A stretch of DNA of 46,285 bases, from positions 1 to 46,285 of the forward strand of contig LBTZ01000011.1 in the NCBI GenBank assembly GCA_000992325.1, written 5' to 3'. Positions 1 to 46,285 of the stretch are shown here, piece by piece. Below the pieces are notes generated by a model, which searched no databases, was not told the DNA's origin, and saw only the letters and a program-made list of their open reading frames with translations. The first letter of the stretch is position 1. The number at the start of each line of letters is the position of its first letter. The position numbers and the translations under genes are program-made. The DNA comes from Parcubacteria group bacterium GW2011_GWD2_38_11 (lineage in GTDB: Bacteria; Patescibacteriota; Minisyncoccia; Moranbacterales; GWC2-37-73).

Positions 1-99
1 AAGTTCTTTTGCGTGAAAGAAAAGGTCTTTGTCACTTCCTTCTTGGGAAATGAATCCGAATCCTCGGTCTGTCAAACGCTTGATTGTTCCTTGGTTCAT
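1..99 (-). CDS. csp: Cold-shock domain protein, N-terminal 33 residues (runs off the window)
   Basis: This is the start of a CspA-type nucleic-acid-binding protein that unwinds or chaperones RNA. The visible residues begin MNQGTIKRL and contain both RNA-binding motifs of the family, GFGFI (RNP1) and DLFFH (RNP2), at the expected spacing. Family members are about 65-70 residues, so roughly half the protein lies beyond the left edge. The start is the ATG at 99-97. I see no clear Shine-Dalgarno sequence. A 150-nt imperfect palindrome lies directly upstream. The family assignment is firm; which paralogue it is cannot be told. Confidence 0.93.
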   Translation of the reverse strand, partial: MNQGTIKRLTDRGFGFISQEGSDKDLFFHAKEL

Positions 100-140
100 T
101 GTGTTGTTTGATAGTTTTAGTTAAATGCACGATTGTTAGG

Positions 141-292
141 CTTTGTAGCAAAATAATTTGTGCAGTTCGTGCTCAGGTTTGCATCAGATTTGTCTTAAAA
201 AATTTGAAAGATATCGAGATACCTTGAAGATTTTTTTAGGCAAAGATGATGTGAAGATGGGTGCGAAATGTATAAATTATTTTGCTACAGAG
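141..292. repeat. Long imperfect palindrome (about 75-nt arms)
   Basis: The outer 19-20 nt on each side are nearly perfect complements (left TGTAGCAAAATAATTT, right AAATTATTTTGCTACA). The inner arms stay alignable down to a centre near 216. Many arm differences are transitions that would form G-U pairs if the plus strand were RNA. It fills most of the gap between the cold-shock gene and the ABC-F gene. An open frame across it (158-364) has no protein character. The rest of the gap (293-405) shows only a small GCGCACC/GGTGC hairpin. Confidence 0.7.
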
Positions 293-405
293 ACTTGGTT
301 GCTCAAACATGTTCGACTAGTACTGCTTGCGCACCAACTGGTGCTTCTTAAATATAGCATATAGCAGCTAAAAAGTCAATGCGTACGCTACCGCGGCAGA
401 AGATA

Positions 406-1857
406 TTACTTTTCAAGATCCAAAATCTCATCAATTCTAATTTGCTCAACAAATTCGGGAACATGAGAAACAAGCACCATAGCGCCTTCATATTTACTAA
501 GTGCCTCGGCAATTATTGGCAAATGACGGAAATTTATATGATTTGTTGGCTCATCTAAAATTAAAAGACCTGGCTCTTGAAGCACCAACCGCGCAAAAGC
601 AACCAATCCTTTCTGTCCTTCTGAAAGTGTGCCAACTTTTGAATTCATTATTTTTTTGTCTAGCAAAAATCCAGAAGCCACGCTTCTAAGTTTGTGTTCG
701 TCTGATCCACCCATTACACTTGCCAAAGATTCATATACCGTATCATCAAAATCTAGAGTTGAAAAGTCTTGACGATAATATCCAACTCGCACTCCTTCAG
801 CAATTTTTGCGCCAGCAGCTTTTCCGACAGCCAAGGATTCCAAAAGTGTGCTCTTGCCGATTCCATTTGGACCAGCCAACAACAGATGCTGATTTTTTTT
901 AAGTCCTACATTAGCATCTTTTGGATATGGATGATGATTTATAATCACAGTAAGTGAAGAAATTTTTAAAAGATCACCAGAAAGTTCCGGTTGTGAAGGA
1001 ATTGTAAAAGCTCTGATCGCTTGATCTTCTTTTCGCACGTCCACTTTGGCTTCTTCCATTTCTTCAGCCTTTTCGCGCATTCTGCGAGCCACGAGCCTCA
1101 TCTTTCCTCCTTTGTTTGCAAAGAAGTTTGCCTTTTCTTTGTTGGCAATAATTTCTTTTTCGTATTGGGCATTTTTCATTTCCTCTTTTTCAATGCGCGC
1201 AGCAATTTCTGCAACCACTACATAATAATCTCCAAGATATTGATCAACTTTTTTTGTGAAAACATCGAGATACAAAACTCCATCAGTAAAAGAATTCAAA
1301 AAGTCAGCATCATGCGAAATCACGATGCAAGTTTTTTGATATCCAATCAAAAAAGAAGTCAGATGAGCAATTCCAGCTTTGTCTAAATTATTTGTCGGCT
1401 CATCCAAAATTAAAAGGTCTGGATTTTGAATTAAAGCTGAAGCCAAAAGCAAACGCGCCTGTTGTCCTCCAGAAAAAGCTCGAATAATTTTATCATGCGG
1501 CGCACTCAAATTGACGACTTCCAAAACCGCATCAATCTTTGGATCAATACTATATATCTTTTCATCAAAACATTTTTCAAAAAATTCTTTAACTGTCAGA
1601 TCAAGATCTTCGCGAGGAATAACTTGCTTAGCATATGCAATTTTAAGACGATCATCTACAAAAATAGAACCGTCATCGGCTTTCAGCGCGCCTGTAATCA
1701 GGTTGAAAATGGTGCTTTTGCCAGCGCCATTTTGTCCCATTAGCGTCATTTTTGTCCCGCGCCTAAGAGAAAAAGAAGCTTCTTCCAAAATAGGTTTATC
1801 GTGTCCATATTCAAAAGAAACCTTATTAAATCTAACTGCAACGTCGTTGTTTGCCAT
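406..1857 (-). CDS. ABC-F family ATPase (ribosome-associated type)
   Basis: This is a soluble protein with two ABC ATPase domains and no membrane segments, the ABC-F layout (EttA/Uup/YdiF relatives) that acts on ribosomes as translation factors or in antibiotic protection. Domain 1 has Walker A GQNGAGKST (about residue 41), signature FSGGQQ (about 128) and Walker B LLILDEPTNNLD. A charged coiled linker rich in Lys and Glu follows (about 215-285). Domain 2 has GPNGIGKST, LSEGQKG and LLILDEPTNHIN. At 483 residues it is at the short end of the family. It starts at ATG 1857, divergent from the gene at 2026. The specific role (EttA-like or resistance) cannot be decided. Confidence 0.93.
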   Translation of the reverse strand: MANNDVAVRFNKVSFEYGHDKPILEEASFSLRRGTKMTLMGQNGAGKSTIFNLITGALKADDGSIFVDDRLKIAYAKQVIPREDLDLTVKEFFEKCFDEKIYSIDPKIDAVLEVVNLSAPHDKIIRAFSGGQQARLLLASALIQNPDLLILDEPTNNLDKAGIAHLTSFLIGYQKTCIVISHDADFLNSFTDGVLYLDVFTKKVDQYLGDYYVVVAEIAARIEKEEMKNAQYEKEIIANKEKANFFANKGGKMRLVARRMREKAEEMEEAKVDVRKEDQAIRAFTIPSQPELSGDLLKISSLTVIINHHPYPKDANVGLKKNQHLLLAGPNGIGKSTLLESLAVGKAAGAKIAEGVRVGYYRQDFSTLDFDDTVYESLASVMGGSDEHKLRSVASGFLLDKKIMNSKVGTLSEGQKGLVAFARLVLQEPGLLILDEPTNHINFRHLPIIAEALSKYEGAMVLVSHVPEFVEQIRIDEILDLEK

Positions 1858-1959
1858 ATTTTTGGACAGCTTTTTAGGCTTTAGCTTTTTAGCTTATTAG
1901 GAAAATGCACTGAGCTCATATTCTAGCGCATATTTTTAAAAAAGCCAAGCCCCTGCGCC

Positions 1960-1987
1960 TTTACTTTTTATAAAATCATATTATACT
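1960..1987 (+). promoter_or_regulatory. Sigma-70-type promoter for the gene at 2026
   Basis: TTTACT (1960-1965) and TATACT (1982-1987) are separated by 16 nt and lie about 40 nt ahead of the ATG at 2026, which has its own AAAAGGAG ribosome site at 2011-2018. This is a sequence match only. Confidence 0.5.
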
Positions 1988-2025
1988 AAGCAAAGTTCAT
2001 TATCCCATTGAAAAGGAGTCTTTTT

Positions 2026-2700
2026 ATGGCCCAGGCCAAGAAAAAACCAAATGTGAGTCTTAAAGTGTTAATTTCAACGATTAGATTCAAAGTGTTATCG
2101 CTTATTTCAAAAGTGCTGACTATCAGGAATTTGGCAATCGTAATTAGCGCTCTCCTACTATTTATCGGAAGCCATCTTTTCAAACAACAGCAACTCTTGC
2201 AAAAAACAAAATGGGAGAGTGATTATGCCCAGAAAAAAAAGATTACTGAAGACAAGAAAACAATGTTTTGGGTTTCAAAAACCTCCTTGCAAGGAAACAG
2301 CGACAAGAGATTGTGGCTAAAAACAAAAATGGAGTTCAGCATAAAAAAAGAACTCGCTGTTCCCGATATGGAAGATTCTGAAAAATTTTATTTCAAAGCA
2401 AATAATTTTCCAAATTACTTTGAATACAGTGTTTGTGACACCTATGGAAGCGAACTGCTACTACGTCCGCCACCGAAATCAAACAAACCCGACTTCAATA
2501 AGTCGGGTTTACTTTTTTATCTTGATAGTAGCTTCGAAAAAATATTTACTCAACAACAACAAATTTTTCCTTTGGTGCTTTGCATACTGGGCAAATTTCA
2601 GGAGCCTCTCCTAACTCAAGTTGTCCGCAGACTTGGCAAACAAAATATTTTTGCTCAGCAAGATCTTCGCCACTTTCAATTTCATTCAAGGCTGAAATGA
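2026..2700 (+). CDS. Single-pass membrane protein of unknown function; 3' end doubtful
   Basis: I do not recognise the family. The start at ATG 2026 is favoured over an upstream TTG (2008) because AAAAGGAG sits 7 nt before it. The basic N terminus (MAQAKKK) is followed by one hydrophobic segment (about residues 33-50, LAIVISALLLFIG), then a soluble region to about residue 155. The frame then runs straight through a strong terminator hairpin (2485-2510) and continues 155 nt antisense to the rubrerythrin gene. That tail has no protein character and probably reflects a lost stop or a frameshift. In another frame a TAA stop lies at 2498-2500, inside the terminator. The real product probably ends near 2,480-2,510. 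Confidence 0.55.
   Translation: MAQAKKKPNVSLKVLISTIRFKVLSLISKVLTIRNLAIVISALLLFIGSHLFKQQQLLQKTKWESDYAQKKKITEDKKTMFWVSKTSLQGNSDKRLWLKTKMEFSIKKELAVPDMEDSEKFYFKANNFPNYFEYSVCDTYGSELLLRPPPKSNKPDFNKSGLLFYLDSSFEKIFTQQQQIFPLVLCILGKFQEPLLTQVVRRLGKQNIFAQQDLRHFQFHSRLK
2485..2510. terminator. Bidirectional intrinsic terminator
   Basis: The perfect stem AAACCCGACTT/AAGTCGGGTTT has a 4-nt loop. It is followed by ACTTTTTTAT on the plus strand and by T-rich sequence on the minus strand. It lies between the converging gene at 2026 and the rubrerythrin gene. Confidence 0.8.
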
Positions 2701-3049
2701 ATTCCTTTTGATGCTTTTTTTCAACTTCATTAGCCCAAATGAACCCATTTTCAGAATTTTTTTCTCCCTCATTTTGGGCATCAGTAATAAATTCTGGATA
2801 CATCGTTTCAATTTCATAGGTTTCACCAGCAATTGCACTTTTCACATTTTCAACTGAGTTTTTAATCCCACCCAAATTAGCCAAGTGTTTCAAAGCATGA
2901 ATCGTTTCACCCTCAGCTACTGCGCGAAAAAGTTTAGCTAGATTATTCTTACCTTCTTTTTCGGCAGCTTTAGCAAAAGCCAAATATTTTCGATTGGCCT
3001 GTGATTCTCCTGCAAAAGCAGCTTTCAAGTCTTCTTGTGTTTTAGACAT
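2546..3049 (-). CDS. rbr: Rubrerythrin
   Basis: Rubrerythrin is a cytoplasmic non-haem di-iron peroxidase that reduces hydrogen peroxide in anaerobes. The N-terminal ferritin-like four-helix domain carries the metal ligands: Glu in AGESQANRKY (about residue 14), EGETIHALKH (about 47-56) and the later EVEKKHQKEF. The C terminus is a rubredoxin-type FeS4 site with CQVCG and CPVCK. The 167 residues are slightly shorter than the classic 190. A TATAAT box (3082-3077) lies 28 nt before the ATG. No Shine-Dalgarno sequence is visible. Function is inferred from the intact motifs. Confidence 0.95.
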   Translation of the reverse strand: MSKTQEDLKAAFAGESQANRKYLAFAKAAEKEGKNNLAKLFRAVAEGETIHALKHLANLGGIKNSVENVKSAIAGETYEIETMYPEFITDAQNEGEKNSENGFIWANEVEKKHQKEFISALNEIESGEDLAEQKYFVCQVCGQLELGEAPEICPVCKAPKEKFVVVE

Positions 3050-3076
3050 ATGTTTTTAATTACTAATTACTTTTTA

Positions 3077-3082
3077 ATTATA
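3077..3082 (-). promoter_or_regulatory. -10 element upstream of rubrerythrin
   Basis: A perfect TATAAT hexamer on the minus strand lies 28 nt before the rubrerythrin ATG. The -35 region is weak (TTAGAG-like), so only the -10 box is claimed. Confidence 0.4.
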
Positions 3083-3102
3083 CCTTAAAATGGCAATTAT
3101 CT

Positions 3103-4314
3103 CTAAGTCCCTGTTTTATTTGATGAAATTTCTGAAATAGCACTGTTGATATTTTTTCCTGCCAAAATATTATTAATGACATCCTCATCTTTACAAGAAT
3201 AAGCATTGTCAGGAGAATAAAATTTCTTTTTAGGCCCGCGACAACCTCCGTTATCCTTATATAGCACTCCGAAATATGGCATCATAAACCCCATATTCTG
3301 CGCAGAGAATTTTTTATACAAAGAATCCAAAGTCTGAGCTCTTTTTTCTGGTTCCATTCGCGCAAAAATATCAAGATCATCACTAGGGATACCAGTCCAA
3401 TCCAAATGCAGCAAAACATTTTTAGCTTTAGCTGAAAAGTTTTTGTGCCACAAAAGCGCCCAGCAGCTTCCTCTTCCTGAAAAACATGGTCCGTCCTCAA
3501 CACTGCCATCTTCAGCCAGTCCAACTCCTCCCTCAATATAATCAAATAGTTTTAAATATTTTTCATCCGCAATTGATCCCGTTTGCGCGCCGATCACAAT
3601 ATCAACATTCTTTTCTTTTGCGTAAGCGCGAATTTTGGAGATAATCTTGGGTGCATAATCTTTTTTTGCATCTTCTTGCATATAAATCTGACCAAATGTA
3701 AAACTCTGCACTCCAGCGTCAATAGCCTTTTGCGAAATATATTGAATATAATCACGATATTCCTCACTGGCAAAAGTTGGCTTACAACTACCCTCACCCC
3801 AAACATTTTCACTACCGTCGCGACACATTTCTCTAAAATCGAACTCTTTATTTTTAAGCTCATTGAAATAATGCGCCCTGAAGTTTATAGCTTCAGCAAT
3901 AAACATTCCATACACTAAATCTTTTTTATTGATCTGACCCATCACATATCCCACCGTTTCAAAATCTGGGGGCTTAAGCCAGGTCTCAATCGCGCGATGC
4001 AAATAATAACAATTAGATCTGTTGATGAGTGCCACAAAATTTTCATTTTCCGGATTATACTCCGAAAGCAGACCGTCTGCCACACAACCTTGAGCTTTGA
4101 GTTTTTCCATTGATACTGGCGAAGGCTTGGGTCGCTCAATTATATTAAAAGACAAAATTTTATGTTGCTTCTTGGTGACAATAACCATTTCAGGCTCTTT
4201 GAATTCCAGATTTTTAGACATCAACACAAAAAATCCCCCCGATGCAATAGCGGCGACTAAAATAATAACTACAGCAAAAGAAGTCTTGATTTGATGTTTT
4301 AAATCAATTTTCAT
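3103..4314 (-). CDS. Membrane-anchored extracellular protein of unknown function
   Basis: One N-terminal transmembrane segment (about residues 12-31) follows a short cytoplasmic stretch (MKIDLKHQIK), so the remaining 370 residues should lie outside. The outside part contains at least eight cysteines (for example SNCYYL, EMCRDG, GSCKPTF, GPCFSG, GSCWAL, GGCRGP, YSCKDE), which suggests disulfides. Segments such as VDIVIGAQTG and NVLLHLDWTG alternate like strands of a TIM barrel, so a glycoside-hydrolase-like fold is possible, but I see no catalytic signature I can name. It is a stand-alone gene ahead of rubrerythrin with about 50 nt between them. Confidence 0.8.
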   Translation of the reverse strand: MKIDLKHQIKTSFAVVIILVAAIASGGFFVLMSKNLEFKEPEMVIVTKKQHKILSFNIIERPKPSPVSMEKLKAQGCVADGLLSEYNPENENFVALINRSNCYYLHRAIETWLKPPDFETVGYVMGQINKKDLVYGMFIAEAINFRAHYFNELKNKEFDFREMCRDGSENVWGEGSCKPTFASEEYRDYIQYISQKAIDAGVQSFTFGQIYMQEDAKKDYAPKIISKIRAYAKEKNVDIVIGAQTGSIADEKYLKLFDYIEGGVGLAEDGSVEDGPCFSGRGSCWALLWHKNFSAKAKNVLLHLDWTGIPSDDLDIFARMEPEKRAQTLDSLYKKFSAQNMGFMMPYFGVLYKDNGGCRGPKKKFYSPDNAYSCKDEDVINNILAGKNINSAISEISSNKTGT

Positions 4315-4427
4315 CTTTTTCTTTTTAATACCTATTTAATAGTACGCTTCAAACAAAAATACCTTGCGAAATCTTTTTATCCATTCCCTGTATTATTAAA
4401 GGTAATTAATTAAATTTAACAAAAATT

Positions 4428-4574
4428 ATGTGGACAATCTTTCTCATTCTTCTGATTCTTTGGTTTTTAGGCTTTCTTACCGCTAACACTTTTGGCGGCT
4501 TGATCCACTTACTACTAGTAGTGGCACTTATAGTTTTGATTATCCAATTACTTCAAGGTCGCAAAATTTTATAG
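4428..4574 (+). CDS. Lmo0937-like small membrane protein (DUF5670-like), 48 residues
   Basis: This short plus-strand gene encodes a peptide beginning MWTIFLILLILWFLGF. It has two hydrophobic helices separated by the polar turn TANTFGGLIH, and a basic end (LQGRKIL). This is the layout of the small Lmo0937-type membrane proteins found across bacteria, whose function is unknown. The assignment is by pattern recall. It has no strong ribosome site. It converges on the secreted protein gene at 4636. Confidence 0.75.
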   Translation: MWTIFLILLILWFLGFLTANTFGGLIHLLLVVALIVLIIQLLQGRKIL

Positions 4575-4635
4575 TTATAATTTTCATCTGTTGTTCTGTT
4601 TTGTTCCACCTCTCCTAGTGAGCAATAAAACTGGC

Positions 4636-5124
4636 TTATTTTTTGCTATTTAAATATTTCTGAATCATCTTGGCATATTTTTGCTGAGGATAATAACATA
4701 GGGAGTTAGGGGTTTCATTTGGATCAAGGCAACATTCACCATCAATATGACCCTTGGAATTTTTTTTACTCTTTTTTGGATTATCATTTTTACGCGCGCA
4801 AATTCTCTTTCCATTTACGACTTTCGTTTTGGAAAGAATAGGACCTGGTTTTCCTATTGCGCCATTTGCAATATTAGGAGTAGCTGCCTTCTTTAGGGGT
4901 GTAATTGAAACTTTTGACTTGCTCACTGCTTTTGCAAAAGTAATTTCAGCCTTATTATCCGTCAAAAAAACAGTACTGGAAACATTTCCTCCATAATAAA
5001 CATTCTGTGCATTGGCCTTTTGCACTGAAACTTCTGGAATAACATTTGTCGTAAAAAAATTTCCAGAGATAAACAAGGATAATCCTCCTATAGCGATAAA
5101 TTTAAATATTTGCTGCTTTAACAT
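4636..5124 (-). CDS. Secreted hypothetical protein
   Basis: The N terminus is a signal peptide: MLKQQIFKFIAIGGLSLF with an ANAQ|NVYY-type cleavage site near residue 40. The mature part is basic, about 120 residues. A Lys/Asn-rich middle (KNDNPKKSKKNSKG) is followed by a small Cys cluster (GECCLDP, SLCYYP), with another Cys at RICARK, so a short disulfide-bonded module is likely. I do not recognise the family. The 203-nt gap upstream (5125-5327) shows nothing further that I can name. Confidence 0.7.
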   Translation of the reverse strand: MLKQQIFKFIAIGGLSLFISGNFFTTNVIPEVSVQKANAQNVYYGGNVSSTVFLTDNKAEITFAKAVSKSKVSITPLKKAATPNIANGAIGKPGPILSKTKVVNGKRICARKNDNPKKSKKNSKGHIDGECCLDPNETPNSLCYYPQQKYAKMIQKYLNSKK

Positions 5125-5327
5125 ACTTTTTCCTTAAGTTACGCCCTTTAATACAAGCGACTGGGAAAAAATTTTCAATAAACCAAGGACGACTACTGCA
5201 CAATCAAGGACTCCGAACCCAGGAAGCCTAAATTCAATATTTAATTCAAAAAAAAACCGCCCTTGCAGTTCTTTCATTTTTCCTTGTCTTGCGTTTTTTA
5301 AATCAAGAAACTATTTTTCTATTAGAT

Positions 5328-6275
5328 CTACGCATTTTTAACCATAAATCGCACAATATCTTCCACCACATTTCGTGTTTGACCATGCGTTGGATTATAG
5401 TGAATATATAGATCAGGCTTTCCATTTATCTCAATAATATGAAAGGATTGCTGCGACGGATCCTTGGAAATATCACTGCACATAACATCAATGCCGACAA
5501 GATATTTTCCCACAACCTTAGATGCTGCCACGCAAATTTTTTCAATATCAGGGTGCACACTATCAGTAACATCTCTTGTTTCACCGCCTTCCGCCAAACA
5601 AGAACTTTTTTTAATATACGCTATTTCATTTTTTGTCATCACGCTTTCCAGCGTAAAATTTTGCTCTTTTAAAATTTGCACCAACTTTTCATCAAATTCT
5701 GTTCGCTTTTCTGTTGAGTCTTGTTTTTCTTCAATAATCTTGCGCAAAGTAGAAACCCCATCACCCACCGCATAAGGAGGAATCATTTCAAGTGCCCCAA
5801 TCACCTTTTCATCCAACACAAGTAATCTGTATTCCTTCCCAAATACCATTTCCTGTGCGATCATACTTCGATAATGTGGCAACTCTTCTTCCAATAAAAT
5901 CATTGCATCGCGAATATTTCCAATAAGGGGGAATATTCCCCTGCTATTAGAACCCTGGGCATCTTTCAGAATAATCGGGTATTTAAGCGCGCTCAGCTGT
6001 TTTTCCGCTTCTTGCTTGATAAAGCTCTTTTTATAAAAACATTCACTTTGAGGGGAAGGCAGATTATGCGCAAGAAGAAGTTTATGCGTAATATCTTTGC
6101 AGCGAGTCAACTGCCCACTAACAAAAGACTGACGAGTGATAGAAATTTTACGTTCGAGCAAAATACGCTTTCCCAAAACATTTATATAAAAACATCCCCG
6201 TTCAGGAACGAATTCTTCGATAGTGCCACCCATATTTAAAATGGCATTTTTGATAATCAGGGGATTTTTTTTCAT
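5328..6275 (-). CDS. ATP-grasp ligase, cyanophycin-synthetase/GshAB-like
   Basis: This is an ATP-grasp enzyme expected to form an amide bond by way of an acyl-phosphate. The fold is visible in LKYPIILKDAQGSNSRGIF (lysine and glycine loop, about residues 95-115), in VFGKEYRLLVLDEKVIGALEMIPP, in the VGDGVSTLRKIIEE stretch typical of cyanophycin-synthetase and GshAB ATP-grasp domains, and in the C-terminal FHIIEINGKPDL metal-binding end. The N-terminal Mur-like half of true cyanophycin synthetase is absent (315 residues in all). The substrate is unknown. A consensus promoter precedes it (6344-6316). Confidence 0.82.
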   Translation of the reverse strand: MKKNPLIIKNAILNMGGTIEEFVPERGCFYINVLGKRILLERKISITRQSFVSGQLTRCKDITHKLLLAHNLPSPQSECFYKKSFIKQEAEKQLSALKYPIILKDAQGSNSRGIFPLIGNIRDAMILLEEELPHYRSMIAQEMVFGKEYRLLVLDEKVIGALEMIPPYAVGDGVSTLRKIIEEKQDSTEKRTEFDEKLVQILKEQNFTLESVMTKNEIAYIKKSSCLAEGGETRDVTDSVHPDIEKICVAASKVVGKYLVGIDVMCSDISKDPSQQSFHIIEINGKPDLYIHYNPTHGQTRNVVEDIVRFMVKNA

Positions 6276-6315
6276 TTTTTACTTATTTAATAATTCATCG
6301 CTTACTAAGCAATTA

Positions 6316-6344
6316 ATAATACAATATTTATTCAAAAATGTCAA
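6316..6344 (-). promoter_or_regulatory. Consensus promoter for the ATP-grasp gene
   Basis: On the minus strand TTGACA (6344-6339) and TATTAT (6321-6316) are separated by exactly 17 nt and lie about 40 nt before the ATG at 6275. The -35 box overlaps the edge of a short palindrome (about 6341-6376, CCATTAGAAATTTCTAACGG core), which could be an operator. Confidence 0.6.
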
Positions 6345-6386
6345 CCCCATTAGAAATTTCTAACGGGTCAACTTTTGAGACAACTT

Positions 6387-6410
6387 AAAAGAGCTCCGTG
6401 GAGCTCTTTT
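6387..6410 (-). terminator. Intrinsic terminator after the FN3 protein gene
   Basis: The palindrome AAAAGAGCTCC/GGAGCTCTTTT with a 2-nt loop lies 14 nt downstream of the stop of the gene at 6425-8143. Its end supplies a short T tract on the minus strand. Confidence 0.65.
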
Positions 6411-6424
6411 GTTTATTCATATTC

Positions 6425-8143
6425 CTACTTCCCTGCTTTATTTTTCAGGAAAAGATATTGCTTGTAGATGCGATATTTTTTATAAGCATTATAACCAGCC
6501 TGGGTTTTTTCATCTAATTTAGCAAGTTCCCTGCTGCCGATTAATCTATACTTTGCGTACACAGCTTTTAAGCGTTCAAGCTCAGCTGAGTTTGTTTTTT
6601 TAAGTTTTTTAACTTGAACATACGATTTTTTAGATACTGCCACGTTGTGTATTTTTTTGTATTTTTTGTAAGCTTTTAAATTTTTTCCTTCACTTTCCTT
6701 GCTACTTACCACGGGATTGTTGATCACAATTGCCTTATCAAACACATACGAATGACTCATCACTGTTCCTTTGTTGTCACTTATGTCATAAACAACTGCC
6801 TTCAAAACTTTTGTTTGTCCGTCGTCTCCATCAACGTTTATTGGTCCGCTTACTTGAGAGCTTGTATTGTCAGGCTCTGTTCCATCAAGCGTATAATAAA
6901 TCGTTGGATCAACATCACCTCCAGCTGGTGGAGTTAACAACACAGACTGAGCAGAAGAATATGTTTCACCTTCTATGTTTGCTGTTGGTGCATCTGGACC
7001 AGTTGTATCTGGAATTGGCAAGGTTGTAAAGGAGACTTCTTCACCATAACCAGTTCCTGCGCCACCACTAGCAGAGGCCTTCACAAAATAAATCGTATCA
7101 GGACTAAGCCCTGTCATCGGACAGGAAAAAGTTCCTTCAACGCCCACTCCTAAATTACAAGAACCGGTATAATTTCCTGATTCCGTTCCCCAAGAAATAG
7201 TCCTGGATGGGATAAGAGGGGCTCCCCTGAAAGTCATATCTCCATTTGCAGTCGCTGATGTTTGAGTAATATCAGAAACCGCATTTGTAACAACTATTGG
7301 AAGGGCTGGAACTGCTTCTGTTGTGAATGATAGGATTTCTCCATAAGATGATCCTGCGCTATTATACGCGTAGGCCTGAAAATAATAAGTTGTATTAGGC
7401 GTAAGACCATTCATTTCAGAAGAATACACACCCACAGAACCTGTGCCAGGAGGACCATCTGTATTCCACAGATTTGATTCAATTGGTTCATTAACCCATT
7501 GGTGAATAAGTCTTGTAGTGTTCTCTCCTCCAGTATCCAAAAGTTCAGCATTAACTATAGCTGATGTTTGTGTCACATCTGAAGCTGCAATAGTAGCAAC
7601 AGTAGGCGCTGAAACAACAAATGAATTATCAATAAACATCTCAAGTTCTGAAACACCAACTGATGAGAACTCATTGGCAATGGCCGTGATATGTAATTTA
7701 TAAAAAAAATAATTTTCTGGTGCAGCAATTATGAATTCTTGAGATTGAAAATCACTAAAAACAACATTACTTCTGGAATCAAGAACTACCCAGTCAGCTC
7801 CATTAATACTACTTTGCAATTCCCAGCTCTTAGGGGCCATATTGGAAGCATTCCCATTGCTTGTGATGGCATATTTTGCTACTCTCACTGGATTGCTATC
7901 AGTAAATTGATACCCCACCCATTGAGGCAATCCAGGATCTGAAATCCAGGTTGCTACAAAATGATCGAAAGCTGACACCATACTTCCAATGCCCGTGCTT
8001 GCTGTTACTACTCCAGAAGGAAGGAAATTAGTAGTCATTGCTGGAATTATGTTAGCAGAATATTCAGCTTTAGCACTTTCAATTGAAAAGAACAACGTAA
8101 AACCTATTAGCACCAACAACATTTTGATTTTCATTTTTTTCAT
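6425..8143 (-). CDS. Secreted multidomain surface protein (discoidin-like, FN3 repeats, chitobiase C-terminal-like)
   Basis: The signal peptide is MKKMKIKMLLVLIGFTLFF with a SAKAEYS-type cleavage. An N-terminal discoidin/F5-8C-like region (about residues 30-170) has FVATWISDPGLPQWVGYQF, a carbohydrate-binding-like pattern. Two fibronectin type III-like repeats follow (about 180-375), each with the TQTSA and GLTPNTTYYF/GLSPDTIYFV landmarks. A chitobiase/HEX C-terminal-like domain (IYYTLDGTEPD, about 395-465) comes next. The tail (about 475-572) is Lys/Tyr-rich and could bind the cell surface. It probably acts as an adhesin. TATAAT directly precedes the first codons, so the ATG at 8134 could be a leaderless start. 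Confidence 0.85.
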   Translation of the reverse strand: MKKMKIKMLLVLIGFTLFFSIESAKAEYSANIIPAMTTNFLPSGVVTASTGIGSMVSAFDHFVATWISDPGLPQWVGYQFTDSNPVRVAKYAITSNGNASNMAPKSWELQSSINGADWVVLDSRSNVVFSDFQSQEFIIAAPENYFFYKLHITAIANEFSSVGVSELEMFIDNSFVVSAPTVATIAASDVTQTSAIVNAELLDTGGENTTRLIHQWVNEPIESNLWNTDGPPGTGSVGVYSSEMNGLTPNTTYYFQAYAYNSAGSSYGEILSFTTEAVPALPIVVTNAVSDITQTSATANGDMTFRGAPLIPSRTISWGTESGNYTGSCNLGVGVEGTFSCPMTGLSPDTIYFVKASASGGAGTGYGEEVSFTTLPIPDTTGPDAPTANIEGETYSSAQSVLLTPPAGGDVDPTIYYTLDGTEPDNTSSQVSGPINVDGDDGQTKVLKAVVYDISDNKGTVMSHSYVFDKAIVINNPVVSSKESEGKNLKAYKKYKKIHNVAVSKKSYVQVKKLKKTNSAELERLKAVYAKYRLIGSRELAKLDEKTQAGYNAYKKYRIYKQYLFLKNKAGK

Positions 8144-8330
8144 TATAAAATATTAAAATTAATATATATTAATATGCATTATTTTTATTTTTTATAATAA
8201 TAAATATTTCCTTTAAGGCAATTTTAAACGACATAAAATTTTTTATTTTTAATTATGAAATGTTAAACGCATAAATATTATTATAGCTTATTTTCATTTT
8301 TCCGTATAATCAACAGATATTGTTAAATTT

Positions 8331-8361
8331 AAAAGCCGCCTAATAATATTAAGCGGCTTTA
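8331..8361 (-). terminator. Intrinsic terminator after the serpin-like gene
   Basis: AAAGCCGCCTAA/TTAAGCGGCTTT pair around a short AT loop, 26 nt past the stop of the gene at 8387, with T-rich sequence following on the minus strand. The remainder of the 8144-8386 gap is very AT-rich with no gene seen. Confidence 0.7.
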
Positions 8362-8386
8362 TTTACATAACAACTATGTAACAAGC

Positions 8387-9217
8387 TTAAAGATTTTCCA
8401 GTTTTCCGGAATCTTTCCAAGAGTCAACGTCTGCATAAAACACAGCCATCGGAAAATCGCAATCAGACTGCATAAACCACCCTATAAATGGCTGATCAAT
8501 GACGATCTTCTTCTTTCTAGGATTTCGCTCAATACAGCATCCCAAAATCATCATACTTGTTTCCACTAGAGCGCGTGCCCCTTCTTCATTCATACGAAAT
8601 CTGAAACGCTGATCTGCCTTGCTAATGGTCCAATTATTTCCATCTTTCGACGCAAAAGCCCCGACCAAAAAACTTATGTCCGGTCGCAAGTCAAAATTCA
8701 CACATGGAATAGATGCTTCGACGCTCATTTCATATTCCAGATGAAATTTCCTTTTAGCTTTCAAGACATCAAAAACAGTTTTGACAAGTTCCATTCCTGC
8801 CAGTTGATCAGTATGCATCATCAGGCAGAGTCGATCACCATTTTTTGTTACAATTTCCAGGAGCGGACTGTCTTCAAAACCTTCCACGGTATATACCGAG
8901 CAACCCTTTTTCAGCTTAAATCCAGGATAATTTTTATTTTCTCTTTTTATGGTTTTTTGCTGAGCCTTGCCATCCAACCAGCGGACAGTTTTGTCCAAAA
9001 CAGAGATAACACTGATGCTAAAATCCGGATGGGACTTTGCGCTGCCCACGAGATCCCTAAGCTTAGCCACTTCATCGCGCCGCGTCGCAAGAAGTTCAAA
9101 AACCTCTACCTGCGATGGATTAATCGCCTCCCACATTTGCGCAGGAAAAAATTTTTCTTGCTCCAAAACAAGAAATGCCTTAATGATAGTTGCCAAATCC
9201 AACGCACTTGTCCCCAT
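8387..9217 (-). CDS. Serpin-like protein (divergent, short)
   Basis: The C-terminal half follows the serpin core order. A strand pair (LLEIVTKNGDRLCLMMH) precedes a gl..le-type helix, then SIPCVNFDLRP at the usual lPkFk position, SFLVGAFAS at the lGm.daF position, and RFRMNEEGARALVETS at the reactive-loop hinge (consensus E-E-G-T-x-A). It ends with DQPFIGWFM at the usual a-d-r-P-F-l-f. Counting from the hinge puts Cys-Cys near P1-P1' (residues 227-228). Charged residues at P13 and P9 argue against classical inhibition. At 276 residues it is about 100 short of a full serpin. There is no signal peptide. A strong GGAGGG ribosome site precedes ATG 9217. The homology is my inference. Confidence 0.5.
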   Translation of the reverse strand: MGTSALDLATIIKAFLVLEQEKFFPAQMWEAINPSQVEVFELLATRRDEVAKLRDLVGSAKSHPDFSISVISVLDKTVRWLDGKAQQKTIKRENKNYPGFKLKKGCSVYTVEGFEDSPLLEIVTKNGDRLCLMMHTDQLAGMELVKTVFDVLKAKRKFHLEYEMSVEASIPCVNFDLRPDISFLVGAFASKDGNNWTISKADQRFRFRMNEEGARALVETSMMILGCCIERNPRKKKIVIDQPFIGWFMQSDCDFPMAVFYADVDSWKDSGKLENL

Positions 9218-9406
9218 ATTCCCTCCTTTTTTGTCTGTTTTATTTTACGTGATACCAGCTATTTTTAAATTACAAACCACCCAAAAGCAGTTCTTTATAA
9301 TAACAGATATCCATATTTATGCAATTTTAAAGAAAGCCGGCTCATTGCTCATATTTTCTTCGATTTATTTTTCAGCAAGTTCTTTGATCTTTGGCAAGAT
9401 TTTAAT

Positions 9407-9904
9407 TTATTTTTGATCGTATGCTTTTTGTAAATCAGCAATAATAATTTTTTTCATTTGAAGCATCGCCTCCATTACTCTTTTGGCTTTCTCGGGATCA
9501 GAGTCGTTCAAATAATCAATCAAAACAATCGGCGTGACCTGCCACGTAACCCCAAACTTGTCTCTATTGATCCAACCGCAAACCCCCTTTTCCCCACCAT
9601 CGGAAAGCTTTTCCCAAAAATAATCGACTTCCTCTTGATTTTCACAGTTCACCACGAAAGATATCGCGCCAGACATCTTGAAATATGATCCGCCGTTGAG
9701 CGCAACAAAATCTTGTCCATCAAGTTGGAATTCCGCAGTCATCACGCTGCCTTGAGGCTGCTCTGAGGCCTTTGCTCCCGCCTCGTCATAGTGAGTTATC
9801 CTTCCTAATTTGGAATTTTTAAAAACCGAAACATAAAAGTTCGCTGCTTCTTCAGCTTGATGATCAAACCATAAAAATGGGGTTATCTTTTGAATTTTTT
9901 GCAT
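9407..9904 (-). CDS. PhnB-like VOC-superfamily protein
   Basis: This belongs to the glyoxalase/VOC fold, PhnB subgroup. It begins MQKIQKITPFLWFDHQAEEA, followed by ANFYVSVFKNSKLG, TAEFQLDGQDFVALNGG, then the characteristic VDYFWEKLSDGG and CGWINRDKFGVTWQVTP. Members resemble the old '3-demethylubiquinone methyltransferase' domain but usually have no proven reaction. The start at 9904 is chosen because a terminator (9941-9966) lies inside the longer open frame that reaches 9961. It is the last gene of a run of small, possibly stress-related genes. The ligand is unknown. Confidence 0.88.
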   Translation of the reverse strand: MQKIQKITPFLWFDHQAEEAANFYVSVFKNSKLGRITHYDEAGAKASEQPQGSVMTAEFQLDGQDFVALNGGSYFKMSGAISFVVNCENQEEVDYFWEKLSDGGEKGVCGWINRDKFGVTWQVTPIVLIDYLNDSDPEKAKRVMEAMLQMKKIIIADLQKAYDQK

Positions 9905-9940
9905 ATAATTCTTAACAATGATTACAAAATTTAATACAAA

Positions 9941-9966
9941 AAACCGCGCAAATAATTGCACGGTTT
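9941..9966 (-). terminator. Intrinsic terminator between the two VOC genes
   Basis: AAACCGCGCAA/TTGCACGGTTT with one mismatch and a 4-nt loop, flanked by T runs on both strands. It terminates the gene at 9985-10389 and fixes the start of the next gene downstream of it. Confidence 0.75.
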
Positions 9967-9984
9967 TTTTCTCTTTTATGTAGG

Positions 9985-10389
9985 TTACATTTTTTCAGAA
10001 GGCTGTAAAATACTTACTCTGTTGCCCTCCGTATCTTGAAAACTTACATACAGACCCACTCCAGGAATATTATCAGGCTTGCCAAAAACTTTTCCGCCCA
10101 TTTGCTCAATTTTTTTAATAGCTTCTTCAATGTCATCCACTGAAATCACAACTGAGGGGCACTTGCCCATTTCATCTTGCGATTTTTCATAAAAACCTCC
10201 ATTTATCATGCCGGCCTCCTTGGGACGTTTGTTCTCCCCTTCTTCTGATGTCATGACCACGACATAATTCCCCATATCTTCGCCTAGCATATTATATTCC
10301 CAACCAAAAGATTTGGCGTAGAAATCTGCCATACGATTTTTATCAACGTAGGGCATTTCAAAATGCACCACTGGATTCATTTTTTTCAT
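9985..10389 (-). CDS. VOC-superfamily (glyoxalase/bleomycin-resistance-like) protein
   Basis: A single VOC module of 134 residues, so probably a dimer. Features are NPVVHFEMPYVDKNRMADFYAKSFGW at the start, a metal- or ligand-side strand in the middle, CPSVVISVDDIEEAIKKIEQMGGKVFG, and the end LYVSFQDTEGNRVSILQP. The first metal ligand position (H9) and a terminal acidic/Gln position are plausible. The substrate cannot be told. It is separated from the following VOC gene by a terminator. The 84-nt gap upstream contains nothing obvious. Confidence 0.88.
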   Translation of the reverse strand: MKKMNPVVHFEMPYVDKNRMADFYAKSFGWEYNMLGEDMGNYVVVMTSEEGENKRPKEAGMINGGFYEKSQDEMGKCPSVVISVDDIEEAIKKIEQMGGKVFGKPDNIPGVGLYVSFQDTEGNRVSILQPSEKM

Positions 10390-10473
10390 ATAATTTTATT
10401 ATTAATAATTATATTCGTTAATACCAAAAAGAACATGGAAAATTTCGTGGTCTTTTTAATCAAAAAAATTTTC

Positions 10474-10851
10474 CTAGAGATTAACAATTGTTTTAAATCC
10501 TCCATAAGCCATACGCTTCATATCGAAAGGCATCGGCATATTCGCATATTTCGGATCATTCATAACTGGATCTTTCATCATCATCGCATTAACTTTATCA
10601 CGATGTGCCCTTGATTTAAAAACTATAAAAGAAAAAACTACTGTTTCATTTGATTTAGCCTTAACGAGTTGTGGAAATTTCAGAAATTTCATACCCATCA
10701 TATTGGGATTCAAATCATCACCAACGCATTCAAAATACTCAAGCGCACCATATTTTTTCATAAGCTTTTCCATAAACTTTGCCATTTGACGATATTTAGG
10801 CAAATTCTTTTTTGGAATTGGGAGAACAAAACCATCCACATACTTAGCCAT
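10474..10851 (-). CDS. DUF1428 family protein (YbaA-like)
   Basis: The protein opens with YVDGFVLPIPKKNLPKYRQMA and continues with YGALEYFECVGDD, VVFSFIVFKSRAHRDKVNAMMMKDP and MPFDMKRMAYGGFKTIV. This is the full-length order of DUF1428, a dimeric alpha/beta-barrel family of unknown function. Its 125 residues match the usual family size. It sits beside two VOC-fold genes, so the three may form a small stress or detoxification group, but no shared transcript is evident. Confidence 0.88.
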   Translation of the reverse strand: MAKYVDGFVLPIPKKNLPKYRQMAKFMEKLMKKYGALEYFECVGDDLNPNMMGMKFLKFPQLVKAKSNETVVFSFIVFKSRAHRDKVNAMMMKDPVMNDPKYANMPMPFDMKRMAYGGFKTIVNL

Positions 10852-10988
10852 ATTTTTATGTATTACAAGTTACACAAACTAGTACAATTTAAAACTTTAT
10901 TTGTAACTGATTTTTTTATGCAGTAGTGAATAATTTAGGTGAAATTCTTTTTTAGATTTTAAAAAAAAGAAATTCCCAAATCACATAG

Positions 10989-12317
10989 TCAGTATTCAAA
11001 CTTATGATCCTTGAGGAATTTTTTTTCATCAAATTCATAATTCTTGAGAAATTTGCCAAGCTCTATAGCATTTTTTCTTGCATTATCCAAACACACTGAA
11101 GCACCGGGAGAGGGAGTGATGTCAAAAATGATTCCCTCTCCGATAATTTTTGCTTCGCCCATTTCCATTTTTTGCTGCTTGGTGTTCACAACTTGTGGAC
11201 GTACCCCGCCCAATCCTATTCCATATTTCAAATCGGTAAGCTTGATTGCCGGCACTATTTTTTGCGCATCCTTCAAGAACATTCTTTTGCCAAACCAGGG
11301 CACATCAAACATCAAATTTTTCACAACATACCAAAAAATTGTTTTATCGATAATGATCTTAAACAAGCTTTGAACTCCACACAAAGTAAAGACCGATGTT
11401 TCAAGAAAATCAGGCAAAGTATGCCAATTGTGCCTCTCCAATAATGGTAACACTTTAGCGGTTGGGCCAAATCTTGTTTCGGTTGGATCATTCACATTTG
11501 GATCACCATGAATTGCGGCAAATGGAAGTTTTTTTATTTGCATTGTATAAACCTTTCCCCGCAAAAAGTTGCTTGCCTTATAAAAACTTCCAGCCACCGG
11601 TAAAATGCCGAGTTCTTTTCCATAGCCCAAAGACTTGGCAAAAATCAGACTATGCGGACCCGCTGCCACAACTATAGTCTTGGCAAAAATTTCTCCATCA
11701 GGAGTTAAAATTTTCCACCAGTCATCCCAGCGCAAAACTGAAATAGCCGACCGACCCAAAAAAATATCTATTTCTTTTTCTTGCTTTAAAGCTTCTCTTG
11801 CAAATGAAATGGCTATTTTCTGATAATTAATTGCATATCCTTTTTCACTGAGCAGTGCAAGTACTTTTTGTTTTAAATCCCGACCCTTGATAACATTTGG
11901 CTCCAAGGAAAAAATCTCGTCACGATAAATTTTTTTAAGATTTGGAAATACTTCTCGAAATTCGTCATAGCGCCTCTCAAGCTCAGACACTTCTTCGTCG
12001 CCGACCGCTAAAACCATTTTGTGCGAAAGCAAAATTGCATCCTTGGCATATTTTTCAGCATAACCAGCCAAAAACGAAGCTGCCTTTTTCACTTCTCTTG
12101 CCTTAGCCAAGGAATAATTAGTTTCAATATCACCAAAATGCAATGTCTGACTATTATTATTAAAATGTGAATTTACCTGCGCCAGCTCCTTATATTTATC
12201 TAGCAACACCAATTTTTGCAGGTTGGTATATCTGCTCAAAACATACAGCAAAGCGGTACCCGTAACTCCTCCACCGATAATAGCCACATCATATGGCTTT
12301 TGAATATCATTACTCAT
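10989..12317 (-). CDS. FAD-dependent oxidoreductase, malate:quinone oxidoreductase-like
   Basis: The N terminus holds a Rossmann FAD site (YDVAIIGGGVTGTALLYVLS, about residues 9-28). It is followed by a stretch resembling the Mqo N-x-x-T-x-H...E-x-N-Y signature (NNNSQTLHFGDIETNYS, about 52-68), then TIVVAAGPHS, the FGPTAKVLP region and a C-terminal FDITPSPGASVCLDNA. This is the layout of malate:quinone oxidoreductases and close D-amino-acid/2-hydroxyacid flavoproteins. It would be a peripheral membrane enzyme passing electrons to quinone. The window offers no partner pathway, so the substrate is uncertain. A DoxX gene lies directly upstream with a 31-nt gap, suggesting one transcript. Confidence 0.8.
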   Translation of the reverse strand: MSNDIQKPYDVAIIGGGVTGTALLYVLSRYTNLQKLVLLDKYKELAQVNSHFNNNSQTLHFGDIETNYSLAKAREVKKAASFLAGYAEKYAKDAILLSHKMVLAVGDEEVSELERRYDEFREVFPNLKKIYRDEIFSLEPNVIKGRDLKQKVLALLSEKGYAINYQKIAISFAREALKQEKEIDIFLGRSAISVLRWDDWWKILTPDGEIFAKTIVVAAGPHSLIFAKSLGYGKELGILPVAGSFYKASNFLRGKVYTMQIKKLPFAAIHGDPNVNDPTETRFGPTAKVLPLLERHNWHTLPDFLETSVFTLCGVQSLFKIIIDKTIFWYVVKNLMFDVPWFGKRMFLKDAQKIVPAIKLTDLKYGIGLGGVRPQVVNTKQQKMEMGEAKIIGEGIIFDITPSPGASVCLDNARKNAIELGKFLKNYEFDEKKFLKDHKFEY

Positions 12318-12348
12318 ATTTTCAAATTTAAAATGACTCCGTTATTTT

Positions 12349-12768
12349 TTATCTTATATTGCGCCATCGATCAATTGACCATCGCCCTGCACCAAAAGCA
12401 ATCAATGCAATGCAACTGCCAAGTATAAGAAAATTGTAATCAAGACCCGTCCCTGTTTGCGCTGTGAAAAAATTTGTTTGCATTGTAAGCCGCAAAATAA
12501 CAATTGCGCCAATCATAATAATAGCCAATCCGCTAGCTGCCCAGCGCGTCAAAAATCCAACAATAAGCGCTGCAGCTCCGAGTGGTTCAACAACCGATAA
12601 AAACTTGGTAAGATTTACCATAGCTTCAGGTATACCAGCTGGTGCAACTGACCAAAAACTTAACTTGGCATAAGCCGCAAAAAGAAAAATTGCCGCAACC
12701 ACTAATCGCAGAATAAGCAGCGTTGCATCGCGAAAATTATTATTCCGTTTTTCATTTTCAATATTCAT
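12349..12768 (-). CDS. DoxX family membrane protein
   Basis: Four hydrophobic helices over 139 residues. They begin with LLILRLVVAAIFLFAAYAKL, followed by FLSVVEPLGAAALIVGFLTR, a third helix (ASGLAIIMIGAIVILRL) and LIALIAFGAGRWSIDRW at the end. The R-x-x-x-A-x-I-F-x-x-A-x-x-K motif and the conserved V-E-x-x-G are typical of DoxX/DoxD-like proteins, which are linked to redox and oxidative-stress functions. It precedes the Mqo-like flavoprotein and is likely co-transcribed with it. Confidence 0.88.
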   Translation of the reverse strand: MNIENEKRNNNFRDATLLILRLVVAAIFLFAAYAKLSFWSVAPAGIPEAMVNLTKFLSVVEPLGAAALIVGFLTRWAASGLAIIMIGAIVILRLTMQTNFFTAQTGTGLDYNFLILGSCIALIAFGAGRWSIDRWRNIR

Positions 12769-12784
12769 AATATTTCAATATTAA

Positions 12785-13060
12785 TTAAAAATCGTAATCA
12801 AAGTTTAAGTTGGGATAATCAAATCTTAAGTCGGAATAATTCCTTTCATTATTCCTATAGCCATAGTGATATATGCGATTTCGTGGTATTTGTTTGATGT
12901 TGTTGATGTGATCACGCGTATGAATGAATTCCTGACATTCATCACTCCAAAATCTGCCGGAGCATGGACCATCATTACGACGACTGCTAGCAGAAGAGCT
13001 GCTAACCACAAACAGACTTGCAATGAAAATTATCGCAAATAAAGAAAATTTGTTTTTCAT
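12785..13060 (-). CDS. Small secreted protein of unknown function
   Basis: A signal peptide (MKNKFSLFAIIFIASLFVVSSSSA) is followed by a mature part of about 65 residues that is rich in Asn, Tyr, Arg and Asp. It contains a short Cys pair (GPCSGRFWSDECQEF) and the repeated aromatic/acidic end FDYPNLNFDYDF. The start at 13060 is preferred to an upstream ATG (13108) because it begins directly at a good signal peptide. I do not recognise the family. It lies 17 nt ahead of doxX, so it may share that transcript. Confidence 0.65.
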   Translation of the reverse strand: MKNKFSLFAIIFIASLFVVSSSSASSRRNDGPCSGRFWSDECQEFIHTRDHINNIKQIPRNRIYHYGYRNNERNYSDLRFDYPNLNFDYDF

Positions 13061-13161
13061 ATAGATTACTTTTAAAAAAATTTTAACGGCACATTTGTTT
13101 ACGGTCAATATTACAATGATTATTTTATAAAATTTCCTTTTTAAGCGAATGTGTAAAACAA

Positions 13162-13183
13162 AAGACCCCCTTTCAGGGGTCTT
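13162..13183 (-). terminator. Orphan intrinsic terminator at the left edge of the island
   Basis: AAGACCCC/GGGGTCTT with a 6-nt loop, followed on the minus strand by TTTTGTTTT. No minus-strand gene ends just upstream of it now. The nearest minus-strand RNA gene in that direction is tRNA-Asn, 3.7 kb away across the island. Confidence 0.65.
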
Positions 13184-13344
13184 AACATACGCAAATAAAC
13201 TTCAAGGCTCTCAATAGCTGATGTGTTCAGAGCATTGAACCTGACAAAGATTGAAATGGAAATGCAGTTGCTTCCTTTGTTTATGCAAACAGCATACTAA
13301 CTTCAATGTAGAGCAGCTGAACATTGAAATTATTTATAATACAT

Positions 13345-13575
13345 ATGAAATTTACAAAAAAGATGCTCCTACCTAGAATCAAGCGGCAACAAAATAATAA
13401 ACTGGAAAGCTTTATTGTTAGTAATATAAACAAGGAACTTGCTGAAATCAAATACAAGGACTGTCATTATGACTTCATTCAGATGCAATACTTTTTGGAG
13501 TCATCTTTCTGCGACAAAGAAAAAAGCGTTATTTGCAGCTCCAGCGATGGACAAAAGGCAAAAAAGATGCTATAA
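13345..13575 (+). CDS. Small basic hypothetical protein
   Basis: An open frame of 76 codons from ATG 13345 (MKFTKKMLLPRIKRQQ). It encodes a basic N terminus and a mixed-charge remainder with three cysteines (KDCHYD, SSFCDKE, VICSSS). There is no recognisable domain and no good ribosome site. It is the first plus-strand frame of the accessory island and ends 63 nt before the next gene. The codon usage is unremarkable, so it may or may not be expressed. Confidence 0.4.
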   Translation: MKFTKKMLLPRIKRQQNNKLESFIVSNINKELAEIKYKDCHYDFIQMQYFLESSFCDKEKSVICSSSDGQKAKKML

Positions 13576-13638
13576 TAGACATATAAGGCTTAATGAAGCT
13601 AAAAAAACATAATAAAAAAATAAAAGGAGAATAAACTT

Positions 13639-14268
13639 ATGGAAAAATTTCCAACAAATGAACCGACACCAGAACAAAAAGCTGAGTTGCAAAAAAGTAG
13701 AACATTGTCAGATGCTGAACTGATAAAAAATGGTGCTGATTATGTTCCAGACTCAAAAGGTGAACCAGTTTTGAATGTTGATTTCACTGAAGGAAAAATG
13801 AAAGTGCTTGTGGAAAGAGCACATCCAGAAGTTGAAAAGCTTACTAAGTTATTTAAAAAAATAAGACCTTCTTTTATAACTTCTGCAACTATGGGAAGCA
13901 CAAGTTCAACAAAGGGTGTTGCAGAGTTCCAGGATATGTTTAGCTATTACAGGGGTGATTATGAACGAGAACTTGAGCGTGACACAGCTATGGGCAGAAA
14001 AATTTATGAAGCTAAATTGGGTGGAGAAGATAGTAAGGATTATAAAAGAACGAGAGTTTATTTTAGAGACATCCAAGAAAGCAAGGTTCCTTGTATAGTT
14101 ATTAAAAGAAGCAGAGAGCGTGATACTTGGGGTAACACAGAAACAAGTTCGTATAGCTTAAAGGAATGTTATTCTATTGAAGATTTTTACAATAATTTAA
14201 AACCAGAGGAGAAAGACGAAGGAGAAGCCTTAGGAAAAGAGCTAGAAGGTTATTTAGCTCAAGAATAA
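13639..14268 (+). CDS. Hypothetical protein, cargo of the recombinase island
   Basis: A 209-residue soluble protein with a clear AAAGGAG ribosome site ahead of ATG 13639 and an intrinsic terminator after its stop, so it is very likely a real, separately transcribed gene. The start (PTPEQKAELQKSRTLSDAEL) resembles an N-terminal stretch I associate with Patescibacteria hypothetical proteins, a memory-based impression only. The middle is acidic/basic and the last part ends YSIEDFYNNLKPEEKDEG. No catalytic motif is visible. It lies inside the island that ends in the recombinase and points the same way. Confidence 0.78.
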   Translation: MEKFPTNEPTPEQKAELQKSRTLSDAELIKNGADYVPDSKGEPVLNVDFTEGKMKVLVERAHPEVEKLTKLFKKIRPSFITSATMGSTSSTKGVAEFQDMFSYYRGDYERELERDTAMGRKIYEAKLGGEDSKDYKRTRVYFRDIQESKVPCIVIKRSRERDTWGNTETSSYSLKECYSIEDFYNNLKPEEKDEGEALGKELEGYLAQE

Positions 14269-14293
14269 AAATGCATTATTATTGTGTATATTT

Positions 14294-14320
14294 AGCCACT
14301 TCTTATGAGGTGGCTTTTTT
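14294..14320 (+). terminator. Intrinsic terminator after the island cargo gene
   Basis: AGCCACTTC/GAGGTGGCT (one G-U pair) with a TTAT loop, followed by TTTTTT. It lies 25 nt past the stop at 14268. Confidence 0.85.
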
Positions 14321-14601
14321 CTTTTGAAGAATTATTTTGTCTATAACCAGCTATGAACATCAGATTTAGTTTATTTTAGGTCAATTTATAGCCTTCCTGA
14401 AATACAAATGGCTTACTTAAAGCATTATATTATTTTTCAGAGCAAAAATAAGTGCAGAATGACGGGAAAAATGTCGGTTATTCGTTCTTTTATGCTGGTT
14501 ATGAATGCTCATTCAGAGTTTATAACGCCTTTTTGGCTCCAATTAGCTATAATCTCAGATATTAAAAAAAGGGCTTCAACCTGGACACGTGAGCTATTTT
14601 C

Positions 14602-14610
14602 TGATATACT
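14602..14610 (+). promoter_or_regulatory. Extended -10 promoter for the leader RNA of the recombinase operon
   Basis: TGATATACT matches the extended -10 form TGnTATACT. The -35 region (CTGGAC, 14581-14586) is weak. A transcript from here would start near 14,617 and reach the terminator at 14945-14971. Confidence 0.4.
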
Positions 14611-14616
14611 AGGTGG

Positions 14617-14971
14617 GCAATGTTGTGAATCCTTTCAAAGTTGAATGTAAGGTCTTTCATTTTTTTGAATAAATGAATTAAATTTTGCCTCTTGAAACGA
14701 TAAGATTTGGAAACACTTTGTTCTAATTAAAAACAGTATAGCGTTTAGCAAAGCTCGGAATTAAAGTCCTAGTAAAGAGTGTCACGAATGAATTTTCCAC
14801 GGTCTTGTTCAAAAAGACAATGAGTGGTAAAAATTCCTCCTCTCCTCTGAGCCTAGGCATTTGAGATAGCAAACCATAAGATGTCAACTTTTTGTTGATG
14901 GCTTTGCGTTTATTATCTCATTTCTTATTTTTATAAACCTTACGCCAACAACTCAAAGTTGTTGGTTTTTT
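14617..14971 (+). ncRNA. Putative structured leader RNA or small RNA ending in a terminator
   Basis: The stretch has no convincing protein frame. Visible structure includes a long hairpin at 14862-14920, whose outer stem is TGAGATA/TATCTCA and whose inner arms pair GCAAA with TTTGC and TCAAC with GTTGA. A strong terminator follows (14945-14971), and its T tract runs directly into the ATG of the next gene. This arrangement suggests an attenuating leader or an independent small RNA. It is inferred from folding by eye. Confidence 0.4.
14945..14971 (+). terminator. Intrinsic terminator immediately before a start codon
   Basis: CCAACAACT/AGTTGTTGG with a CAA loop and six T residues, a textbook terminator. 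The next base begins the ATG of the 54-residue protein, so read-through or processing would be needed to translate it. Confidence 0.85.
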
Positions 14972-15136
14972 ATGTCATCAGCAGAAAAAGAATTTTATGA
15001 GAAATTAAGCAAGCAAGAACTTTCTGAAAAAGAAGTCTTTGAGGCGAAGAGCAACTTTGTCGGCTTTTTTGATTTGCTCTATCGCATAGACAAAAAGTTA
15101 AGAGAGCGAAAAAGTTCAGCAGGCTCTACACAATAA
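14972..15136 (+). CDS. Small hypothetical protein, 54 residues, recombinase operon
   Basis: It encodes MSSAEKEFYEKLSKQELSEK and continues with an amphipathic, helical-looking sequence containing NFVGFFDLLYRIDKKLRER. Charged and leucine-rich, it is probably a small helical DNA- or protein-binding accessory factor. No Shine-Dalgarno sequence can fit because the terminator T tract abuts the ATG. It is followed within 50 nt by another small gene and then the recombinase, so it may regulate or assist recombination. That role is inferred from context only. Confidence 0.6.
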   Translation: MSSAEKEFYEKLSKQELSEKEVFEAKSNFVGFFDLLYRIDKKLRERKSSAGSTQ

Positions 15137-15185
15137 AAATCTACAATCATAGCAGTAACTAATTTAATTTATAAATTTCAAAACA

Positions 15186-15362
15186 ATGAGCAAAAAGAAG
15201 CAAGCGATAAAATCTAAAAAGGAATTAGGAGAGGCAATGGTGGAGTTACTAAACGACTATTACAAACTTGAAATTTCAGGAAGAATAAAAAGAGGCTTAG
15301 CTAAGCGAAAAATAGTTTTAGAAAAAAGCAAAAGGTCATATAATAAACGTAACATAAAATAA
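15186..15362 (+). CDS. Small basic protein, 58 residues, upstream of the recombinase
   Basis: A strongly basic peptide (MSKKKQAIKSKKELGEAMVE start, then LLNDYYKLEISGRIKRGLAKRK) with a net positive charge and a predicted helical centre, suggesting nucleic-acid binding. Its stop lies 13 nt before the recombinase ATG, so the two are surely co-transcribed. A recombination directionality factor would fit such a size, charge and position, but no family is recognised and this remains a guess. Confidence 0.6.
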   Translation: MSKKKQAIKSKKELGEAMVELLNDYYKLEISGRIKRGLAKRKIVLEKSKRSYNKRNIK

Positions 15363-15375
15363 ATTACACAAAATT

Positions 15376-16866
15376 ATGAAATCAATAATAGTGGCAAGAG
15401 TTTCAACAGAAGAACAAAAAGAGGCAGGCAATTCACTTCCAGCTCAGACGGAAAGGATGATGAGCTATTGCAAACGCAGAGAGCTTGAAGTGATTAAGAG
15501 CATAAGCTTTGACGAAAGTGCCTACAAGGACAAAAGGGATGAATTTGATAGACTGGTAATTCTAGTTCAGAAATTATCAAAAAAAGAAAAGGTGGCGGTC
15601 TGCTTTGACAAAGTTGACCGCCTCTCAAGAAGCATCTTTGACAAACGAGTTAACACGCTCTACGAAATGGCTGTGGCTGATAAAATTGAATTGCATTTTG
15701 TTTCAGATGGACAAGTCATCAATAATCAGATGTCAGCCACTGAAAAGTTTCAATTCAGTATGAGTCTAGGTTTAGCAAAATACTATTCAGATGCCATAAG
15801 TGACAATGTCAAAAGAGCCTACGAGGAAAAAATCAAAAGGGGTGAATGGATTGGACAAGCCTATGTAGGTTATCTGAATGTGACACTGCCAGACGAAAGC
15901 AAAAATGTTATCGTAGATGAGGAAAGGGCTTTTTTAGTCAAAAGAATGTTTGAGCTATATGCAACTACAAGCTATTCAATGAAAGGCTTGGCGGCTGAAA
16001 TGAAACTTCAAGGACTCACGAGCAGGGCTGGCGTGGAAGTATCAACGAGTCAGGTTCAGGCAATGCTTAGAAATCCATTTTATTATGGAATGATGAGAAT
16101 CAAAGGCAAGCTGTATCCGCACAAATATGAGCCGCTAGTTTCAAAATATCTTTTTGACAAAGTTCAAGAACACATAGACGGCTACAATAGACAAAATTTC
16201 AAAAGAACAAACAAACCTTATATCTTCAGAGGACTTATAAAGTGTTCTCACTGTGGCTGTGCCATAACGCCAGAGGAGCAAAAAGGACTCATCTACTATC
16301 ATTGCACAAACTATCACGGCAACTGCCCTAGCAAGCAAGACAAGTGGTTCAAGGAAGAAGAATTGTTAGTTGAAATTAAAGGATTTCTTCAGAGCTTGAA
16401 ACTTGAGAATGAGGCACTTGAAGAACTGAAAAAGGAACTACGAGCCACACACGAAGCTGAAAAGGAATACTATGAAAAAAGTCTAGGCAATATAAATAGA
16501 AAATTGGGAGCCATAGATGCAAGACTGAAAGTTATGTATACAGACAGACTAGATGGCAGAATCACAACTAGCGAATATGACACAAGAGTCAAAGACTACA
16601 AAAAGGAGCAGGAGGATTTGCTTGAACAATATAAGGAACACTCTACAGGAGATAAAAATTTCTATATTACAGCCAATAAGATTTTAGAGTTATCTCAAAG
16701 AGCGTGGGAATTGTTTGAAAATTCTGAACCACAAGAAAAAACTCAGCTAGTGAGTTTCTTACTTCAGAACCTTGTTTTAGAAAGAAGAAAGCTTTTATTT
16801 GAGGTAAAAACTCCCTTTAATGGAATAGTAGAATATTCTACATACTCCTCAGTGCTCCGCGACTAG
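15376..16866 (+). CDS. Large serine recombinase/integrase
   Basis: A site-specific recombinase of the large serine (phiC31/TP901-like) type. The N-terminal resolvase domain has the catalytic serine in VARVSTEEQ (Ser10) and the arginine motif in DKVDRLSRS. A recombinase domain follows (about residues 165-265), then a zinc ribbon with CSHCGC and CTNYHGNC (about 290-320), a long coiled coil (about 330-410) and a C-terminal tail. The 496 residues are typical. The last codons (V-L-R-D-stop) lie inside the 3' end of tRNA-Asn. Two small basic or helical genes precede it. It most likely inserted this island. Confidence 0.93.
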   Translation: MKSIIVARVSTEEQKEAGNSLPAQTERMMSYCKRRELEVIKSISFDESAYKDKRDEFDRLVILVQKLSKKEKVAVCFDKVDRLSRSIFDKRVNTLYEMAVADKIELHFVSDGQVINNQMSATEKFQFSMSLGLAKYYSDAISDNVKRAYEEKIKRGEWIGQAYVGYLNVTLPDESKNVIVDEERAFLVKRMFELYATTSYSMKGLAAEMKLQGLTSRAGVEVSTSQVQAMLRNPFYYGMMRIKGKLYPHKYEPLVSKYLFDKVQEHIDGYNRQNFKRTNKPYIFRGLIKCSHCGCAITPEEQKGLIYYHCTNYHGNCPSKQDKWFKEEELLVEIKGFLQSLKLENEALEELKKELRATHEAEKEYYEKSLGNINRKLGAIDARLKVMYTDRLDGRITTSEYDTRVKDYKKEQEDLLEQYKEHSTGDKNFYITANKILELSQRAWELFENSEPQEKTQLVSFLLQNLVLERRKLLFEVKTPFNGIVEYSTYSSVLRD

Positions 16867-16926
16867 GATTCGAACCTAGAACCCATTGATTAACAGTCAA
16901 TTGCTCTACCATTGAGCTATCGCGGA
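16855..16926 (-). tRNA. tRNA-Asn (GTT)
   Basis: A full cloverleaf is visible on the minus strand. The acceptor stem is TCCGCGA/TCGCGGA, the D arm GCTC-AATGGTA-GAGC, the anticodon arm ATTGA-CTGTTAA-TCAAT with anticodon GTT, and the T arm CTAGG-TTCGAAT-CCTAG. The discriminator is G, as expected for Asn. The CCA end is not encoded. The promoter side (TTGCTT and TATAAA region near 16,931-16,960) lies outside the island. The 3' end overlaps the recombinase stop codon by 12 nt. Confidence 0.95.
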
Positions 16927-17006
16927 ATATTTTATAATGAATAGTTGCCTTTTCAAGCAACAAAATCAGTATACCAAACAAAAAAATATCTGGCAAGAGT
17001 TGGAAA

Positions 17007-17039
17007 GGAGCCTTTTACCATAATATAGTAAAAGGCTCC
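17007..17039 (-). terminator. Intrinsic terminator after the hypothetical gene at 17049
   Basis: A perfect 12-bp stem, GGAGCCTTTTAC/GTAAAAGGCTCC, with a 9-nt loop lies 10 nt past the stop of the gene at 17049. Confidence 0.75.
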
Positions 17040-17048
17040 AAAATAAGA

Positions 17049-17528
17049 TTAATCCATTTCTTTACCAAGATCATCTATGATGCTTTGCATCAAATTCACA
17101 ATGTCTTGGAATTCCCCCTGGGTTTTGTCCTCTCTATTAGCCAAATACTCAGCATCAAGTTCAAGAAAGGATTTCATAACCAAGGATTCCAGCTTGGGCG
17201 ATTCATAAATATCATTCTCAGAAAAAATTTTTGCCAAAAGATATCTGTATTTTCTTTCGGGAACAATTTCATTGAGATCCACCTTATCACTGGACAAATT
17301 TACTGTGACAATTTTTTGCAAAAAACCATTAACTTCGGATCGTATCCCTATTAACAGGTTCAGCTTTTTTTCCTGCAGTGTTTTCTCTTTTGCGGGGACG
17401 TTTAAGGCACTGCGCAATGTTTTGCGGCGCTCCTTATGACTCTTACCTTGAGCGAGCTTTTGCATAAAAAGAAAAAACCTCTCATATCTTGGTGTCGAAA
17501 AAATGTCCACTTCATTATATTTTTGCAT
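17049..17528 (-). CDS. Hypothetical helical protein
   Basis: A 159-residue protein from ATG 17528, chosen over an upstream ATG (17585) because a strong AAGGAGGG ribosome site precedes 17528 by a few bases. The sequence (MQKYNEVDIFSTPRYERFFL, then KLAQGKSHKERRKTLRSALN and a largely helical acidic C terminus) has no domain I recognise and no signal or membrane segment. It has its own terminator on the downstream side and lies between tRNA-Asn and rpoD. Confidence 0.75.
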   Translation of the reverse strand: MQKYNEVDIFSTPRYERFFLFMQKLAQGKSHKERRKTLRSALNVPAKEKTLQEKKLNLLIGIRSEVNGFLQKIVTVNLSSDKVDLNEIVPERKYRYLLAKIFSENDIYESPKLESLVMKSFLELDAEYLANREDKTQGEFQDIVNLMQSIIDDLGKEMD

Positions 17529-17605
17529 AATTCCCTCCTTGGCTGGTTGTAAAAAAACTGTTCCATCTGTCATTAATACGCTCAATTATTCCTTATATTA
17601 CAAAA

Positions 17606-17624
17606 ACCCCGCTTTATGCGGGGT
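17606..17624 (-). terminator. Intrinsic terminator after rpoD
   Basis: ACCCCGC/GCGGGGT with a 5-nt loop, followed by TTTTTG on the minus strand, 38 nt past the rpoD stop. Confidence 0.85.
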
Positions 17625-17661
17625 ATTGCTCAATTTCGTCTTACACTTTAGTGTATGAAAC

Positions 17662-19212
17662 CTAGTAGTCTTTAAGTTTGCTGATAGAACCGTGTTGACG
17701 AATTTTGTCGAGAGCTTTGGCTTCAATTTGACGAATACGTTCGCGGGTTACTCCAAATTCTTTTCCTACTTCTTCCAAAGTATGCGTCACACCATCCTCC
17801 AGACCAAAACGAATTTTAAGAATCTTTTGTTCGCGCGGAGTAAGATCATGAAGAACTTCCCCGACATGGTTTTTAAGAAGTTTTCTTGAAGCCACTTGGT
17901 GAGGCATCACTGTTTCAGTGTCTTCAATAAAATCACCAAGCACACTGTCGTCATCAGAATCCCCCACTGAAGTTTCAAGTGAAACTGTTTCTTGAGAAAT
18001 TTTTTGAATATGACGAATCTTATCTACTTCCAAATTCATTTCAGCTGCAATTTCTTCCGGCAAAGGTTCGCGTCCCAATTCCTGCACCAATCTTCGAGTA
18101 ATCTGGGTATATTTATTAATGGTTTCCACCATATGCACAGGAATACGAATTGTGCGCGACTGATCAGCAAGCGCCCTGGTGATTGCTTGGCGAATCCACC
18201 AAGTTGCATATGTTGAAAATTTAAAACCTTTTCGATAATCAAATTTTTCTACAGCGCGAAATAGTCCAATATTTCCTTCCTGAATCAAATCCAACAGTGA
18301 AAGATTATGTGAACGTCCAACATATTTTTTTGCAATACTCACCACTAAGCGAAGATTTGCTTCAGTCAGTTTTTGTTTGGATGCCAAATCCCCTTTTTCA
18401 TTGGCTTTAGCAAGTTTTATTTCTTCTTCAGATTTTAAAAGTGGCACACGTCCAATTTCACGAAGATACATTTGCACAAGGTCAGAAGAACTGTCCTCTA
18501 TTCCATCCAACAAATTTGAATCTGCATTTTTATCCTTCTTGCTTTTCTCGTATATTTCAGCTTCCTTGTCTGAATCAATCTTAAGCATATCATCAGAAAC
18601 GACAACCTTAACTCCAGCAGTTTCCAATTGCTCATACAGATTTTCAAGCTCATCAAGTTCTTCCTCAACTTCCGGAATAAGGTGGATGATTTCATCTTCC
18701 GTTACAAAACCGCGTTGTTTTCCACGCGCAATAAGCTCTGCAATAATATTAACTTTATTTTCCCCTTCTTCTTGAGCAACTACCGCTGCTTTTTTCTTTG
18801 GCTGAGGAACTTTTTCAACGATTTTCTTAGGCTTTACAGTTGTTTTTGCAACTACTGGCTTTGCCGATGTTGTAGCTTTTTTTGGTGCAACTTTCTTAAC
18901 AGGTTGTATTTTTTTTACAACTGCTTTTTTAATTACTGCTTTTTTTGCTGCTACTTTTTTTACAACCCCGCCTGCAACGCTATGCGTAGCATTGCGGGCA
19001 GGAACTTTTTTCTGTACGATTTTCTTATTTTTTTTCTGCACGATTTTTTTTGCTTTAATAAATTTTACAACTTTTTTAGGTTTGGACTTAACAGCAACTG
19101 TTTTTTTAGCATTTTTCGATGCTGCCTTAACAGTCTTTTTTATCGATTTTTTTATTACAACCTGCCTGCCGATAGGCATGGTTTTTTTAATCTTTTTTTT
19201 CATTGTTTTCAT
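17662..19212 (-). CDS. rpoD: Primary RNA polymerase sigma factor (sigma-70/RpoD)
   Basis: The housekeeping sigma factor. After a long Lys/Ala/Val-rich N terminus (about residues 1-155) come region 1.1 ([19 protein letters not shown]), region 1.2 ([16 protein letters not shown]), region 2 ([47 protein letters not shown]), region 3 ([15 protein letters not shown]) and region 4 with the helix-turn-helix [20 protein letters not shown]. The start at 19212 ([10 protein letters not shown]) is preferred to a TTG at 19233. The N-terminal tail is histone H1-like and contains two palindromic inserts (19161-19181 and 18967-19002). dnaG lies upstream, the usual sigma operon partner. Confidence 0.95.
18967..19002. 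repeat. 36-bp palindromic element inserted in frame in rpoD
   Basis: The left half (CCCGCCTGCAACGCTA) is an almost perfect complement of the right half (TAGCATTGCGGGCAGG) around TGCG. It is GC-rich amid AT-rich Lys codons and encodes the odd peptide [12 protein letters not shown]. This looks like a mobile palindromic repeat captured by the coding sequence. Confidence 0.7.
19161..19181. repeat. 21-bp palindromic element inserted in frame in rpoD
   Basis: A CCTGCCTGCC-GATAGGCATGG-type short palindrome (CCTGCCT...AGGCATGG) encodes MPIGRQV inside the Lys-rich tail. Its GC-rich composition differs from the flanks. Confidence 0.55.
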
Positions 19213-19296
19213 CTCAAATAAATATCTCGCCAAGTAAGTAAATACTCCGACAAAATGTTATAAAAAAAGTAAAACTATCCCAAGCAACTGCGCACG

Positions 19297-19457
19297 GAGT
19301 CTGTTTGAAAAATATTTTTCGTCGCTAAATTTTAAAATTTTGAGCGAAAGACTTGAAGGTTGAGGAGTGCTACATAAAATGTAACACGACGAGACCTGAA
19401 AGTTTTGCAGCCAAAATTTTGGAATTGCAGCAGAAAACATATTTTCCAAACAGGCTC
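19297..19457. repeat. Long imperfect palindrome (about 80-nt arms) between dnaG and rpoD
   Basis: Outer arms GAGTCTGTTTG and CAAACAGGCTC are complementary (one G-T). The complementarity continues inward through AT-rich and GACTTGAAGG/CCTGAAAGTT-type segments to a centre at ACATAAAATGT (near 19377). I estimate about three quarters of arm positions pair. It occupies most of the 284-nt gap between dnaG and rpoD and could act as a hairpin in the transcript. Confidence 0.65.
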
Positions 19458-19496
19458 TTAGCAAAACACCAAAAACCGGGAAAACCCAGCCTTTGT

Positions 19497-20291
19497 TTAA
19501 GATTGCATTTCTTGAGAAAGCTTTGTGAACTCGCTCATAAGTTTGGCGAGGGTCTCTTTATCCCCTTTTTGTTCAGCATTCTCAATTTGCTTGATGATAT
19601 CATAAAGCTTTTCTTTTTGCAATTCCTTGATGTATTTGGATATGTATTCATCAACAAGCTTTCGCAATTCATCTGTGGAATATTCCACCACTCCTTCGCG
19701 AGTAAAAAGATATTTGGCATTAAAATATATTTTTCGCAGACTTTCAATAGCGTGATCATCATCGATATTAGCCAAAAGCTTATCGAAAGAAAATTCCGAT
19801 TCTGCTCCATTTTTCAAAACAAATTGCACCAATGAATCATCTTTTGCCCACTGACTGTCCAACTGTGTCTCAAAATTCTCTTTCCATATTTTTGCGTCGC
19901 TCATAATAAGCCCGACTAGTGAATTTCTGATAATGTCACTGCGTTTTTGAAATGATGACTCTTGCTCAGTCAAAATATTTGAAGAAGCAGGATATTGAGC
20001 TTGATTTTGCTGCCCCATATTGGCAGCGACTGTTTTTAATACGTCAGTCACAATCTTTTCTTCCACTTCAACCGTATGCGCAATTTTCTTTATCCAATGT
20101 GCTTTTTCAATCTGATTTTCAATATTAGCCACGTGTGCCAGTACTTCCTTGGCAATATTAAGCTTTCCATCTGCTGTTTTTTTGTCATATTTCTTAAGCG
20201 CTTCATCAAAAAAATATTCCATTGCCAAAACCGATTTTTTAACTGCATTCAAAAGTAACGCTGGATACCACATCAGCCGCGTCTTTACCAT
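19497..20291 (-). CDS. dnaG: DnaG primase, C-terminal part (out of frame with the N-terminal part)
   Basis: This frame carries the rest of DnaG: the end of the RNA polymerase domain (KKSVLAMEYFFDEALKKYD, matching the family's a-x-x-a-m-E-y-f-f helix), then the helical C-terminal region that in primases contacts the DnaB helicase (VAHVANIENQIEKAHWIKKI, ending EFTKLSQEMQS). The true coding start is not the ATG at 20291. The first 15 or so residues (MVKTRLMWYPALLLN) are a shadow of the N-terminal frame's KDAADVVSS region, and the shift must occur between about 20,245 and 20,275. It is either an assembly or sequencing indel, a real pseudogene, or programmed +1 frameshifting. Confidence 0.8.
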   Translation of the reverse strand: MVKTRLMWYPALLLNAVKKSVLAMEYFFDEALKKYDKKTADGKLNIAKEVLAHVANIENQIEKAHWIKKIAHTVEVEEKIVTDVLKTVAANMGQQNQAQYPASSNILTEQESSFQKRSDIIRNSLVGLIMSDAKIWKENFETQLDSQWAKDDSLVQFVLKNGAESEFSFDKLLANIDDDHAIESLRKIYFNAKYLFTREGVVEYSTDELRKLVDEYISKYIKELQKEKLYDIIKQIENAEQKGDKETLAKLMSEFTKLSQEMQS

Positions 20292-21294
20292 CCTCCAATG
20301 TAACTATTTTTACATTAACACTTTTTTGTAAACAAAGATCCGTGCTTTTTTTGGCTGCAAGTTGTCCCGCACTATCCATATCAAAAAGCATTGCAATGTT
20401 TTCAGTATATCGTTTAAGCATTGTGATTTGATCACCTGTAAGCGCGGTGCCTGAAACAGCCACTGTGTTTATAATGCCGGCTTGCGCTGAAGCAATCACA
20501 TCCATATTCCCTTCCACAAGCAAAACATAGTTTTTCTTTTTTATTTCACTCTTTGCATATGAAAGACCATATAGCGCTTTTCCCTTGTGATATACCAATG
20601 TTTCCGGGGTGTTTACATATTTTGCTTGCGATTCATCTCCCCCTGGAGCCACGCGCGCGGAATATCCAATAACATTTCCCATCACATCCGTAATCGGAAA
20701 CATAATACGATCACGAAAACGATCATAATATCCCGAACCATTTTCTTTTTTTACCAACAACCCTGTTTTTTCAATTTCACTTAAATTATATCCCCTATCC
20801 AACAAAAATTTCGAAATATTATCCCAACCATTTGGCGCATAGCCCAGGCGAAAATTTTGAATACTCTCGTCACTCAATCCTCTTGTATGCAGATATTGCA
20901 TAATCCCTTCCTTGCCAACACCTTTCCAAAGCTGAGTTTCATAAAATTTGGTAGCCAATTCCAAGGCCTCCAATATTCTTTTTTTGTTATCAGTAACTTG
21001 ACCTCCTTTATATTCTTCCAATTGCACACCAGCTTTTTCAGCCAAAATCTTAAGGACCTCACGAAATTCCATACTTTCAATTTCCTGCACAAAAGAAAAA
21101 ACGTCTCCTCCCTTGGCACAACCAAAACAATGAAAAATCTGCTTTTCTTCATTAACCATAAAAGAGGGGCTTTTTTCATTATGAAAAGGACAGAGTCCCT
21201 TCCAATGAGAGCCCGCCTTTGTCAGTCGCACATACTCGCCCACAATATCCACGATATTGAGCCGAGATTTGATTTCCTCAACATTATTATTCAT
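20239..21294 (-). CDS. dnaG: DNA primase DnaG, N-terminal and Toprim part
   Basis: The primase makes RNA primers for replication. The zinc-binding domain is intact (LCPFHNEKSPSF and IFHCFGCAKGGD, about residues 36-65). The polymerase core has the usual YHKGKALYGL stretch, and the Toprim motif shows VEGNMDVIASAQ followed by MLFDMDSAGQLAA and DGKDAADVV. The frame stops at TAA soon after DVVSSVTFECS, where the family continues, and the remainder is found in the +1 frame (19497-20291). A primase is essential, so an indel artefact or recoding is more likely than loss. rpoD lies downstream, the classic pairing. Confidence 0.92.
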   Translation of the reverse strand: MNNNVEEIKSRLNIVDIVGEYVRLTKAGSHWKGLCPFHNEKSPSFMVNEEKQIFHCFGCAKGGDVFSFVQEIESMEFREVLKILAEKAGVQLEEYKGGQVTDNKKRILEALELATKFYETQLWKGVGKEGIMQYLHTRGLSDESIQNFRLGYAPNGWDNISKFLLDRGYNLSEIEKTGLLVKKENGSGYYDRFRDRIMFPITDVMGNVIGYSARVAPGGDESQAKYVNTPETLVYHKGKALYGLSYAKSEIKKKNYVLLVEGNMDVIASAQAGIINTVAVSGTALTGDQITMLKRYTENIAMLFDMDSAGQLAAKKSTDLCLQKSVNVKIVTLEDGKDAADVVSSVTFECS

Positions 21295-21331
21295 ATAACT
21301 TCAGACTAAAGAACTTTGACTAAAAAAGCAA

Positions 21332-21364
21332 CTGGAGGCGGAGAGGAGAGGATTCGAACTCGAC
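21332..21364 (-). pseudogene. tRNA-Ser-like 3' fragment
   Basis: On the minus strand, GTTCGAATCCT followed by CTCTCCGC matches the T loop and acceptor 3' end of the intact tRNA-Ser at 21531-21615, but the D, anticodon and variable arms are missing and the T stem is broken. The bases upstream are a set of palindromes instead. It looks like a leftover or disrupted tRNA-Ser. Confidence 0.5.
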
Positions 21365-21365
21365 T

Positions 21366-21486
21366 AAATTTTTGTCGACACAAAAATTTGTCTAGCCACC
21401 GCCTCGCATTTTTGCCTGCTGACAAAAATTGCTCCGGCGCTGTTTTATAATAAAAGCAAAACCGTTTGCTTTTATTATAAAACAGC
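21366..21486. repeat. Cluster of three hairpins between tRNA-Ser and its fragment
   Basis: It contains AAATTTTTGT-CGAC-ACAAAAATTT (about 21367-21390), ATTTTTG/CAAAAAT (about 21412-21431) and a perfect 22-bp inverted repeat (21439-21460 with 21465-21486, loop ACCG). The first two also pair with each other as a larger palindrome. No protein frame is convincing here. Confidence 0.65.
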
Positions 21487-21530
21487 CTCCGATACCGTTT
21501 AAAGTATGCCACCCTTGCTCAGTTTCAATG

Positions 21531-21615
21531 CGGAGAGAACAGGATTCGAACCTGCGTAGAGTTGCCCCTAACACGCTTTCCAAGCGTGCGCCTTCAACCA
21601 CTCGGCCATCTCTCC
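21531..21615 (-). tRNA. tRNA-Ser (GGA)
   Basis: A class II tRNA on the minus strand. The acceptor stem is GGAGAGA/TCTCTCC, the D region GCCGAGTGGTTGAAGGC, the anticodon loop CTTGGAAAG with anticodon GGA, a long variable arm (GGGGCAACTC), the T arm GCAGG-TTCGAAT-CCTGT and a G discriminator. The full CCA is not encoded. It lies between pyk and dnaG on the same strand. Confidence 0.95.
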
Positions 21616-21767
21616 AAAGTATGGCGCCAGCCATACATACTACTTCTTACTTTACAAACTTTATAACTTTATAACTTTATGAACTATTTCTAAAATTGCT
21701 AGCGAGTCAACAGATGAAAATAAATTTTCATTTGGGGCGAGCGACGCAATTTCAAGCACGATAGTGC

Positions 21768-23201
21768 TTATATTTCCTTAATCCCCACCAATTGTATGTG
21801 CTCGCCATCTGGTGTTCTGCCCAAAATCAACACCACTTTATCCCCCGCATTAAGAATCCCTTCTTTCTTGGCATCTTCAATTAACCAATCAATATCTTCA
21901 CGAAAAACTTCTCCGCGATCATAAAGTTTTGCATTAATCCCCCAAACCAAAGAAAGTTGATAATATGTTTTTTTGTTGTGCGTCACGACGAGCATTGGTT
22001 GCTCAGGACGAAAATGCGAAAAGAGTCGCGCCGTAAAACCACTGGCTGATCCAAGTACCACAGCCTTGGCATTACTACTTTTAGCCAGTTCATACGCACT
22101 CTTGATAACTTTCTTAAAATCTCCTTCCCCGTTTAAGGTAAGCAGATGCGTCACATCATCAAAAGGAGAAGCCTCAGTATTTTCAATGATTTCTTTCATT
22201 GTACGCACGCTTTCCACTGGATATTTGCCACTTGCTGATTCTCCAGAAAGCATCACAGCATCAGCGTGGTCAACCACTGCATTGGTCACGTCGGAAACTT
22301 CGGCGCGAGTCGGACGTGGATTGTTTATCATTGAATCCAACATTTGAGTGGCCACAATCACAGGCTTCATTGCTTGCAAACTTTTTTTGACGATTTCTTT
22401 TTGCAAAATCGCAACTTTTGTTCCTTCAATTTCGATTCCCAAATCTCCACGCGCCACCATAATGGCATCCGCGTGCTGAATAATATCATCCAAATTTTTG
22501 ATTGCTTCTTTTCTCTCTATCTTGGCGATAATTTGAGGCAATTCAGTTTCCCTTCCCAAAAATGTTTTCATTCTGTCTCGCAAGGTTTCAATATTAGCAC
22601 CAGTTGAAACAAATGACATTGCCACAAAATCAACATCTTGGGAAAGTACAAAAGCCAAATCTTTTTCATCTTTTTCCGTGATCGGACTGATTTGCAATTT
22701 TGCATCAGGGATATTAACACCTTTATGATTCTTCACTATTCCCCCATCAATAACTTCGCAAAGCAAAACTCCTTCACTTTTCTCCTTAACCACAACTTTC
22801 ATCAATCCATCCTCAATCAAAATTTCATTTCCAATTTCAATATCGTCGATAATATTTGGCACGTCAAGAAGAATTTTTTTTGTTGTCAGTTGTTTGTTGT
22901 CAGTTGTTTGTTGCTTTGCAATATCGCTGAACAAGATTTTTTCACCATTTACAATTTCCACTGGCACCTCAACCACCGTCCTAATCCTTGGACCTTGCAA
23001 ATCCGCCAAAATTCCGACAGCCACATCCAATTCTTGCGATAATTCTCTGATAATTTTGATCACATTTCCGTGCCACTCATATGAACCATGAGAAAAATTA
23101 AGTCGAGCCACATTCATTCCATTTTCAATCAAAGCTTTCAGTGTTTCCTTGCTATCAGAAACCAAGCCCAATGTTGCAACAATTTTTGTTTTCTTTGCCA
23201 T
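21768..23201 (-). CDS. pyk: Pyruvate kinase
   Basis: It catalyses the last ATP-forming step of glycolysis (phosphoenolpyruvate + ADP to pyruvate + ATP). The barrel motifs are all present: TKIVATLG, MNVARLNFSHG, ADLQGPRIR, the active-site stretch IIAKIERKEA and the signature MVARGDLGIEI, then ATQMLDSM and PTRAEVSDV. The C-terminal domain (SNAKAVVLGSASGFTARL) is complete. At 477 residues it is full length. An AKQQTTDNKQLTTKK segment in the B domain (about residues 94-108) is encoded by a 14-bp tandem repeat and looks inserted. A tRNA-Ser follows. Confidence 0.96.
   Translation of the reverse strand: MAKKTKIVATLGLVSDSKETLKALIENGMNVARLNFSHGSYEWHGNVIKIIRELSQELDVAVGILADLQGPRIRTVVEVPVEIVNGEKILFSDIAKQQTTDNKQLTTKKILLDVPNIIDDIEIGNEILIEDGLMKVVVKEKSEGVLLCEVIDGGIVKNHKGVNIPDAKLQISPITEKDEKDLAFVLSQDVDFVAMSFVSTGANIETLRDRMKTFLGRETELPQIIAKIERKEAIKNLDDIIQHADAIMVARGDLGIEIEGTKVAILQKEIVKKSLQAMKPVIVATQMLDSMINNPRPTRAEVSDVTNAVVDHADAVMLSGESASGKYPVESVRTMKEIIENTEASPFDDVTHLLTLNGEGDFKKVIKSAYELAKSSNAKAVVLGSASGFTARLFSHFRPEQPMLVVTHNKKTYYQLSLVWGINAKLYDRGEVFREDIDWLIEDAKKEGILNAGDKVVLILGRTPDGEHIQLVGIKEI
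22882..22913. repeat. 14-bp tandem repeat inside pyk
   Basis: GTTGTCAGTTGTTT occurs twice in direct succession (22882-22895, 22896-22909), followed by GTTG. It encodes the Gln/Thr-rich insertion in the pyruvate kinase B domain without breaking the frame. Confidence 0.8.
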
Positions 23202-23272
23202 ATATTCTTTTCAAATTTAAAATTTCAAATTATAAATTATTTCCTTATATATACTCGCATAATAACAAAAAA

Positions 23273-23294
23273 CAGGCAACCGCAAAGTCACCTG
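23273..23294 (-). terminator. Probable intrinsic terminator after the DUF4870-like gene
   Basis: CAGG and AC pair with GT and CCTG around a CGCAAA loop (internal CA/CA mismatch), followed by TTTTTTG on the minus strand, 19 nt past the stop at 23313. Confidence 0.5.
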
Positions 23295-23312
23295 CTTTAC
23301 AAACAAAAACTG

Positions 23313-23648
23313 CTATATATTAATCTTTTCAGCAAGATCACCAATGATTGGCAATTTCTTCTTTTCACCCTTTGCCACATTAATCAATCCCAAAACACTG
23401 AACACAATAGCGGCAACAGCAAAAACAAAACCAAATGGTAGCCAGGAAAGAACCCATCCCCCAAGAATCACCAGCCCTTGCTTAGCGTGAAATTGTGCAA
23501 AAGATGAATCTGTTTTCCCAATCAAAGGCACAAGCACAAGCACGCCCAAATAACTAAGCAGCGCCCACGCCTTATTATCCTTGATATCTTTTTCCTCAGC
23601 CACCTTTGGATTCTCTGTATTTTCCTGTTTTGTTGTGTTTTCTTCCAT
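23313..23648 (-). CDS. DUF4870/Tic20-like small membrane protein
   Basis: A charged N terminus of about 25 residues (MEENTTKQENTENPKVAEEK) precedes two to three hydrophobic segments. The order NKAWALLSYLGVLVLVPLIGK, FAQFHAKQGLVILGGWVLSW, FAVAAIVFSVLGLINVAKG matches the DUF4870 pattern, including the conserved F-H-x-x-Q-G. The function is unknown. It stands alone with a promoter-free AT-rich upstream region shared with the divergent L,D-transpeptidase. Confidence 0.82.
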   Translation of the reverse strand: MEENTTKQENTENPKVAEEKDIKDNKAWALLSYLGVLVLVPLIGKTDSSFAQFHAKQGLVILGGWVLSWLPFGFVFAVAAIVFSVLGLINVAKGEKKKLPIIGDLAEKINI

Positions 23649-23732
23649 ATATTTAATTTTAATAATAAAACAGTTTAAGATAATACAAATATAATACCAT
23701 CTTTATTTTACTACGTAAATCAACACAAACCA

Positions 23733-23761
23733 TTGACAATTGATGAAATACCTGCCATAAT
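23733..23761 (+). promoter_or_regulatory. Consensus promoter for the L,D-transpeptidase gene
   Basis: TTGACA (23733-23738) and CATAAT (23756-23761) are separated by 17 nt, 51 nt before the ATG at 23813. Confidence 0.65.
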
Positions 23762-23812
23762 AAACTGTTGTATCTGAATTCGCCCACTGGGCATATCCCA
23801 AGGAGGTCAAAG

Positions 23813-24496
23813 ATGCAAAAAGTTCTTTGTTATTTGATGGCAATCATCATGCTTTTCCTGTTTGAAGCAAGCGCCAATGCCCAGTCTCCAACCCTTTCCA
23901 ATATGGAAATATCCGCAGAGCAAGAAAGCGACTCCTCACTTATTCCACAACTTCTTTCAATCAGGGAAAGAATGCACAAGACTGACAAGCCATTGTTTTT
24001 TCTTCGGATAGATGTGATTAACGCCAAAATGACGGTCTACAGTCTTATACCAGAAGGAATAGCGAGCTATTCACTTGAGGAGATAAGCACCCATTTGGTT
24101 GGTTCACCAAAATCAAAAAAATATCCAAGGGGTTTTGGTGTCATCACCTCAATCCAGCGATCTCCCATCTGGGCGCCCACGCCTGAGACAGTCAAGCTGT
24201 TCAAAAAACGTGGTATCAACTTGGAAAAGTTTCGCAATGCAAAAGGAAAAATCATTATTCCGGCCGGCCATAAGCTAAACTATATGGGACCGCTGAAAAT
24301 GAACATAGATTTTCTCGAAAAACAGGCTTCCGCAAAACTTGAGCGGGATGTTTATCGCATTCACGGAACACTCCAGAAAGATGAGAAGAAATTGGGAACA
24401 CGCTGCTCCGGAGGATGCATCCGCACCCAAAACAAAGAACTTCTCCGGCTCGATGAGCTAATGAAGGGAGGATTTATTGTTGTAGAATATGTATAG
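23813..24496 (+). CDS. Secreted L,D-transpeptidase (YkuD family)
   Basis: An extracytoplasmic enzyme expected to form 3-3 peptidoglycan cross-links or attach proteins to the wall. The signal peptide MQKVLCYLMAIIMLFLF ends at a SANAQS-type site. The catalytic domain has the conserved histidine in YRIHGTL (about residue 185) and the nucleophile in the TRCSGGCIRTQN signature (about 200-211), ending LMKGGFIVVEYV. The start is fixed by AAGGAGG at 23800-23806. A consensus promoter and a terminator bracket it, so it is monocistronic. The motifs are intact. Confidence 0.92.
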   Translation: MQKVLCYLMAIIMLFLFEASANAQSPTLSNMEISAEQESDSSLIPQLLSIRERMHKTDKPLFFLRIDVINAKMTVYSLIPEGIASYSLEEISTHLVGSPKSKKYPRGFGVITSIQRSPIWAPTPETVKLFKKRGINLEKFRNAKGKIIIPAGHKLNYMGPLKMNIDFLEKQASAKLERDVYRIHGTLQKDEKKLGTRCSGGCIRTQNKELLRLDELMKGGFIVVEYV

Positions 24497-24503
24497 AAAA
24501 ATA

Positions 24504-24529
24504 AAGGGGCACGCCAAGCGTGTCCCTTT
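24504..24529. terminator. Bidirectional intrinsic terminator
   Basis: AAAGGGGCACGC/GCGTGTCCCTTT with a CAA loop (one G-T pair), between the converging L,D-transpeptidase and DUF4258-like genes. Confidence 0.8.
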
Positions 24530-24537
24530 TAATTTTT

Positions 24538-25053
24538 TCATTGTAATCCTATTTCTTCAAGCTCTCGCAAAATATCTTCCGGGATCGGATTATTTTTCGG
24601 ACTAACACCTGGATAACGCCAAGCAGAAATAATTGTGATCTGCTTACTAGAATTTATTTTTCTTTGCAGTTTGGCAATCTTATCATCTTTCTTCTCACCC
24701 AAAGTTTTATTTTTAAATTTTTTCTCTTGAGATTTCGTTTGATACAAAACCCATATTTCTTGATTCCACGTGCCCGCCGAAGCAAAAGCTGCGGAGGGAC
24801 TTTCTTCCTCAATTTCAATTTTAGCACTTCCAAAAACAGGTCTTCCCCATTTTGGTTTTTGAGGTCCAATTTTTATATTACCAACCGGAATCATCACAGC
24901 CACCGTATTTTCAACAATGCTCGTTTCAATTCTTTTTGGAGCACGAATCACGCCCAAAACTTTTTGCTCGCTAAGACCATAATAATGCATCTTTTCCGCC
25001 ACATGCGCCGTCCAAAAATATTTATCACTGTTTTTCGGTGATTTCCATTGCAT
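24538..25053 (-). CDS. DUF4258-like hypothetical protein
   Basis: It opens with DKYFWTAHVAEKMHYYGLSEQKV and VLGVIRAPKRIETSIVENTV, a W-T-x-H-x-x-x-x-M...G-L-s pattern like DUF4258/toxin-type small folds. It continues with EIWVLYQTKSQEKK and ends with TIISAWRYPGVSP. A linker (IEIEEESPSAAFASAGTWNQ) interrupts the middle. Many Patescibacteria carry similar stand-alone genes, whose function is unknown. A relation to RelE-like toxins has been suggested for the wider fold, but no antitoxin gene is next to it here. Confidence 0.7.
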   Translation of the reverse strand: MQWKSPKNSDKYFWTAHVAEKMHYYGLSEQKVLGVIRAPKRIETSIVENTVAVMIPVGNIKIGPQKPKWGRPVFGSAKIEIEEESPSAAFASAGTWNQEIWVLYQTKSQEKKFKNKTLGEKKDDKIAKLQRKINSSKQITIISAWRYPGVSPKNNPIPEDILRELEEIGLQ

Positions 25054-25153
25054 ATGAAATAGAAATTAGGAATTAGGAATTAGCTTTTTAGTTTTATCAT
25101 CCATATCATTCCAAATCTTTTTAAAAACTTCTCGCATATTGTACTCAAAAAAA

Positions 25154-25999
25154 CTACTCCAATCTTTTTTTATTTTTTGCTTGGTTTAAAAAATTTTTTC
25201 CAGTGACCACGCTTTTGCCGGTTTTTTCCTCAAGCTCAAGTCTGGCATTTCTGGCAATTTTTCCACCTCGCTTAGCTGGAATCTTATTTTCTTTCAAGCC
25301 TCTTGCTTCAATACTTTGAGCAATTTCACGAGTCGAAAGCTCTGCTAATGCCGTGAAAACGAGCTCCGCATCAGACATGTGATCACGAAGATTTTGAGTT
25401 TTCAAGTTTTTTAAGTTTTTGTGTGCTTTGATGGTTAGATCACTCCATTCTTCATGAATTATATTTGTCAGAATTGCAAATTCATCTTTTTCTTTGACCT
25501 CATTGTTTTTCCAATAATCCGTCAACTTGTTTCTAATTTCTTGCCCCATCATCCTTTGTTGAATCCATTTTTCACTTCTTCCCATTTTCTGCCAATATGA
25601 TCTAGAACGATTTATTCCTTTTTCTGGATCAGACATTTCCTGAATTCTTTCATATCCAACTTTTGCTAGCCACAATTTGATCGGTTCAGCCTTTTTGGAT
25701 GGAACAGTTTGGACAAGACGCAAAATTGTTTCGACATCAGCTGCATCGGTTTCACGCATTTTCCCATCTTGAGCCAACATTTTCAACCGGTGACATTTTG
25801 TCACCACTTCACTTCCCTCAATCTTCAATCTCTCTGAGAGCTTATTCCAATATTTTCTAGCTGCCTGAAAATCTTCTTGTTCAATCAAGGCTGCAATAAT
25901 ATCAATTACTGAAAAATACCAAGTTTCATTTTTCTCATCATAATACCTACGAATGTTAAAATTTTCAAAAATTGCCAATGAATTTTGTTTTTCTGTCAT
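25154..25999 (-). CDS. BRO-N domain protein (phage antirepressor-like)
   Basis: The N-terminal half has the BRO/antirepressor pattern: IFENFNIRRYYDEKNETWYFSVIDIIAAL (about residues 9-37), then ARKYWNKLSERLKIEGSEVVTKCHRLKM and GKMRETDAADVETILRLVQTVPS. The C-terminal half (about 125-281) is basic and helical (LWLAKVGYERIQEMSDPEKG, then TREIAQSIEARGLKENKIPA), resembling chromosomal DinD/BRO-like proteins. It probably binds DNA and may regulate DNA-damage or mobile-element genes. There is no neighbouring phage gene. The strong BRO-N match is the main support. Confidence 0.82.
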   Translation of the reverse strand: MTEKQNSLAIFENFNIRRYYDEKNETWYFSVIDIIAALIEQEDFQAARKYWNKLSERLKIEGSEVVTKCHRLKMLAQDGKMRETDAADVETILRLVQTVPSKKAEPIKLWLAKVGYERIQEMSDPEKGINRSRSYWQKMGRSEKWIQQRMMGQEIRNKLTDYWKNNEVKEKDEFAILTNIIHEEWSDLTIKAHKNLKNLKTQNLRDHMSDAELVFTALAELSTREIAQSIEARGLKENKIPAKRGGKIARNARLELEEKTGKSVVTGKNFLNQAKNKKRLE

Positions 26000-26103
26000 T
26001 TGTTTTATGTTAATAGCTTATACTGATATATTATCACTATAACAAAAACTCGTCAAACAAATAAACTAGAGCTATCAAAAACATAGGGGGATAATTAAAA
26101 CCA

Positions 26104-26133
26104 AAGGCGTTAGTCTATCATGACTACCGCCTT
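26104..26133 (-). terminator. Intrinsic terminator after htpX
   Basis: AAGGCGTTAGTC/GACTACCGCCTT (one mismatch) with a 6-nt loop lies 61 nt past the htpX stop and ends the lemA-htpX transcript. The same hairpin has TTTTTT on the plus strand. Confidence 0.7.
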
Positions 26134-26193
26134 TTTTCTTTGTTTGTATTTGAATTTTCTTTATAAACTTTATGAACCTTATAAACTTTCCGA

Positions 26194-27078
26194 CTATTCA
26201 ATCTCCATTCCCCTCAACTTTGCGATCCTCTCCTCAATCGGTGGATGAGTTGAAAAAAGTTTGGAAACCTTGTTTCCTTTGAAGGGATTTGAAATGTATA
26301 GATGTGCGGTGGCGCGGTTGGCGGCTTCGAGGGGTTCTTGGTCGGAAGAAATCTTTTCAAGGGCGCGAGCAAGCCCTTCGGGATATCGGGTTAGAAGTGA
26401 AGCGCTGGCATCAGCCAAAAATTCGCGCTTTCTGGAAATGGCCATCTGCATCATAATCGCAGCAAGTGGAGCAAGCAATGAAAGTAAAATTCCCACGATC
26501 ATTAAAACTGGATTCCTGTTATCACTGTCATCCCCACCGCCAAAAAAGGACCAATGCCTGAACCAATCAGCTATCAAAGCCACAAAACCAACCAAAACAA
26601 CCACCACCGTGGAAAGCAAGATGTCGCGGTTTCCAATATGCGAAAGTTCGTGAGCAATCACACCTTCAAGTTCAATTTTTTCAAGTTTATCCAAAAGCCC
26701 AGTAGTCACACAGATAACGCCATGCTCTGGATCTCGACCAGTAGCAAAGGCGTTTGGAGCAGAGTCTTCAATGATATAAATCTTAGGTGCTGGGAGTCCA
26801 GCAGTTATGCACAGGTTTTCCACAAGGTGGTATAACTCCATATTTTCCTCATGTGTAACCTCTTTTGCGCTACTCATAGCCAAAACAATCTTGTCACTCC
26901 ACCAATATGAGCCGAAACTCATAATTATAGAGAAAGCGACTGCGATATACAAAATCGTGCTATTCCCCATTGCTCCCGCAAAAACATAACCCACACCAAT
27001 CACAAACATTAAAAAGCCCGTGATGTAAATCCAGGTTAAACGGGTATTTTTATCAGCTTCAGTATATAAAGTAGCCAT
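26194..27078 (-). CDS. htpX: Membrane zinc metalloprotease HtpX
   Basis: An M48 protease that degrades misfolded membrane proteins. The N terminus has two transmembrane segments (about residues 14-33 and 42-58). The zinc site is HELSHIG (about 139-145), the third ligand is in KREFLADASA, and two further hydrophobic segments (about 155-172 and 185-210) complete the four-pass topology. The protein ends with SNPFKGNKVSKLFSTHPPIEERIAKL, the usual HtpX tail. It lies 8 nt downstream of a membrane protein and lemA in one operon, a common bacterial pairing. Confidence 0.96.
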   Translation of the reverse strand: MATLYTEADKNTRLTWIYITGFLMFVIGVGYVFAGAMGNSTILYIAVAFSIIMSFGSYWWSDKIVLAMSSAKEVTHEENMELYHLVENLCITAGLPAPKIYIIEDSAPNAFATGRDPEHGVICVTTGLLDKLEKIELEGVIAHELSHIGNRDILLSTVVVVLVGFVALIADWFRHWSFFGGGDDSDNRNPVLMIVGILLSLLAPLAAIMMQMAISRKREFLADASASLLTRYPEGLARALEKISSDQEPLEAANRATAHLYISNPFKGNKVSKLFSTHPPIEERIAKLRGMEIE

Positions 27079-27086
27079 TTTTTTGC

Positions 27087-27761
27087 TTAATAAAAAGTTA
27101 TTTCTGAAATCATCTTCTTGAACATTTCCACATATTCACCATTATTTTCCAAGTAATATCTACTTTCGACATATACCGCCTTTTCTTCCAATTTCCAAAA
27201 AACAACCTCTTTATAAATACCATTTACTGATTTAAATACGCCCGTGCGCCAACCTTCCTTTCCGCCATAAAGACCAGTTTCAAATTTACCATCCCATTCA
27301 GGATATTTGTTTTTTATAAAATCCTGACCAGATTGGCTGCTGGCTATGCTCTTTTTCCTAATCACAAATGCATATAGCAAAGAACGCTGTTTGGAGTTTA
27401 AATTTTCGCCATTTTTCTTGAACTCAAGTTCATCGTCAGAAGTTCTGGCAAGTAATAAATCATTGGGGTATTTGATACTGCAACCAAGATTTTCATCTTT
27501 ATATATTATCCAATCCTTTATGCCTTTTTCTTGATTGGTATACAATTTTCCTTGGGCGCTTTTAGCCGCAAGTATCAAGTTCTTTGTAATATGCACCCCG
27601 GCAACATTAGTAATTCCTGTTGCACCGACAAGAAGATACGCCGCATAGATAACGCCAACCACCGTGAAAGAAACCAGGGCAACAAGCGCCCATATTGAAA
27701 GACAATTTGATTCTCCCGGTCCATCGGTGTCGTAACGTTTATTAAAAAATATCTTTAGCAT
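27087..27761 (-). CDS. Membrane-anchored protein of unknown function in the lemA-htpX operon
   Basis: A cytoplasmic N terminus (MLKIFFNKRYDTDGPGESN) precedes one transmembrane helix (about residues 22-46, LSIWALVALVSFTVVGVIYA). The C-terminal ~175 residues are predicted outside. They include CSIKYPNDLLLARTSDDELEF and WKLEEKAVYVESRYYLENN, which read like a small beta-rich domain of the PsbP-like or lipoprotein type. I recognise no family. It overlaps nothing and lies between lemA and htpX (10 and 8 nt gaps), so it is likely part of the same envelope-stress unit. Confidence 0.8.
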   Translation of the reverse strand: MLKIFFNKRYDTDGPGESNCLSIWALVALVSFTVVGVIYAAYLLVGATGITNVAGVHITKNLILAAKSAQGKLYTNQEKGIKDWIIYKDENLGCSIKYPNDLLLARTSDDELEFKKNGENLNSKQRSLLYAFVIRKKSIASSQSGQDFIKNKYPEWDGKFETGLYGGKEGWRTGVFKSVNGIYKEVVFWKLEEKAVYVESRYYLENNGEYVEMFKKMISEITFY

Positions 27762-27771
27762 TAATCTTTAA

Positions 27772-28323
27772 CTAAAATTGAACTTTAACATTTTCCTTTT
27801 CTGCTTCATCAGCTGCAAAAAATTCCCTTTTGGAAAAGTTTAGCATTCCAGCAATAATATTGCTTGGAAAAGTTTCAATTTTGATGTTGAAATCTCTGAC
27901 GTTTCCGTTGTAAAATCTGCGTGAAGCTTGAATTTTGTCTTCGGTGTCAGTCAATTCTCTTTGAAGTTCAAGGAAATTTTGATTTGCCTTAAGATCTGGG
28001 TAGTTTTCAGAAACTGCAAACAAGGATTTCAAAGTTCCACTGAGCATATTTTCTGCATCTTGTTTTTCTGCAGGACTTCCGGCATTCATAGCAGCTGTGC
28101 GAGCTGCAGTCACTCTTTCAAAAAGTTCTTTTTCGTGAGTAGCATAACCCTTCACAGTATTAATGAGGTTTGGAATCAAATCATATCTTCGCTTAAGTTG
28201 AACATCAATATCGCTCCAAGCTTCATCTACCCTGTTTTTTAGAGTTACTAAACTGTTATAAATTCCAATTCCAAAAACAATAAACAAACCAAGAACAACG
28301 AGCACAATTAATGAGACATTCAT
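27772..28323 (-). CDS. lemA: LemA family protein
   Basis: An N-terminal transmembrane segment (SLIVLVVLGLFIVFGIGIYN) is followed by the conserved LemA core: LVTLKNRVDEAWSDIDVQLKRR, YDLIPNLINTVKGYATHE, and ELTDTEDKIQASRRFYNGNVRDFN. The tail is shorter than usual (183 residues) and ends KREFFAADEAEKENVKVQF. LemA proteins are coiled-coil membrane proteins of unclear function, often encoded with HtpX or TPM-domain proteins, as here. It starts at ATG 28323. Confidence 0.95.
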   Translation of the reverse strand: MNVSLIVLVVLGLFIVFGIGIYNSLVTLKNRVDEAWSDIDVQLKRRYDLIPNLINTVKGYATHEKELFERVTAARTAAMNAGSPAEKQDAENMLSGTLKSLFAVSENYPDLKANQNFLELQRELTDTEDKIQASRRFYNGNVRDFNIKIETFPSNIIAGMLNFSKREFFAADEAEKENVKVQF

Positions 28324-28443
28324 AAAAAAATTTAATCGACTGTTTGCCGTAAAAAAATTTACTGCAAAAGCGATTTTTTAATTATCGTAATTATACACCA
28401 ATTTCGTCAATTTCCAAATTGAAAGAATTTGATCAGAATAATG

Positions 28444-28452
28444 TGTTATAAT
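28444..28452 (+). promoter_or_regulatory. Extended -10 promoter for the PAP2-like gene
   Basis: TGTTATAAT is a perfect extended -10 element (TGnTATAAT), 32 nt before the ATG at 28484. A second TATAAT lies closer to the ATG and could give a leaderless transcript. Confidence 0.5.
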
Positions 28453-28483
28453 TAAGGAAGAATAATAATATAATACAATTCCT

Positions 28484-28924
28484 ATGAAATTTATTACGCC
28501 TTATGCAGTGTTTCTCATTCCAATTGCAGTTGGCATTATTGTGCAAGCCATCAAATTTGTGCTTTACAGCCTAAAGCATGGTTGGGACATTCGCTATGCT
28601 TTTACTCACGGGCATATGCCAAGCGCGCACACTGCCTTTGCTTTTTCATTGGTCACATCTATTGGCTTTTATGAAGGAATTCACACTGGAACATTTGCGG
28701 TTGCTATCGCATTAGCTTTTCTTATCATTGATGATGCCACACGTCTTCGCATGACACTTGGGGATCAAGGAAAGTATTTAAATATGCTTATTGGACAACT
28801 TAATATCAATGAAGAGCAATATCCGCGCCTCAAAGAGCGTATGGGTCACAAGGTAAGCGAAGTTATTGTGGGTGCTATTTTGGGATTACTTTTAACTGCA
28901 ATCTTTATCAGTATTCTTTCATAA
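28484..28924 (+). CDS. Divergent PAP2 family membrane protein (YuiD-like)
   Basis: A 146-residue membrane protein with three to four hydrophobic segments and the family's key motifs: GHMPSAHTAFAFSLVTSIG (about residues 44-62), the IIDDATRLR stretch (about 84-92) and ERMGHKVSEVIVGAILG (about 123-139). The two His-containing motifs resemble PAP2 phosphatase motifs 2 and 3, but this branch is divergent and its activity is unproven. It would act on a lipid phosphate at the membrane. It is a single plus-strand gene with its own promoter. Confidence 0.9.
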   Translation: MKFITPYAVFLIPIAVGIIVQAIKFVLYSLKHGWDIRYAFTHGHMPSAHTAFAFSLVTSIGFYEGIHTGTFAVAIALAFLIIDDATRLRMTLGDQGKYLNMLIGQLNINEEQYPRLKERMGHKVSEVIVGAILGLLLTAIFISILS

Positions 28925-28943
28925 AAAATTCAATCTTGCTTGT

Positions 28944-29043
28944 GTCATTCCCGTGAAAACGGGAATCCAGGCCCGCATTTTATATAATGTTTTATTTCTT
29001 TTTATCTACCACAAACCTGGATCCCCGCCTCCGCGGGGATGAC
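28944..29043. repeat. Composite palindromic repeat, GTCATTCCCG type
   Basis: It begins GTCATTCCCGTGAAAACGGG and ends with GGATCCCCGCCTCCGCGGGG then ATGAC. Each end is itself a hairpin, and the two ends also complement each other (GTCAT/ATGAC, CCAGG/CCTGG). A related copy lies at 33560-33628. Confidence 0.8.
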
Positions 29044-29050
29044 AAAAATA

Positions 29051-29077
29051 AAAACCCAGCAGGATGCTGGGCTTTTT
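29051..29077. terminator. Intrinsic terminator after murE
   Basis: The stem CCCAGC/GCTGGG with a 5-nt loop is flanked by A and T runs and overlaps the end of murE. It can serve both strands and would also stop transcripts from the PAP2-like gene. Confidence 0.75.
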
Positions 29078-30397
29078 CTACACAATTTTTGTCAGTTCTT
29101 CTTCGATAACTTTTCTATCATTCCAAGGGATCTTTTTGTCTCCCACCACCATAGTTTCAAAATTACCCATACCAGTGATACAAGTAATATCCCCAGCCTG
29201 AGCAATTTCAAGTGCTCTTTTAATCGCTTCTCGTCTGTCTATAATTTTCCAAAAATTTTGTCCTTCTATTTTATCTTTAATTCCAACAGCAATTTCTTCT
29301 ATAATTTGCTGAGGATTTTCGTGATATGGTTCATCATTTGTAAGAATGACAACATCGGCATATTTAGAAACAACTTCTCCCATAATAGGCCTTTTTCCGC
29401 GATCCCTGTCTCCACAAGAACCAAAAACTGCAATGATTTTAGAGCCAGGCTTTTTGGTCTGAAAAAGCGTGCTATAGAGCCTTTCTAGCGCATTTGGCGT
29501 GAGCGCAAAATCAACCATAATATGCACCCCTAAATCGTTTTCTACGGCCTCCATTCTCCCCGCCACGCCCTTTATTTTTGCCAGCGCCTCTTTTATCGTT
29601 TCCAGTTCAATCCCCTCACTAAGGCCCACGCACGTCGCAGCCAGCGCATTCTCAATGTTGAAAAGTCCGGGAATATTTAATGTAAATTTTGAATTTTCAA
29701 TTGTAAATTTTGAAAAATTAATTCCCAGCTCAATATCTTGTGCATAAACATATCGTAATCGGTCATCAGTCATCAGTAATCCATCTCCCTTTACAGAATA
29801 AACAAATTTCTTACCAGCATTGAAATCCAAGAACTCTCCCGGTTTTTCCATATCAGCATTAACAACAACCGTGCCATTACCCTTACCAACACTTTCAAAT
29901 AGTTTTTTCTTTGCCTCACGATATTTTTCCATCGTCTTATGATAATCCAAATGCTCTCTGGTCACATTCGTGATGACAGCCGTTTGAAACCGCACGCCCC
30001 AAACGCGATGCTGATCCAAAGAATGCGAAGAAGTTTCCAGCACTAAATACTCGCATTCTTCTTTAACTGCTTTTTTGATAAATTTTTGCAACGCAAAAGC
30101 TGACTCAGTAGTGAAATGAGAAAGATTTTTTTCTTCAACGCCATTAATACTAAAATTGATAGTTGAAGCCATAGCAACCTTTCGTGCCCCGTTGACACCA
30201 GTCTTTACGGGGTTTCTAGCCTCTTCCAGAATTTTTGCAATCATCTGGACCGTAGTTGTCTTTCCGTCTGTTCCAGTTACGCCAATAACTTTTATTTTTC
30301 TGCTCGGAAAACCATACACTAAATTAGCCAAAACAGCCTGCGCCAAATGGTAGAGGTTTTTAATAGATTGAGGCACAATATTCTTAATTTTACGCAT
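29078..30397 (-). CDS. murE: Mur ligase, MurE type (UDP-MurNAc-tripeptide synthetase-like)
   Basis: It adds the third amino acid to the peptidoglycan precursor. It has the ATP loop VIGVTGTDGKTTT (about residues 38-50), TTESA, the SSHSLDQHR stretch, NVTREHLDYH and the GDRDRGKRPIMG site. The N-terminal Rossmann domain that binds UDP is missing: the protein begins only 37 residues before the ATP loop. The usual DNPR substrate motif reads NDEPY, and the Y-A-H-T-P loop reads FALTP, so the third residue is unclear. Insert LLMTDDRLRY (about 205-214) comes from a repeat. FemAB lies upstream. Confidence 0.9.
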   Translation of the reverse strand: MRKIKNIVPQSIKNLYHLAQAVLANLVYGFPSRKIKVIGVTGTDGKTTTVQMIAKILEEARNPVKTGVNGARKVAMASTINFSINGVEEKNLSHFTTESAFALQKFIKKAVKEECEYLVLETSSHSLDQHRVWGVRFQTAVITNVTREHLDYHKTMEKYREAKKKLFESVGKGNGTVVVNADMEKPGEFLDFNAGKKFVYSVKGDGLLMTDDRLRYVYAQDIELGINFSKFTIENSKFTLNIPGLFNIENALAATCVGLSEGIELETIKEALAKIKGVAGRMEAVENDLGVHIMVDFALTPNALERLYSTLFQTKKPGSKIIAVFGSCGDRDRGKRPIMGEVVSKYADVVILTNDEPYHENPQQIIEEIAVGIKDKIEGQNFWKIIDRREAIKRALEIAQAGDITCITGMGNFETMVVGDKKIPWNDRKVIEEELTKIV

Positions 30398-30546
30398 TAA
30401 TTTTGAATTTTGAATTTTGAATTTCGAATGTCCTCCTCCGAGGATAAGCCCGGAGCAAAAATTTTTAATGTTTTAATTTTTTAAACATTAATTCATTCAG
30501 ATTTGATTCAAAATTCGAAATTGGAAATTCGAAATTATTCAAGATG

Positions 30547-31614
30547 CTATTTTCTAAACCTTACTGCAAACGCTTTCGCTGCTTGCAGTCCTCGATAAAC
30601 TGCATATTTCCTGGGGTTAATAATAATATCATAACTTCCAGGAAATTCAATAGGTTTTGTGCTTGTCGAAAAGCCCAATTTAAATGTTGTAATTCCCTGC
30701 CAAGAATTTTCTCCTTGCGTTTTCACTCCACCAAAGTCATATTTTGTGCATCCCATTTCTTTAGCATCTAAAATTGCTTGCCATTGAAGTGAAAATGGTG
30801 CCATCAAATTTCTGTGCACACTGCCGGATGCGCCGTGCAAATATGTCGCCGTATTTCCATAAAACAAAACCAGATTGGCGGCAATAATTTTGCCGTCATA
30901 TTTTGCCACATAAATTCGCAACATTTCTCCAGGCAAAGTTGCAATCATTTTTCGGTAATATTCATCCGGATGAGCAACAATTCCTTGCCGCTCAGCCATC
31001 TCTTTTGTTAATTTCAAAAAAGCTTCCACATATTCACCCTGATTGTCATTTCCCGCACTGCGATAATCGATTTTTATACCTTTCTTAACGGCAATTCCGA
31101 TGTTATATCTTGTCTTTGTTTTCATTTCGCAAAGCAACGTTTCGGCTGTTTTTAAAATATCCAGCACAAAAATTTCTTTTGGCTGCATATTGTGCGGAGC
31201 TTTCACGATCTTTTCAGAAATATTTTCTTTTATCAATTCTAATGCTTGATCATTTTCAGGCTCAATTCGAATCCAGCCAGCATTACATTTCTTCGCTAAA
31301 TCAGTTAGCGAAGAAATACCAATTTCGAATTTTGAATTTTGTCCCGAGGATAAGCTTGGAGCAAAAATTTTGAAATTATCAGAACTTTTATCATTTAAAA
31401 TTAAGTTTTCATTCGAAATTCGAAATTCGAAATTCGAAATTACAGGCCCTCTGGGGCTGTATAGATATTTCCCCACAATCGGCAAAATATGCTCAATTAT
31501 GCTAGCTGAAAAAGCATCATTTTCAATGAAATAATTTTTTCTACCAACTGCCTGCTGAAATTCCCGCCACTGGGCAGATTGCAGAAAATCTTTATTTTGA
31601 TTGCTTTTTTCCAT
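30547..31614 (-). CDS. FemAB-like peptidyltransferase
   Basis: It transfers amino acids from aminoacyl-tRNA to the peptidoglycan side chain or bridge. The GNAT-type double fold is visible in MKTKTRYNIGIAVKKGIKI, FLKLTKEMAERQGIVAHPDEYY, and the second domain KIIAANLVLFYGNTATYLHGAS with GCTKYDFGGVKTQ and GITTFKLGFS near the end. The start at 31614 (MEKSNQNKD) is preferred to 31647. A TATACT box sits 6 nt before that ATG, suggesting a leaderless transcript. An insert (about residues 58-102) is built from AATTTCGAA-type repeats. It works with the neighbouring MurE. Confidence 0.88.
   Translation of the reverse strand: MEKSNQNKDFLQSAQWREFQQAVGRKNYFIENDAFSASIIEHILPIVGKYLYSPRGPVISNFEFRISNENLILNDKSSDNFKIFAPSLSSGQNSKFEIGISSLTDLAKKCNAGWIRIEPENDQALELIKENISEKIVKAPHNMQPKEIFVLDILKTAETLLCEMKTKTRYNIGIAVKKGIKIDYRSAGNDNQGEYVEAFLKLTKEMAERQGIVAHPDEYYRKMIATLPGEMLRIYVAKYDGKIIAANLVLFYGNTATYLHGASGSVHRNLMAPFSLQWQAILDAKEMGCTKYDFGGVKTQGENSWQGITTFKLGFSTSTKPIEFPGSYDIIINPRKYAVYRGLQAAKAFAVRFRK
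31310..31440. repeat. AATTTCGAA/GAATTTTGAA repeats inside femAB
   Basis: Runs of CGAAATT and GAATTTTGAATTTTG lie inside the coding sequence, around a CCGAGGATAAGC-TTGGAGCAAAAATTTT segment. A near-identical segment (CCGAGGATAAGC-CCGGAGCAAAAATTTT) occurs in the murE-femAB gap at 30442-30470 with similar flanking repeats. The 149-nt gap 30398-30546 consists mostly of these repeats. Confidence 0.75.
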
Positions 31615-31620
31615 ACCCAA

Positions 31621-31626
31621 AGTATA
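31621..31626 (-). promoter_or_regulatory. -10 box giving a probable leaderless femAB transcript
   Basis: TATACT on the minus strand is only 6 nt from ATG 31614, so transcription would start at or next to the start codon. The -35 region is weak. Confidence 0.45.
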
Positions 31627-31708
31627 CCAGGAAATTAGGGAAAACAAAAAGAGCCCAGACCGACCTGAACTCCCAAATCAAATTAACTCGCTTGAAAAAT
31701 AGGAACGA

Positions 31709-32794
31709 TTAATTTTTAACACAACGTATAGAAAGAGCTGTTGTTTTTGCCACGCTTACACGAGTGAATGCATCAGATCCAGATGACAACTGATAAGACC
31801 AGGCATTTGCAGCATCGGACTGATAAGATGACCAAATATAACCGCTTAGACCACGCAGATTGAACACACCTGCCACTCGATTACCACTTCCGACTCCCGC
31901 AAAACCACTGCTGTTTGTTACTCCCGTATTGGGAGCAGCCCAATAATTTGGAACAGCTGGGGCAGTTTCAGTTCTTTTCATTTCTTTTCCAGCCACAAGA
32001 TTACCGCCGAGAAAGGCAGACAATATTCCAAGATCATCTGTCAAATTAAAGTCCGCAGGGATATGCCAACCAGTCGGACAAAGACCTCGAATTTTTGCTC
32101 CAACAGCAGCAGCGGAGACAGAACCATTCATTGCAGTATTCCAATCGTACAATCTACCCCACGGCGAACCACAACCAGCAGGATTACAATATGCCAAGGC
32201 GGCAATATCAGTTCCATTCGGCCTCTTGGTGGTTCTTAAATTTTCAGCCATCCAACATTGAGTGCCAATTTTTATTGTTGAGTACTCATTCGCCGGTGTG
32301 TCATTATCACTAACAGTTGAGGGGCAATCAGGCTCTACAGCGACATTCACAGCCCTGACCGTGCCTCTATATGTTCCAATGGATTTAATAGCTTGAATGG
32401 TGTTTGCCAAATCCCCGCAATTTGAATGTGTCGTGCCATTATCGGAATAGAAATGTAGATCATATGTTCCTTGTCCCGCCTTACCTGCATTATTAAGCCT
32501 TGTCACCACTCCGCCAACACAAGCGGCACCATAAATATCCGCATGATTAAGTGGTTTAGTAAGATTATTATTGATCTTTTGAATCGCCAACTGCATTCCA
32601 CTGTCTGCTGTTTGCAAAGATTGCACAGAAAATTCCGTTGAGCTTGCGCTCTTTTTTTCAATTATTGTGCTGACTGAAAGCGAAGTTGCAATTGCCAGCA
32701 TCATTGCCAAAATAATTAAAGAGTACGCAAGAATGGAACCCTGCCTTGTCGACAGACAAACCTTTCTTTTTGACAAATAAGTTTTTAATTTCAT
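31709..32794 (-). CDS. Pilin-like protein with a FISUMP C-terminal domain
   Basis: The N terminus is short and basic with a single hydrophobic helix (SILAYSLIILAMMLAIATSL) and then a helical stalk with VQSLQTADSGMQLAIQKINN, the PilX/minor-pilin pattern. The rest (about residues 170-361) is a FISUMP-type domain: IGTQCWMAENLRTTKRPNG, GRLYDWNTAMN, GLCPTGWHIPADF, LGGNLVAGKEMK, YWAAPNTGVTNSSGFAGVG, and a C-terminal LSGYIWSSYQS...SIRCVK. It would be a type IV-like minor pilin with a surface adhesion domain. The start at 32794 fits a prepilin leader. No pilus machinery genes lie in the window. Confidence 0.86.
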   Translation of the reverse strand: MKLKTYLSKRKVCLSTRQGSILAYSLIILAMMLAIATSLSVSTIIEKKSASSTEFSVQSLQTADSGMQLAIQKINNNLTKPLNHADIYGAACVGGVVTRLNNAGKAGQGTYDLHFYSDNGTTHSNCGDLANTIQAIKSIGTYRGTVRAVNVAVEPDCPSTVSDNDTPANEYSTIKIGTQCWMAENLRTTKRPNGTDIAALAYCNPAGCGSPWGRLYDWNTAMNGSVSAAAVGAKIRGLCPTGWHIPADFNLTDDLGILSAFLGGNLVAGKEMKRTETAPAVPNYWAAPNTGVTNSSGFAGVGSGNRVAGVFNLRGLSGYIWSSYQSDAANAWSYQLSSGSDAFTRVSVAKTTALSIRCVKN

Positions 32795-32898
32795 AGCTAA
32801 ATTGTTAAATTGTTTTATCACCAAAAAAGCAATTCCACAATTTATTATTTTAATTTTGACTTAAAATCAGTATTCAAATTATACCATACTTTTAAAAA

Positions 32899-32926
32899 AT
32901 AAGACTCGCTATCTGGCGAGTCTTAT
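32899..32926. terminator. Intrinsic terminator after ruvA
   Basis: AAGACTCGC/GCGAGTCTT with a 6-nt loop, extended by AT/AT, and followed by T-rich sequence on both strands. It ends ruvA a few bases past its stop. Confidence 0.85.
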
Positions 32927-32929
32927 TTT

Positions 32930-33502
32930 TTATTTTTTTCCTAAGCTTCTTAGCGCCAATTTCACCCTCTCGCCAACATCTTTAATATCAGCCGAGATGG
33001 CTTTCAAAGCTTCGCGCGACTGCGACACTGAATATCCCATTGCCACCAATGCTTCAAAAGCATCTGAATCGCTTTCAAGCTGCGCCTTTTCACTGCCAGG
33101 CATATCTTTGATTTTATTTTTCAATTCCAAAATAACTCTTTGCGCAATTTTCTTTCCCACACCGGAAACTCTGGTCAGAATCGAAGGATCTTCGTTGAGA
33201 ACTGCCATACCAATTGTTTTCGGATCAGCAATTGCCAAAATTCCCATCGCGGCTTTCGGCCCAATTCCTGAAATTGAAATCAAAAGTTCAAACATTTCCA
33301 GTTCTGCAATCTCTAAAAAACCATACAGTGCCAATGTGTCTTCACGCACGTAAGTGTGAGTATAGAGTGCTACATTTTCTTTTCCGGCAATCATCCCAAA
33401 GGTATGCACGATCACAAAAACCTTATAGCCAACACCATTAACATCAACAATGACATAATTATCGTGCAGCAAATCAATTTTACCGTTTAATTTTGCAATC
33501 AT
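32930..33502 (-). CDS. ruvA: Holliday junction branch migration protein RuvA
   Basis: The DNA-binding tetramer of the RuvAB branch-migration complex. The N-terminal OB domain (MIAKLNGKIDLLHDNYVIVDVNGVGYKVF), the acidic-pin region and the helix-hairpin-helix domain (ELLISISGIGPKAAMGIL and RVSGVGKKIAQRVILELKNK, about residues 70-130) are all present, as is the C-terminal RuvB-binding domain (DAFEALVAMGYSVSQSREALK). At 190 residues it is complete. RuvB is not in the window, and RuvC lies 7 kb away. Confidence 0.96.
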   Translation of the reverse strand: MIAKLNGKIDLLHDNYVIVDVNGVGYKVFVIVHTFGMIAGKENVALYTHTYVREDTLALYGFLEIAELEMFELLISISGIGPKAAMGILAIADPKTIGMAVLNEDPSILTRVSGVGKKIAQRVILELKNKIKDMPGSEKAQLESDSDAFEALVAMGYSVSQSREALKAISADIKDVGERVKLALRSLGKK

Positions 33503-33559
33503 TTGGAATTACTATTAATAATTTTATTCATACAAAACTAGCCCAGAAAGCTGCGTATT

Positions 33560-33628
33560 GTCATCCTCAGCTTGACTGGGGATCCAGAGCGATGCCTAGC
33601 CCTGGATTCCCGTTTTCACGGGAATGAC
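33560..33628. repeat. Composite palindromic repeat, second GTCAT..ATGAC copy
   Basis: It begins GTCATCCTCAGCTTGACTGG and ends with GGATTCCCGTTTTCACGGGA then ATGAC. It carries the same terminal sequences as the copy at 28944-29043 but has a shorter middle. It fills the gap between ruvA and the PBP gene. Confidence 0.75.
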
Positions 33629-33637
33629 ACGGCGTAA

Positions 33638-35956
33638 TTAAACCGCAGATGCAGGAACAATTGGTGCTTGTGGAGTCTCAATAACTGGCTCTGGCTCTGG
33701 TTCTTCTTTTGGTTTGAAATATTCCGATTTACATTCCAAGGTTGGAATAGGCTCAAGATCTTTTTTCTTTTTGTTGTCTTTTTTAAACCAATCCTGCACA
33801 CCTTTTTCCCAATTTTTATATTGAGAATCATCAGATGGATCCTTGGGATAATCACCTCGCGGATCATCTTTATTCACATAAAACAAAATATCATGAACAT
33901 CCCCAAATGTTTTTTTATCCGAAGTGCCATCAGGACAAGAATCATTGGCTAAACAATATTCACCCTTATAATCCTTAGCATCCATTTTGCATACCTTTAC
34001 ATCCTCTTTAATGTTTTGCTCACCATTAAGAATTGGCTTGCCAGCATCTTCTTTTTCATATTTTGGAAATTGTTCAGCTGCGCTATTTCCTAAAGCAAAG
34101 TTCATAAAAGATCTCCAAATTGGGGCAGCCACATAAATTCCATCAGCCCCAACTTTCATTGAAGAGTTGTCGTTGTTTCCAGCCCAAACTCCAACAGCAA
34201 TCGATGGAGTGTATCCCATTGCCCAACCATCGCGAAATTCATTAGTTGTTCCTGTTTTGGCTGCAACTTGACGATCTGAAAATTTAAAAGGATTATTATC
34301 ACCGAATACTGGTGCGCGATATTCATTTGTTGACATAATGTGATCCAACATAGCAACATATTTTTCATCAACAACTCGCTGCCCAGCACTTGGTTTAAAT
34401 TCTTCCAAAACTGTTCCATCCTTGTCTTGGATTTTCAAAATTGCAGTTTTATCATGATGAATCCCCCCCGTAGCTAAACCGCCATAAGCATTGACGTGAT
34501 CGAGCAATGTCACTTCGCCACCTCCAAGCACCAAAGACAAACCATAACGATCAGGTTGATTAAGCCCTTTTATTCCAAGTCCTTTTGCAAGCTGGATTGA
34601 ATCCTTTACTCCTGCCAAATACAAAGTTTTCACAGCAGGAATATTAAGCGACATAGCCAATGCATTCTTCATTTGCAGTGGACCCTTGAATTTTCCATCA
34701 TAATTTTGTGGCTTATAATCTTTTCCTTCATCAGTGCTAAAATTTGTTGCCACATCATATAGCAATGTTTCTGGAGTATAACCTTTAGTGAAAGCCGTCA
34801 AATAGACATACGGTTTAAAAGATGATCCCGGTTGACGATCAGCCAACGCCACATTCACTTGCCCATCGATTGATTTGTCAAAATAATTTTTTGATCCAAC
34901 CATCGCCAAAATTTGTCCGGTTTTTGGATCCATCGCTACCAAAGCTGCATTGCTAGCATTTTGAGCTTTGTTTTTTTCAGCTCCCTCTACTACCGCTTTT
35001 TCAGCGGCTTGTTGTTTGTCCCAATCAAGCGTGGTATAAACTTTCAGTCCACCTTGTTCCACGGCTTGTTCTCCATATTTCTGTTCCAAGTATTCTTTCA
35101 CATACATCACAAAATGTGGAGCCTGAATATTATCCTGCTTGGGAGTTATTTCTGCAAAAATATCTACGCTTTTTGCTTCAGCAGCTTGTTCTTGTGTTAT
35201 ATATCCCAAATCAGCCATCTTTTTAAGTGCTGAGTTTTTTCTTCCAACCAAAGCATCGCGATGAGAACCAAAAGGTGAATAATATGTCGGCGCATTTGGA
35301 AGTGAAGCCAAGAGCACTGCTTCAGCAAGAGTCAAATCTTTTGCTGATTTTGAAAAAAATGTTTGTGATGCTGCCTCAACACCATAAGCGCTTGAGCCAT
35401 ATGGAATTTGATTAAGATACATTGCCAAGATTTCATCTTTGGAATATTTTTGCTCTAATTCAATAGCGAGAATAACCTCCTTAATTTTTCTTGTGAAAGT
35501 TTTTTCATCACTAAGCAACGATTTTTTGATGAACTGCTGTGTGATTGTGCTGCCACCTTGCGCAGCCCCTCCCTTGATGATGTCTTTGAAAGCGGATCGC
35601 AAAATAGCTTTCGGGTTTATTCCATAATGAGAATAAAATTCCTGATCTTCCAAGGCAATAGTCGCATATTTCACGTTATCCGGAATTTGTTCAAAAGGAA
35701 TGATTGTTCTTTTCTCTTCGCCGTGCACGTCATACAAAAGATGCTCACCGGAGCGATCATAAATTTTGGTTGATTGCGCAATCAATTTTGCATCCACCGA
35801 ATTTGCACTTGGCAAATCCTTGGCAAAATACAAAAAGATTCCCACTACACTTAGAAATCCTGCACCAAAAAGATACAGGGAAATTTTCCCGACAATTTTC
35901 CACTTATCTTTATTGGAAGAACTTTTAAAATTTCTTGAAATAAATACTTGGCTCAT
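33638..35956 (-). CDS. Class A penicillin-binding protein (PBP1A-like)
   Basis: A bifunctional glycosyltransferase/transpeptidase that polymerises and cross-links peptidoglycan. One transmembrane helix (about residues 22-45, GKISLYLFGAGFLSVVGIFLYF) is followed by the GT51 domain with EDQEFYSHYGIN, GGSTITQQ and the LNQIPYGSSAYGVEAA region. The transpeptidase domain has the PGSSFKPYVYL active-site serine (about residue 380), and KTGTTNEFRDGW (about 565). The C-terminal tail (about 640-772) is acidic and proline-rich, with three Cys and PEPEPVIETPQ repeats. At 772 residues it is full length, and it would be the major cell-wall synthase here. Confidence 0.96.
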   Translation of the reverse strand: MSQVFISRNFKSSSNKDKWKIVGKISLYLFGAGFLSVVGIFLYFAKDLPSANSVDAKLIAQSTKIYDRSGEHLLYDVHGEEKRTIIPFEQIPDNVKYATIALEDQEFYSHYGINPKAILRSAFKDIIKGGAAQGGSTITQQFIKKSLLSDEKTFTRKIKEVILAIELEQKYSKDEILAMYLNQIPYGSSAYGVEAASQTFFSKSAKDLTLAEAVLLASLPNAPTYYSPFGSHRDALVGRKNSALKKMADLGYITQEQAAEAKSVDIFAEITPKQDNIQAPHFVMYVKEYLEQKYGEQAVEQGGLKVYTTLDWDKQQAAEKAVVEGAEKNKAQNASNAALVAMDPKTGQILAMVGSKNYFDKSIDGQVNVALADRQPGSSFKPYVYLTAFTKGYTPETLLYDVATNFSTDEGKDYKPQNYDGKFKGPLQMKNALAMSLNIPAVKTLYLAGVKDSIQLAKGLGIKGLNQPDRYGLSLVLGGGEVTLLDHVNAYGGLATGGIHHDKTAILKIQDKDGTVLEEFKPSAGQRVVDEKYVAMLDHIMSTNEYRAPVFGDNNPFKFSDRQVAAKTGTTNEFRDGWAMGYTPSIAVGVWAGNNDNSSMKVGADGIYVAAPIWRSFMNFALGNSAAEQFPKYEKEDAGKPILNGEQNIKEDVKVCKMDAKDYKGEYCLANDSCPDGTSDKKTFGDVHDILFYVNKDDPRGDYPKDPSDDSQYKNWEKGVQDWFKKDNKKKKDLEPIPTLECKSEYFKPKEEPEPEPVIETPQAPIVPASAV

Positions 35957-36089
35957 ATTAAAAATACTAATTTAGTAAATTACTTCACAAAAGAAGTTAC
36001 TTTCTAAATATATTATATGCTTAAAACAGCTTTTTTCAAAGCCGCTCTAGTATACACGAAACTGATTATTTATCAAGGGTCTGGTTGTG

Positions 36090-37130
36090 CTATTTATCAA
36101 CATCAACACTTTTTGTTTTTAAAATATTTTTATAAAGTTCCAGATATTTTTTTGCCATTACACTACTATCAAAATTATCTTCGGCATATTTACGACACGT
36201 CTTCCTATTAAAAATATCTGTATTTTTTGCAGCTTCCACAAGTTCATCAATATTATCTGATAAAAAAGCAACCTTTGGATTATTTAAAATTTCTGGTAGT
36301 GGTGCTATCTTCGTACAAATAACTGGTGTTCCACATGCCAAAGCTTCAATAGCTACAAGACCAAAAGATTCCGGACGTCTAATCGGAAAAAGCAATGCCT
36401 CTGCTCCAGCACAATACTCATATATTTTATCATGCGAAACAGTACCTAAATTACAAATTTGCTTGCCATCAATAAAGGGTTTCAAGTTTTCTTCAAAATA
36501 TTTTTTCCGTTCTTTTGTATTGCCTATTCTTCCAATTATATTCAACTTTTTTCCAGCTTTTATTGCTATCTTAATTGCAACATCTACTCCTTTTTGGTCA
36601 GTAAGTCTTCCCAAAAACAGTAAGTATTGTCCTTTTTGATAGGATGGCTTAATTTGATTAGTTGGTAATCCATGATGAATGACAGCGTCGACTTCCCGCC
36701 CACGAGCCTGCGCATGAGAAAGCGCAACAATATGCATACCTACCGACTTCATTTCAGTCAACATTTCATCTGAAAAATTGTTATGCATAGTTAAAACTGT
36801 TGGTTTTTTTATTTTTTCTGCAGCAAAATAAGAAAAACGCTGACAATGGAAGTGCACCACGTCGAATTTATCAGCATATTCAACAACTGACATTTGACTT
36901 TGCAAGCGCAATGAGGCAATTTTATTCTTCTCACCTTTTTTCATGTTCCAAATACTTTTAGGCAATGTTGGAACATGTTTAACTGATGCATGCCAATCTC
37001 CTGGAGCAAAAAGGGTTACATTAGCTCCTTCTTTTTCAAGTGCTTCAACAAGATTAAGCACTGCAACCTCTGGTCCACCAGTGTCACCAAAGGGTGGTGC
37101 TACGACTGCAATACGTAATATTTTTTTCAT
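36090..37130 (-). CDS. Glycosyltransferase family 4 protein
   Basis: A GT-B glycosyltransferase that uses an activated sugar donor, probably for an envelope polysaccharide or peptide modification. The N-terminal domain starts IAVVAPPFGDTGGPEVAVLNL. The C-terminal domain has FLGRLTDQKGVDVAIKIAIK (about residue 185) and the E-x7-E donor motif (RPESFGLVAIEALACGTPVI, about 255-275). The start codon overlaps the stop of the preceding ATP-grasp gene by 4 nt, so the two are translationally coupled. The acceptor is unknown. Confidence 0.92.
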   Translation of the reverse strand: MKKILRIAVVAPPFGDTGGPEVAVLNLVEALEKEGANVTLFAPGDWHASVKHVPTLPKSIWNMKKGEKNKIASLRLQSQMSVVEYADKFDVVHFHCQRFSYFAAEKIKKPTVLTMHNNFSDEMLTEMKSVGMHIVALSHAQARGREVDAVIHHGLPTNQIKPSYQKGQYLLFLGRLTDQKGVDVAIKIAIKAGKKLNIIGRIGNTKERKKYFEENLKPFIDGKQICNLGTVSHDKIYEYCAGAEALLFPIRRPESFGLVAIEALACGTPVICTKIAPLPEILNNPKVAFLSDNIDELVEAAKNTDIFNRKTCRKYAEDNFDSSVMAKKYLELYKNILKTKSVDVDK

Positions 37131-38080
37131 TTTAATAAATCAGTTATTGCTTCAAAATTTTCTTGCTTTGTCTTTTCATCTGCCAAAAGAGTAACCAAGT
37201 CAATACCAGGAGTCGTGTTCATTTCAATAAAATATGGCTTACCATTATTATCAAAAATAAAATCTAAAGAATATTGTGCGTTTGAAAAAACAGAAATTTT
37301 ATTATTAATTTTTTCAGCCATTTCAATAATACTCTTTGATATTTTTTCTTCTGCAATCATTTTCCCAGTTGCTCCCTGATGAAGATTTGTAAAAAGTGAT
37401 CCAGGTTTTGCAATTCTTGAAAGAGCATACGCCATTTTCCCTCCCTGATAAACCATTCGCAAATCTGCAACTTCATTTTCCTCTGAAATTCCAGGAATAC
37501 CTTTTTCACTCAGAATAAATTCTTGAACCAAAACTGGAAAAGTATATTCTCTTTCAAAAACATTTTTCTTCTCTCCAATAAAAATTCCGAAACCGCCCGA
37601 TCCATATAATGGTTTTATAACTATTTTTTTAGATGGACATTTTTTCATGGAGTACCTAAGTTCATTTTCATTGTTCGCAACTTGTGAAAATGGCATAAAT
37701 TCTCCAAACATAACATACTGAGACAATTTATTATTAAATGTCACGCGGAAAAGTGGAGAATTAAAAAGTAACGTCTTTTGCGTTATTTTTAATTTAAAAT
37801 CTAACAAGGAATAATCATATTTACTCAAAACTTTATCGTAAATCATGTCTGGGCAAATTTCATTTTCAATTTTCTGCCAAGCCCCATTAGAAAATGTCCA
37901 AGCTTTTTTGAAAACATTTTTTTCAATGTCATACCATTTCATGCTGGCACGATAGAGATTCACTCCGGCCTTGTCAGCGCGCTTCATCCAATCTTGAATA
38001 GCTATTCTAGTGCCTTCGTTTGTAATTGGAATCGTTTTTTTCCAATCATCTCCTGCATACATGATAACAATATTTTTCAT
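37127..38080 (-). CDS. ATP-grasp protein (glutathione-synthetase/YheC-like)
   Basis: An ATP-dependent carboxylate-amine ligase. The ATP-grasp core shows KIVIKPLYGSGGFGIFIG (about residues 155-172), VLVQEFI, VADLRMVYQGGKMAYALSR, LHQGATG and the metal-binding YSLDFIFDNNGKPYFIEMN end (about 280-298). The N-terminal domain (TIPITNEGTRIAIQDWMKRA) is unlike RimK. It is preceded by the RimK-type gene (10 nt gap) and coupled to the GT4 gene, so it probably acts on the same unknown peptide or metabolite. The substrate is not predicted. Confidence 0.88.
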   Translation of the reverse strand: MKNIVIMYAGDDWKKTIPITNEGTRIAIQDWMKRADKAGVNLYRASMKWYDIEKNVFKKAWTFSNGAWQKIENEICPDMIYDKVLSKYDYSLLDFKLKITQKTLLFNSPLFRVTFNNKLSQYVMFGEFMPFSQVANNENELRYSMKKCPSKKIVIKPLYGSGGFGIFIGEKKNVFEREYTFPVLVQEFILSEKGIPGISEENEVADLRMVYQGGKMAYALSRIAKPGSLFTNLHQGATGKMIAEEKISKSIIEMAEKINNKISVFSNAQYSLDFIFDNNGKPYFIEMNTTPGIDLVTLLADEKTKQENFEAITDLLK

Positions 38081-38090
38081 AAAATTTCTA

Positions 38091-39521
38091 CTATTTATTT
38101 ACATCAATCAAAAACTTTCTCAAATTTCTTTTACCAATAATAATTGGATATTTAAGATGTGCACGATTAATAAGAGTAACCTTTGTTGGAATCACAACAT
38201 TATCCATAACAACAGTGATTTTAATTGTAGGACGATAAGTACTACCACTAGCAGAATTAACAATCACCGTACTTTCCAAGTGAGGAATATGTTTATAGAT
38301 ACCCCAACGCTCTTTTTTGCTTAAATGTTGAATGTCTTTATATGTAGCCTCTATTTTTTGATATTCAGCTACGGTATCTTCAAACCCAAGTTGCTGTGCT
38401 AAGTCAGTATCAATAGAAGTAAAGCCTGCGCCTGTGTCAATCTTTGCTTCGACTTCAATAGTTTTATTGTTTCTACCAACGAGTTTTACTTTTTCAATTG
38501 TTCCAATCATTTTTCGTCCAGAAATTTCTTCAACTTCTTCTTCAACTTCTCCTCCGAATAAATCTCTTCCTACGCGCACACCACGTGCAGCTGTTTTTAT
38601 TTTTAATCCTTTAATGCGCTCGAGTCTTTCCTTGAGACCGCTAAGGTTGGCAACTTGAATAGCAAGTCCTGGACGCGCATTGATTTCCAAAAATACTGGT
38701 CCGCGCTCGCGATCAATTGCGACATCAGCGCCCAAAAATCCCATTCCGGAAACTTCTTGAGCTTTGACTGCCAATAATAAAATATCTTTCCAATATGGAA
38801 TTCTGATTCCGGAAAGAAGCATCCGAGTTCCAGGAACATAATCGATAATTTTCCCCTTGCCCAAGACTGCAGTTGTGGTCACACCTGTTGCCAAATCGAT
38901 TCCCACTCCAATTCCCCCTTGCTGCAAGTTGGCTTTTCCTCCGGATTCTTTCGTTGGCAGACGAAGCATCGCCATTACTGGGATATGATTAAAAACAATC
39001 ACACGAATATCTGGAATTCCTTTATATGCATATGGTTTGAAAAGTTTTAGGAGTGTCAGTCGCTCTTCAAAAAAAGCAATGTCAGGCATATTGGCAAGCG
39101 AAAAAGCACCATCCAAAATATTCAAGATATGTCCCTTCAAATCTTCTACTGTCACCTTGCTGCCATCCGCCTTTATCCAAACAGGATCTGGAATTGTTTC
39201 CGTTCCATCAGAGGAAACACATTTAAAAACTTTTTTCTTTCCATATACAACCAAAATACCGCCCCCGCCATAGCCGCGATTAGGTTTAAGTGCAAATGTG
39301 CTCGGCAAAGAAAACCAGTCAAAATTTTCCAATTCCTCAACTGTTCTAATTTTTGCAAGTAATTTTGGCACAGGAATACCTCCCTTTTTAAGCATCCTCT
39401 TGCTTAAAATTTTATCATCTGCCAATTTTTTTGCTTTTTTTCTATTGTATGGACGAATGTAATCAAGGTTGCGAGCATTCATTCCCAACAACTTTTTTCC
39501 ATTCTTGAAAATTTCAAACAT
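38091..39521 (-). CDS. RimK-type alpha-L-glutamate ligase fused to a retropepsin-like (RimB-type) protease
   Basis: The N-terminal ~310 residues are an ATP-grasp ligase: KLADDKILSKRMLKKGGIPV, TFALKPNRGYGGGGILVVYG, GIPDIRVIVFNHIPVMAMLRL, GGIGVGIDLATG and the GADVAIDRERGPVFLEINARPG metal-binding end. The C-terminal ~130 residues (about 345-476) are a retropepsin/RimB-like aspartic protease with catalytic EAKIDTGAGFTSID and the closing YPIIIGKRNLRKFLIDV strand. In other bacteria the protease and ligase are usually separate genes next to a 7TM protein. Here they are one protein, downstream of that 7TM gene. It may add and then trim glutamate or other residues on a target peptide. Confidence 0.88.
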   Translation of the reverse strand: MFEIFKNGKKLLGMNARNLDYIRPYNRKKAKKLADDKILSKRMLKKGGIPVPKLLAKIRTVEELENFDWFSLPSTFALKPNRGYGGGGILVVYGKKKVFKCVSSDGTETIPDPVWIKADGSKVTVEDLKGHILNILDGAFSLANMPDIAFFEERLTLLKLFKPYAYKGIPDIRVIVFNHIPVMAMLRLPTKESGGKANLQQGGIGVGIDLATGVTTTAVLGKGKIIDYVPGTRMLLSGIRIPYWKDILLLAVKAQEVSGMGFLGADVAIDRERGPVFLEINARPGLAIQVANLSGLKERLERIKGLKIKTAARGVRVGRDLFGGEVEEEVEEISGRKMIGTIEKVKLVGRNNKTIEVEAKIDTGAGFTSIDTDLAQQLGFEDTVAEYQKIEATYKDIQHLSKKERWGIYKHIPHLESTVIVNSASGSTYRPTIKITVVMDNVVIPTKVTLINRAHLKYPIIIGKRNLRKFLIDVNK

Positions 39522-39594
39522 CGTGTAATAATTACTTTTCTTAAAACCTTACCTGCACGTTTTGTATTTTTGTAATATTTTGTAAGTTTGTAGC

Positions 39595-40251
39595 CTATTT
39601 GAGGTTCTTGAGCACTTCCCTAAAACGGAAATATTCATTCAAACGCAATCCATCCCATTTTCCCAAAAATACATTGATTGGAATTGTAATTAAAATAAGC
39701 CACGGGAAAGCTACGATGCCTTTTATCAAAGCTGGCCAACTTGCCAAATAATATCCAACGAGAGAAATCACCAATGTTTCCACAGCCAAAATAAGAGCTG
39801 CTTTATTGCCCTTTTCAATTTGCGCTGCCACAAATTTTTCCACAATCGTAATCATAATCAAAATTGGGAAAATTGAAACCGCAGCCAGACCTGTTCTTTG
39901 CATCGCTCCTCCAAAACTAAGCAACATCAAAATTGAGAGCGCAATAATACTAAGTGTAATAGCTACACGCGGCAAATATAAAATGCGAAGACCCTTCAGC
40001 GCAAAGCGAAGCAACATCCCGACAAAAATAACCACAACAAAAATAAGAACACCGTAGCGAAGTTGTGGCACAGCCAAAAAAGCAAAGGTCACGATGGCTG
40101 GCGTATAAATACCAAAAGCTTTAATTCCGATTACCTGACGAAAAAAAGCAATCAATGTCACCACGATTGGCAACATCAAAAGCAAGATGACCGTATCAAG
40201 CGGCACACCTTGTCCAATAAAATATTTAATAAGCGGGCTGATGTTTTCCAT
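39595..40251 (-). CDS. 7TM membrane protein (7TM domain of the inactive-transglutaminase family)
   Basis: A 218-residue integral membrane protein with about seven hydrophobic helices. They include VILLLMLPIVVTLIAFFRQV, AIVTFAFLAVPQL, LIFVVVIFVGMLLRF, AITLSIIALSILMLLSFGG, ILIMITIVEKFVAAQ and FPWLILITIPINVFLGKW. FGIYTPAIVTFAFL and the C-terminal LRLNEYFRFRE fit the 7TM domain usually fused to an inactive transglutaminase. That periplasmic domain is absent here. It is the first gene of the four-gene cluster and probably anchors or exports its product. Confidence 0.82.
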   Translation of the reverse strand: MENISPLIKYFIGQGVPLDTVILLLMLPIVVTLIAFFRQVIGIKAFGIYTPAIVTFAFLAVPQLRYGVLIFVVVIFVGMLLRFALKGLRILYLPRVAITLSIIALSILMLLSFGGAMQRTGLAAVSIFPILIMITIVEKFVAAQIEKGNKAALILAVETLVISLVGYYLASWPALIKGIVAFPWLILITIPINVFLGKWDGLRLNEYFRFREVLKNLK

Positions 40252-40342
40252 AAAAGTAAGTTCTTAAAGTTTATAAGGTTATAAAGTTTATAAAGTTTAT
40301 AAAGTATCTGATTTTTACTTTACAAACTTTTTACTTATCACA

Positions 40343-40447
40343 TTGTACAACTACTTATTTTTTGGGCCGTTGATTGCGACAGTAATCAAGAGCATTTGAA
40401 CAAGATTTTCGTTCAAATGCGTGCCCAAAAGATAAGTAGTTGTACAA
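40343..40447. repeat. Structured repeat copy A (three-way junction)
   Basis: The 25-nt outer arms match at 24 of 25 positions (left TTGTACAACTACTTAT then TTTTTGGGC; right GCCCAAAAG then ATAAGTAGTTGTACAA). Inside are two hairpins. One is TTGATTGC-GACA-GTAATCAA (40370-40389). The other is GCATTTGAAC/GTTCAAATGC with a 9-nt loop (40392-40420). A second copy with different arm sequence but the same fold lies at 46161-46281. The rest of the 40252-40464 gap is made of TATAAAGTT-type repeats. Confidence 0.85.
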
Positions 40448-40464
40448 ATCCAAACAAAATTAAA

Positions 40465-40995
40465 CTAGCAACTTTTCCTTATTTCTCTCATCTTCCTACT
40501 ATTCAAATGGCATAGTGCTATTGCGATTGCATCAGCGGTGTCATCTGGTTTCGGAATCTCTTTCAGTTTTAAAATATTCTTTACCATTAGCTGTATTTGC
40601 TTCTTTTCTGCCCTACCATACCCCGTCAAAGCCTGCTTGACTTGTAGCGGTGTGTATTCAAATATGCTAACACAAAATCTCTCAAGTGTCAAGAGTATAG
40701 ACCCTCGAGCTTGGCTCACTTTCATTACTGTTTTTACGTTCTTAAAAAAGAACAAATCCTCAACTGCAGCCTCATCAGGCTTATACTTTTTGATTATCTG
40801 TTCCAAGTCTTTCACAACTTCAAAAAGCCTCTCGGCTGTGCTGTTTTTTGGTGAAGTTGTGATGTGACCATATGCCACTGCGGTCACGCATCCCTTCGTT
40901 TCATCCAAAATAGCCCAACCAACAATGGCAGTTCCAGGATCTATTCCCAAAACCCTTAGGGTGCATTTATTTAATATGTCTTTTTGTTTAGGCAT
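40465..40995 (-). CDS. ruvC: Holliday junction resolvase RuvC
   Basis: The endonuclease that cuts Holliday junctions made during recombination. The RNase H-like fold starts LRVLGIDPGTAIVGWAILDE (first catalytic Asp). Further catalytic positions are in PDEAAVEDLFFFKN (Glu) and PKPDDTADAIAIALCH (two Asp). The central SQARGSILLTL helix and the GYGRAEKKQIQLMV segment are typical. At 176 residues it is full length. It follows yebC on the same strand, a widespread gene pair, with 159 nt of repeat-like AT sequence between them. Confidence 0.96.
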   Translation of the reverse strand: MPKQKDILNKCTLRVLGIDPGTAIVGWAILDETKGCVTAVAYGHITTSPKNSTAERLFEVVKDLEQIIKKYKPDEAAVEDLFFFKNVKTVMKVSQARGSILLTLERFCVSIFEYTPLQVKQALTGYGRAEKKQIQLMVKNILKLKEIPKPDDTADAIAIALCHLNSRKMREIRKSC

Positions 40996-41154
40996 TATTA
41001 GTGTTTCAAAAGAAGTTTTAAAATCTCAAGCCTCAAATCTCAATGCCTAACAAAATCCCAATAACAAAAATCTGAAAATTTACCCATTAGAACTTGAGTC
41101 ATTTATTTGTCATTTGAAATTTGGATTTTGACATTACAATTTGTAATCCCAAGA

Positions 41155-41871
41155 TTACAAATTGTCGTATATCTCCTGCACATCATCATTCTCGTCCAAT
41201 TTCTCTAAAAGTTTTTCGTAGTCAATTCTTGAATCCGCTTCAAGCTCTGTTTTTTGAATCGGAGCATAGACAAGTTCAGCGCCTTCGACTGAAAGGCCTG
41301 CTTTGTCCAAGTTTTCTTTAACTTTTTGCAAATCTTCTATTTTAGTATAAACAACCACGATATCATCTTCATATAAAGTATCTTCTGCCCCAGCTTCAAT
41401 GGCGGCCATTTCAACTTCGTATGGATCTTTGTCGCCAACTGCAACTGCGATGTTGCCAACCAATTTAAACATAAACTTCACACCGCCTTCAGACGCAGGT
41501 TTGCCGCCAGCCTTTGTCAAAATGCTGCGAATCTCACTTCCAGTCCTGTTTCTATTGTCAGTTGCAGTTTTGATAAGCATTGCCACATTGCCAGGGCCAT
41601 AACCTTCATATACAATTTCTTCAATTTCAACTCCATCCTTCAATTCGCCAGTTCCTTTTTTAATGGCGCGTTCAATGGTGTCTTTTGGCATATTTTCAAG
41701 TCTTGCCCGATCAATGGCCATTTGCAATTTGAAATTCATTTCGGGTTTACCACCACCTTCTTTGGCCGCAATCGTAATCAATCGCCCATATTTGGTAAAC
41801 ACATTCGCCCTCTTGGCATCATTAACACCTTTTCTTTGTTTTATTCCAGCCCAATGTGAATGTCCTGACAT
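41155..41871 (-). CDS. yebC: YebC/PmpR family protein
   Basis: A highly conserved bacterial protein, now linked to translation through poly-proline stretches as well as to transcriptional regulation. It starts MSGHSHWAGIKQRKGVNDAKR and continues with NVFTKYGRLITIAAKEGGGKP, VIYEGYGPGNVA-type sequence (EEIVYEGYGPGNVAMLIKTATDNRNRT), and the C-terminal YAPIQKTELEADSRIDYEKLL. The three-domain length (238 residues) is normal. It precedes ruvC, the standard neighbour. Confidence 0.96.
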   Translation of the reverse strand: MSGHSHWAGIKQRKGVNDAKRANVFTKYGRLITIAAKEGGGKPEMNFKLQMAIDRARLENMPKDTIERAIKKGTGELKDGVEIEEIVYEGYGPGNVAMLIKTATDNRNRTGSEIRSILTKAGGKPASEGGVKFMFKLVGNIAVAVGDKDPYEVEMAAIEAGAEDTLYEDDIVVVYTKIEDLQKVKENLDKAGLSVEGAELVYAPIQKTELEADSRIDYEKLLEKLDENDDVQEIYDNL

Positions 41872-42008
41872 AATATTAGCTTCTTAGGCATTAGCTTTTT
41901 TATTTTAAAACTAATCCCAGAATTTTCTTTATAAACTTTATGAACTTTACAAACTTTATAACTATCTAAAGTCTACCACCCTAAACCACTCATTTCAAGC
42001 CAAAGCCT

Positions 42009-42037
42009 TTGACAATAACTCTTTTCCGAATTACGAT
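42009..42037 (+). promoter_or_regulatory. Promoter for the small zinc-ribbon-like gene
   Basis: TTGACA (42009-42014) and TACGAT (42032-42037) are 17 nt apart, about 50 nt before ATG 42088. The transcript carries GAGGAGG just before the ATG. Confidence 0.6.
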
Positions 42038-42087
42038 AAATATAAACAAACCTTATCAATACACATTATATACAGAGGAGGTTCACA

Positions 42088-42285
42088 ATGTCATTTAAAT
42101 CATTTTTTTTGGGATTTTTAACGCAAACGCGTTATATCTGCAAAAGCGAACGCGGAGGTGAACGATGTGACAAAATTATTCTTGTTTACTTTAAGCCAAC
42201 GGAATGTCCTCATTGCAAAGCTCCAGGCAGTTACCTTAGAGAAGCTCCTCTCAAGATTCATCCGATTCACAGAAAAAGTGCTTGA
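42088..42285 (+). CDS. Small protein with Cys pairs (zinc-ribbon-like)
   Basis: A 65-residue protein with MSFKSFFLGFLTQTRYICKS at the start, Cys at ICKSERGGERC, and a CPHC pair in KPTECPHCKAPGSY. Four Cys in this order could bind one zinc ion. The C-terminal half is basic with two His. Strong signals bracket it: a consensus promoter, GAGGAGG ribosome site and a terminator (42307-42328), so it is a real, monocistronic gene despite its size. I recognise no family. Confidence 0.75.
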   Translation: MSFKSFFLGFLTQTRYICKSERGGERCDKIILVYFKPTECPHCKAPGSYLREAPLKIHPIHRKSA

Positions 42286-42306
42286 ACAAAAAGCTCTTAA
42301 CGATTA

Positions 42307-42328
42307 GGCGCTGGACTCATCCAGCGCC
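42307..42328 (+). terminator. Intrinsic terminator after the small zinc-ribbon-like gene
   Basis: A perfect GGCGCTGG/CCAGCGCC stem with an ACTCAT loop and a TTTTTTATTTT tail. Confidence 0.9.
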
Positions 42329-42362
42329 TTTTTTATTTTCCCACTTTTTGGGAAACAAACCA

Positions 42363-42391
42363 TTGACTGTTCAAACATAACAATGTAAACT
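42363..42391 (+). promoter_or_regulatory. Promoter for the gene at 42441
   Basis: TTGACT (42363-42368) and TAAACT (42386-42391) are separated by 17 nt, about 50 nt before the ATG. Confidence 0.55.
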
Positions 42392-42440
42392 TTTGTATTG
42401 AAATAGTATGTCAAATCTACCTTAACAACTTGGAGGTTTT

Positions 42441-42830
42441 ATGAAAACAAAATTAGCGTTGGCAATTGTTGTCTTTCTCCTTCTTTCTTTCATTATCTTG
42501 GTTTTAAGAGGCCATTGTCTTCCTGCTAAGGGAGAGGAAGAGATTCTTGAAGAAAAACTCATTCAAAATGTCACACTTGTTGAAAGTGAATCCTACAATA
42601 ATCTGAACTATCAAGATACGAAAAACAATATTGCATCCTTCAGTGATCTTACTCTGATTAATACCCCACAAGACTACCCAGATATCAAAAAAATCCTTAA
42701 AGAAAAAATACCCGTGGATATTTATTACAAAAGTTTTCGAACTTTCGATGGAAAATTTTGGGAATATCACGCAATCGCTGAAATTACCTTAGCAACAAAA
42801 AAACAGCGTAAAATAAGCCGGATCAAATAG
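42441..42830 (+). CDS. Small secreted or membrane-anchored protein of unknown function
   Basis: An N-terminal signal anchor (MKTKLALAIVVFLLLSFIIL) is followed by an acidic, mostly polar domain of about 105 residues ending FRTFDGKFWEYHAIAEITLA and a basic tail. A single Cys follows the hydrophobic part (RGHCLPA), which could be a lipobox-like site but has no typical L-x-x-C. The gene has its own promoter, a TTGGAGG ribosome site and a terminator (42852-42878). No family is recognised. Confidence 0.7.
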   Translation: MKTKLALAIVVFLLLSFIILVLRGHCLPAKGEEEILEEKLIQNVTLVESESYNNLNYQDTKNNIASFSDLTLINTPQDYPDIKKILKEKIPVDIYYKSFRTFDGKFWEYHAIAEITLATKKQRKISRIK

Positions 42831-42851
42831 CAATCAAAAACATCACCCATC

Positions 42852-42878
42852 CCGCTTTGCGCAAACTACGCAAAGCGG
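42852..42878 (+). terminator. Intrinsic terminator between converging genes
   Basis: CCGCTTTGCG/CGCAAAGCGG with a 7-nt loop and a TTTTTATTATT tail on the plus strand, 22 nt past the stop at 42830. It also lies just beyond the 3' end of the surface protein gene. Confidence 0.85.
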
Positions 42879-42887
42879 TTTTTATTA

Positions 42888-44954
42888 TTAAAAGAAATAA
42901 TTCAAAAGCATATTTAACCTGGAATTAATTTTAGAAAAAATATTTTTCAAAAACACAACTGCGTAATGCTCTTTTCTGGGAACTTCGGATGTAAAGAAAT
43001 ATATTCCATCAATTTCCCGCACAGCTTGTGTCTCATTCAAGCGTGGAACACTTTTCAGTAATTCGATTCTAATGCTGTCATTACTGGCTAAAATTAATTT
43101 ATTTTCTCTATCAACTTCAACCGACACAATCACTTCTTCATAATTACTTTTATCGATGTTTTGAATTTCTGATGACAGATGACTGACAACAGATGATGCA
43201 ATACTTGTTTCTTTTTGATTACCGATTGCTGATGACTGATGACTTTCTGCTTTTTCACCGCCCATCCACCTCCAACCACTCTTTATTTTTTCATACACTT
43301 CACCCTCTTTGATCCCCTTAACTTTTTTATATTTCACTTCATATGCAACTTTTCCATCAGGATATCTGAGTTGAATTTTTGCCTTGGTATTATTTAGCGT
43401 AAAACTAGAAACGTCACTCATAATTTCCTTGGATTTATTTTTTTTAATAATGACATCCTCTCTGATTGGGTGATTAATAAAATCTTCCCAGCCCGTGGCA
43501 ATACTCCAACCTTTAAGGTTTATTTTATTTTTAGATTTGTTTTGCACAGTAATATGCTCAACTCCCGTGTCAGCACCGGCAGGATTTGCATTGATAGCGA
43601 TGATTTTTATCTCTGGTCGCGGAAACTTTTTAACTTCCACAATAAAATTTTGCAAAACATCAACGCTACCATCTGACAATTTCACACTGCCATTATATGT
43701 TCCAACATTTTCATATTTATGCCTAGTCTTTGCCAGGGAACTTCCATGGCCATCGCCAAACTCCCAACTTATTTTTATTTTATCGCCATCTCCATCCCCA
43801 GTTGAAACAAAAAAGTCTGCATACACGTCCGCAAAAACATCGTCATCTATTTTTATCTTTCCATACGGCTCGCTATTAAAAATATTTTCTTTCCCTTCTG
43901 TCAAAAATTGACTCCAAGACCAAGAACTGCCATCAAAATTATACGAACGTCCCTTTTTTGCACTGCCATCGTAACTGACACTAAAAACAGCGTCTGCATC
44001 AGTAGGATTATACAGCCCAAGAAATTCCCCTTGTGTGTCATTGAGCGCCAATGTGCATTTTTTGTCAGCATTATTTTTCAGAGTCAAGAATCTTGAAACG
44101 GCAGGATCAATGATTTCACCCGTCAAAGCGCAAGTTTTTCCAGCTCTATCTTTCAGATACCAACCTTCCAAATTTTCGACTTTATTGCTCGAACTATAAA
44201 GTTCAACGAATTCCTCCAGCTCAGAATTTGTTAACGGCGTGGTAAAAATCTCATTAATACTTATCCTCATTGAATATTCTTTTTTGATTTCTTCAGTTTT
44301 GCATTTTTCGGGATCACTATTACATCCGCTTGGGTGCGGAGTGGGAATATCTGAAAAATTAAAATCCTCATTATAATTATCGGTATCCTGAAAGTTTTTT
44401 CTTTCTATACTCTTTCCATCAGCAGGACTTCTGGCAGGAAGAATTTCATATTCGCCTGCAAGACCATAAGCGACTTTATCGACAATAGAAGTTTTGACGC
44501 TGCTATTCAGCAACACCTGATCATCAACCAAAAAAATAATTCCTCCAGCAGATGAAAGTGACTGACTCCAAGACATGTCATAAGGTGTTGCGCCAGAATA
44601 GTTTCCGCTTCCTCCATGTGCAATCAAAAAATATCCCTTGGCTGGAATTTTATTGCCGTTTACGAAATTTTTTTTATAATAAGATGTTCCTGTTCCACCC
44701 TTATATTGAATTGACCACGTAGAAATATCAACTGCGCTATCGCCAGTATTATAAAGTTCAATGAATTCGTCATCGGATGAGGCACCAGAAGTTTGTATTT
44801 CATTGATAATGACTTTATTATTTTGAGCATTTGCGTCGAAACCCAAAACAAAAAGCGCCACAAAGAGCAGCACTAATGGTGTTTGATATTTGAATGATTT
44901 TTTAATCCGTAACTGAAAAAAGTCACGGACTTTGTGTTTTGATTTTGATTTCAC
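42888..44954 (-). CDS. Secreted lamin-tail/PKD surface protein
   Basis: A signal segment (PLVLLFVALFVLGFDANA, about residues 26-43) is followed by a lamin-tail domain (VIINEIQTSGASSDDEFIEL and DISTWSIQYKG, about 47-180). A second lamin-tail domain (about 228-320) begins MRISINEIFTTPLTNSELEEF. A PKD-like domain (about 360-440) has GDGDGDKIKISWEFGDGHGS. A third lamin-tail-like domain (about 445-540) has NKINLKGWSIATGWEDF. The C-terminal part (about 550-688) contains a repeat-derived insert and ends with a hydrophobic-basic stretch. It probably anchors to the envelope and binds other cells or matrix. Confidence 0.86.
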   Translation of the reverse strand: MKSKSKHKVRDFFQLRIKKSFKYQTPLVLLFVALFVLGFDANAQNNKVIINEIQTSGASSDDEFIELYNTGDSAVDISTWSIQYKGGTGTSYYKKNFVNGNKIPAKGYFLIAHGGSGNYSGATPYDMSWSQSLSSAGGIIFLVDDQVLLNSSVKTSIVDKVAYGLAGEYEILPARSPADGKSIERKNFQDTDNYNEDFNFSDIPTPHPSGCNSDPEKCKTEEIKKEYSMRISINEIFTTPLTNSELEEFVELYSSSNKVENLEGWYLKDRAGKTCALTGEIIDPAVSRFLTLKNNADKKCTLALNDTQGEFLGLYNPTDADAVFSVSYDGSAKKGRSYNFDGSSWSWSQFLTEGKENIFNSEPYGKIKIDDDVFADVYADFFVSTGDGDGDKIKISWEFGDGHGSSLAKTRHKYENVGTYNGSVKLSDGSVDVLQNFIVEVKKFPRPEIKIIAINANPAGADTGVEHITVQNKSKNKINLKGWSIATGWEDFINHPIREDVIIKKNKSKEIMSDVSSFTLNNTKAKIQLRYPDGKVAYEVKYKKVKGIKEGEVYEKIKSGWRWMGGEKAESHQSSAIGNQKETSIASSVVSHLSSEIQNIDKSNYEEVIVSVEVDRENKLILASNDSIRIELLKSVPRLNETQAVREIDGIYFFTSEVPRKEHYAVVFLKNIFSKINSRLNMLLNYFF
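43163..43245. repeat. GATGACTGATGAC-type repeats inside the lamin-tail gene
   Basis: Short copies of CTGATGACAGATGACTGAC and CTGATGACTGATGAC lie within the coding sequence (encoding about residues 570-597) and do not break the frame. A shorter copy occurs in murE at 29755-29782. Confidence 0.7.
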
Positions 44955-44988
44955 CCGAATTTTTGTTGCCCCCTTTGCGCAATAAAAA

Positions 44989-45567
44989 CTATTCTTCCAG
45001 TTTCTCCTTTAACATTTCTCCAAAATTTTCTGTCTTTTTGGTTTCAGCTTTTTTCTGAAGATCCATAATAATATTTTTCACACCATATGGATCTGACACT
45101 GTGCGAAAAACAAATTCGCTTTCTTCTCCAGCAGTTTGCACTCTGACATCGCCATAATTAATAACTGTTGGCAAAAATCCCACCACCTCTGTGGTGATAT
45201 CTTGAATTTTTGCAAATCGCAATTCACTGACACTGCGAGTGAACATCCCCTTTTGCTCAATATTAATGATTCTTTCTGTTGTAATAATCCAAATGTCAAA
45301 ATAATAATCCACCCAAATCAAAAAAGAATAAATCCAGAGAGCCAAGATAAAAAAGTTCTCCATAAATGCGGTCAGGGCCTTATATTGGCCCCGAAACATT
45401 TCTGGAAAAAATATTGGAGCATAAGAAAGACCAGCCATAAAAATTCCACCAACCACAAATACAAGAAAAAATTGCTGCAACAAATAAAACCAATTGCGAT
45501 GAAAAACTTTCACGATAGACTCAGTGCCATTAAGATCCTTGAAATGATATTTTGAAAATCCTTCCAT
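44989..45567 (-). CDS. PH-domain (YdbS-like) membrane protein
   Basis: Two transmembrane helices (about residues 28-50, FYLLQQFFLVFVVGGIFMAG, and 68-88, FMENFFILALWIYSFLIW) precede a bacterial PH-type domain (about 90-170): YYFDIWIITTERIINIEQKG, RFAKIQDITTEVVGFLPTVI and YGDVRVQTAGEESEFVF. This is the YdbS/bPH2 order. The acidic C terminus (TENFGEMLKEKLEE) is probably cytoplasmic. The function of such proteins is not established. It lies upstream of the surface protein gene with a 34-nt gap. Confidence 0.85.
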   Translation of the reverse strand: MEGFSKYHFKDLNGTESIVKVFHRNWFYLLQQFFLVFVVGGIFMAGLSYAPIFFPEMFRGQYKALTAFMENFFILALWIYSFLIWVDYYFDIWIITTERIINIEQKGMFTRSVSELRFAKIQDITTEVVGFLPTVINYGDVRVQTAGEESEFVFRTVSDPYGVKNIIMDLQKKAETKKTENFGEMLKEKLEE

Positions 45568-45593
45568 ATATAATAGTTTTCTTCATTGTTACT

Positions 45594-45691
45594 CCCTCTC
45601 CTTAGATAAGGAGAGGGCTGGGGTGAGGTTGAGCCCAGCGCCAATCAAACCGCTCCGCCCTACGGACACCTTCTCCCAAGGGGAGAAGGGG
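45594..45691. repeat. Composite palindromic repeat with two terminal hairpins
   Basis: The left hairpin is CCCTCTCCTT-AGAT-AAGGAGAGGG (45594-45617), the right is CCTTCTCCC/GGGGAGAAGG (45669-45689), with GGGGTGAGG-type sequence between. The type is common in many bacterial genomes. It fills the gap between the PH-domain gene and the small membrane protein. Confidence 0.75.
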
Positions 45692-45705
45692 AAATGAATT
45701 ATTTG

Positions 45706-45927
45706 TTATATTACACCAGCAAAAAGCTGCTCTAAATCAACAGCAGTGAACAATAAAAAATTCGTGAACAAAAGCACGCCAGCTACTGGCACAAATATTG
45801 CAATCATCAGCAGTCGCGAAAGAAAAGAATACGAATAAAACACAATATGAAAAATAATAAAGATGCTCATCAAGAACATCACAAGGAAAATAAGATAATA
45901 CAAAATTTGAAAAATTGGAACTAGCAT
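45706..45927 (-). CDS. Small hydrophobic membrane protein
   Basis: A 73-residue protein made of two to three transmembrane helices (IFQILYYLIFLVMFLMSIFI, then SYSFLSRLLMIAIFVPVAGV and LLFTNFLLFTAV). It has almost no charged residues apart from one Arg and a DLEQLF end. I recognise no family. It could be a subunit of a larger membrane complex. It ends 15 nt from the composite repeat and is separated from the right-hand palindromes by about 30 nt. Confidence 0.65.
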   Translation of the reverse strand: MLVPIFQILYYLIFLVMFLMSIFIIFHIVFYSYSFLSRLLMIAIFVPVAGVLLFTNFLLFTAVDLEQLFAGVI

Positions 45928-45954
45928 TTCTTTTAAATCATAATAAACTTCTGA

Positions 45955-46096
45955 AGAATAAAATTTTTAAAAAATACTTTTTGATTGAGTAAGCCTTTAT
46001 TTTTTCTACAATTTTCCTGTGATTGTGTCGATTGAGGGAAAATTTTAGATAAAAAATAAAGAGCGTCGAGAGGATTTTTTCAAAAATTTTAATTCT
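45955..46096. repeat. Long imperfect palindrome, AT-rich (about 70-nt arms)
   Basis: The left end AGAATAAAATTTTTAAAAAA and the right end (complement AGAATTAAAATTTTTGAAAA) pair. Inner segments such as CTTTATTTTTT and ATTTTCC match again. It is one of three similar-sized intergenic palindromes in the window. The 357-nt stretch 45928-46285 holds only this element and copy B of the structured repeat. Confidence 0.65.
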
Positions 46097-46160
46097 GTAG
46101 ATGTTTATCTATTTTTATTTTTATTTCTTATTTTAATTATACCACAAAAAGTTAATTTAC

Positions 46161-46281
46161 GTTGTTTTTTGTTTGCCTGTTTTCTTTTTGGCCAATTATT
46201 GCGACAGCAATTCTTGAGTTTTTGGCCATAGTCTTGGGTCAAAAACATGCCCAAAAAGGAAATGGGCAAACAAAAAAACAC
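46161..46281. repeat. Structured repeat copy B (three-way junction)
   Basis: The outer arms pair (left GTTTGCC...CTTTTTGGC, right GCCCAAAAAGG...GGGCAAAC). The inner hairpins are ATTGC-GACA-GCAAT (46198-46211) and GTTTTTGGCC/GGGTCAAAAAC with a 9-nt loop (46218-46246). The GACA loop, 9-nt loop and 10-bp stem match copy A at 40343-40447 while the stem sequences differ. The element may run past the right edge of the window. Confidence 0.8.
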
Positions 46282-46285
46282 TCAG

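Follow-up and report, generated by a model that had tools for sequence, protein, structure and literature searches.

Bacteria harbour several families of non-autonomous miniature DNA transposons (MITEs), among them Correia/NEMIS, ERIC, RUP, RPE and YPAL (reviewed in PMC2229807). These are short, non-coding, A+T-rich intergenic sequences with terminal inverted repeats and target duplications, which can adopt a long stem-loop fold and are moved in trans; RUP also has ends in common with a resident insertion sequence. ISL3 insertion sequences measure ~1.2-1.55 kb, with repeats of 15-39 bp and duplications of 8 bp (PMC5395568). REPINs and the REP sequences associated with RAYT are small, palindromic, intergenic mobile DNA whose stems undergo paired changes (PMC3116915, PMC2817692, PMC3733652), and REPINs set the precedent for a mobile palindrome that acquires compensatory changes (PMC3116915).

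The Moranbacteria repeat family described here has all of the MITE properties listed above, including, as in RUP, ends that also occur on an insertion sequence. It differs from the bacterial MITEs in that its centre is branched (a three-way junction) and covarying, in that one core occurs with two sets of ends, and in that the target duplication is 8 bp instead of TA. With ISL3 insertion sequences it shares repeats of 20-26 bp that start with GG and an A+T-rich 8-bp duplication, and a 1.4-kb element of this kind with matching ends is present in a sister genus (G014); unlike them, it has no internal transposase. In contrast to REPINs and REP sequences, it has target duplications and other ends, and its source genome has no RAYT.

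The window that was analysed is the complete contig C11 (46,285 bases) of a draft genome (G000; 0.94 Mb, 39 contigs, 90.2% complete). A sequence-only reading of this window had pointed out two copies of a repeat built from a closing stem, a hairpin with a GACA loop, the trinucleotide GAG and a 10-bp hairpin with a 9-nt loop. Both copies are present where it had placed them and have this anatomy (Table 1), except that hairpin 1 of copy A consists of 8 pairs rather than 6. When folding was compared with dinucleotide shuffles, copy A reached z = -13.3 and copy B z = -6.7, and none of 200 shuffles was as good in either case. Terminal repeats of the two types described below were not recognised at copy A or copy B. 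Copy A is flanked by TTGTACAA, a possible 8-bp duplication, but this sequence is itself palindromic and lies inside the stem. An Rfam scan of the contig gave only tRNAs above the gathering score, and the matches at copy A, chiefly to miRNA precursors, were all below threshold.

Table 1. Positions of copy A, copy B and the genes next to copy A in the window
Feature	Position	Strand	Remarks
Copy A, closing stem and three-way-junction core	40343..40447	+	recognisable extent
Copy A, closing stem, 5' arm	40343..40367	+	25 nt, 96% complementary to 3' arm
Copy A, hairpin 1, TTGATTGC-GACA-GTAATCAA	40370..40389	+	GACA loop 40378-40381
Copy A, junction GAG, conserved	40390..40392	+	
Copy A, hairpin 2, GCATTTGAAC/GTTCAAATGC	40392..40420	+	10 bp, 9-nt loop
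Copy A, closing stem, 3' arm	40423..40447	+	
Copy B	46165..46277	+	8 bases short of contig end; orthologous counterpart in G005
Copy B, closing stem arms	46165-46194/46248-46277		30 nt, 87% complementary
Copy B, hairpin 1, ATTGC-GACA-GCAAT	46198..46211	+	
Copy B, GAG	46216-46218		
Copy B, hairpin 2, GTTTTTGGCC/GGTCAAAAAC	46218..46246	+	9-nt loop
ruvC (PF02075)	40465..40995	-	stop codon 17 bases past end of copy A
7TM_transglut-type membrane protein gene (PF14402)	39595..40251	-	other neighbour of copy A

Two other repeats were noticed nearby. An A+T-rich repeat (AAAGTTTATAAAGTTTATAAAG...) at 40250-40335 has an inverted partner 1.6 kb away (41927-41975) and matches dozens of sites in G000 and related genomes. 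Between ruvC and the YebC gene, a dispersed repeat of ~110 bases (41016-41135) is ~70-84% identical to many sites in G001 and G003 and may be another MITE family.

That a covariance model of the two copies would reveal further members was borne out. The first model, built from copies A and B alone, gave 26 strong matches in G000 (E 8e-29 to 1.5e-4). Among the relatives it found 15-32 per genome in the genus of G000, 13-23 in the sister genus g7 and 16 in the sister genus g8. Genus g2 had a single match, the family's four remaining genera had none, and the rest of the order contributed one marginal match (E = 0.0017). With a second covariance model, the count rose to 15-44 copies per genome of the genus. 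The carriers among the relatives are public records named Candidatus Moranbacteria/Moraniibacteriota or Parcubacteria GW2011. No other carrier turned up among 380 genomes sampled from the phylum; since 11 candidates were scored per genome, which reduced sensitivity, this result excludes abundant families and not single copies. Pattern matches outside Moranbacteria-like records, in phages or other phyla, were unsupported by the covariance model and were discarded. At ~130-200 bp, the element is a non-coding near-palindrome with many dispersed copies, as is typical of MITEs (short, <300 bp, non-coding, many dispersed copies).

The flanks of several copies contain further inverted repeats ~50 bases outside the core. 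Terminal repeats of a first, ISL3-like type, GGRTCATACGCAATWTATGGTTC, are found on many copies. A search with the pattern TCATACGCAATNTANGGTTC returned inverted pairs ~155-200 bases apart in the genus, g7 and g8 that enclose the same fold, and the core lies within nearly every true pair of terminal repeats. Of the 64 candidate pairs, roughly a third of which are chance pairs as judged by eye, 15 have the same eight bases on either side directly outside GGR-TCATACGC, where 0.03 would be expected from pairing the flanks of different copies. If nine bases are considered, perfect cases fall to 2-4, and the duplication length is thus 8 bp. Flanking target duplications, which had been named beforehand as a feature to look for, are therefore present. 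Using a strict cut-off, both ISL3-like ends were recognised in 8 of the 76 copies surveyed. The insertion sequence in the sister genus (G014:C1:17798-19211) is 1.4 kb long, with 26-bp ends GGGTCATACGCAATAYAGGGTTCTAG and an 8-bp duplication CAAAAAAG, and encodes a broken transposase matching DDE_Tnp_ISL3. In another genome (G011), five contigs (L244, L247-L250) start inside the same ISL3-type transposase gene, and a second, different ISL3 element is thus multi-copy and unassembled there.

The second type of element is 131 bp long and combines the same core with TAGGACTTACGC/CAGAAGTTACGC terminal inverted repeats, which give it sharp ends (AGGACTTACGC...GCGTAACTTC). About 30 full-length copies, 88-97% identical, were found in four species (G000, G002, G004 and G005). 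Their flanks carry a duplication signal of ~5-8 bp (z = 6.3) that is shorter and less exact than that of the first type. The 131-bp type shares its hairpin 2 (GAGCTTTTGGATA...TATCCAAAAGC) with copies that have the arms and ends of the first type, for example L012 and L013. The occurrence of one hairpin 2 with both types of ends points to an exchange of ends and core. A search with the end pattern of the 131-bp type yielded no obvious insertion sequence as an autonomous partner. In G003 (genus g1), a high-copy family with ends TAGAACTTACGCATTTGC, which are related to those of the 131-bp type, occupies ~25 places.

Insertion was assessed by comparison with G005, which is near enough for this purpose (most neighbouring proteins are 80-98% identical). 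A minority of the G000 copies have a counterpart in the same place, most sites are without an element, and copies are mostly not common to different species. None of the five other members of the genus has copy A at its ruvC site (L175 in G005, L173 in G002, L184 in G004, L185 in G001 and L174 in G003). The copy with ISL3-like ends at G000:C4:26252, whose duplication is CAAAAAAA, corresponds to an empty site in G005, G004 and G002. The site of the 131-bp copy at C4:22729 is cleanly empty in G004, and in G005 it holds a remnant from which part of the element has been deleted. Two orthologous copies are >90% conserved inside, according to alignments read by eye, and the intergenic DNA on one side of them no longer aligns.

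Some of these sites showed further peculiarities. The ruvC intergenic site of each of the five relatives contains a different, unrelated hairpin or A+T-rich inverted repeat, as if it were a landing spot for palindromic elements. A remnant of a 131-bp copy in L141 (G005, near 5504-5560) has lost the core and one arm; what is left is a portion of one arm together with the end of its partner. In the intergenic regions of G005 at sites 1, 13, 17 and 18, the place of the G000 element is taken by a different palindromic repeat (GTCATTCCCG...CGGGAATGAC) or by fragments of it. A 150-base repeat (L128:9300-19700, query 3495-3645), whose copies are mostly 84-97% identical, occurs many times in G001, with some copies in G000 and G005.

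Across the family, terminal inverted repeats, target-site duplications and empty orthologous sites are found, and we are fairly confident that copies A and B belong to a family of MITEs of Ca. Moranbacteria. The element would consist of terminal inverted repeats on the outside, a long self-complementary stem inside them and a two-hairpin three-way junction at the centre. Transposases acting in trans would cut and paste, or copy, it as double-stranded DNA, and the ends may have been swapped between transposon systems while the core was retained. For the first type, an ISL3-family transposase is the best-supported candidate enzyme, because the ends, duplication length, size and repeats agree with that family (PMC5395568), and ends and duplication length are those of the insertion sequence in G014. 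The weak point of this assignment is that no ISL3 transposase gene was found in G000 or the other members of its genus (six genomes, one of them called 100% complete), where most copies are also without recognisable ends. Draft assemblies often lose insertion sequences. Either the insertion sequence has been lost or is unassembled, or the copies are old.

The sequence-only reading had also described paired bases that change together around a fixed loop and core, and the larger alignments agree with this. In 81 copies, both sides change in 27 of 33 pairs, with 360 such cells as opposed to 110 in shuffles. When 18 divergent copies were used, this was the case for 26 of the 33 pairs (98 cells vs 28.3 +/- 4.4), while GACA, GAG and GTGC stay the same; the covariation score in this set was 0.50 for the structure and 0.06-0.13 when it was slid by 1-3 columns. 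RNAalifold, unaided, arrives at the closing stem, the upper part of hairpin 1 and the whole of hairpin 2. Hairpin 1 is the weakest element (73% of cells paired). Among 19 copies that are <80% identical, conservation is 0.95-1.0 in the apical C-GACA-G of hairpin 1 and mostly ~0.95 in the junction bases CC, GAG and GTGC, in comparison to 0.59 in the stem of hairpin 1, 0.73 in that of hairpin 2 and 0.81 in the outer stem. Conservation is thus far higher in loop and junction bases than in the stems, for which reason the folded core itself may be under constraint; we consider the chances of such selection about even.

One alternative, which we regard as rather doubtful, does without selection on the fold: the elements would be ordinary palindromic MITEs, and template switching or gene conversion between the arms would keep these complementary. 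Such conversion has been described for long inverted repeats (PMC1803023). The outer arms do vary in blocks and yet remain complementary within each copy; in the related copies A, L010 and L191 they are largely different sequences, each of them self-complementary. They also show no strand asymmetry (G.T vs A.C mismatches, 12:20). Left unexplained by this process are the near-invariant GACA loop, GAG and GTGC among copies that are <80% identical. Two readings can thus be assigned to two parts of the element: arm-to-arm correction would account for the paired, fast-changing outer arms, and selection on the core for stems that covary around constant loops and junctions. The earlier proposal that the paired changes reflect selection on a folded RNA or single-stranded DNA is compatible with the inner core, but part of these changes could have come from arm-to-arm correction of palindromes, and the outer arms lack strand asymmetry.

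It seems unlikely to us that the three-way junction is a functional structured RNA or folded single-stranded DNA site carried along by transposons, with a protein that recognises it or a role in mRNA, and is retained after the ends decay. Such a function would agree with the covarying stems and conserved loop and junction bases, with the retention of the core between two different kinds of ends, and with the two orthologous copies that are well conserved next to intergenic DNA that can no longer be aligned on one side. If one strand folds, an excess of G.T over A.C mismatches is expected on that strand; this is seen in the inner stems (66:10 and 14:4), but it is confounded by shared ancestry and the model-based search. 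Together with the reversed ratio in the outer arms, this reduces the asymmetry, which we had considered as a proof of RNA, to a hint. Against such a function, most copies are not common to different species, and there is no Rfam match. The gene orientation is also only weakly biased: the apparently strong preference in G000 (~15 vs 3 tandem neighbours) shrank to 35 antisense vs 20 sense tandem neighbours in a larger set (p = 0.06) and was dropped as a main argument. Median distances to the neighbouring genes are 58 bases (stop codon upstream) and 102 bases (start codon downstream). We would accordingly give a host or RNA function of the core a rather low probability. In one tentative version, which we do not favour, the three-way junction would be a folded RNA or single-stranded DNA module with a function of its own and a specific protein that binds it. 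It would have spread by taking on ends from two or more transposon systems, would outlast the decay of those ends, and would be either domesticated in Moranbacteria genomes or a parasite of them.

A REP/REPIN-type element moved by a hairpin-requiring, single-strand RAYT (Y1) transposase would likewise be palindromic and intergenic with paired changes, as are REPINs (PMC3116915), but it is highly improbable and for clean-ended copies largely refuted, given that Y1_Tnp is absent in G000 and, out of the five other members of the genus, in the four genomes G001-G004, each of which has 15-44 copies, that 8-bp target duplications are present and that the ends are long inverted repeats and not a GTAG/CGTC-tagged hairpin. 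Of the sequence-only suggestion of a hairpin-dependent mobile element with its enzyme elsewhere in the genome, the mobility, the many copies and an enzyme in trans are thus retained, and the hairpin dependence is not: clean-ended copies have the ordinary terminal inverted repeats and 8-bp duplications that a DDE transposase working on double-stranded DNA would be predicted to yield.

MITEs as a kind have already been described in bacteria, so the initial impression that the repeat belongs to no described class was too broad; it does apply to this element family and its branched core, for which a literature search that scarcely covered subscription journals found no matching description. What is unusual is a branched, covarying core that is kept across different transposon ends. 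Small mobile repeats of the ultra-small Patescibacteria have hardly been described, and the same search found no account of such repeats there. The family constitutes a natural series: three genera contain hundreds of copies, some with recognisable ends and others not, close relatives provide empty sites, and the branched fold combines constant loops with stems in which changes are compensated. With such a series one can test whether selection, for transposition or for the host, acts on the folded interior of a MITE, or whether arm-to-arm correction simply keeps it palindromic.
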